The translations under genes were made by a program, and so were the position numbers. This document shows positions 1 through 34,224 of a DNA stretch of 34,224 bases, one piece after another. Under the pieces are notes generated by a model. That model did not search any database, had not been told where the DNA came from, and saw nothing but the letters and a program-made list of their open reading frames with translations. Positions within the stretch are counted from its first letter, which is position 1, and each line of letters opens with the position of its first letter. Source of the DNA: Myxococcales bacterium (GTDB lineage: Bacteria > Myxococcota_A > UBA9042); assembly GCA_023954815.1 (NCBI GenBank), contig JAGSHB010000055.1, positions 1 to 34,224 of the forward strand, written 5' to 3'.

Positions 1-918
1 GACAAGCAGCACGCATTCGAGACGCTCTACGAGGTCTTGTGTCTATTTTCCAGGCTTTTGGCGCCGATCCTGCCCTTCATGGCCGAGCTGCTCTACCAGC
101 GTCTGGAAGCCGGCCATCGCCCCGGTGCGCTCGATAGCGTGCACTTGGAGGCGTTTCCCGTCGCCGATGCTGCTGTGGTCGATCCTGACCTCGAGGCGGG
201 CATGGCGGCTGTGCGGGAGATCGTCAACCTGGGCCGCGGGCTGCGCGAGCAGCACAAGCTGCCGATCCGTCAGCCGCTCAGTCATATGGAGGTCGCATTG
301 TCGCATCACGTGCCGGCGTCTCTGTCGCGTGAGCCCGAGCTGCTTGGCTACGCCCGTGATGAGCTCAACGTCAAAGAGATCAGGCTGGTCGAGGACGTCG
401 AGCAGCTGGTGACGCTGAAAGCCAAGGCCAACTTCAAGGTGCTCGGTCGGCGCCTGGGCAAGCGGATGAAGCTCTTCGCAGGCGCCATCGCAAAATTGGG
501 CAGCGATGATGTCCGGCTGGTGATGGACGGCGGCAGCATCGAGATCGACGGCGAGCAGTTTGGGCCGGACGCCATCATCGTCGTGCAGCAAGCTGTCGGC
601 GAGGGCGCGGTCGCCTCTTCCGGTGAAGTGACGGTGCGCCTCGATACCGCGATTAGCCCGCAATTGCGCAGTGAGTACCTCGCCCGCGAGTGCATTTCGA
701 AGGTGCAGCAGGCACGCAAAGCGGCGGGGCTTCAGGTCGAAGATCGCATTATCTTGAGCCTGCAGACCGAGACGCCTGAACTACAGGATGCGATCGCCGG
801 TCACGCGGCCACGATCGCGACAGAAGTGCTCGCCTCCGAACTTCGCGAGCTGGCGATGCCGCACGAGCAGAGTCAGGCGGCGGGCATCGATTTTGCCATC
901 GCGATCCAACGCGCATGA
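1..918 (+). CDS. ileS: Isoleucyl-tRNA synthetase, C-terminal part (5' truncated)
   Basis: The frame is open from base 1 to a TGA at 916-918 and its start lies outside the window, leaving about 305 residues. The enzyme attaches isoleucine to tRNA-Ile in the cytoplasm. The visible part begins in the anticodon-binding helical domain (a TLYEVL segment followed by APILPFMAELLY). It continues into the C-terminal domain of type-2 (IleS2, eukaryote-like) enzymes, with ELNVKEI, ANFKVLGRRLGKRMK, an LDT segment and ISKVQQARKAAGLQVEDRI. There is no CxxC zinc pair at the C-terminus, as expected for type 2 rather than the E. coli type. The catalytic domain and its HIGH/KMSKS motifs are not visible. A tandem-FHA gene follows on the same strand after 172 bases. 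Confidence 0.93.
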   Translation, partial: DKQHAFETLYEVLCLFSRLLAPILPFMAELLYQRLEAGHRPGALDSVHLEAFPVADAAVVDPDLEAGMAAVREIVNLGRGLREQHKLPIRQPLSHMEVALSHHVPASLSREPELLGYARDELNVKEIRLVEDVEQLVTLKAKANFKVLGRRLGKRMKLFAGAIAKLGSDDVRLVMDGGSIEIDGEQFGPDAIIVVQQAVGEGAVASSGEVTVRLDTAISPQLRSEYLARECISKVQQARKAAGLQVEDRIILSLQTETPELQDAIAGHAATIATEVLASELRELAMPHEQSQAAGIDFAIAIQRA

Positions 919-1090
919 GTGATTGACCTGGTTTGGTCGACGCGAGGCGTGGGTCGATGTTGGGCATTTGTCGACGTTGGGGGTGATCGATGCAGCGGCT
1001 CACGCTACCCTGGGGCTGGTCTCTTACCCCCAAGGGTTAGCTGCACCGTGCGTGCCGGCAAAGCCGCGCGATGGGTTTGCGAGGGAGTCT

Positions 1091-2764
1091 ATGGCGAGCA
1101 CTGGCACACAATCCTGGCTCTTTGTTGACGACGATGACGGATCGGTCGTCCGGGTGCCCGTCACCGGCGCACAGGTGCGGATTGGCCGAGACCGTAGCAA
1201 CGACATCTGGCTCGATCATCCGGGATGTGCCACCCACGCGTTGGTGCTCTATCGGCGCGATGGTGTCGACAACATTAAGGTCTATGACGGGGCCAAGGTC
1301 TTCCTCAACGGCGTCGCTGTCAGCTCCATGCACCGTCTCTATGGCGGCGATACCATTCGCGTCGCCGACCGCGTGTTCCTGTACGGCCGTGATGATACCC
1401 CTTCGGAGCAATGCCTCGGTGCCACGCGGTTCGAAGGCGAGGAAGCTCGGCAAGGCTATGTGTTTCATCAGACGTGTGTGGTGGTGGGCCGCCACAGTGG
1501 CGACATTGTGCTCTCCGATCCGAGCGTCTCCGATGGCCACGTGACGATTGAGAGTTATGGAGACGAGAGCCTCTTCATCGTGCCGGCTGGGCCGAAGGGT
1601 ACGGTTCGTCTAGACGATCGCATCATCACCGGGCGGCGGCGCATTAAGGACGACGCGCTGTTGCAGATTGGCCGCGTCGAACTACGCATCGGATTGGTTC
1701 CTGCAGACGGTTTTGGTCTCATGAAGCCCCTCGCGAAAGCACGAGTTGCGGCGGCCACCGCGCATCAACGGATGGACGCCGCTTTGCACTACGGCGGCGC
1801 GGGAACAGGGACGCCGCAGCGCGCGATGGATCCCGCGATTCCGCCGAAAAAGCAGCAAGCCTCCTGGTCGGCACCAGCTGTGGGTGAGGTCGCGCCGACG
1901 GTGATCGGCACCCTCGCGACCGTCCAACTCGATGGCGAACCGCCACCTGTTCCAGCCCAACCAGCTGCGCGGCCCGCCGGGAAGCCGAGACCGCGCCCGA
2001 CGTCTCGTGCGACGGCTGCGCCAAGTCACCGAAACGCCCCGTCGGGACCGTCGGTCAAAGTCGCGCCCGGCATCCCGACCTCTCGTCCGCCTTCTGGCGC
2101 AACCGAGCGGCAGCAGGCGCCTCGCCGAGCTCAACCGCAGGCTGCGGCTCGTCAGCGCACCGAAGACGTGCGCGATCAAGGTAAGGTCTCAGGGTCGTGG
2201 CAAGCGCCGCCGGCGTTGGGGCTGCACGAGCAAATGACCGCGGTACTGCAGACCGGGGATGTGCATCAGGCCGTCGCCGCGCACTACCGGAGCCGCGGCC
2301 AGGAGCCGCCGCGGACGGCGCAGCCGCCCCCACAGGCGAACCGGCGCCAAGCCTCTCAGCCGATCAAACAGCCGGCGCGGCCTGCACAGCAGCAGCAGCA
2401 ACAGCAGCGCGATGAGCAGCGCAGACCCCGCCGCGTCTTGGACAGGCGCGCAGATACCCTGCCGCCGAGTCCCTATGGCGCAGCGCCGCAGCAAGGCGGG
2501 ATCTACCGCCCGTCTCGCCATGCAGCTTCCGCCTCTCAGGCCGCAGCTTCGCAACAACCCCAGCTGACTGGCGTGATGGATATCGTCGCGGACAAGGCGT
2601 CGCTGAACCACCAAGTGCATGAGCCAGATCCCGACGCAGAGCAGCGCCGGGTGGCCAACGCCAGAGCGCGACGTCGCGGCGGACCAGTCGATGACAGCCC
2701 CCGCAGAAAACGCCGCCAGGACGTCGACAACAGCCCGCGCTACTACGACGACGAGGAGCGCTGA
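1091..2764 (+). CDS. Tandem FHA-domain protein with disordered Pro/Gln-rich tail
   Basis: The protein is 557 residues. The frame is open back to a TTG at 923, but the ATG at 1091 follows a GAGGGAG ribosome site and the extra N-terminal stretch has no domain character, so I chose 1091. Two forkhead-associated folds are visible. FHA1 spans about residues 10-95, with G32-R33, S36-N37-D38 and a T48-H49 pair. FHA2 spans about 120-205 (VVGRHSGDIVLSD, then SDGH). FHA domains bind phosphothreonine peptides, so an adaptor role in Ser/Thr kinase signalling is likely. Residues from about 215 to the end are low complexity, rich in Pro, Ala, Arg and Gln, including seven consecutive Gln; the extreme end is acidic/basic. 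No transmembrane segment is seen and no kinase lies in the window. The stop is just ahead of the methyltransferase gene, and the two may share a transcript. Confidence 0.85.
   Translation: MASTGTQSWLFVDDDDGSVVRVPVTGAQVRIGRDRSNDIWLDHPGCATHALVLYRRDGVDNIKVYDGAKVFLNGVAVSSMHRLYGGDTIRVADRVFLYGRDDTPSEQCLGATRFEGEEARQGYVFHQTCVVVGRHSGDIVLSDPSVSDGHVTIESYGDESLFIVPAGPKGTVRLDDRIITGRRRIKDDALLQIGRVELRIGLVPADGFGLMKPLAKARVAAATAHQRMDAALHYGGAGTGTPQRAMDPAIPPKKQQASWSAPAVGEVAPTVIGTLATVQLDGEPPPVPAQPAARPAGKPRPRPTSRATAAPSHRNAPSGPSVKVAPGIPTSRPPSGATERQQAPRRAQPQAAARQRTEDVRDQGKVSGSWQAPPALGLHEQMTAVLQTGDVHQAVAAHYRSRGQEPPRTAQPPPQANRRQASQPIKQPARPAQQQQQQQRDEQRRPRRVLDRRADTLPPSPYGAAPQQGGIYRPSRHAASASQAAASQQPQLTGVMDIVADKASLNHQVHEPDPDAEQRRVANARARRRGGPVDDSPRRKRRQDVDNSPRYYDDEER
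2387..2407 (+). repeat. CAG/CAA microsatellite coding for polyglutamine
   Basis: Four CAG codons, one CAA and two more CAG codons sit in frame in the disordered tail of the FHA protein and encode seven glutamines. Such tracts can change length by replication slippage without breaking the frame. The CAA interruption would be expected to lower that tendency. Confidence 0.9.
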
Positions 2765-2861
2765 CCTGACCGTGCGACCCACCCACAATTCATCCGAACA
2801 ACTCGGGCTCTTTACAGGGCCGGAGCGGCGTTCAGGCCCACCACCGAACGAGGTGGCGCGC

Positions 2862-3710
2862 ATGCGAACGCAGCTGCTCAAGTGGATCGGCAACAAACAA
2901 CGATTCGCCCACGAGATCGCTGGCTGGTTTCCGCAGGACGTGCGCACCTATCACGAGGCCTTCACTGGCAGTGGTGCAGTGCTGGCGACCCTGCAGCCCG
3001 AGCGTGCGGTGGCCTCTGATATGCTCGGCCCGCTGATCGGCATCTGGCGCATGCTGCAGTCTGATCCCGAGGCGCTCATCGCTGGCTACGCAGAACGTCG
3101 GGATGCGTTCATGGCCGTCGAAGGTCCGGAGCGAAAGGCCTGGTACGGTGACTTGCGTACCCGCTACAACGCCGACCCCAACGCCCTCGACCTGCTCTTC
3201 TTGGCGCGCAGTTGTTATGGCGGCGTGATCCGTTTTTCCAAGCGCGGCGACATGAACACACCCATGGGGCCACATCGGCCGGTGGATGCGGCGTCATTTG
3301 CCAAGCGCGTCGCGATCTGGCGACCGCGGGTGGCGCACGTGCAATTTGAGCATCGCGGTTACCAGCCCAGTCTTCAGGCGGCGCAAGAGGGCGATTTGGT
3401 CTACTGCGATCCACCGTACACCGACAGCGAGGCGACCCTTTACGGCGCGCAATCCTTTCGGTTTTCGGAGCTGGTGGCCGAGATCGCTGCTGCGAAATCC
3501 CGAGGCGTGCGCGTCGCGTTGTCGATCGACGGCAGCAAACGTTCCGGCGCCAAGCCGGTCCACCTGAAGCTCCTACCCGGTCTGTTTGAGACCGAGGTCT
3601 TCGTCAACGTCGGCCGGTCCATGCTTCGCCGTTTCCAGATGGAAGGGCAGACCCTGGAGAACGAGGTCGTCGCCGACAGATTGCTGCTGACTTGGGCACC
3701 ACCGCGCTGA
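2862..3710 (+). CDS. D12-class DNA adenine N6-methyltransferase (Dam/DpnIIA-like)
   Basis: From the ATG at 2862 the protein is 282 residues, close to the usual Dam length. It should transfer a methyl group from SAM to the N6 of adenine in a short DNA site. Motifs in order are KWIGNK at residues 7-12, the SAM-binding FTGSG at 34-38, and the catalytic DPPY at 183-186 in the order typical of the D12/alpha class. The ATG at 2862 has a strong GAGGTGG site about six bases upstream. A GTG at 2772 is an alternative, with AGGAG about 13 bases upstream, and would add 30 residues including a QLGLF motif. An even earlier ATG at 2619 lies deep inside the FHA gene and is unlikely. There is no restriction endonuclease next door, so it looks like an orphan methylase. 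The target site cannot be read from sequence. Confidence 0.88.
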   Translation: MRTQLLKWIGNKQRFAHEIAGWFPQDVRTYHEAFTGSGAVLATLQPERAVASDMLGPLIGIWRMLQSDPEALIAGYAERRDAFMAVEGPERKAWYGDLRTRYNADPNALDLLFLARSCYGGVIRFSKRGDMNTPMGPHRPVDAASFAKRVAIWRPRVAHVQFEHRGYQPSLQAAQEGDLVYCDPPYTDSEATLYGAQSFRFSELVAEIAAAKSRGVRVALSIDGSKRSGAKPVHLKLLPGLFETEVFVNVGRSMLRRFQMEGQTLENEVVADRLLLTWAPPR

Positions 3711-3758
3711 ATTTTCAGCCGTTTTGCGGTGATTGAGCTTCGAGGTAGCGCCTGATTG

Positions 3759-3814
3759 CCGGCTCCGAGTCCCCGGCTCCGAGTCCCCGGCTCCGAGTCC
3801 CCGGTTTCGATTCC
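3759..3814. repeat. Four tandem copies of a 14-bp unit
   Basis: The unit CCGGCTCCGAGTCC occurs perfectly at 3759-3772, 3773-3786 and 3787-3800, followed by a degenerate copy at 3801-3814 with three C/G-to-T changes. It fills the short gap between the convergent methyltransferase and acyl-CoA dehydrogenase genes. No protein or strong hairpin is evident, and its function is unknown. Confidence 0.92.
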
Positions 3815-3824
3815 GCGTCCCTAT

Positions 3825-4934
3825 CTACACCGCCTGGGCCAGCCCCTTGGCGATGACGACCCGCTGCAGATCAGGGCCGTCCGTCAGCAACCGCAGCGTC
3901 GCGGCGTCGCGGAAGTGGCGTTCGACGGGGAAGTCCTCGGTGTAGCCGTAGCCACCGTGCATTTGCAGCGCACGATCCGCCACCCGCTGCGCGGCCTCCA
4001 TCGCAAAGACAGCCGCTTTTTCCACGGCGAAGTCCCGCGCGTCGCCCGTCGACAGTTGCCAAGCAGCGCGGTAGGTCAGCAGCTCCGCCGCCTCCAACTC
4101 CGTGGCGCTATCGGCAGTCTGCCACTGCATCGGCTGAAAGCGCGCGATGGGCTTGCCGAACTGTTTGCGCTCCAAGGTGTAGGTGACCCCCGCCGCCAGG
4201 GCCGCCCGCGTGACACCCAGGGCGATGGCCGCTGTCGTCAAGCGTCCGAGCGCGACGGCTCGACTGCTGCTGCCGACCGTCATCGCCGCGGGGACCTGCA
4301 CCTCAGACAAGGTCAGATCAGCCAGATCGCATGTGCTTAGCCCCACCAGGGACGCACTCGCTTGGCGCGAGACACCGGGCGCACTCAGATCGACCAGCAA
4401 GTGGATGTCTGCGCCGCCCAGCGTCTTTGCCGAGACGATGGCGTGGCTGGCGAGCGTCCCCAGGGGCACGAGGCGCTTGCTGCCCGACACCTGCCAACCG
4501 CCATCGGGCTGCTGCGTGGCCGTCGTCTCGACGGTCGCGCTGTCCAAGTGCGCTTGCCCCTCATCGGTGGCACGGCAGAGCAGGGCGTCTCCGCTAGCGA
4601 AGCGACTGAGCAGCTTCTTATCGGAAAAATCAGCGTCCAGGAGGTGACCCAGCGCCGGCCCGTTGTGGTGCGCGACCATGGCTGCGAGGCCTGCGTCGCC
4701 GGTCGCGAGCTCGATCAGGCTCAGGATCAGCGTGGCTACATCGAGCCCGGCACCGCCCGCATTTTCAGGCGCCAAAATGCCGAGCAGACCCAGCCCACCG
4801 AGCTCTTTCAGCGCGGCGTTTGCGTCCCCGTGCCCCTCGTTCCACTTCATCGCAGGCTCACGGACCTGACCGCTGACGAAGCTGCGCACGCTGTCTCGGA
4901 TCATCTGCTGGGTTTCATCGAGTGCAAAGTCCAT
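3825..4934 (-). CDS. Divergent acyl-CoA dehydrogenase-like flavoprotein
   Basis: The protein is 369 residues from the ATG at 4934, which has GAGGG five bases upstream; a GTG one codon earlier is too close to that site. The overall fold is clear: an N-terminal helical domain (DFALDETQQMIRDSVRSF), a middle beta domain, and a C-terminal helical domain with FAVEKAAVFAMEAAQ, LQMHGGYGYTEDFPVERHFRD and an LQRVVIA end. Two canonical features are missing. The flavin-contacting TEPxAGSD segment of the middle domain is not recognisable. The usual catalytic E-G-T-S near the C-terminus is replaced by D352-G-P-D, one residue shorter. It may act on an unusual substrate, be slow, or be a non-catalytic partner. 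It is the last gene of a minus-strand group with two canonical acyl-CoA dehydrogenases. Confidence 0.85.
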   Translation of the reverse strand: MDFALDETQQMIRDSVRSFVSGQVREPAMKWNEGHGDANAALKELGGLGLLGILAPENAGGAGLDVATLILSLIELATGDAGLAAMVAHHNGPALGHLLDADFSDKKLLSRFASGDALLCRATDEGQAHLDSATVETTATQQPDGGWQVSGSKRLVPLGTLASHAIVSAKTLGGADIHLLVDLSAPGVSRQASASLVGLSTCDLADLTLSEVQVPAAMTVGSSSRAVALGRLTTAAIALGVTRAALAAGVTYTLERKQFGKPIARFQPMQWQTADSATELEAAELLTYRAAWQLSTGDARDFAVEKAAVFAMEAAQRVADRALQMHGGYGYTEDFPVERHFRDAATLRLLTDGPDLQRVVIAKGLAQAV

Positions 4935-4951
4935 CACATCCCTCTCGCTTG

Positions 4952-4979
4952 TCTCGCTGTTCGTTTCTCGCTGTTCGTT
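4952..4979. repeat. Two tandem copies of a 14-bp unit
   Basis: The unit TCTCGCTGTTCGTT is present twice head to tail (4952-4965 and 4966-4979) in the 55-base gap between the small Rossmann-like gene and the divergent acyl-CoA dehydrogenase. It has no resemblance in sequence to the 14-bp array at 3759-3814. Confidence 0.85.
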
Positions 4980-4989
4980 TCTGGTCGGG

Positions 4990-5253
4990 TCAGCCCAGCT
5001 CGCCTGTTCCGGCCAACTCAGGCGCCGCTTGCACGGTCGCTGGCAGGCCAGCCGCTTTGGCCGCGGCTGTCAGCGCATCGAGCTGGCTCGCCGGGCACAC
5101 GATGTGGTCCACGGCTTCTTGCTCGGCGGCTACCAGGAGGGCCGCAGTCTCACCCTGCGTGACCAAGACGACCTCGTCGCCCCGGTCGCGCATCTGACGC
5201 GCCAAGCGGTGGTCGGCCTCAACCGAGCCCGCTCCCACCAGCAGCACGCGCAT
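4990..5253 (-). CDS. Small Rossmann-like protein, possibly a degenerate B12-binding-type domain
   Basis: The protein is 87 residues from the ATG at 5253, four bases after the stop of the upstream acyl-CoA dehydrogenase, so it is very probably translated from the same transcript. A longer frame to 5331 would sit inside the dehydrogenase and lacks domain character. The N-terminus (MRVLLVGAG) is a beta strand plus glycine turn, followed by an amphipathic helix and a second strand (EVVLV). The order of elements, with LARQMRDRGDEVV and ETAALLVAAEQEAVDHIVC, resembles the small cobalamin-binding domain of methylmalonyl-CoA mutase-type proteins. The DxHxxG cobalt-ligand motif is not preserved (EADHRLA instead), so B12 binding is doubtful. 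A generic nucleotide-binding fold is the alternative. Confidence 0.6.
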   Translation of the reverse strand: MRVLLVGAGSVEADHRLARQMRDRGDEVVLVTQGETAALLVAAEQEAVDHIVCPASQLDALTAAAKAAGLPATVQAAPELAGTGELG

Positions 5254-5257
5254 CGCC

Positions 5258-6409
5258 CTAGACCCCGCGCACCAGCGAGCGCGCGATGACGATGCGCTGC
5301 ACCTCGCTCGTGCCCTCGTAGATGCGCGCAACCCGGGCGTCTCGGTAGGCTCTGCCGATGGCGCTGTCTTTCCTTAGACCGTCTGCGCCTGCCAGCCCCA
5401 TCGCCGTCTTGGTCACAAAACCAGCCGCCTCGGTGGCGAACACCTTGGCCATGGCGGCCTCCCGGCTCATGACCTTGCCCGCGTCTTTCAGGGCACACGC
5501 GCGCAGCACCATGAGCCACGCCGCTTCCATCCGCGTCGCCATGTCGGCGATGCGAAATGCAGCCGCTTGATCGGTTCCGAGCGCGCGATCATCGGCTTTT
5601 CGCGCTGGCATGGCTGCGAGCAGGCCACCTAACGCGGACTCGGCGATGCCCAGCGCTTGGGCGCCGATGCCGCAACGACCACCGTCGAGCGCCGTCATCG
5701 CGACACGAAAACCGATGCCCTCGGGCCCGAGGCGATCGGCGGCCGGCACCTTCACGCTCTCGAACGTCAGGGAGACCGTCGACGAGCCCTTGAGTCCCAT
5801 CTTCTGCTCGTGCCGCCCGACGTGAAATCCCGCTGCGTTCGGGTCGACGATGAACGCGCTGATGCCACGCGCCCCGGCGTCCGCATCGGTCTTGGCCATC
5901 ACCAACACTGCGCCAGCCACATCACCAGACGTAATCCACATCTTGGTGCCGCTGAGCGTGTAATAGCTGCCATCGTCACTGAGGACCGCTTTGCTGCTCA
6001 AACTCGCCGCGTCTGAACCAGCGCTCGGCTCCGTCAGCGCAAACGAGCCTGCCGCGAACTCACCGGATAGGAGCGGCCGCAGCCAACGCTCGCGCTGCCC
6101 GTCATCACCGAAGTGCACCAGCATATCGCCGACCATGTTGGTCACCGCTGTCGTCACCGCGGTTGACGCGCACACCTTGGCGATCTCACGGATCGCCAGC
6201 GCATAGGCCACGTTGCTGCCGCCTAAGCCACCGAAACTCACCGGGCTCTTGATGCCCATGAGCCCGAGGCCGGCGAGCTCCTTCACCGTCTCCATGGGAA
6301 ACGCGCCGGCGTCGTGGGCCAGGGCCCGCTCTGCCAGGGTCGTCTGGGCGTAGTTTCGGGCCAGATCGCGGATCTGCTCCTCGTCCGCGCTCAGCTGAAA
6401 ATCCATCAT
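5258..6409 (-). CDS. Acyl-CoA dehydrogenase
   Basis: The protein is 383 residues. Two adjacent ATGs open the gene; GGAGAA lies about four bases ahead of the first. It oxidises an acyl-CoA to the trans-2-enoyl-CoA using FAD and passes electrons to electron-transfer flavoprotein. Visible motifs are FALTEPSAGSDA (flavin and substrate contact), GTKMWITSG, MGLKGSSTVSL, and the C-terminal YEGTSEVQR with the expected catalytic Glu at 365. The GGxGY turn before the C-terminal helix is replaced by GLAGADGL, an uncommon variant. The length is normal for the short/branched-chain family, but the chain-length preference cannot be read. It is followed immediately by the small Rossmann-like gene and preceded by another acyl-CoA dehydrogenase. 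Confidence 0.93.
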   Translation of the reverse strand: MMDFQLSADEEQIRDLARNYAQTTLAERALAHDAGAFPMETVKELAGLGLMGIKSPVSFGGLGGSNVAYALAIREIAKVCASTAVTTAVTNMVGDMLVHFGDDGQRERWLRPLLSGEFAAGSFALTEPSAGSDAASLSSKAVLSDDGSYYTLSGTKMWITSGDVAGAVLVMAKTDADAGARGISAFIVDPNAAGFHVGRHEQKMGLKGSSTVSLTFESVKVPAADRLGPEGIGFRVAMTALDGGRCGIGAQALGIAESALGGLLAAMPARKADDRALGTDQAAAFRIADMATRMEAAWLMVLRACALKDAGKVMSREAAMAKVFATEAAGFVTKTAMGLAGADGLRKDSAIGRAYRDARVARIYEGTSEVQRIVIARSLVRGV

Positions 6410-6511
6410 CGTCTTCTCCGCGAAATGGGGCGCGCCCAGTGGCGGCCTGACCGGTCTACTCGGCCCGTCTGTCCAGCGCTTTCACTCGGCGCCTTCACGC
6501 AACGTGTTCAC

Positions 6512-7672
6512 TCAGCCCTGAGCCTTTGCGAATGCCACCTGGGTGGCGCGGGCGATGACCAGACGCTGAATTTCGCTGGTTCCTTCGTAGATCTCGGTGA
6601 TCCGGGCGTCGCGCACGTGCCGTTCGGCGTTGTACTCTTTGACGTACCCGTACCCGCCGTGGATTTGCAGGGCCTTGTGGCAGACCCGGGCGCTCATCTC
6701 CGAGGCGTAGAGCTTGGCCATGGCGCTGTGCTTGCCGAAGTTCTCGCCGCGATCCTTGCCGACAGCGGCCCGCCAGATGAGCAGGCGAGCGGCGTCGATC
6801 TCGGTGGCCATATCCGCCAACATTTCGCGAATCGCCCCGAAATCTCCGATGACTTTGCCAAACGCGCTGCGCTCGCGGCTGTAGGCGAGCGCCTCCTCAA
6901 AGGCGATGCGAGCGATGCCGAGCGCCTGGGCGGCGATGCCAATCCGGCCGCCGTCGAGGGTGCTCATGGCGACCTTGAAGCCCATGCCCTCGGCGCCGAG
7001 GCGGTTTGCAGCTGGCACCCGCACATTTTCAAAGACGAGCGAGGTGGTCGACGAGCCCTTGATGCCCAGCTTGTCTTCGACCTTGCCGATGCCGTAGGGC
7101 GTCTCGTTCCGATCGACGATGAACGCCGAGATGCCCTTGTGCCGCTCGCTGGGGTCGGAGTGAGCGATGAGCACACAGACGTCGGCCTCTTTGCCGCTGG
7201 TGATCCAGTTCTTGGTGCCGTTGATGACGTAGTGATCGCCATCCAAAATCGCGGTGGTGCGCATGCCCGCAGCGTCCGAGCCCGAGCCTGGCTCACTGAG
7301 CGCGAAGCAGCCGAGGCGCTTGCCCTGGGCCAGGGGCTTGAGGAACTTCTTCTTCTGCTCGTCGTTGCCGAACTTCTTGATCGGATCGCAGACGAGGGAG
7401 TTGTTGACGCTCATGATCACGCCGGTCGACGCGCAGCCGCGGCTGATCTCTTCCATGGCGATGGCGTAGCTCAAGTTATCGAAGCCAGCGCCGCCCCATT
7501 TTTCGTCGACGGCCATGCCCAAGAACCCAAGCTCCGCCAGGGTTTTCACTGATTTTGCGGGAAATTGTCCCGTCTTGTCGGTCGCCGCTGCGTTGGGCAA
7601 GAGCTCGTTGTCGGCGAAACTATGGGCGGTCTCCAGGACCATCTGCTGAATCTCGGTGAGCGCGAACTCCAT
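6512..7672 (-). CDS. Acyl-CoA dehydrogenase, butyryl/short-chain type
   Basis: The protein is 386 residues. The ATG at 7672 has GAGG about seven bases upstream and gives the standard N-terminus (MEFALTEIQQMVLETAHSFAD); the 47-residue in-frame extension upstream is Arg-rich and not conserved in style. All family motifs are intact: FALSEPGSGSDA, GTKNWITSG, LGIKGSSTTSL, the helix region LQIHGGYGYVKEY, and IYEGTSEIQR with catalytic Glu363. It is most like bacterial short-chain (butyryl-CoA) dehydrogenases; the exact substrate is inferred only from family resemblance. It is the first gene of the minus-strand dehydrogenase group. The 214 bases upstream separate it from a divergent methyltransferase gene and should hold its promoter. 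Confidence 0.95.
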   Translation of the reverse strand: MEFALTEIQQMVLETAHSFADNELLPNAAATDKTGQFPAKSVKTLAELGFLGMAVDEKWGGAGFDNLSYAIAMEEISRGCASTGVIMSVNNSLVCDPIKKFGNDEQKKKFLKPLAQGKRLGCFALSEPGSGSDAAGMRTTAILDGDHYVINGTKNWITSGKEADVCVLIAHSDPSERHKGISAFIVDRNETPYGIGKVEDKLGIKGSSTTSLVFENVRVPAANRLGAEGMGFKVAMSTLDGGRIGIAAQALGIARIAFEEALAYSRERSAFGKVIGDFGAIREMLADMATEIDAARLLIWRAAVGKDRGENFGKHSAMAKLYASEMSARVCHKALQIHGGYGYVKEYNAERHVRDARITEIYEGTSEIQRLVIARATQVAFAKAQG

Positions 7673-7886
7673 AAAATACCTCGAATGGCGTCGCCAGTGA
7701 GCGTTGGCAGCGCAGCGGTGGGGGCGCGGCACGAAAGTGGGCCGAGCGCGAGCGGCGGCAGTGTAGCCGTGAATTGATGCGGCGTCACCGCCAACGTGTC
7801 GTCGTGGCCACAACCTGCTGGCACATGTTAGGCAGCTTCGGCTGCGTCGCTACAGGCGCGGAGAGGGGACATAGCCCGCGACGACC

Positions 7887-9077
7887 ATGCAACAACGCCT
7901 CCAACAACTCGCCGACCTGCTCGAACGCACCCAGCCGCTGTGGGAGCCGCGGCCGTTTCGGCAGCGACCCGCCTCGTGGGAAGCAACGCTGCCAGAGGTC
8001 GCGCTCTGGCTGCGCGATCGGCGACCGGCTGAGATCGACGCGCTGGAGCAGGACCCCTTCGCGCTATCCGACATGCCCGGCGCGTATGCGGCGCTCGCCA
8101 TGGAGACCACAGCGCTGACCAAAATCGCCCAGTGGCCGCGGCAAAACCGCCCGCCGGGCAAGCCGATGCGCGGGGTGAAGGGCCGGAAACAAAGGCAGAT
8201 TGAAGCTTTTCAGCTTGCCGTCAGCGCGCCGATAACCCAGGCCCAACCGCAGCGGTTGATCGACTGGTGTGGCGGCAAGGGCCATCTCAGTCGGCTGCTG
8301 GCGACCCAGTGCAGCTGCCCTGTCTGCGTGATCGATTTGAGCGAAGCGTTCGTCACCGCGTCGGAGCAGCTGGGTGCGGCAGTGGGCGTCGACGTGACGG
8401 GCATCGCGGGCGACGTGACGACCCTGACCCCTCCGCCCCAGATGGACAGCGCCGCCGGGCTCGTCGCGCTGCACGCCTGCGGGATGCTGACCGACGCCGC
8501 GCTCCACTGGGCGACCCAGCGCGAGGTGCCTTGGCTCGCGCTTGTGCCCTGCTGCCACCACAAGGCGCCCGAAGCGGGGTGGCGACCGCGCTCCAAACTG
8601 CTGATGGGCCAGGACTTTCGATTGCCGGCCACAGCGCTGCGCATGGCGATCTCCGACGAAGGGCCCGCGTCGCCAGGGGCCCGGCAGCGGCGCCGGCGCG
8701 AGATGTGCTGGCGAATCGCCGTCGATCTGCTGTTGGCCGACCGCGGTGAGACGCCGCTCGGCAGCGTGGGCCGGACGGATTACAACCGACCCTTTGGGGA
8801 GTTCTGCCAGTGGGCCATGGCGCGCCGCGGGTTGGATCTACCGACGACATTCGATGCGGACCGTCATCACCGGCGCGCCGCCGAGGCAACCCGGCACGTT
8901 CGGGGCCTGTCGCTGCTGCGCGGGTTGTTTCGGCGACCGGTGGAGCTGCTCTGCGTGCTCGATCGTGCCCAGTCGTTGGCAGATGTCGGCTACCAGACCC
9001 AGGTGGCGACCTTCTGTGAGCGCGCGATCTCGCCGCGCAACCTGCTCATCGTCGCGAGCCGCTCGTCGGCGATTTGA
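7887..9077 (+). CDS. SAM-dependent methyltransferase (Methyltransf_32 / GSTCD-like)
   Basis: The protein is 396 residues. A Rossmann-type SAM site starts near residue 125 (LIDWCGGKGHLSRLLA), followed by an acidic strand (VCVIDLSEAF), the family hallmark VALHACGMLTDAAL and the PCCHHK motif. This set, with HACG and PCCH, marks the Methyltransf_32 group that includes the methyltransferase part of human GSTCD. The substrate is unknown for most members; an RNA target is a reasonable guess only. The start is uncertain: the ATG at 7887 has only a distant GGAGAGGGG about 18 bases upstream. The first 110 residues are a helical N-terminal region. The gene is divergent from the acyl-CoA dehydrogenases and convergent with the GT-C membrane protein, with a 25-base gap. 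Confidence 0.82.
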   Translation: MQQRLQQLADLLERTQPLWEPRPFRQRPASWEATLPEVALWLRDRRPAEIDALEQDPFALSDMPGAYAALAMETTALTKIAQWPRQNRPPGKPMRGVKGRKQRQIEAFQLAVSAPITQAQPQRLIDWCGGKGHLSRLLATQCSCPVCVIDLSEAFVTASEQLGAAVGVDVTGIAGDVTTLTPPPQMDSAAGLVALHACGMLTDAALHWATQREVPWLALVPCCHHKAPEAGWRPRSKLLMGQDFRLPATALRMAISDEGPASPGARQRRRREMCWRIAVDLLLADRGETPLGSVGRTDYNRPFGEFCQWAMARRGLDLPTTFDADRHHRRAAEATRHVRGLSLLRGLFRRPVELLCVLDRAQSLADVGYQTQVATFCERAISPRNLLIVASRSSAI

Positions 9078-9102
9078 ACGATGCTGAGCAGCCGGGAGCG
9101 AT

Positions 9103-10764
9103 CTACCCGGGCGGCACCGGCGCGTCCGGCCAGAACCGTTTGATCTTCTGCAAGGTGACCTGCCGCTGATCGGCCGGAACCACGGTCGGATCAGCTAGAA
9201 TTCGCCGCGCCTGCTCTTCAAACGGGGGCACGATAGCGCCGCGTTTTTTGAGCTCAGCCATCAAGGGTGCATCCCAACTCGCCAGGAAGACGGTGGTGTG
9301 CCCCAGCCGCACGCCGACCTTTGGCACGTATCCCTCCAGCCCGAGGTAACGGAAGGCAAAAGCGCCGAAGACCATGTGCACCCGGCGCTGATCGACCAGG
9401 TAGCTCGGCTTGGCTCGTTTTTCATGACCGACCCGGCCGCGTTGGGCCAACGTCTGGTGGGCAATAGCGTGGTCGGTTAAGCCGGTCTCAGCCTCGATGG
9501 CGATAGGGATCTGTGTGCGATAGACCAGCCGCGCTTGGCCGCCGATGTAGGCCGCCCGCACCGGCAAGTCACGCACGAGCTGCCCGATGACCGATGCGTC
9601 CCGCTCCAGGTGCTTCGACCGCGTCTCGTCGTAGTGCGCACGCTCATCGACGATGCCCTGCACGCTGTCATCCGGCCCCAGCGCGCGGGGGACCAGGGCC
9701 GTGATCAGCACGAGCGCGCCGACCACACCAAGCGCCCGGCGCCGACTTTCCTTCAGCGAAGGCGCCAGCACCCACAGCGACTCCGCCAACGTGATCCACG
9801 CGAAGGGCAGGGCAGGGAGCAACAGGCGACTGTGCATGAAGCCGCCGCCGACCTTGAGCACGTACATCGAAAACGCCGCCGCGATGAGCCAGGCCGACAA
9901 CAAGCGGCGATGGGCGACGGCACCGCCATTTCGCCAGCCCCGCCAGAGCGCCGCGGCGCCCATGACGAAGGCCACAGCGAACAGCGGCAGCTCCGTGATG
10001 AAGAGCCGGACGTAGACGAGGCCCTGTTCCGGCCACCACAGGTTGGCCGACTTGGCGTAGTAGGTATTGGGGAAGAAGTCGCCGTAGGTGTGCATCCGCC
10101 ACAAGGTGAACGGCAGCCAAAAGACCGCAAAACCGGCCGCAAAGCCCAAAGCTGGCTTGCTGTTTGCCCGGAGTTCGTCGCGCGATGTGGCGACGAGCAG
10201 CGTCAGCCCCACCAGGGCGGCGACCAGCAGGCTGTCGGGCCGCGTCATCGTAGCAAAGGCCAGCACTACTCCCGCCGCACTCGCCGCGCCGACGGTCGTT
10301 CGCCTATCTCGCGTGGCCAGATGCCAGCCGATGACCAGCAGCAAGATGTCCAGGGAGGTCTCGAGGCCACCCGTCGCCCAAATCTGCAGCGGCCGACTCA
10401 CCACGCACAGCAGCGCAGCCAACGGCAACCTGGGGTCTTGCGCGCCGCGCGCAAGCACCATAACGGTCCCGCCAAAGGCCAGCAGCCCCCACATCGCCGT
10501 CCACAGCTCCGGAGCGACGCCCACCGCCAGCCCGAGGGCGATCCACACCGTCCACAGAAAGTTGGTGTAGCCCTCGACCGACTCGCCGATGTTGAAGATG
10601 AGTCCGTCACCGCGCACGAGATGTTGGGCGTAACGAAACGAGATAAACGCGTCGTCACACACCCAGATCCATCGGGCTGCGAGGGCCATGGCAGCGCCGC
10701 CGAGCAATAGCGGCAGCCAACGAAGACTGCTGACCGATGCGCTACTCTTCTTCACCACCGACAT
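9103..10764 (-). CDS. Polytopic GT-C-type glycosyltransferase-like membrane protein
   Basis: The protein is about 553 residues from the ATG at 10764. Starts at 10776 (ATG) and 10758 (GTG, with GGAG six bases upstream) are also possible, and all overlap the 3' end of the upstream GT51 gene, which implies translational coupling. After a first membrane helix the sequence carries Asp37-Asp38 in CDDAFISFRYAQHL and then NIGESVEGYTNFLW. This DD-plus-VEGYTNFLW signature is typical of GT-C enzymes that use polyprenyl-phosphate sugars, including AftB-like arabinofuranosyltransferase annotations. Around nine or ten further hydrophobic segments follow, then a soluble C-terminal domain of about 180 residues, presumably periplasmic. 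A role in envelope polysaccharide or lipid glycosylation is inferred; donor and acceptor are unknown. Confidence 0.78.
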   Translation of the reverse strand: MSVVKKSSASVSSLRWLPLLLGGAAMALAARWIWVCDDAFISFRYAQHLVRGDGLIFNIGESVEGYTNFLWTVWIALGLAVGVAPELWTAMWGLLAFGGTVMVLARGAQDPRLPLAALLCVVSRPLQIWATGGLETSLDILLLVIGWHLATRDRRTTVGAASAAGVVLAFATMTRPDSLLVAALVGLTLLVATSRDELRANSKPALGFAAGFAVFWLPFTLWRMHTYGDFFPNTYYAKSANLWWPEQGLVYVRLFITELPLFAVAFVMGAAALWRGWRNGGAVAHRRLLSAWLIAAAFSMYVLKVGGGFMHSRLLLPALPFAWITLAESLWVLAPSLKESRRRALGVVGALVLITALVPRALGPDDSVQGIVDERAHYDETRSKHLERDASVIGQLVRDLPVRAAYIGGQARLVYRTQIPIAIEAETGLTDHAIAHQTLAQRGRVGHEKRAKPSYLVDQRRVHMVFGAFAFRYLGLEGYVPKVGVRLGHTTVFLASWDAPLMAELKKRGAIVPPFEEQARRILADPTVVPADQRQVTLQKIKRFWPDAPVPPG

Positions 10765-13700
10765 CTCCACCGCCATCCGGGCCCGGCGCACTGGCCTGAG
10801 GCCACCCGACAAACTTCGGCACATAGGGCGCCTCGGCGGTGAACTGCTCCTCGGTGATGATGTTGTTGATCCGCATCTTGTTCATGATGCCGACCATCCG
10901 CTCTTGCCACCACGCGGTCCATTTCTTCTGCTCAAAGCGCTTGTGACCACACTTGGGGCAGGGCTTGTTGGCGGCCAAAAAGGCGGATTCCAGGGGCGTG
11001 AGTTCGCTAGCGTCTTTGTCGAAGTAGAGCTTGGCGCCGCGCTGGATACCGTACAGGTTGGGCGAAAACTCGATGCCGTTGATGTACAGCTCCAAGATGC
11101 GATCTTTGATCGGCTGGGCGTCGTCCTCGGCCTGCGCCAGCTTCTCGGCCGAGATGAGATTACGCTCCATATGCCAGACGATGAGCAGCTCCTCGAACTT
11201 GCGGCCGAGGTACTTCTCGCGGGTGAGGAAGATGTTCTTCACCAGCTGCTGGGTGATGGTCGAGCCGCCGTAGACAAAGCGCCCATAGTCGAGACACATC
11301 TTGATGGCGCGTGAGGTCAGGCCGAGGCGCACGCCTTTGTGATGGTAAAAGGCGGCGTCTTCCGTCGAGATCATGGCATACGGCACCCACGGCGGCAGCT
11401 TCTCGAGCGGCACCCAGGCCTCGCTCCGTGGCCCGATGAGCTGATCTTCCAAGATGGTGCCGTTTTCGTTCACTGGCCGTTTGAAGGGTTTGGCCAGCGC
11501 CTCCACATCCAGCTCGCCAAATTGGGTCACGGTGCAGTTTTCGTCGTTGAGGTGCGCCTTCAGCTTGCCCTTGTAAGGATTGCCGAGCGGGATCGTCAGA
11601 TCGAAGTTGCCGGAGATTTCCCCTTCCGCCGCGATCTTGCCGATGGTCGGCACCAGCGACGCCGGGATCGCCTCGCCGACCTTCTTGCAGTCTTGTTCGG
11701 GCGCTTCGATCCGCAGGTGGACCGTCGGCCGCGTCCGCAACTTGAGCACTTCAAAGGTGATGTTGAGCTTGGCGCCGCCCACATCCACGTCGGTGAGCAG
11801 CAGCTGCATCTGGCGGCCGTCGGTGTTGAACTTCTTTTTCCGCTTCTTCTTCTTCTTTTTCCGCGCTTTCTTCCGAGATTTTCGGGGTTTTTCGGGCTTC
11901 GGCTCCGGCGGGGGCTTGAGCTTCTTGTCAGCCACGACGAGCTTCATTTTCCCGCCAAATGAGAAGTCATCGATGGGCCGCGGCGCGATTCGCCACCAGT
12001 TCACGCCGACATGGTCGACCCGCAATGTGCCCGCCAACAACAGCTCCTTGGCCCCCGTCGTAGTCAGCTTGAGGTCGAGTTTGAGGTTGGCGTCCTTCTG
12101 AACGCTCGCCGCTTTGCCCAAGGTCGACAGCGCCCGGGCCCATCCGCCGCCGCCGAGGGCCAGCGTCGCGTGGGAGAGCTCGCCGGCCGATCCCGCCTGT
12201 ACATCGACGTTGACTGTCCCCCAGCTCTCGGCATCAACGAAGGGTTCAACGCTCAGCTGCAGGCTGCGGCTACCGTCGCTCAGGGCCGGGCTCAGGTGCA
12301 CCGTGCCGGCGCGCAAGCCAGCGGTTGGCTTCGTCGCGGCGGGGGGCAGCAGGCCAATCCGGCCGCCCGTGATCTTGATCTCAAAAGGCACCAAGCGGGC
12401 CAGCTTGGCGAAGGCCCGCTTGAACCCGCCATCGATACCGAGGAGGCGGCGGTGCAGCTTGCGCAATGGCGCTTCGGCCGCCTTGGTCGCAGGGATCCGT
12501 TTGCCGCGTCGCCGGCGCCGTCGCTTCTTCTTGGCCTTCTTGGCCTTGTCGGCTTTGGCGCTCGACTTCTTCTTCGCAGCCCCATCGACCGTCTCATCGC
12601 TGCCTTCCGTCTCGGCGTCCTGGTCCGGATCTGCGGGCTGATCGCCATTGCCGCGCAGCCGCTCGACTCCCCAGTACAGCCCGCGGCCGCCTGGCAGGGT
12701 CCTCAGGCCGCTCTCCCGCCAGCGCACATCCAACGCCGGGCCGTCCACCAGCACCTGCGACAGCCGCTTGTCCGTCCGATTGGCGATGAGCGTCAGCCGT
12801 TTGGCGCTCACCGCGCCCATATCTGCTGGCAGCGGGGCGTTCAGGCCGTCTGCTCGCAGTTCAACCCGCCCGCCGCTGGCCATGATGATCGTCAGCGAAG
12901 CCAGATTCGCAGTCCATTTTGCAGCGCTCGGCGGCCACATCTGGGGCGCGCCTTTCGCCCTGCCGGCATCCCGCGACTCGCCAGGCGTTGGGCTCGCCGG
13001 CTTGTCTTGCCCACCCTTGGCTGTCTTTTTCCGGCTGTGCTTCGTCAATGCGGCCATGACCTGCAAGGCCGTGGCGTGGGGCAACATCACCTTCACCGGT
13101 CCGAGACGGACGCCTTGCCCATCCGATGGGGCCTTGGCCTGGTCATCGGGCTGGTTTGCCGATGGTTGTTGGTCTGTGCCGGCCTCAGGCGCGGCGGCTT
13201 GCCACGGTGCGATGCGCGCGATCTGTACGAGCGCCTGCTCGCCATCCCGCAGGGCGACGCCCTCCACGCGGGGGCCATCGACGCTGTCATAGCCAAATCC
13301 GGCGACCGTCAGGGCCAAGGCGGGCAGCCCCTTCATCTTGGGCAGCGCCAACCGCATCTCGGGGGCAAACCGCGCGGCGACCTTGGCGGGCTGGTCGCCA
13401 CTGGCAGGGATGAGCTTCGCGCTGAGTTTGGCCGACGTCGATCCGCTCAGCGTGCCCGTCACCACGCCCTTACCACCGGCCGTATCGATGTCGATCTGCA
13501 TCGCCGACAGCTTGAGACCCTTGGGGAGGAACTGGGCGCCTTTGCCCCTCACTGTGACCGAAATCTCACCGCCAGCGACCGCGATGGCCGTGCCCGATTT
13601 ACGCTTTTTCGCTGTGTTTGCAGGCTTATTGCCGCGTTTCGGCCTCAAGACCTGTTTGGCCGCCTTCGCCAACTGCAGCAGTTCAGCGGGCCGGCCATCG

Positions 13701-14044
13701 ACCACTCGCATCTGCACCTTGAGGCCTTCGACCGTCAGACGCTCCGGCCTGCGGCTCCCCGCCAGCGCGCGCATGGGCGACAGCTCTCCGACGGCGCGAT
13801 CGAAGCTCACCACCGGCTTGCCGTCCGCCCTTGAAAAGACGAGGCCCGTGAGGGTGGCTGTCCCCAGCGGGCTCACGCTGACGCCATCGTGACTCAGCTT
13901 GAGTTCGGCAACTTGGGCGATGCGCTCCAGCCGCGTCTCTAGCTGCTTGGCCCCATAAAGGGAGCCGCCGACCACCGCGCCAGCTATGACCACGAGCAAT
14001 ACGGCGCCGCCAATCAGACCAATCCGTCTTGTCTTGCTCGCCAT
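10742..14044 (-). CDS. AsmA-like / GT51 peptidoglycan glycosyltransferase fusion
   Basis: The protein is 1100 residues from the ATG at 14044, with AGAGG seven bases upstream; an earlier in-frame ATG at 14107 lacks such a site. One N-terminal membrane helix (about 6-28) is followed by a very long periplasmic region of AsmA/DUF748-like beta repeats (roughly 35-860). The C-terminal GT51 domain keeps all the peptidoglycan transglycosylase motifs: EDAAFYHHKG with catalytic Glu895, GGSTITQQLVKNIFL, the RKFEELLIVWHME helix and KDRILELYINGIEFS. There is no transpeptidase (SxxK/SxN/KTG) domain, so it would polymerise lipid II glycan without cross-linking. Oddities are two extreme Lys/Arg runs (near residues 488-525 and 713-740) and a CPKCGH insertion near residue 1025. 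The GT-C gene overlaps its end. Confidence 0.87.
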   Translation of the reverse strand: MASKTRRIGLIGGAVLLVVIAGAVVGGSLYGAKQLETRLERIAQVAELKLSHDGVSVSPLGTATLTGLVFSRADGKPVVSFDRAVGELSPMRALAGSRRPERLTVEGLKVQMRVVDGRPAELLQLAKAAKQVLRPKRGNKPANTAKKRKSGTAIAVAGGEISVTVRGKGAQFLPKGLKLSAMQIDIDTAGGKGVVTGTLSGSTSAKLSAKLIPASGDQPAKVAARFAPEMRLALPKMKGLPALALTVAGFGYDSVDGPRVEGVALRDGEQALVQIARIAPWQAAAPEAGTDQQPSANQPDDQAKAPSDGQGVRLGPVKVMLPHATALQVMAALTKHSRKKTAKGGQDKPASPTPGESRDAGRAKGAPQMWPPSAAKWTANLASLTIIMASGGRVELRADGLNAPLPADMGAVSAKRLTLIANRTDKRLSQVLVDGPALDVRWRESGLRTLPGGRGLYWGVERLRGNGDQPADPDQDAETEGSDETVDGAAKKKSSAKADKAKKAKKKRRRRRRGKRIPATKAAEAPLRKLHRRLLGIDGGFKRAFAKLARLVPFEIKITGGRIGLLPPAATKPTAGLRAGTVHLSPALSDGSRSLQLSVEPFVDAESWGTVNVDVQAGSAGELSHATLALGGGGWARALSTLGKAASVQKDANLKLDLKLTTTGAKELLLAGTLRVDHVGVNWWRIAPRPIDDFSFGGKMKLVVADKKLKPPPEPKPEKPRKSRKKARKKKKKKRKKKFNTDGRQMQLLLTDVDVGGAKLNITFEVLKLRTRPTVHLRIEAPEQDCKKVGEAIPASLVPTIGKIAAEGEISGNFDLTIPLGNPYKGKLKAHLNDENCTVTQFGELDVEALAKPFKRPVNENGTILEDQLIGPRSEAWVPLEKLPPWVPYAMISTEDAAFYHHKGVRLGLTSRAIKMCLDYGRFVYGGSTITQQLVKNIFLTREKYLGRKFEELLIVWHMERNLISAEKLAQAEDDAQPIKDRILELYINGIEFSPNLYGIQRGAKLYFDKDASELTPLESAFLAANKPCPKCGHKRFEQKKWTAWWQERMVGIMNKMRINNIITEEQFTAEAPYVPKFVGWPQASAPGPDGGGDVGGEEE

Positions 14045-14116
14045 TGAAAACCTCTTGCCTATCCCCAACGTGTAAAGGACCGCCGCTATTTCGTAAATGC
14101 CTGACAAGTCCGCGCC

Positions 14117-14160
14117 AAAAGCGCAGCGACCCCGGCGCCAGGAGACGTCGGGGCCGCTGC
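14117..14160 (-). terminator. Rho-independent terminator after the EtfD-like gene
   Basis: Read on the minus strand, the arm at 14160-14149 (GCAGCGGCCCCG) pairs with 14134-14123 (CGGGGTCGCTGC) over 12 bp, one of them a G-U pair that forms only in the minus-strand RNA. A CGCTTTTGG tail follows. This places it downstream of the Fe-S oxidoreductase stop and separates that unit from the GT51 gene. Confidence 0.72.
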
Positions 14161-14196
14161 GGCGGCTTAGATTCGACCCTTGTCGGTCACGGCGAG

Positions 14197-16323
14197 CTAG
14201 TCCTTCGGTGCTGCCGGGACGGCTGCTGGCTCAGCTGCGGGCGTCTCCGCCTCGGGCTCGGGCTCAGGCGTGGGCTCCACCAACGCGTCCGCGATGATCT
14301 CAGCCACGTCCTTCGTCTCGACCCCCTCGATGTCTTTCTCGCGCAGACCGTCTTTGACCATGGTCAGGCAGAACGGGCAGCTCACGGCGATGACCTCAGG
14401 TTTGGTCTCCATGGCCTGCTCGACACGCAGCTGATTGACCCGCGTACCGATCTTCTCTTCCATGTACATGCGCGCACCACCGGCGCCGCAGCACATACCG
14501 GTCTGCTTGCTCCGCTCCATCTCGACCAGCTCCACACCAGGCACGGCCGCCAAGGCCTCGCGCGGCGCGTCGTACTCGTCGTTGTACCGGCCCAAGTAGC
14601 AGCTGTCGTGGAACGTGATCTTCATCTGCGCAGCGCTCTTGAGATCGAGCTTGCCCTCGCGCACCAAGCGCCAGATGAGCTGGGTGTGATGGACCACCTC
14701 GAAGTGGCCGCCCAGCTGCGGGTACTCGTTCTTGATCGAGTTGAAACAGTGCGGACAGCTCGCGATGACCTTCTTCACGCCGGCCTTGTTCATCTGCTCG
14801 ATGTTGGCCGTCGCCTGCTCTTGGAAGAGGTACTCATGACCCATGCGGCGCGCAGGATCGCCCGAGCACTTCTCTTTCTTTCCGATGATCGCAAAATCGG
14901 TCCCGGCGGCGTTGAGGATCTTCACCACTGCCTCGGTGACCTTCTTGGCGCGATCGTCGTATGCACCGGCGCAACCGACAAAGTAGAGCCACTCCGCGTC
15001 GGGATTGGACTTCAAGTCTGGAACGTCAGGGCGCTTCTTTGCCCACGCGCCACGTTTGGCCGACGAGATGCCCCACGGATTGCTCTTGTTCTCGAGGTTT
15101 TTCAGCGTGACCTTCAATTCCGCTGGGAATTGATTGAGGTTCAGCATCATGTGGCGGCGCATATCGACGATCTTGTCGACGTGCTCGATCATCACCGGGC
15201 ACTGCTCCGAGCAGGAACGGCACGTCGTGCAGGACCAGATAGCGTCGGGGTTCACGCCGGCGATCAGCGGCGGAATCGCGCCTTCTTCAGCAGCTGGAGC
15301 CGCTCCGCCCGCCAAAATCCGGTCCTTTTCGTCGTAGAGGTGGGCCTGCAGGTCCTTGATGATCAGCGCCGGGTTGAGCGGCTTGTCCGTATTCCATGCC
15401 GGGCAGTTGACCGTGCAGCGACCACACTCCGTGCAGGTGTACAGATCCATCGTCTGCTTCCAGGTCAGGTCCTCGACCCGGCCGAGTCCCAAGCTCTCTT
15501 CGGCGATGATGCGATCTTCGATGTTGTCGATCAGCGTCAGCGCACCCTTGGGCTCCAGGCGGCTCAGGAAGACGTTCGGCAGCGCTGTGATGACGTGGAA
15601 GTGCTTGGAGATGGGCAGCAAGTTCATGAACGTCAGGATGATCGACAGGTGCAGCCAGTAGTTGGCCTCACCCACCATCTGCATGGTCTTGGGGTCGAAG
15701 TCCGACGCAGAGAAGTAACCCGCTAGGGCCGAGCCAACCGGAGCGTGGGCGATCTTCGCCAGGATCGCCTGGGCTTCTGCGGTATTTCCGGCACCCAGCG
15801 CCGCTTTGGCCATGCCACCGAAGTGCAGGCCGTCGTAGAGAAAATCGGTGATCATCAGACCGCCGATGAAGCTCAGGATGACCAGGGCCTCATTGCTGTA
15901 GTGGATGCGCGCCGGCTGAACGACGAGGCGGCGATAGAAGAAACCAGCGATGGCCACCAGGACGATGACCTCGGTGATGTCCTTGCTGAAATCGTAGATG
16001 GGATGCAGCACGCCCGGCAGGAAGAAGTCCGGCGCAAAGGCGTTCACGAACAGCAGGGTGGTGCGAATACTGAGGACGCAGAACCCCCAGAAGGTCAACG
16101 CGTGCAGGATGCCCGAGGCAGGCTCTTTGAACATCTTGCGCTGACCGATGGCGATCTTGAGCAAGCGCCCGGCGCGATCGGCGAGCAGGTCCCAGCGCTT
16201 TTCGGGCTTACCGGCGAGCAGGAGCCGGATGCGGACGTACATGGTCCAGCTGAAAATGCCGCCGCCGACCAGGAGCAACAGCGCGCCAAACAGCATGCGA
16301 TAGCCGTAATCCAACATCTCCAT
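14197..16323 (-). CDS. EtfD-like membrane Fe-S oxidoreductase (ETF:quinone reductase type)
   Basis: The protein is 708 residues. The ATG at 16323 has a near-perfect GGAGG five bases upstream, so the 37-residue upstream extension is rejected. Residues 1-270 form a NarI-like membrane domain with five or six helices, as in heme-b quinone-reacting subunits. Two ferredoxin-type 4Fe-4S motifs follow: CTECGRCTVNCP near 295 and CTTCRSCSEQCP near 362. The C-terminal half holds two CCG (cysteine-rich, heterodisulfide reductase D-like) domains, visible as SCPHC, DSCYLGRYN, CCGAGG and SCPFC. This architecture is the bacterial EtfD/EMO group, which moves electrons from ETF to membrane quinone during acyl-CoA oxidation. 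The three acyl-CoA dehydrogenases at 3825-7672 fit that role. The extreme C-terminus is a Pro/Glu/Ala-rich tail. etfAB are not in the window. Confidence 0.88.
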   Translation of the reverse strand: MEMLDYGYRMLFGALLLLVGGGIFSWTMYVRIRLLLAGKPEKRWDLLADRAGRLLKIAIGQRKMFKEPASGILHALTFWGFCVLSIRTTLLFVNAFAPDFFLPGVLHPIYDFSKDITEVIVLVAIAGFFYRRLVVQPARIHYSNEALVILSFIGGLMITDFLYDGLHFGGMAKAALGAGNTAEAQAILAKIAHAPVGSALAGYFSASDFDPKTMQMVGEANYWLHLSIILTFMNLLPISKHFHVITALPNVFLSRLEPKGALTLIDNIEDRIIAEESLGLGRVEDLTWKQTMDLYTCTECGRCTVNCPAWNTDKPLNPALIIKDLQAHLYDEKDRILAGGAAPAAEEGAIPPLIAGVNPDAIWSCTTCRSCSEQCPVMIEHVDKIVDMRRHMMLNLNQFPAELKVTLKNLENKSNPWGISSAKRGAWAKKRPDVPDLKSNPDAEWLYFVGCAGAYDDRAKKVTEAVVKILNAAGTDFAIIGKKEKCSGDPARRMGHEYLFQEQATANIEQMNKAGVKKVIASCPHCFNSIKNEYPQLGGHFEVVHHTQLIWRLVREGKLDLKSAAQMKITFHDSCYLGRYNDEYDAPREALAAVPGVELVEMERSKQTGMCCGAGGARMYMEEKIGTRVNQLRVEQAMETKPEVIAVSCPFCLTMVKDGLREKDIEGVETKDVAEIIADALVEPTPEPEPEAETPAAEPAAVPAAPKD

Positions 16324-16390
16324 CTCTACCTCCGACCTTGTGGTCTGGACTGCGCCAAATCTACTTGCGGCCAATCCATATGCGCAGGCT

Positions 16391-17134
16391 CTACGTGCGC
16401 CGAATCGCCACCATCGCCCATGTGGGGCGACCATGAATTGCGCAGCGCCGTTCGCGTTGCGTTGGCGGCAAACCAGCCGCTGGATCTTCGAGCCGGGTCA
16501 CCTCAAAGCGAGGCTCGGCGCGCATCTCTTCTTCGGCCCAATCGGCGTAGCCCTCGACGTCTGTCTTGACGATCAGCTTGCCGCCGATCTTGAGCAAATC
16601 TGCTGATTCTGCGGCAAAATCGCGCGAAACCAGCCGCTTTTTCATGTGCCGCTTCTTCCACCACGGGTCTGGGAAAAAGGCGAGCAGGGTGTCGAGGGTG
16701 CCCGGCGGTACCAGCTCCGGTAGCGCCTGCCTCGCGTCGACCAGCGCTAGCCGGGCGTTGTCCACCCCACCGGCGACGAGGTATTCGCTCGCGTCCTCGC
16801 AGAACTTCTTGCGGACCTCAAAACCCATGTAGCGCACGCCGGGATTTTCCAGGCAGAAGGCGCGGGCGAAGCGGGCACGCTGAAACCCGATCTCCACCAC
16901 CAGTGGGCGTGGATCGTCGGGCGAGCACCAAGCCTTCAGCTCGGCCAAGTCCTCATCTTTGAAGATGGGGTCGTAGAGCCACTCGCCGCTGATGTTCGAG
17001 GGATGACCGTTGGCCCTTCGGAGGGCCATGTCGCCGCCGACGAGGCGGGTGTCCACCGTACGGCCTGCACCCCGCCCGCTCGGGTCGGTCTTGCTGGGAA
17101 TCTGATCGGGTTCTAAGAAGTCTCGGTAAGCCAT
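16391..17134 (-). CDS. trmB: tRNA (guanine-N7)-methyltransferase
   Basis: The protein is 247 residues from the ATG at 17134 (MAYRDFLEPDQIP). It makes m7G46 in the variable loop of tRNAs using SAM. The diagnostic FFPDPWWKKRHMKKRLV motif is present, as are an acidic SAM strand (YMGFEVRKK) and a C-terminal KTDVEGYADW segment. The usual glycine-rich EIGxGxG loop reads EIGFQRARF, a variant with fewer glycines that still keeps Glu-Ile-Gly. It is the first gene of the minus-strand run, 67 bases ahead of the EtfD-like gene. The 262 bases upstream are shared with a divergent membrane-protein gene. Confidence 0.9.
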   Translation of the reverse strand: MAYRDFLEPDQIPSKTDPSGRGAGRTVDTRLVGGDMALRRANGHPSNISGEWLYDPIFKDEDLAELKAWCSPDDPRPLVVEIGFQRARFARAFCLENPGVRYMGFEVRKKFCEDASEYLVAGGVDNARLALVDARQALPELVPPGTLDTLLAFFPDPWWKKRHMKKRLVSRDFAAESADLLKIGGKLIVKTDVEGYADWAEEEMRAEPRFEVTRLEDPAAGLPPTQRERRCAIHGRPTWAMVAIRRT

Positions 17135-17396
17135 AGCGCGCGCGGTTATAGCGCAGTGCGTCACGACCCACAATGCATCTGGTGTCGTCGACTGCTCCTG
17201 GTCTGTGGGCGCGTCCTCGGCCCTTGCCCTTGGGAGGACGCTCGGCTATCCCCGCGCTCGGGCCCGCGAGCGCAACCTGCGGAATCGACAGGTACGGCGG
17301 CGCTGCCCGGAGACAGGGCCCTGCCTCACAGGCGCGGCGGAAGGCTTGTTAGGGTGCCGGCGAGCGCCATGGCTCACGCGGCAATCAGGAGAGACA

Positions 17397-18884
17397 ATGG
17401 GTGACGTTGACACCAAAGACAGGCCCAAAGGCGACGGTCTACCCGCACAGAAAGTCGGCTTTGCCGCCGCGCTGGGGCTGCTCATGGTGATCGTGAGTTC
17501 GACCACCGCCTTGTACACCGGCTACTTGCTCTGGCGTGGCGATCCCGGCTCCGAAGTCCTCAATACACTGCCAGCGAGCTGTGAGTGGGTCGCGCTCGTT
17601 GAAGATCCAACCGAATTGCGCGCGGCCGCCGCCGATGTGTCGAAGTGGACAGCGTTGCCAGAACCCCTGACCGGTCTCCTTGGGGTTGGTGCGCAGGCGT
17701 TGGCCGACGATCTCACCGCCGCCGCTGGTGCGCTGGACATGGATGGGCCCGCTGGCCTGTGCCGCTGGCGGACCGGGCTCGTGCTGTCCGCTGGTCTGAA
17801 GTCGGATGCGAAAGACGCGGTCGGCACCCTTCAGACGGTGATCGCGAAACGTCTACAACTCGCGTCATCGGGGTGGACGCCGGGCGAGTCCGCCGGTGGT
17901 TTTGTGCAATATGCGCTCGCCGATGAGGCTGGCGCCGTCCGTGTCGCGCTCCTGCAAGGACCGGAGCGCGTGATTGTGGCGTGGGCTGACGCGGGCACTT
18001 CTGCGACAGCGCTGCTCACGGCGATCGTCAAAAAGACCCAAGAGGCGCCAATGCGGGAAGACGTGGCCATTCGGTCGGCTGCTGAGCGTGTCGGGAGTGG
18101 CGCCGTGCAGTTTGCGGCCAATCCGGTCGCGCTCAAGCGCTGGGCAAGCACGTTTCTCAAGGGGCACTATCCCGCCGAGTTGCTCAAGGAACACAGCGAG
18201 TATGCGGGCCTGTCCATCTTGCGCGACAAGGGAGAGACGCACCTGCATCTCCATATCGGAGCGACTCAGAAAGGGGTCCTCTGGCTCAAGTCGGCGATGG
18301 ATCCGATCGGGGCGGTGCCGGCCGCGGTACATCTCGACGCCGACGCGACCGGCGGCGGTGTCTTGCGCCTCAATCCAGAGGGGCTGCGGCGCCGCGGTGC
18401 GTGGTTGGGCAAGCACCCCTGGCTTGGCAAAGTGGCGAGTGCCCTGGGGACGCCATCGCCCGACGTTGCCTATGAGCAGCTGGGCAGCGTGATGACAGGG
18501 CACGTGGTTTGGCAGATGGGTGGTGGTCCTACGCCGTGGCGTATCGCGGCGCAGCTGCGGCCTCAACAGGACGCTGCGGCAAAGACACTCATCGACAAGC
18601 AGCTGCCCAACAGTGGCCTCGGTTTCGCCGTGGGCGGCGGTTGGCTTGTCGCTACGCCAGGTGATCGGTCCGCCGCAAAATCAGCCCTATCGGACCTGAG
18701 CAAGAGCGCAGGGCTAGGCGATCAGCTCTCGGTCGAGCGCACCCGCATGCTGAAGGACAACCAAGGTTTCTACTTGGACAAAAGCAGCCACATCGCACCC
18801 TATATTCACGGACCGGTTCAGTTTGAAGCGCTCTGGTTGCAGACTGGGTTCGTGGCTCACTTGACCTTCCCTTCGCCGGGCTAA
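17397..18884 (+). CDS. Single-pass membrane protein of unknown function
   Basis: The protein is 495 residues. The ATG at 17397 has AGGAGAG directly upstream; the 64-residue in-frame extension to 17205 is Arg/Gly-rich and improbable. After a short polar start (DVDTKDRPKGDG) there is one hydrophobic helix at about residues 22-46, then a long, mostly alanine-, leucine- and valine-rich domain that should lie outside the membrane. I do not recognise a family; the alternating strand/helix pattern and weak internal similarity are reminiscent of DUF3352-type proteins, but I would not assign it. It has no catalytic motif I can point to. Its stop is only 18 bases from the next gene, so it is probably the first gene of an operon with the paralogue pair downstream. 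Confidence 0.8.
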   Translation: MGDVDTKDRPKGDGLPAQKVGFAAALGLLMVIVSSTTALYTGYLLWRGDPGSEVLNTLPASCEWVALVEDPTELRAAAADVSKWTALPEPLTGLLGVGAQALADDLTAAAGALDMDGPAGLCRWRTGLVLSAGLKSDAKDAVGTLQTVIAKRLQLASSGWTPGESAGGFVQYALADEAGAVRVALLQGPERVIVAWADAGTSATALLTAIVKKTQEAPMREDVAIRSAAERVGSGAVQFAANPVALKRWASTFLKGHYPAELLKEHSEYAGLSILRDKGETHLHLHIGATQKGVLWLKSAMDPIGAVPAAVHLDADATGGGVLRLNPEGLRRRGAWLGKHPWLGKVASALGTPSPDVAYEQLGSVMTGHVVWQMGGGPTPWRIAAQLRPQQDAAAKTLIDKQLPNSGLGFAVGGGWLVATPGDRSAAKSALSDLSKSAGLGDQLSVERTRMLKDNQGFYLDKSSHIAPYIHGPVQFEALWLQTGFVAHLTFPSPG

Positions 18885-18902
18885 GAACTTGCGGGAGCGC
18901 TG

Positions 18903-19811
18903 ATGCTCTACAACTACGTATCGATCCTCGACTCCTGCGAGCCGTTCGTCATCGCCCATCGCGGGTTTTCATCCAGCCTACCCACTCAAGTTCGTGGCGT
19001 GACGATCCCGCCCGCCAATATCATCGATCCACAATTGAGCGAACACGCTGATTTTCTAAGATTATTAAGCCACTTGGACAAGTTGTGCTTCGGCCCCAAC
19101 GGCATGTCGATGCCCTCCTGGGTATTTTACGATTGCGCGGTCATGCCCGGCGGTTTCTTCGGTTTCGGCATCCGCGCCGCCGCCTTGGAGCCCTGGTGCC
19201 TGGAGGCCATGGCCGTCCCCGCTGGCTACACGGGCTTGGTTCCGATCAGCCAATTCATCGCGATCCCCATGCTGGGCGGCTTTGCCCACGGCGACGTGCC
19301 CGACACGTGGCTCACCTACTCCGTCGAGTCCATCAACCAAGTCTCGCCGGGATTCGCGCCCGCGGGCATTCTCAAACTCACGTTGGCCCTCGGCCTGCGT
19401 ATCTTTCCGATTCAGACCCTCTATGGGACCACACAGTGGCGGTCGCACAAACTCACCACCTACGTTGACCTGGGTCCGGTTGAGCTGGTCACGGCGTACA
19501 CGCCTGCCCACAGCCTGCCGCGCACCTTCAGCTTTCGCATCGCCATCGAAGACGTGCACCTCGAGACACTGCTTGCCAGCCCGCGCGTTCACCCGACGGC
19601 GCCGCCGCCCAACGCCTGGCTGGACCCCGACGATCGCGACGCGCTGATTCGGCTACAGCACGAGATCGAAGCTGGCGCCAAGGTTCATCTCGTGGGGCAG
19701 CCGCAGCATTACGGTTCGGCGATTCGCATCCCCATTCACCGGCAGCACGCTGGCCAAGCGGCGGTCAGGAAACTAGTCGTGGGTACCGATCAGCGGGGAG
19801 GTGCGGCATGA
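18903..19811 (+). CDS. Unknown-family protein, first of a coupled paralogue pair
   Basis: The protein is 302 residues; the ATG at 18903 has GGGAG about five bases upstream. I do not recognise the family. It has no signal peptide or membrane helix, so it is probably cytoplasmic. It shares a clear set of blocks with its downstream neighbour: an IDP near the N-terminus, FGPNGMSMPSWVFYDCAVMPG, VPISQFIAIPM, GTTQW, then GP followed by TAYTPAHS, and WLDPDD followed by LQHEIEAG. The invariant WVFYDCA-MPG block with one Cys, and the TPAHS block, look like active-site or ligand-site candidates. The stop TGA overlaps the next start in ATGA (19808-19811), which is typical translational coupling and suggests a heteromeric complex. 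Confidence 0.85.
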   Translation: MLYNYVSILDSCEPFVIAHRGFSSSLPTQVRGVTIPPANIIDPQLSEHADFLRLLSHLDKLCFGPNGMSMPSWVFYDCAVMPGGFFGFGIRAAALEPWCLEAMAVPAGYTGLVPISQFIAIPMLGGFAHGDVPDTWLTYSVESINQVSPGFAPAGILKLTLALGLRIFPIQTLYGTTQWRSHKLTTYVDLGPVELVTAYTPAHSLPRTFSFRIAIEDVHLETLLASPRVHPTAPPPNAWLDPDDRDALIRLQHEIEAGAKVHLVGQPQHYGSAIRIPIHRQHAGQAAVRKLVVGTDQRGGAA

Positions 19812-20695
19812 GTCTGTCTTTCGCGATCCGCAACCCCACCTTGATGACCGAATTGGTCCCCTACGTCGTCGCCACACCCTTCAATCTACCGCTGCTCGAT
19901 GTGCAGCCATTCGGCGCCCAGCCGGCTCAGGTCATCGATCCGACGCGTCTCAGTAGCGCGCCATTTCTCGACATCCTCCACCGGCTCGACGGGCTCACCT
20001 TTGGTCCGGAAGGCATGCCGATGCCCAAGTGGGTTTTCTACGATTGTGCGGAGATGCCGGGGGCTATCTACGGTTTGGGGCTGCCCGCGAACCGTCTCTG
20101 GCCCGCCGCGCGCGAGCTCTTCGCGCTGCCCGATGGATACGAGGGGATCGTCCCGCTATCGATGTATATCGCCATCCCCATGCAGACCCGCGGCGTGTGG
20201 TTTGGTCACAACCTGGCCTCGGCTGGCCCCGCCCTCCGTGCCGCTGGTCCCACGGACATCGACCTGCGTGGGCTCGGAAGCGTCACCAAGGGACTGGCGT
20301 TGCGCTGTTTCGGGGTGAAGACCTTCTGGGGGGCGACCCAGTGGTTGTCCAAGGCGTTGTTCATTCATGTGAAATTTGGACCGCTGCGCCTGGCGACCGC
20401 TTGGACGCCAGCCCATTCCGAAAATGAGACGTTGACCTACGGCTTCGATGTGACCGACGACAAGCTGCGCGCGTCCATAGGCGATCGTTCCATCACGCTC
20501 GAGAGGCCGCCCGTCGATTTCTGGCTCGACAGCTCCGACAAAGCGGCGATGCAGGCGTTGCAACATAGGATCGAGGCGGGTGAACGCTTCGTGATCCCTT
20601 CCGCGCCACGTCACGAGGCTGGTGACGTACGCGTGCCGATCGCTGTCGTGCCGAGCAGCGGGCATGGACTTGGCCCCGGACTGGGCAGCGAGTGA
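19808..20695 (+). CDS. Unknown-family protein, second of a coupled paralogue pair
   Basis: The protein is 295 residues, starting in the ATGA overlap with the upstream paralogue; GGGGAGGTG lies just ahead of the ATG. It aligns along its whole length with the 302-residue neighbour: VIDP, FLDILHRLDGLTFGP, GMPMPKWVFYDCAEMPG, VPLSMYIAIPM, GATQW, FGPLRLATAWTPAHS, FWLDSSDKAAMQALQHRIEAG. The middle section (after IAIPM to GATQW) is the most divergent, so the two copies have probably specialised. There is no signal peptide or membrane segment. The function is unknown. A likely trxA promoter follows the stop, marking the end of this three-gene unit. Confidence 0.85.
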   Translation: MSLSFAIRNPTLMTELVPYVVATPFNLPLLDVQPFGAQPAQVIDPTRLSSAPFLDILHRLDGLTFGPEGMPMPKWVFYDCAEMPGAIYGLGLPANRLWPAARELFALPDGYEGIVPLSMYIAIPMQTRGVWFGHNLASAGPALRAAGPTDIDLRGLGSVTKGLALRCFGVKTFWGATQWLSKALFIHVKFGPLRLATAWTPAHSENETLTYGFDVTDDKLRASIGDRSITLERPPVDFWLDSSDKAAMQALQHRIEAGERFVIPSAPRHEAGDVRVPIAVVPSSGHGLGPGLGSE

Positions 20696-20711
20696 GCGGG
20701 GAATGCGCCGC

Positions 20712-20740
20712 TTGCGCACCGGGTTAGTGCCACCTATATT
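20712..20740 (+). promoter_or_regulatory. Candidate sigma-70-type promoter for trxA
   Basis: TTGCGC at 20712-20717 and TATATT at 20735-20740 are separated by exactly 17 bases. The -10 box differs from TATAAT at one position. It lies in the 108-base gap ahead of trxA, about 64 bases from the start codon. Confidence 0.55.
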
Positions 20741-20803
20741 CCCCCACCCCCCGACGGTAACGCATCGTTATCGGGTCGAGATGGGTTCAAGGAGCTGACG
20801 ATT

Positions 20804-21133
20804 ATGGCAGGCAAAAACGTGCTGACACTGACGACGACAAACTTCGAGACCGAGGTCGCTAACTCGGATCTGCCCGTATTGGTGGACTTTTGGGCGACGT
20901 GGTGTGGACCGTGTCGCGCCGTCGCTCCGATCGTTGAGCAGCTCGCCGGCGACTACGAAGGTCGCGCGAAGGTCGGCAAGATCGACGTCGACGCCGAGGG
21001 CGAGCTCGCTCGCAAGTTTGGTATCAGCTCGATCCCGACACTGATGGTCTTCAAAGGTGGCGAAGTGGTCGAGCAGGTGCTCGGTGCGCGTCCCAAGAAA
21101 CAACTCGCAGGCATGCTCGACAAGCACGTCTAA
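20804..21133 (+). CDS. trxA: Thioredoxin
   Basis: The protein is 109 residues, the standard length for thioredoxin 1. It reduces protein disulfides in the cytoplasm and is itself recharged by thioredoxin reductase (not in the window). The active site is WCGPC with Cys34 and Cys37, preceded by VDFWATW, and the cis-proline loop is present as SSIPT near residue 75. There is no signal peptide, so it is cytoplasmic rather than an envelope thiol protein. The ATG follows AAGGAGC by about ten bases. It is preceded by a good promoter candidate and followed by a hairpin, so it is probably a single-gene transcript. Confidence 0.97.
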   Translation: MAGKNVLTLTTTNFETEVANSDLPVLVDFWATWCGPCRAVAPIVEQLAGDYEGRAKVGKIDVDAEGELARKFGISSIPTLMVFKGGEVVEQVLGARPKKQLAGMLDKHV

Positions 21134-21147
21134 TTGGCAGTCCGCGT

Positions 21148-21181
21148 CCGTCGCTGGAGCCCTCACTGGCTCCAGCGGCGG
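21148..21181 (+). terminator. Hairpin after trxA
   Basis: A 10-bp perfect stem (CGCTGGAGCC at 21152-21161 with GGCTCCAGCG at 21168-21177, loop of six) extends to 14 pairs including one G-U. It lies 15 bases after the trxA stop. No clear T run follows, so it may stop transcription weakly or protect the 3' end. Confidence 0.6.
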
Positions 21182-21404
21182 ATGTAGGTCGACCCGCGGT
21201 GTTATCCTCGATCGCTCTGGTGGCCGGTGTTTTGTGCTGAGCGCCGAAGCATTGGTCAGCAGCGATGTTGTAGGGCATCCTCCGCTGCGATATGACCACG
21301 CTGGACCCGACAAAAGTGCCTTTGTACATCGTCGTCCGGGCACATTGGTCGTCTAGCCACGCGGACTAGCCACCGCAACGATTGCGGCGGCCTCGGAGCA
21401 GAGA

Positions 21405-22061
21405 ATGAACAAGAACGTAATGATTGGCCTCGGCGCAGTCGTGCTCGCAACCCTCGGTTTCGTGATTTTCGGAATGTCGGGCGCAGATGAGACGAAGGCT
21501 GGCGGCCAGGAAGGCAGCGAGGCGACAGCCGCTGCCACTGCGGGCGATAGCGCCAACGTCAACGCCGACCGCAAGGTGAAAAAGGACGACGAAAAGGCAG
21601 AGGAGCCCAAGGAAGAGAAGAAGGATCTCGCGCTTCCTGGGCAGCTGCCCAAGCTCAACTTGCCGGCCGTCGCACCGACCGCGCTCCCAACAAAGCCGCA
21701 CGGCAAGCTCAAACTAGAAGGCGACTTGCAAGAGGTCGATGCCGAGTTGGCCATTCGCCAGGTCTTCCCGAAGATTCGCTCCTGCTACGTCGAGTTGCGC
21801 CAGCGCGCGCCGCAGGCCAAGGGGCGTATGCTCATGCGATTTCGGGTGAGCAAGAGCGACGACGGGCAAGCCGCCACCGGTGAGCTTTACCTCAAAGAGA
21901 CGCAGTTCACCGACCCGAAGTACCTCTCCTGCATCCGCGACGCCATCGACAAGACCAAGTTCAAGCTCGACAAGTCGGCCGTTAACGGCACGGTGACCTT
22001 CCCGATGCACCTCGCACCCGAGGATGTCGACAAGCACAACAAGGCCGCGGCTGCCAAGTAG
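21405..22061 (+). CDS. AgmX/PglI C-terminal-domain protein (TonB-like periplasmic)
   Basis: The protein is 218 residues. A short Lys/Asn start precedes one hydrophobic helix (about 6-23, IGLGAVVLATLGFVIFGM), which anchors it in the inner membrane. A charged Lys/Glu/Ala linker and a proline-containing segment follow (about 26-100). Residues 110-210 match the AgmX/PglI C-terminal fold of Myxococcota: IRSCYVELRQRAPQAKGRMLMRFRVS, then CIRDAIDKTKFKLD, with the characteristic pair of Cys likely forming a disulfide. In myxobacteria such domains occur in gliding-motility and envelope proteins; the exact role here is unknown. It stands alone between trxA and a convergent crcB. Confidence 0.8.
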   Translation: MNKNVMIGLGAVVLATLGFVIFGMSGADETKAGGQEGSEATAAATAGDSANVNADRKVKKDDEKAEEPKEEKKDLALPGQLPKLNLPAVAPTALPTKPHGKLKLEGDLQEVDAELAIRQVFPKIRSCYVELRQRAPQAKGRMLMRFRVSKSDDGQAATGELYLKETQFTDPKYLSCIRDAIDKTKFKLDKSAVNGTVTFPMHLAPEDVDKHNKAAAAK

Positions 22062-22121
22062 GCAGGCTCCAGGCTCCGTCTCTCGCGCGGGGCGCGCACG
22101 CCTTGTGGCGGTGCCCTCGCC

Positions 22122-22523
22122 TCAGCGTCCGACGAGCCCCATGCCGACCGCGCCGCCGATGAGGCACAATGCTGCGGTCAGGCCCATATACATCACAGCT
22201 TCCTTGCTACGGCCCCCGGTCATCAACGTCAGCACCTCGGTGTTGAACGTCGAGTAGGTCGTAAAGCCGCCCATGAAGCCAGTCATCAGACCGAGGCGAA
22301 GCGCGGCATGTTCGATGCCCGTGCCGCTGTGCTCGCGGGCAACGAGCCACCCTAGTAGCAGCGATCCGACCAAGTTGACGGTGAGTGTGCCGACGAGCGC
22401 CGGCCAAGGGCTCGCAAAACGGGCCGCCAGTGTGCGCGCGCTCCAGAGGGCAATGCCCCAGCGGCTGACGCCCCCGAGTCCACTTCCCACAAAAACTGCG
22501 AAGGCCAAGCGCCACATGCTCAT
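22122..22523 (-). CDS. crcB: Fluoride exporter CrcB/Fluc
   Basis: The protein is 133 residues, a typical Fluc subunit. It forms a dual-topology homodimeric fluoride channel in the inner membrane. Four membrane helices are visible with the family marks GGVSRWGIAL, GTLTVNLVGSLLLG and GFMGGFTTYSTF, which carries the fluoride-path Phe/Thr residues. A Met at 22517 is an alternative start; neither start has a strong ribosome site. I looked for the fluoride riboswitch consensus in the bases upstream and did not find it. The gene is convergent with the AgmX-like gene across a 60-base gap. Confidence 0.95.
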   Translation of the reverse strand: MSMWRLAFAVFVGSGLGGVSRWGIALWSARTLAARFASPWPALVGTLTVNLVGSLLLGWLVAREHSGTGIEHAALRLGLMTGFMGGFTTYSTFNTEVLTLMTGGRSKEAVMYMGLTAALCLIGGAVGMGLVGR

Positions 22524-22634
22524 CTGCCGTCCGTTGTGCCCGCCGAATACGGGGATGGAGTTGCGTGCTAGCGATGGCTTCCAGGTGCTCGCCCAACCGT
22601 TGTGTCGGCCATTGTTAGGCCCTCTTCACGTCGA

Positions 22635-23318
22635 TCAGGGCGAAATGACGAAGAAGCACTTCGGCTGCGTGCCCAGCAGGCCGCATAGGCGGCAGTAAGG
22701 CGTCGTATGCTTTGCGCCGGGGACTAGGATGCACTTCTTCGGGTTCTTGCCGATGCACTTAGCTGGCACACACGCGGTCTTATCCGTGGAGCAGGTGGTC
22801 CCGCAGAAGCACGGTGGAGCGGTGTCAGGCATCGTATTGCACTTGCACTTGTCAGCCATCTCCTGACCCACGTACTTGCATCCAGCCTGCTTCTCGCATC
22901 CCGTGATCTTCAGATCTTTGCAGACGTATTCCGGACACTGGGTCTTGTCCGTTTGGCTGTCGCATTCCTTGCCGCACCAACAGTCCGAATCAACCGACGT
23001 GCAGAGGGCCGTCGCACACTTGGTCTTGCTCGTACTACACCCATCACCGCAGTAGCACTTGCCTGACGTCGGGCAGTCCTTGAGAAACTCGCATTGGTCG
23101 TCGTACTGGGCAAAGAGTTGCCGACTAGCCGAGGCCACACCCACGCAAGACGCCTCTACGACATCCGGTGTTGTCGCGGCATCGGTCTTGCCCGCATCGA
23201 TTGTTCCAGTGGTGGCCGTGGCCGTGTCCTCGCCGCAAGCCAAGATCATCGTCAGACAAATCAGCGTCGCCCAACCTCTCGGCCACTGATGCGCTGTGTG
23301 ATAGGGCGGTTTGGCCAT
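22635..23318 (-). CDS. Cysteine-rich lipoprotein with CxCG repeats
   Basis: The protein is 227 residues from the ATG at 23318, with GAGGAG about seven bases upstream. A signal peptide (GWATLICLTMILAC) ends in a lipobox-like ILAC, so it should be a lipid-anchored envelope protein. A Thr/Ala/Asp linker follows, then about 170 residues with many paired cysteines. Three copies of a C-[YWF]-CG-x2-C-[SD] motif are visible (CYCGDGCS, CWCGKECD, CFCGTTCS), each followed by C-x4-C or C-x3-C. This is a different pattern from the CGNGxC repeats of the two plus-strand lipoproteins. No catalytic motif is seen and the function is unknown. It diverges from those genes across a 291-base gap. Confidence 0.82.
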   Translation of the reverse strand: MAKPPYHTAHQWPRGWATLICLTMILACGEDTATATTGTIDAGKTDAATTPDVVEASCVGVASASRQLFAQYDDQCEFLKDCPTSGKCYCGDGCSTSKTKCATALCTSVDSDCWCGKECDSQTDKTQCPEYVCKDLKITGCEKQAGCKYVGQEMADKCKCNTMPDTAPPCFCGTTCSTDKTACVPAKCIGKNPKKCILVPGAKHTTPYCRLCGLLGTQPKCFFVISP

Positions 23319-23609
23319 ACTGGGCTCCTCGGTGAGACGGGGCGCAAAGCGTAGCGTCACAGTCGGCCGGCGACCAGCCCCAGCCCACCTTCATCTCACA
23401 TGCAATCTTGCGCCGCTGCACATCGTCGGAGGTGTGTCTGGACCCCAGATTACGGGCTTTTCTCTATGCCGGGGTGGTGTGTTTTGCTAGGGTCTGCCGC
23501 TCCAACTGGGGTGAGCCCCCTCAAAGTTTCTCAAATCTCGCTTGAAAACAACAAGTTCGTTCGTCTCAATCAATGAAGTGAGACGGCGCCGCCATGGAAG
23601 AACCTGATC

Positions 23610-25013
23610 ATGATGCGACGTGTCCTCTCTGTATGTTTCGTGATGCTCATCGGCGCCTGTTCGTCGCCCAGCGGCGGTGGCGGCGGCGGTGGTACGTTTA
23701 CGGCAGGTGGCGCCCCGAATACGGCGTGCGATGCGGCATTGTATGGCCAAGGGTGCAGCGGGACCATGCGGGTGACCTGTAGCCCCGACACCAACACGTG
23801 GAAACCGTTGGGTGTTTGCGCGGCCGGTCAGACCTGCATCGGCAAGCCCGACCCGAGCGATCCTCAGAACTTCAAGCAGCTCGCCGAGTGTATTGAAGTT
23901 TCAAGTGCCGCCGACGCAGGCAACACAGGAACTGACGCGACGACATCATCCGATGCCGTCGTGGCCGGCGACGGTGGCTCGGCTATCGACAGTGGTGGGA
24001 CGGTCGGCGTCGACGTCGGGGCCCCCGATTCGGGTTCGTCGGGTGGTGCATGGCTGTCTTGCGTTCAGGGCAAATGCTCATCGCAGTGGGGGGCGTGTAG
24101 TGCCCAAGCGACCTGCAAGACAGCCGCGCTGTGCGTCGACGGCTGCGCTGGCGACAAGAAGTGCCAGCAGATCTGCTTTGACAACACGACCGGCGCCGCG
24201 CAGGACGCGCTGATCTCCGTCATCATGTGCGCCGATCAGACAGGTTGTCAGGCCTCCACGACCGGCCCCAAATGCGGCGATGGCAAGTGCGACGCAGGCG
24301 AAAGTACTGCGACCTGCCCAGGTGACTGCAAACCTGCCGGCCCCAAGTGCGGCGATGGCAAGTGTGACGAAGGCGAAAACAGCGAGACCTGCTCAGCCGA
24401 CTGCAAACCCGTCGGCCCACAATGCGGCAACAACAAATGCGAAGCCGGTGAGACGCCGCAGAGTTGTTTGGCCGACTGCAAGCCACAGTGCGGCGATGGC
24501 AAGTGCGAGTTCGGCGAATCGAAGAACACGTGCGCACAGGACTGTGGCCCGACGACCCAGTGCGGCAACGGTCAATGCGAGACAGGAGAGACTGCCCAGA
24601 CGTGCCCTGTCGATTGCGCGCCCAAACCTGTCTGCGGCAACGGCAAGTGTGAGACCGGCGAGACGGCCTCATCTTGTAAAGCCGATTGCGGCGGCTCTGG
24701 CAGCTGCATTGAGACGAAATGTGGCACGCAGCTAAAGACCTGCACGAATAACCCCAAGTGCACGGCCTTGGTCATGTTTGGCGCGCTGCAGAGCTGCATT
24801 GAAGTCAACAAGTGCAAGGACAGCGCGTGCCTCTCCAGCAAGTGCGCGCAAGAAGGCTCGGGATGCCAGAACGACGCTAGCTGCAACGCCCTTTGGAGTT
24901 GCCTCAGCAATTGTAAGACAGAGAGCTGCCAGCAGGCTTGTTTGGACCAAACGGCCCTCACCCAGTACGACGCGGTCGCAAAATGCGCCAACACCAACTG
25001 CTCAAACGGCTAG
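23610..25013 (+). CDS. Cysteine-rich repeat lipoprotein (six CGDGKC repeats)
   Basis: The protein is 467 residues, with two ATGs in tandem at the start. The signal peptide VLSVCFVMLIGAC has its lipid-anchored Cys at residue 17, followed by a glycine tract. In order: an N-terminal Cys domain (about 36-95), a flexible Thr/Ser/Asp/Gly linker (about 98-148), a helical Cys module (WLSCVQGKC onward, to about 212), six tandem repeats (222-360) of C-G-[DN]-x2-C-[DE]-x-G-E-x4-C-x2-D-C, and one or two further helical Cys modules to the end. It is extracytoplasmic and almost certainly disulfide-bonded. The repeat style is common in Myxococcota surface proteins. The binding target is unknown. The next gene, 21 bases on, is a paralogue. 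Confidence 0.85.
   Translation: MMRRVLSVCFVMLIGACSSPSGGGGGGGTFTAGGAPNTACDAALYGQGCSGTMRVTCSPDTNTWKPLGVCAAGQTCIGKPDPSDPQNFKQLAECIEVSSAADAGNTGTDATTSSDAVVAGDGGSAIDSGGTVGVDVGAPDSGSSGGAWLSCVQGKCSSQWGACSAQATCKTAALCVDGCAGDKKCQQICFDNTTGAAQDALISVIMCADQTGCQASTTGPKCGDGKCDAGESTATCPGDCKPAGPKCGDGKCDEGENSETCSADCKPVGPQCGNNKCEAGETPQSCLADCKPQCGDGKCEFGESKNTCAQDCGPTTQCGNGQCETGETAQTCPVDCAPKPVCGNGKCETGETASSCKADCGGSGSCIETKCGTQLKTCTNNPKCTALVMFGALQSCIEVNKCKDSACLSSKCAQEGSGCQNDASCNALWSCLSNCKTESCQQACLDQTALTQYDAVAKCANTNCSNG
24273..24689 (+). repeat. Six in-frame cysteine-repeat units
   Basis: Six copies of a 19-residue core plus a linker of about 3-6 residues lie in tandem, the first beginning at C222 and the last ending at C360. 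The codons are also similar between copies (TGCGGC..TGGCAAGTGCGA), which points to expansion by recent duplication and could support unequal recombination. Confidence 0.9.
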
Positions 25014-25034
25014 GTCGATTGACTCGGAGGATTC

Positions 25035-26585
25035 ATGTCACGCTTTTACTCATCGATCGTAGCGTTTGGGCTACTCACGCTCATCGCGGGCTGCGGCAAT
25101 AGCGGCGGTGGTGGCGGTGGCGTGGCGTTTGTCGGTGGCGCCGTCAACAGCACGTGCAACACCCAGTACCACAACCAGGGCTGCTTCACGGGCACCACGC
25201 CTCCAACAAAGGTCCAGTGCACCGACAATGCGGGCACGCAGTCTTGGCAGGAGATCGGCAAGTGCGCGGCCAATCAGTATTGCATCGAAGAGGTTGATCC
25301 GGCCGACAGCACCGGCGTGAAGAAGGTCGCTAAGTGCAAGGACATTCCGGCCAACACAGGCGGCGGAACAGACGCGGGTGGCACCGGGGTCGACTCGGCC
25401 GGCGGCGGCACCACCGATGGTGGCGGTACGCCCAAGAAGACGCCCGCTGAAGAGTTCGCCTGCATCGGGCAAAAGTGCCCAACGGAGCTGTCTGCGTGCA
25501 TGACAAACCCGAAGTGCGCTGGCCTCGTGAACTGCGCCAAAGCGTGCAAGGACGAGACTTGCCGTGACAAATGCAGTGACGGTCTGACCGAAAATGATCA
25601 GGCTGTGTTGGTGCTGCTACTCAAGATCACAGACTGCGGGCAGAAGCAGAAGTGCATCGAAGACGACAACCAGACGAACAAGTGCGGTAACGGTCAGTGC
25701 GACGAAGGCGAGACCTCCGAGACGTGTGCGCAGGACTGCAAGAAGACTGGCCCGCAATGCGGAAATGGGCAGTGCGAAGAGGGCGAGTCGCCTGCGACTT
25801 GCTCGCAGGACTGCAAGGTTGATGGCCCCAAGTGCGGCAATGAGAAGTGCGAGGCCGGCGAGAGCTACGCCACCTGCAAGTCAGACTGTCCGTGCAAGAA
25901 CAACGCGGAGTGCGGTAGCGGCAAGGTCTGTAACGATGGCCAATGCCAGACCCAGACCTCGACAGCCGTTTGCGGCAACTTCAAGTGTGAGAGCGGCGAG
26001 ACTGCCTCGGGATGTCCGGTGGATTGCGATCCAGAAGCCATCAAGGCATTGGCCTGCACGAAGGACAAGTGTGCGACCTACTGGAACAAGTGCCAGAGCA
26101 GCTCCAAGTGTGTTGAGGCCCTCAACTGCATGACCAAATGCAAGGACGAGAACTGTGTCATCGGTTGTGCCACCAAGGCGCCTGCCGACATCAGTACCCT
26201 GCAATCACTCCAGCTCTGCGTTGAGGAAAAGTGTAGTGCGAGCACGTCGAAGTGCGGCAATGGCAAGTGCGATGAAGGTGAGACGGCGAGCTCGTGTGCC
26301 CAAGACTGCAAGACGAGCAGCGGCTGCAAGTCCAACTCAGACTGTCCCAGCGGGCAGACCTGCGCTGTAGGCAAGTGCATCACGGGCGGCGGCAGCACGT
26401 GTACGGAACACAGCCAGTGCAACTGGAAGAAGGGTGAAAAGTGCGAAAGCGGCAAGTGCGTGAGCAACGGTTCCGCTGGCTCGTGCCAGGGCAAGTGTGG
26501 CGGCGGACAACAGACCGATTGCTACTGCGATTCCGATTGCATCAAGTATGGCGACTGCTGCAAGGACTGGTGCGCCGCGCCCTAG
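25035..26585 (+). CDS. Cysteine-rich repeat lipoprotein with C-terminal somatomedin-B-like domain
   Basis: The protein is 516 residues; the ATG at 25035 has GGAGG about five bases upstream. The signal peptide ends in a lipobox (LIAGC, Cys20) followed by a glycine tract. It repeats the plan of its upstream paralogue: N-terminal Cys domain (about 35-100), Gly/Thr/Asp linker, helical Cys module (ACIGQKC onward), three tandem CGNGxC repeats (217-285), a fourth at 313, a second helical module (LACTKDKC onward), and a fifth CGNGKC repeat. New here are a WAP-like or EGF-like short Cys stretch (CKSNSDCPSGQTC) and a final 30-residue segment (484-513) with eight Cys in the somatomedin-B pattern. It is an extracytoplasmic lipoprotein, probably for binding or adhesion. 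A strong terminator follows. Confidence 0.86.
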   Translation: MSRFYSSIVAFGLLTLIAGCGNSGGGGGGVAFVGGAVNSTCNTQYHNQGCFTGTTPPTKVQCTDNAGTQSWQEIGKCAANQYCIEEVDPADSTGVKKVAKCKDIPANTGGGTDAGGTGVDSAGGGTTDGGGTPKKTPAEEFACIGQKCPTELSACMTNPKCAGLVNCAKACKDETCRDKCSDGLTENDQAVLVLLLKITDCGQKQKCIEDDNQTNKCGNGQCDEGETSETCAQDCKKTGPQCGNGQCEEGESPATCSQDCKVDGPKCGNEKCEAGESYATCKSDCPCKNNAECGSGKVCNDGQCQTQTSTAVCGNFKCESGETASGCPVDCDPEAIKALACTKDKCATYWNKCQSSSKCVEALNCMTKCKDENCVIGCATKAPADISTLQSLQLCVEEKCSASTSKCGNGKCDEGETASSCAQDCKTSSGCKSNSDCPSGQTCAVGKCITGGGSTCTEHSQCNWKKGEKCESGKCVSNGSAGSCQGKCGGGQQTDCYCDSDCIKYGDCCKDWCAAP

Positions 26586-26610
26586 CACACAACATCAAGG
26601 TGAGCTGATG

Positions 26611-26651
26611 CGGCCAGTCCCTCTCTCGCAGAGGGGCTGGCCGTTTCATTT
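26611..26651 (+). terminator. Rho-independent terminator after the cysteine-rich operon
   Basis: A 14-bp stem (26611-26624 with 26630-26643, one G-U pair) has a five-base loop CTCGC and is followed by TTTCATTT. It starts 26 bases after the stop of the second cysteine-rich lipoprotein gene. Confidence 0.85.
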
Positions 26652-26980
26652 CGACTACCGGTCGTCGTCCCGCTCGAAACGGTGTCGGCAGCCACACTCT
26701 CGGTCAACCGTTTCATTACGGCAGCCAGTGGTCGCTCCTTTCGAATCGGTGCAGGGGACTCGCCCTCATTGGGTGGCCGGCCGCGCCAATTGGGCCGCCA
26801 CACGACCGAATTCAGCCTTTTTCACAGCCCAATACGCCCGCATTAGGCCCACAGCGGTCCGTGGACGCGAACAAGGGGGCGGCAGGCATATTAGGTGCTT
26901 CGACCCGATAGCGGCCCTGCGGCGGCCTTCCTGTGGATCGCTCCCTGAGGGGGCCACCATCGCGCGAGCCACGCACAGCA
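26652..26980. other. Intergenic stretch without a recognised gene
   Basis: This lies between the convergent lipoprotein and pnp terminators. Open frames crossing it are Arg/Pro-rich and carry no domain or ribosome site. CCGTTTCATT occurs near 26641 and again near 26707, and an inverted CGAAACGG lies between them; I see no convincing RNA gene. Confidence 0.6.
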
Positions 26981-27023
26981 CAAAACTGAAGCGGCCCGCC
27001 CCCACAACGTGGGAACGGGCCGC
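26981..27023 (-). terminator. Rho-independent terminator after pnp
   Basis: On the minus strand a stem of about 15 pairs (27023-27009 with 27005-26991, two G-U pairs, loop GTT) is followed by TTCAGTTTTG. It begins 19 bases past the pnp stop and closes the rpsO-pnp transcript. Confidence 0.85.
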
Positions 27024-27041
27024 CATCAGCAACTTTGCAGT

Positions 27042-29345
27042 CTAGTTGGCTGCGGGAGCCGACTCACCACCGCCAGCGGCAGGAGCGTCAGCCTTGGCGG
27101 CCTCAGGGGCGCCATTGCTGCCTTCTTCGCCGCGCGGGCGACGGCTGCGACGACGCTCGCTGTCGCGGCCACGGGGCTGGCCACGGCCACCACCGCGACG
27201 ACCACCACGGTCACCACCGCGATCGCCGCCTTCGCTCTTCTTGCCCTCGGGAACCGGCAAGCCAGCGGCCCGCATGGCCTCACGGTGCGACAGACGAATC
27301 TTGCCGTTCCGCTCGACGTTGAGCACGCGCACTTTCAGCGTGTCACCGAGCTTGCAGACGTCGTCGACACGGTCGATGCGGCCGTCAGCCAGCTCAGAGA
27401 TGTGGCAGAGGCCGTCCATTCCGGGGGCGATCTGCACGAAGGCGCCGAAGTCAGCAACACGAACGACCTTGCCTTCGTAGTCCTGACCCACTTCCGGCTG
27501 TGCCGTGTACATGCGCACCAGGTCGATGGCCTTCTTGGCGATCTCGTTGTCGGTCGCGGCGACCTTGACGGTGCCGTCGTCCTCCACGTTGACCTGCGCG
27601 CCAGTCGTCGAAACGATGCCGCGGATGTGCTTGCCACCAGGGCCGATGAGGTCGCGGATGCGATCGGGATCGATGAGGATCGTGAAGATCCGCGGCGCGT
27701 AGTCCGAGATGTCCGGGCGCGGACGCTCGATGGCCTCGTTCATCTTGTCGAGGATGTGCAGACGACCCTCGCGGGCCTGGCTCATGGCGTCGATCAGGAT
27801 CTGGCGGTCGAGACCGTCGATCTTGATGTCCATTTGTAGAGAGCTGATGCCCTCCGAGTTACCGACAACCTTGAAGTCCATGTCACCGAAGTGATCCTCG
27901 TCGCCCAAGATGTCACTCAGCACGGCGACCTTGTCACCCTCCTGGATGAGACCCATGGCGATACCAGCGACGGCGCCGCTGATCGGGACGCCGGCGTCCA
28001 TCATGGCGAGGCTGGTACCGCAGACGGTGGCCATCGACGACGAGCCGTTGCTCTCCGTGATTTCGGCAACCGAACGTAGGACGTAGGGGAAGACGTCTTC
28101 CGAAGGCAGGACCGGCAGCAGACCGCGACGAGCCAACTGGCCGTGACCGATCTCACGACGACCGGCACCGCGCAGGAACTTCACTTCGCCGACCGAGAAG
28201 GGCAGGAAGTTGTAGTGCAGCATGAAACGGCGGTTGGTCATGCCGCTGAGCAGCTCGATCCGCTGGTCGTCCGAGCCCGTGCCGAGCGTCAGCGCCACGA
28301 TGGCCTGGGTCTCGCCGCGGGTGAACAGGACCGAGCCGTGAGCACGCTTGAGCGGGCTCATCTCGATGGTGATGTCGCGCACTTCGTTGAGCTTGCGGCC
28401 GTCGAGGCGGGTCGCGGTCTCAACGATCTGATTGCGGCAGAACTCGGACTTGAAGCCGCCGACGATCGACTTGATGTCGCTCGAGCGGTCGGGGAAGCGC
28501 TCAGCCAAGTCGGCGAGTGCCTGCTTCTTCACGCCGTCGATGGCCGCGTAGCGCTCCATCTTCGTCGGGATCACCGTAGCGGCGGCCATGTTGTCGAACG
28601 CGGCCTCGCGGCATGCGGCGACCAGCTCTTCGTCCACAGCCTTGGGCGTGTGAGCGAACTTTTCTTTGCCGATCTCTGCGACGAGCTCGGTCACCAATGC
28701 CATGAGCGGCTTGGTGACCTCAGAGGCGAACTCGATGGCGTCGACCATGATGGCTTCAGCGATGAAGTTGGCCTGGCCCTCGACCATCACCACGCCCTTG
28801 GGGCCAATGGCGACAACAAGGTCGAGCTCGGACTCTTCGCGCTCAGCGACGGTCGGGTTAGCGATGAAATTGCCGTCGATGAGACCGACACGCACCGAAA
28901 CCACGGGGCCGGCCCATGGGATGTCCGAGATGGCGACGGCCGTGAAGGCGCCGAGCATGCCGATGACGTCGCCGTCGTTGACCTTGTCGAAGGACATCGT
29001 CGTAGCGATGAGCTGCGTGTCGCACATGAACCCGTCGGGGAACAGTGGGCGGGCAGGACGATCGATCAGGCGGCTGGTGAGCACTTCCTTCTCGGTGGGG
29101 CGACCCTCGCGGCGGAAGTAGCTGCCGGGGATGCGACCCGCGGAGTAGAACTTCTCCTGGTAGTCGCACATGAGCGGGAAGAAGGGGGCGTTCGGCTTCG
29201 GCTTGCCCGTCGAGCAAGCGGTGCACAGAACGGTCGTCTCGCCGTACGTGATGAAGATCGATCCGTTCGCCTGTTTGGCGATCTTGCCGGTCTCGAAGGT
29301 CAGGGTCGTGCCCCCGAACTCAATACTCTTGGTAATATGTGACAT
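27042..29345 (-). CDS. pnp: Polynucleotide phosphorylase
   Basis: The protein is 767 residues, starting at the ATG at 29345 with GAGGAG about ten bases upstream. It degrades RNA 3' to 5' by phosphorolysis and is a core enzyme of mRNA turnover. Domains in order are the first RNase PH fold (about 10-140, with YSAGRIPGSYFRREGRP), an all-helical linker, the second RNase PH fold (about 310-540, with LFTRGETQA and MDFKVVGNSEGISSLQMDIKI), a KH domain (about 560-615, IRDLIGPGGKHIRGI) and an S1 domain (about 625-695, GKVVRVADFGAFVQI). The last 65 residues are an Arg/Gly-rich tail with several RGG-type repeats, likely to add RNA affinity. It is downstream of rpsO, the usual order. Confidence 0.98.
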   Translation of the reverse strand: MSHITKSIEFGGTTLTFETGKIAKQANGSIFITYGETTVLCTACSTGKPKPNAPFFPLMCDYQEKFYSAGRIPGSYFRREGRPTEKEVLTSRLIDRPARPLFPDGFMCDTQLIATTMSFDKVNDGDVIGMLGAFTAVAISDIPWAGPVVSVRVGLIDGNFIANPTVAEREESELDLVVAIGPKGVVMVEGQANFIAEAIMVDAIEFASEVTKPLMALVTELVAEIGKEKFAHTPKAVDEELVAACREAAFDNMAAATVIPTKMERYAAIDGVKKQALADLAERFPDRSSDIKSIVGGFKSEFCRNQIVETATRLDGRKLNEVRDITIEMSPLKRAHGSVLFTRGETQAIVALTLGTGSDDQRIELLSGMTNRRFMLHYNFLPFSVGEVKFLRGAGRREIGHGQLARRGLLPVLPSEDVFPYVLRSVAEITESNGSSSMATVCGTSLAMMDAGVPISGAVAGIAMGLIQEGDKVAVLSDILGDEDHFGDMDFKVVGNSEGISSLQMDIKIDGLDRQILIDAMSQAREGRLHILDKMNEAIERPRPDISDYAPRIFTILIDPDRIRDLIGPGGKHIRGIVSTTGAQVNVEDDGTVKVAATDNEIAKKAIDLVRMYTAQPEVGQDYEGKVVRVADFGAFVQIAPGMDGLCHISELADGRIDRVDDVCKLGDTLKVRVLNVERNGKIRLSHREAMRAAGLPVPEGKKSEGGDRGGDRGGRRGGGRGQPRGRDSERRRSRRPRGEEGSNGAPEAAKADAPAAGGGESAPAAN

Positions 29346-29436
29346 GTAACTGTCTCTCCTCGCTGGATCCTTCCAGCGGATTCATTGCTTTCTCTCTCTC
29401 TAACAGTGGATGCGTCCTGCCGCCCATGCACAACAA

Positions 29437-29462
29437 CCCCGCCTCCCGTTTCGGGGGCGAGG
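29437..29462 (-). terminator. Hairpin between rpsO and pnp
   Basis: CCCCGCCTCCCG (29437-29448) and CGGGGGCGAGG (29452-29462) form an imperfect GC-rich stem with a three-base loop. On the minus strand it lies about 60 bases after the rpsO stop and is followed by GTTGTTG. It could attenuate read-through into pnp or act as an RNase III processing site, as in the E. coli rpsO-pnp gap. Confidence 0.5.
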
Positions 29463-29521
29463 TCAAGTGCCGCTGGCCGGCGGAGGCGAGCCCGAGTCGG
29501 CTCGCCGCGACGCGAATGCGA

Positions 29522-29791
29522 TTACTTACGGAGGCCGTAAGTCTTCAAGATGCCGCGGTAACGAACGACGTCGTTGTTCTTGACGTAGTCGAGCAGACGA
29601 CGGCGGCGGGCGACGAGCTTGAGTAGGCCACGACGACCGTGGTGGTCGAGTTTGTGGACCTTGAAGTGCTCGGTCAGACCGATGATCCGCTTGGTGAGGA
29701 GGCCGATCTGAACTTCCGGCGAGCCCGAGTCTTTCTCGTGCAGTCCGTGGTTTTTGATGATCTCGGCCTTCTCGTGTGCGTGCAGCGCCAT
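29522..29791 (-). CDS. rpsO: 30S ribosomal protein S15
   Basis: The protein is 89 residues, the exact family length. It binds the central domain of 16S rRNA early in 30S assembly. The family pattern is clear: [15 protein letters not shown], the HxxxHKxDxHxRRGL segment ([19 protein letters not shown]) and RRRRLLDYV. The ATG at 29791 has AAGGAAG about seven bases upstream. In E. coli S15 represses its own translation by binding its mRNA leader. Here the 180 bases between truB and rpsO contain a promoter candidate and several stable hairpins, so autoregulation is plausible. Confidence 0.98.
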
Positions 29792-29912
29792 AGTAATCTT
29801 CCTTCAGCAGTCAGCCGCCGGAATTCTAGGCGGCAGTCTCGGGCTGTGGTTGGGGTGAGCGGGACTCCGCTCGTCCCGTCGGGGTAGCGCATTGGGCGCA
29901 CCTCCCGACGGG
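29792..29912 (-). promoter_or_regulatory. Structured 5' leader of rpsO (candidate S15 autoregulatory RNA)
   Basis: Three paired elements are visible. CCCGTCGGG (29875-29883) pairs perfectly with CCCGACGGG (29904-29912), with an inner GCGC/GCGC helix. GAGCGG (29857-29862) pairs with CCGCTC (29867-29872), but GGGAC (29861-29865) can instead pair with GTCCC (29873-29877), so two folds compete. GCCGCC (29814-29819) pairs with GGCGGC (29829-29834) close to the ribosome site. The first helix would begin at the predicted transcript start. S15 control is inferred from known ribosomal-protein leaders, not shown. Confidence 0.55.
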
Positions 29913-29918
29913 CGCGCG

Positions 29919-29948
29919 ACCCTAAGGCTCCTCCCCGTGTAAAGTCAA
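29919..29948 (-). promoter_or_regulatory. Candidate promoter for rpsO-pnp
   Basis: On the minus strand TTGACT (29948-29943) is followed after 18 bases by TAGGGT (29924-29919). It lies just past the truB stop and would start RNA near 29912, at the base of the first leader hairpin. The -35 match is good; the -10 is GC-tinged. Confidence 0.5.
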
Positions 29949-29972
29949 GGACTCAATGCTGGCAGACGACAA

Positions 29973-31046
29973 TCAGCCATCGCTGGATAGCGAACTGTCG
30001 GCCACAGTGGTCTCAGCTGAGGGCTTCGATTGCACTGTGGGGGCATCTGCCTGCGCGTCAACGCCGTCCAATTCGCTCTCTGAAGGCATCTCTGGCGGTG
30101 TGATCTCGGCCCGCAGCGCAGCAGCACCATCCTCCCGGAGCCCACGAATGACCCGTAGAAACGCGCCCTCATCGCCCTCGGTGCCCTCATGAACACCCGC
30201 AACGCAAACCGCCTGTTGGTCGGGACCAAGCACTAAGACCGTCGCGCCGACCTGCGCCTCACTCGGCGCGGCGGGCTTTTTGCCGTCGACCAAGTCAACC
30301 GTCGTCCGCGCATCAACAGCGATCGTGGGCATCGGTAGATTGGACTCGATCGGGAGCAACAGCGCCCGTCGCTCCTCCAGGCTCATCTGCTCCAGATCTG
30401 CCAACAGGACGCCCTTGGAGAATCCACTGGACCGCAGACGCCGCAATTGACAGAGGTGCGCTGCGCTATCGAGCCGCACACCGAGATCTCGGGCCCACGA
30501 GCGGACGTAAAACCCCGGGCCACAATCCACCTCGAATTGCGCCTGCGCGTCTCCGATAGCGATCGTGCGAACCGCGTCGAGCCGCACAGAGCGGGCCTCT
30601 CTCTCGATAATCTCACCGCGCCGGACGCGCTCATAGTCTCGGATGCCGTCCCGTTTCAGTGCGCTCACTGCCGGCGGCACCTGGTCGATCAGGCCACCGG
30701 CATTTGCGCTGGCTGCCGCTGAGATGACTTCTTCGGTCCACGGCGATGGCACCGGTGCGGTCCGAACGACCTCGCCCTGGGCGTCGTCGGTCAGGGTTTC
30801 TGCACCGAATTGCACCGTCGTCGCGTAGGTCTTTTCACCGTCGGTCAGCCAGCGGATCACCTTGGTTGCGCGCCCGAAAGCCAGCACCAAAATGCCAGAG
30901 GCATCTGGATCGAGCGTCCCAGCGTGCCCACAACGACGTTCGCCAAAGAGGCGCATGGCCCGGTTGACCACGTCCCGTGATGTCATGGAGAGGGGTTTGT
31001 CGATTGCGATGATGCCGTGCACCACCGCCGGGCGTCTGCGAGCCAT
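29973..31046 (-). CDS. truB: tRNA pseudouridine(55) synthase
   Basis: The protein is 357 residues. It converts U55 of the tRNA T-loop to pseudouridine. The catalytic loop is CGHAGTLDPDASG with the nucleophile Asp46, followed by KTYATTVQFG, the PPAVSALKRDGIRDYERVRRGE segment and the uracil-pocket GPGFYVRSWARDLG. The conserved PPxYSA tyrosine position reads Ala-Val (PPAVSALK). The C-terminus is about 60 residues longer than usual, acidic and Ser/Pro/Thr-rich. It starts two bases after the rbfA stop (TAATCATG), so the two are coupled, in the conserved order infB-rbfA-truB. Confidence 0.96.
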   Translation of the reverse strand: MARRRPAVVHGIIAIDKPLSMTSRDVVNRAMRLFGERRCGHAGTLDPDASGILVLAFGRATKVIRWLTDGEKTYATTVQFGAETLTDDAQGEVVRTAPVPSPWTEEVISAAASANAGGLIDQVPPAVSALKRDGIRDYERVRRGEIIEREARSVRLDAVRTIAIGDAQAQFEVDCGPGFYVRSWARDLGVRLDSAAHLCQLRRLRSSGFSKGVLLADLEQMSLEERRALLLPIESNLPMPTIAVDARTTVDLVDGKKPAAPSEAQVGATVLVLGPDQQAVCVAGVHEGTEGDEGAFLRVIRGLREDGAAALRAEITPPEMPSESELDGVDAQADAPTVQSKPSAETTVADSSLSSDG

Positions 31047-31048
31047 GA

Positions 31049-31471
31049 TTACTCGGCTGGGCTGTCCGGCGCAGGCGTTGCGGAAAGGCGGGTATCAGCG
31101 CTCAGCAGTTCTTTGACACGCTTCATCTGCGCATACTCTTTATCGTACGAAAACACGATCTTTGGCGCCTTGCGGAGCTGCAGCACATCGCACAGCACCC
31201 GCGCGACGTATCCCGCCGAGCGGTCCAGCATGAGCTGGGCCTTTTCAGGGCTACCGTCGGTGATGTCGACCGGTTCGATCTCATCGGTAGGCCGATCAGT
31301 CATCACGAAGCTGATGCGAAGGTGACCCATATCAGCCGCGAGCTTGGTACGGGTGACGTACACATGCCTCGCGAGCGGGCTCGTGAGTTCGAAGCTGACG
31401 ATGCGCTTGACTTCGTCTTTCATTAGCGAGCTGACACGGTCGGCACGCGTAAAGGTGGGTCTGCGGCGCAT
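31049..31471 (-). CDS. rbfA: Ribosome-binding factor A
   Basis: The protein is 140 residues. It helps mature the 5' end of 16S rRNA and 30S subunits. The KH-like fold is recognisable: RADRVSSLMKDEVKRIV at the N-terminus, VYVTRTKLAADMGHLRISFV, and the helix-strand ending RVLCDVLQLRKAPKIVFSYDKEY. A short Ala/Pro/Ser tail follows. The ATG at 31471 has AAGGA about eight bases upstream and lies 30 bases after the infB stop. It is coupled to truB. Confidence 0.95.
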   Translation of the reverse strand: MRRRPTFTRADRVSSLMKDEVKRIVSFELTSPLARHVYVTRTKLAADMGHLRISFVMTDRPTDEIEPVDITDGSPEKAQLMLDRSAGYVARVLCDVLQLRKAPKIVFSYDKEYAQMKRVKELLSADTRLSATPAPDSPAE

Positions 31472-31501
31472 AATCTGATCCTTGGAGCCCTGGGGCTGGT
31501 G

Positions 31502-34224
31502 CTACTCGCCGGTGGGGCGGTAGGACTTCACCATCTCGAGCTTGCGCGGGATCTTCTTGATCTCAAAGCACTCGATGACGTCGCCCTCACGGAACTTACC
31601 AAAGCCCTCAAGGGAGATACCACATTCGTAGCCCGTGCCGACCTCAGCCACATCGTCCTTGAAGCGCTTGAGCGTCGAGCAGGCACCGGTCCACAACTCA
31701 TCTTCGCCGCGGGTGAGACGCATACGCTGATTGCGGTACATCTTGCCGTCGGTGATGTAGCAACCTGCAACCGAACCAGCCTTCGCGATATGGAACACAG
31801 CGCGCACATCGGCGTGACCGTGGACCACTTCCTCGATGATCGGCTCGAGCATGCCCTCCATCGCCGCCATGACGTGGTCGAGGGCGTCGTAGATGACCGA
31901 GAAGGGCAGAATCTCTACACCGAGGTCGTCGGCGAGGCGCTTGCCCTTGGCTTCTGGCTTCACGTTGAAGGCGAGAATCATCGCACCAGAAGCCGCACCG
32001 AGCTGGATATCGCTTTCGGTCACGCCGCCAACGGCACCGTGAAGTACGCGCACCTTGACGTCGGCGTGCTCGAGACGCTGAAGCGACTGCTTGAGCGCCT
32101 CCGCAGAACCGTGCACATCGGCCTTGATGATGATGTTGAGGTCCTTCTGCGCGGCGGCTTCCATCTGCTCGAACATGGTGTCGAGCGAGACTTTGGTCGT
32201 CTGCGCGGCCTTCTTCTCTTTGGCTTTCGCGATGCGGTGATCGACGATCGCCTTGGCGCTCTTTTCGTCTGGCGTGACGTAGAAATGGTCACCAGCAGCA
32301 GCGATACCGTTGAGACCGATGATCTCGACAGGTGTCGATGGGCCAGCGGTTTTCAGGTTCTTGCCGGAATCATCCATCATCGCGCGGACACGGCCATAGA
32401 CCTTGCCGGCGACCACGTACGAGCCCTTCTTGAGCGTGCCTTCCTGGATGAGCATCGTTGCGACAGCACCGCGACCACGCTCGAGGCGGGCCTCGATGAC
32501 CAGACCGCGAGCGTCGCCTTCTGGAGATGCCGTCAACTCCATCACTTCAGCCTGGAGCGCCAGCGTCTCCAGCAGGTCGTCGACGCCCATGCCCGTCTTG
32601 GCCGAAACCTCGATCGCGCTGACTTCGCCGCCCCACTCTTCGACCACGACGTTGTGCTCGGCCAACTCGCGACGGACGCGCTCGACGTCGGCGCCGGGCT
32701 TGTCCATCTTGTTGATGGCCACGATCATGGGGACTTTCGCCGCCTTACCGTGGTTGATCGCTTCGATGGTCTGCGGCATCACGCCGTCGTCGGCAGCCAC
32801 GACCAAGACGATGACGTCGGTCGCGTCGGCACCACGGGCACGCATGGCGGTGAACGCCTCGTGGCCGGGGGTATCGAGGAATACGACTTCGCCACCATTG
32901 GGCGTCTCAATCTTGTAGGCGCCGATGTGCTGGGTAATGCCGCCCGCTTCGCGAGCCGCCACGCGGGCCGAACGAATCCGGTCGAGCAGCGAGGTCTTAC
33001 CGTGATCGACGTGACCCATGACGGTAACGACGGGCGCACGTGGGTCAGCCTTTGCTTCCTCGCTCTCGCTGGTACGTAGGAACGTCTCCAGGTCGAAGGC
33101 GACGTTTTGCACGGTGAAGCCAAAATCAGCCGCCACGAGCTCGACGGTGTCGAGATCGAGGGTGTGGTTGATCGTGGCCATGATGCCCAGATCGAAGATC
33201 TTGCGGATGACTTCGGTGGCCTTGACGCTCATCTGCTTGGCGAGGTTCGCCACGCTGATGGTGTCCTCGATCTTGAGGATCCGCTTCTCGGCCTTCGGCA
33301 CAGTAACTGGCGCCGGATTGTTCGACATCTGGCGTTTGCCGCGCTTCTTATTGCGACGGCGATCACCGAACTTTCCAGAGTCGCGATGGCGATCGTAGAT
33401 GACCTTGCGGCCACGACGGCCATCGTCGCGCATCTGGCTTTCGGGGACCTGGCGACCGTTGCGATCGAAGATCGGCTGCTGCTGATTGCCAGCTGCAGGC
33501 TTGCCAGCCGGGGAGGGGGCTGGCTTCGGGCGTGGTGCGGGCTTCGGAATATTGACCAAAGCGTCCGGCATCTTGAGACGCTTGAGACGCGGCACACGGC
33601 GGTTGCTTGGGAGCGGCTCCGTGGTGGCCTCAATCGCCTTGCCGATCTCATGCAGACCGAGATCGACAGCCGTTGGCTTGTCTTCCGGTTTCGCAGGTGC
33701 GGCAGCCGTTGCGGCAGCGGCGGGCTCAGCAGGCGCCGCGGCGGCGACCGCCTCCGTAGCAGGCTCGGCAACGGCCACTGGTTCGGCAGCCGGCGCGGAG
33801 CCAGCGGCCTCTGATGGGGCCGCAGCAATGACTTCATCGGCCATTCCGACGATCCGCGGCACCGGACCTTCGTCCAATTCCGGAATCTCGATGGCCTGCG
33901 ATTCGCGTGCAGCTGCAACACGTGCATCGCGCTCGGCAGATGCCGCTGCGCGTTCAGCCTGGAGCTGCGCATTGGCAGCGGACTCGGCCTGGCGACGCTG
34001 CTCGGCGATCTCTCGACCGGCGGCGGCGATCTGGGCCTCCATCTGCTGCTCGCGTGTGATCATGGTGCGAGGCTGCAGCTCGGGCGGCATCGCGATCGAT
34101 TCGGCTGCAACCTTGCGCAAGCGCGGACGCTCCTCGCGAGCGACTGGCGCTGCCGGGGTGGCGACCTCGGCGGGAGCGGGGCCTTCCACTGGTGCTGCGG
34201 CTACCCGGCGGCGAACCGTCGTGC
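31502..34224 (-). CDS. infB: Translation initiation factor IF-2 (5' truncated by window end)
   Basis: At least 907 residues are visible, and the frame stays open through 34224, so the true start is upstream of this window; a GTG at 34189 is not a credible start. IF-2 brings initiator tRNA to the 30S subunit and drives subunit joining with GTP. The long N-terminal region (about the first 300 residues seen) is Ala/Pro/Glu-rich with Arg-rich patches. Then come the IF2N-type helical segment ([22 protein letters not shown]), the GTPase with G1 [27 protein letters not shown] and NKMDKP, and the C-terminal domains II, III ([13 protein letters not shown]) and IV ([19 protein letters not shown]). It is upstream of rbfA, the usual order. 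Confidence 0.98.

Follow-up and report, generated by a model that had tools for sequence, protein, structure and literature searches.

A translationally coupled pair of paralogues with predicted GNAT-like folds in Myxococcota: a proposed acyltransferase of one catalytic and one non-catalytic subunit

The window analysed here is a stretch of 34,224 nucleotides from a Myxococcales bacterium, in which two adjacent genes of an unnamed family lie on the forward strand. Gene A (18903..19811, +) encodes 302 aa and gene B (19808..20695, +) encodes 295 aa. The two are joined by an ATGA stop/start overlap (19808..19811, +), with the ATG of B at 19808-19810 and the TGA of A at 19809-19811, a layout of translational coupling, and purine-rich, ribosome-binding-like stretches lie 5' of both starts (GGGAG for A, GGGGAGG for B). 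The products are homologous, with 39% identity over 247 aa in BLASTP (179 bits, E=3e-59), far above chance, and are the sole two family members in this genome. The original prediction, made from the DNA letters, had described a pair of adjacent, overlapping paralogues, and both the coordinates and the BLASTP score bear this out. Every conserved block that it quoted is found in the sequences, and the stretch it singled out as divergent, between the IAIPM and TQW blocks, does diverge. The 18-nt gap that it reported between A and the end (18884) of an upstream gene (17397..18884, +), whose product has an N-terminal hydrophobic segment, is also there.

Neither A, B nor the upstream protein matches any Pfam or NCBIfam model, even at E<=10, and 66 family members searched against Pfam gave scattered weak matches only. 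A profile search of PDB sequences returned nothing credible. PADLOC gave no match, which leaves a reading of the pair as a defence system unsupported, and we reject it; the idea of viral relatives was likewise dropped, as none were found in viral contigs with B as the query. Members of the family occur widely across Myxococcota and Bdellovibrionota. Carriers make up 31 of the 52 genomes of the window's class and 105 of the 379 sampled across the phylum, and those outside the class are mostly single-copy. GTDB contigs were scanned with one motif as the pattern, which would miss relatives lacking it, and this gave 132 relatives; the best 80 of these 132 were kept, and by database label they are Myxococcota and Bdellovibrionota, with a few labels vague or evidently belonging to mislabelled MAGs. 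The result is an unnamed family, probably of enzymes, spread across two phyla known for predatory bacteria.

Intact A genes are present at 42 loci of the alignment, and B comes immediately after A on the same strand at 41 of them; at the odd one (L062) the contig ends and cuts off the neighbour of A. In the relatives measured, A and B overlap or are separated by a short gap. The tree, built from 170 members, places every A protein in a single clade (support 0.97) and groups the B proteins together as well, the latter with low support. The A clade is kept when the motif columns are removed (support 0.98), so that sorting by Lys161, the residue that defines the B-type group discussed below, is not the source of the pattern. 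Both genes are under constraint, with NG86 dN/dS against three relatives of 0.09-0.17 (A) and 0.07-0.20 (B); most of these comparisons, however, have a dS that exceeds 1, and for the most distant relative it is saturated. The low values for A indicate a gene under purifying selection and not one in decay. In a single genome (G032; L046 8434-10332) the pair, separate at the 41 loci above, is fused into one frame of 632 aa, in which the A half comes first and is eroded while the B half is intact; the fusion supports a physical association of A and B, although an assembly error is possible. The A half of this fusion keeps W75, D79 and C80 and has lost K161, H187, H203, Y211 and the TQW block.

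The two subfamilies differ in which conserved residues they retain. Here, 127 B and single-copy proteins from the two phyla, grouped by their possession of K161 (K-type proteins; positions in B numbering), were compared with the 42 intact A proteins. K161 is present in 127/127 K-type proteins, as the defining residue, vs 0/42 A proteins. Glycine or alanine at position 157 is found in 127/127 vs 3/42, being lost in 39 A proteins and replaced mostly by bulky residues, and G155 is found in 112 of the 127 K-type proteins. Among the 125 K-type proteins with sequence at the sites concerned, H187 and Y211 are present in every one; the former is lost in 39 of the A proteins (kept in 3/42) and the latter in 40 (kept in 2/42). 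At position 187 the A proteins vary between Y, F, H, L, P and T, with Tyr in 29/42. Other positions are shared by both subfamilies: H203 (125/125 K-type, 42/42 A), Q178 (125/125 and 41/42) and W75, which is invariant in both (42/42 in A). In the window, the B segment R154-K161 (RGLGSVTK; 20267..20290, +) is the predicted CoA-pyrophosphate loop, located at the start of a3, with G155-L161 of A (GILKLTL; 19365..19385, +) as its degenerate counterpart; the region of divergence that runs from IAIPM to TQW thus corresponds to the predicted b4/CoA-loop/a3 segment. His187 of B (20366..20368, +) lies on the predicted a4, in register with the Tyr that is the general acid of GNATs, His203 (20414..20416, +) is in the TPAHS block, Tyr211 (20438..20440, +) is on b7, and W75 to D79-C80 (WVFYDC; 20030..20047, +) lie at a2.

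AlphaFold2 models, each built from an alignment of family members, have a mean pLDDT of 91.9 for A and for B, and in both the predicted fold follows the strand and helix order of GNATs. All of the 50 PDB matches listed by Foldseek for each model are GNAT-fold acyltransferases, N-terminal acetyltransferases included, or complexes containing one, among them Coxiella CBU0801, RimI, Gcn5, Naa60, Naa50 and the acyl-homoserine lactone (AHL) synthases BjaI and RpaI, with best E-values of 3.7e-5 (B) and 8.3e-5 (A). The TM-scores are moderate, reaching 0.69 (B) and 0.67 (A) when normalised by target; normalised by query, those of the best hits are ~0.35-0.41, below 0.5. The rmsd is 4 A or more. An acetoacetate decarboxylase-like fold, our first idea from the sequence pattern, was discarded, there being no such enzyme among the 50 hits listed per model. 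BjaI and RpaI, which are CoA-dependent and take an acyl-CoA donor, align over 215-240 columns, but no match to them was detected at the sequence level, and none of the genes flanking the pair was recognised as a quorum-sensing gene. The original prediction could not place the pair in a known family, and this stands for the model libraries of Pfam, NCBIfam and PADLOC but not for the predicted fold, by which both proteins match GNAT acetyltransferases. An hhalign comparison of the family with the 17 GNATs of the window genome was not significant (probability ~1% or less), so the GNAT placement, which we consider likely, is one made by fold. The same output sets GLGxxTK opposite the GNAT P-loop and an A..H..G motif opposite A..Y..G. 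GNATs bind the CoA pyrophosphate through a Q/R-x-x-G-x-G/A loop, often with a Tyr as general acid, and atypical P-loops are known among them (PMC4964394). The loop of the present family has the G-x-G/A and lacks the Q/R of the canonical P-loop, and B-type proteins have His where GNATs usually have Tyr. It is unlikely, in our judgement, that the likeness in fold is incidental and that A and B make up some enzyme other than an acyltransferase, or a complex with a structural or regulatory role. The silence of the sequence profiles, the TM-scores by query and the missing Q/R would fit such a reading, but the predicted topology is complete, all listed matches of the two models are or contain a GNAT-fold protein, and the conserved loop and A..H..G motif fall in GNAT register.

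The explanation that we favour, with a probability of roughly 0.6, is that A and B form a heteromeric acyltransferase, with B as the catalytic and A as the non-catalytic subunit, and that their GNAT-fold family is a new and divergent one. B, which keeps all family-invariant residues, would bind acyl-CoA through the b4-a3 loop (G-x-G/A and then K161) and may carry out catalysis with H187, H203 and Y211 on what we infer to be a small metabolite. A would be a duplicated copy in which the core of the CoA loop and three residues (K161, H187 and Y211) were lost and the fold, W75, Q178, W179 and H203 were kept, and its proposed role is that of an obligate partner of B, either structural or shaping the substrate. 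Because most of the active-site-like residues are lost at all 42 loci, A is probably a helper subunit. The suggestion of specialised subunits in the original prediction has good evidence in the strict A-then-B adjacency, the single ancient split, the asymmetric loss of residues and the one fusion. A single duplication, with most of the active-site-like residues then lost from one copy that nonetheless stayed coupled to the other, would amount to a clear natural experiment.

The nearest likeness to such an arrangement is PamZ of Paenibacillus larvae, in which, as in PDB 3G3S, a degenerate GNAT without a P-loop precedes an active one, and the N-terminal unit of PamZ shapes the substrate groove (PMC9054821). 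In both of these the P-loop is found only in the active unit, just as the loop residues are kept in B and degenerate in A, and the domain order of the G032 fusion is that of PamZ. PamZ is a single chain of ~275 aa with domains of ~130 aa, whereas the pair consists of separate, coupled genes whose products, at ~300 aa apiece, carry an additional C-terminal region and gave no sequence-level match to GNATs. MshD (N-terminal domain inactive; PMC9054821), Eis and other double GNATs also resemble the pair in having duplicated units of which one is inactive (PMC9054821; PMC12219266; PMC4964394), and further double GNATs are listed in PMC12219266. They differ from it in being single-chain, and the pair has no family match of its own in Pfam or NCBIfam. 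The double GNATs of these papers (PMC9054821; PMC12219266; PMC4964394) are single chains, and a split pair would depart from them. If a split pseudo/active GNAT pair is indeed what A and B are, the role of the degenerate unit could be tested by simple co-expression.

AruF and AruG are two paralogous subunits encoded by adjacent genes. AruFG, of the AstA family, succinylates arginine and ornithine (PMC9007349), and this precedent raises the alternative that A and B are both active, with different donors or acceptors, and that A is no pseudo-subunit. A could indeed carry a different activity, as it often has the usual Tyr at the GNAT general-acid position (29/42) and keeps W75, D79, Q178 and H203. 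We think it improbable that both are active, however, given that 39 of the 42 A proteins have lost the loop-core G/A, that position 187 varies as under relaxed constraint, that nearly all signature residues are gone from the A half of the fusion, and that the AstA model (PF04958) has no match to the family in Pfam at E<=10.

For B as the catalytic and A as the helper subunit, hints of a substrate come from neighbouring genes, which were called mechanically in genomes that are mostly MAGs with approximate gene starts. Ornithine carbamoyltransferase lies directly upstream of the family gene at L100, L106 and L109 in Bdellovibrionota and L176 and L200 in Myxococcota, as identified by NCBIfam, and at L194 and L201 in Myxococcota by phmmer only. 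At L106 arginine deiminase comes next, followed by carbamate kinase, a catabolic set. L098 holds a cluster of argC, argB and the family gene, and L095 has the order A, B, carbamate kinase, aspartate carbamoyltransferase, the last of which had been a candidate ornithine carbamoyltransferase and was reassigned. By homology, ornithine carbamoyltransferase or carbamate kinase lies within 8 kb of 17 of the 127 non-redundant loci, L095 entering with its aspartate carbamoyltransferase and a true carbamate kinase; from genome size we estimate that random placement would give well under 1%. The recurrence of these genes is a hint of a role in the metabolism of arginine or carbamoyl phosphate, and the substrate may possibly belong to arginine, ornithine or carbamoyl-phosphate metabolism. 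Our claim goes no further than a metabolic acyltransferase that is linked, in several lineages, to arginine or carbamoyl phosphate. The neighbours differ between lineages, with fumC upstream in Bdellovibrionaceae and purB-purC in part of the window's family. A FumC shared by the two phyla was considered and discarded, as the clustering had merged a superfamily: the gene in the window's family is purB (adenylosuccinate lyase), and that of Bdellovibrionaceae is a true fumC. Among the Bdellovibrionaceae loci L112-L145, there is a conserved order of SDR, fumC, in some cases LOG, the single-copy family gene, a small Cys-rich protein (c7) and a UvrD-type helicase. Upstream at L086, L095, L198 and L199 is a protein of ~460 aa that by eye resembles GTPases of the cyclic 2,3-diphosphoglycerate synthase type; the one at L199 had no NCBIfam hit at 1e-10.

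The same neighbourhoods bear on the idea that the family represents an N-acetylglutamate synthase (NAGS) not recognised as such, or another acetyltransferase dedicated to making arginine. The argC-argB cluster at L098 and the seven loci with ornithine carbamoyltransferase upstream speak for this, as does the window genome, in which argC and argB lie together (G000:C118, L207), ArgJ and classical ArgA were not found, and no NAGS equivalog occurs among the 10 of its 17 PF00583 GNATs that were scanned. We nonetheless find it doubtful. ArgB is absent from 7 of the 16 family-bearing Bdellovibrionota, one of them with a contig of 3.26 Mb, so that NAGS cannot be the function everywhere and is weakened as a general one; ArgJ is also present in many family-bearing genomes, and the context at L106 is catabolic. 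With ArgB missing in these genomes and neighbours that vary, assignment to a single pathway is not justified. There is a slim chance that the two ideas combine, in an obligate active/inactive GNAT heteromer whose acylation of an amino acid is the missing NAGS step, or a related arginine or ornithine step, in Myxococcota without ArgA and ArgJ. For the broader reading of a catalytic B with a non-catalytic A, a proven substrate would give a name to genes that no family library covers now.

The original prediction had also suggested that the upstream membrane gene may form one three-component system with A and B, and we set this aside as highly improbable, for although the gene lies 18 nt away on the same strand and its homologues abut A in the same order in eight genomes of the window's family (the window's own, G001-G004, G006, G009 and G014), it is on the opposite strand and divergent in G013, it is separated from A by purB-purC in other members of that family, and searches of the neighbourhood in other families, and of that of single-copy members, did not find it. 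It is thus not a stable partner of the pair. Several other genes of the window are recorded here as observations in their own right. On the 3' side of the pair, 20804-22061 (+) holds the genes of a thioredoxin and of a small protein that looks exported, an order kept by many of the genomes in the window's family. A frame of 1121 aa on the reverse strand (10742-14107, -) appears by eye to have a C-terminal part like GT51 peptidoglycan transglycosylases fused to a long N-terminal part rich in Lys/Arg tracts. Further downstream, 23610-25013 (+) encodes a secreted-looking protein with repeated Cys-rich units of the CGDGKCDAGES type.
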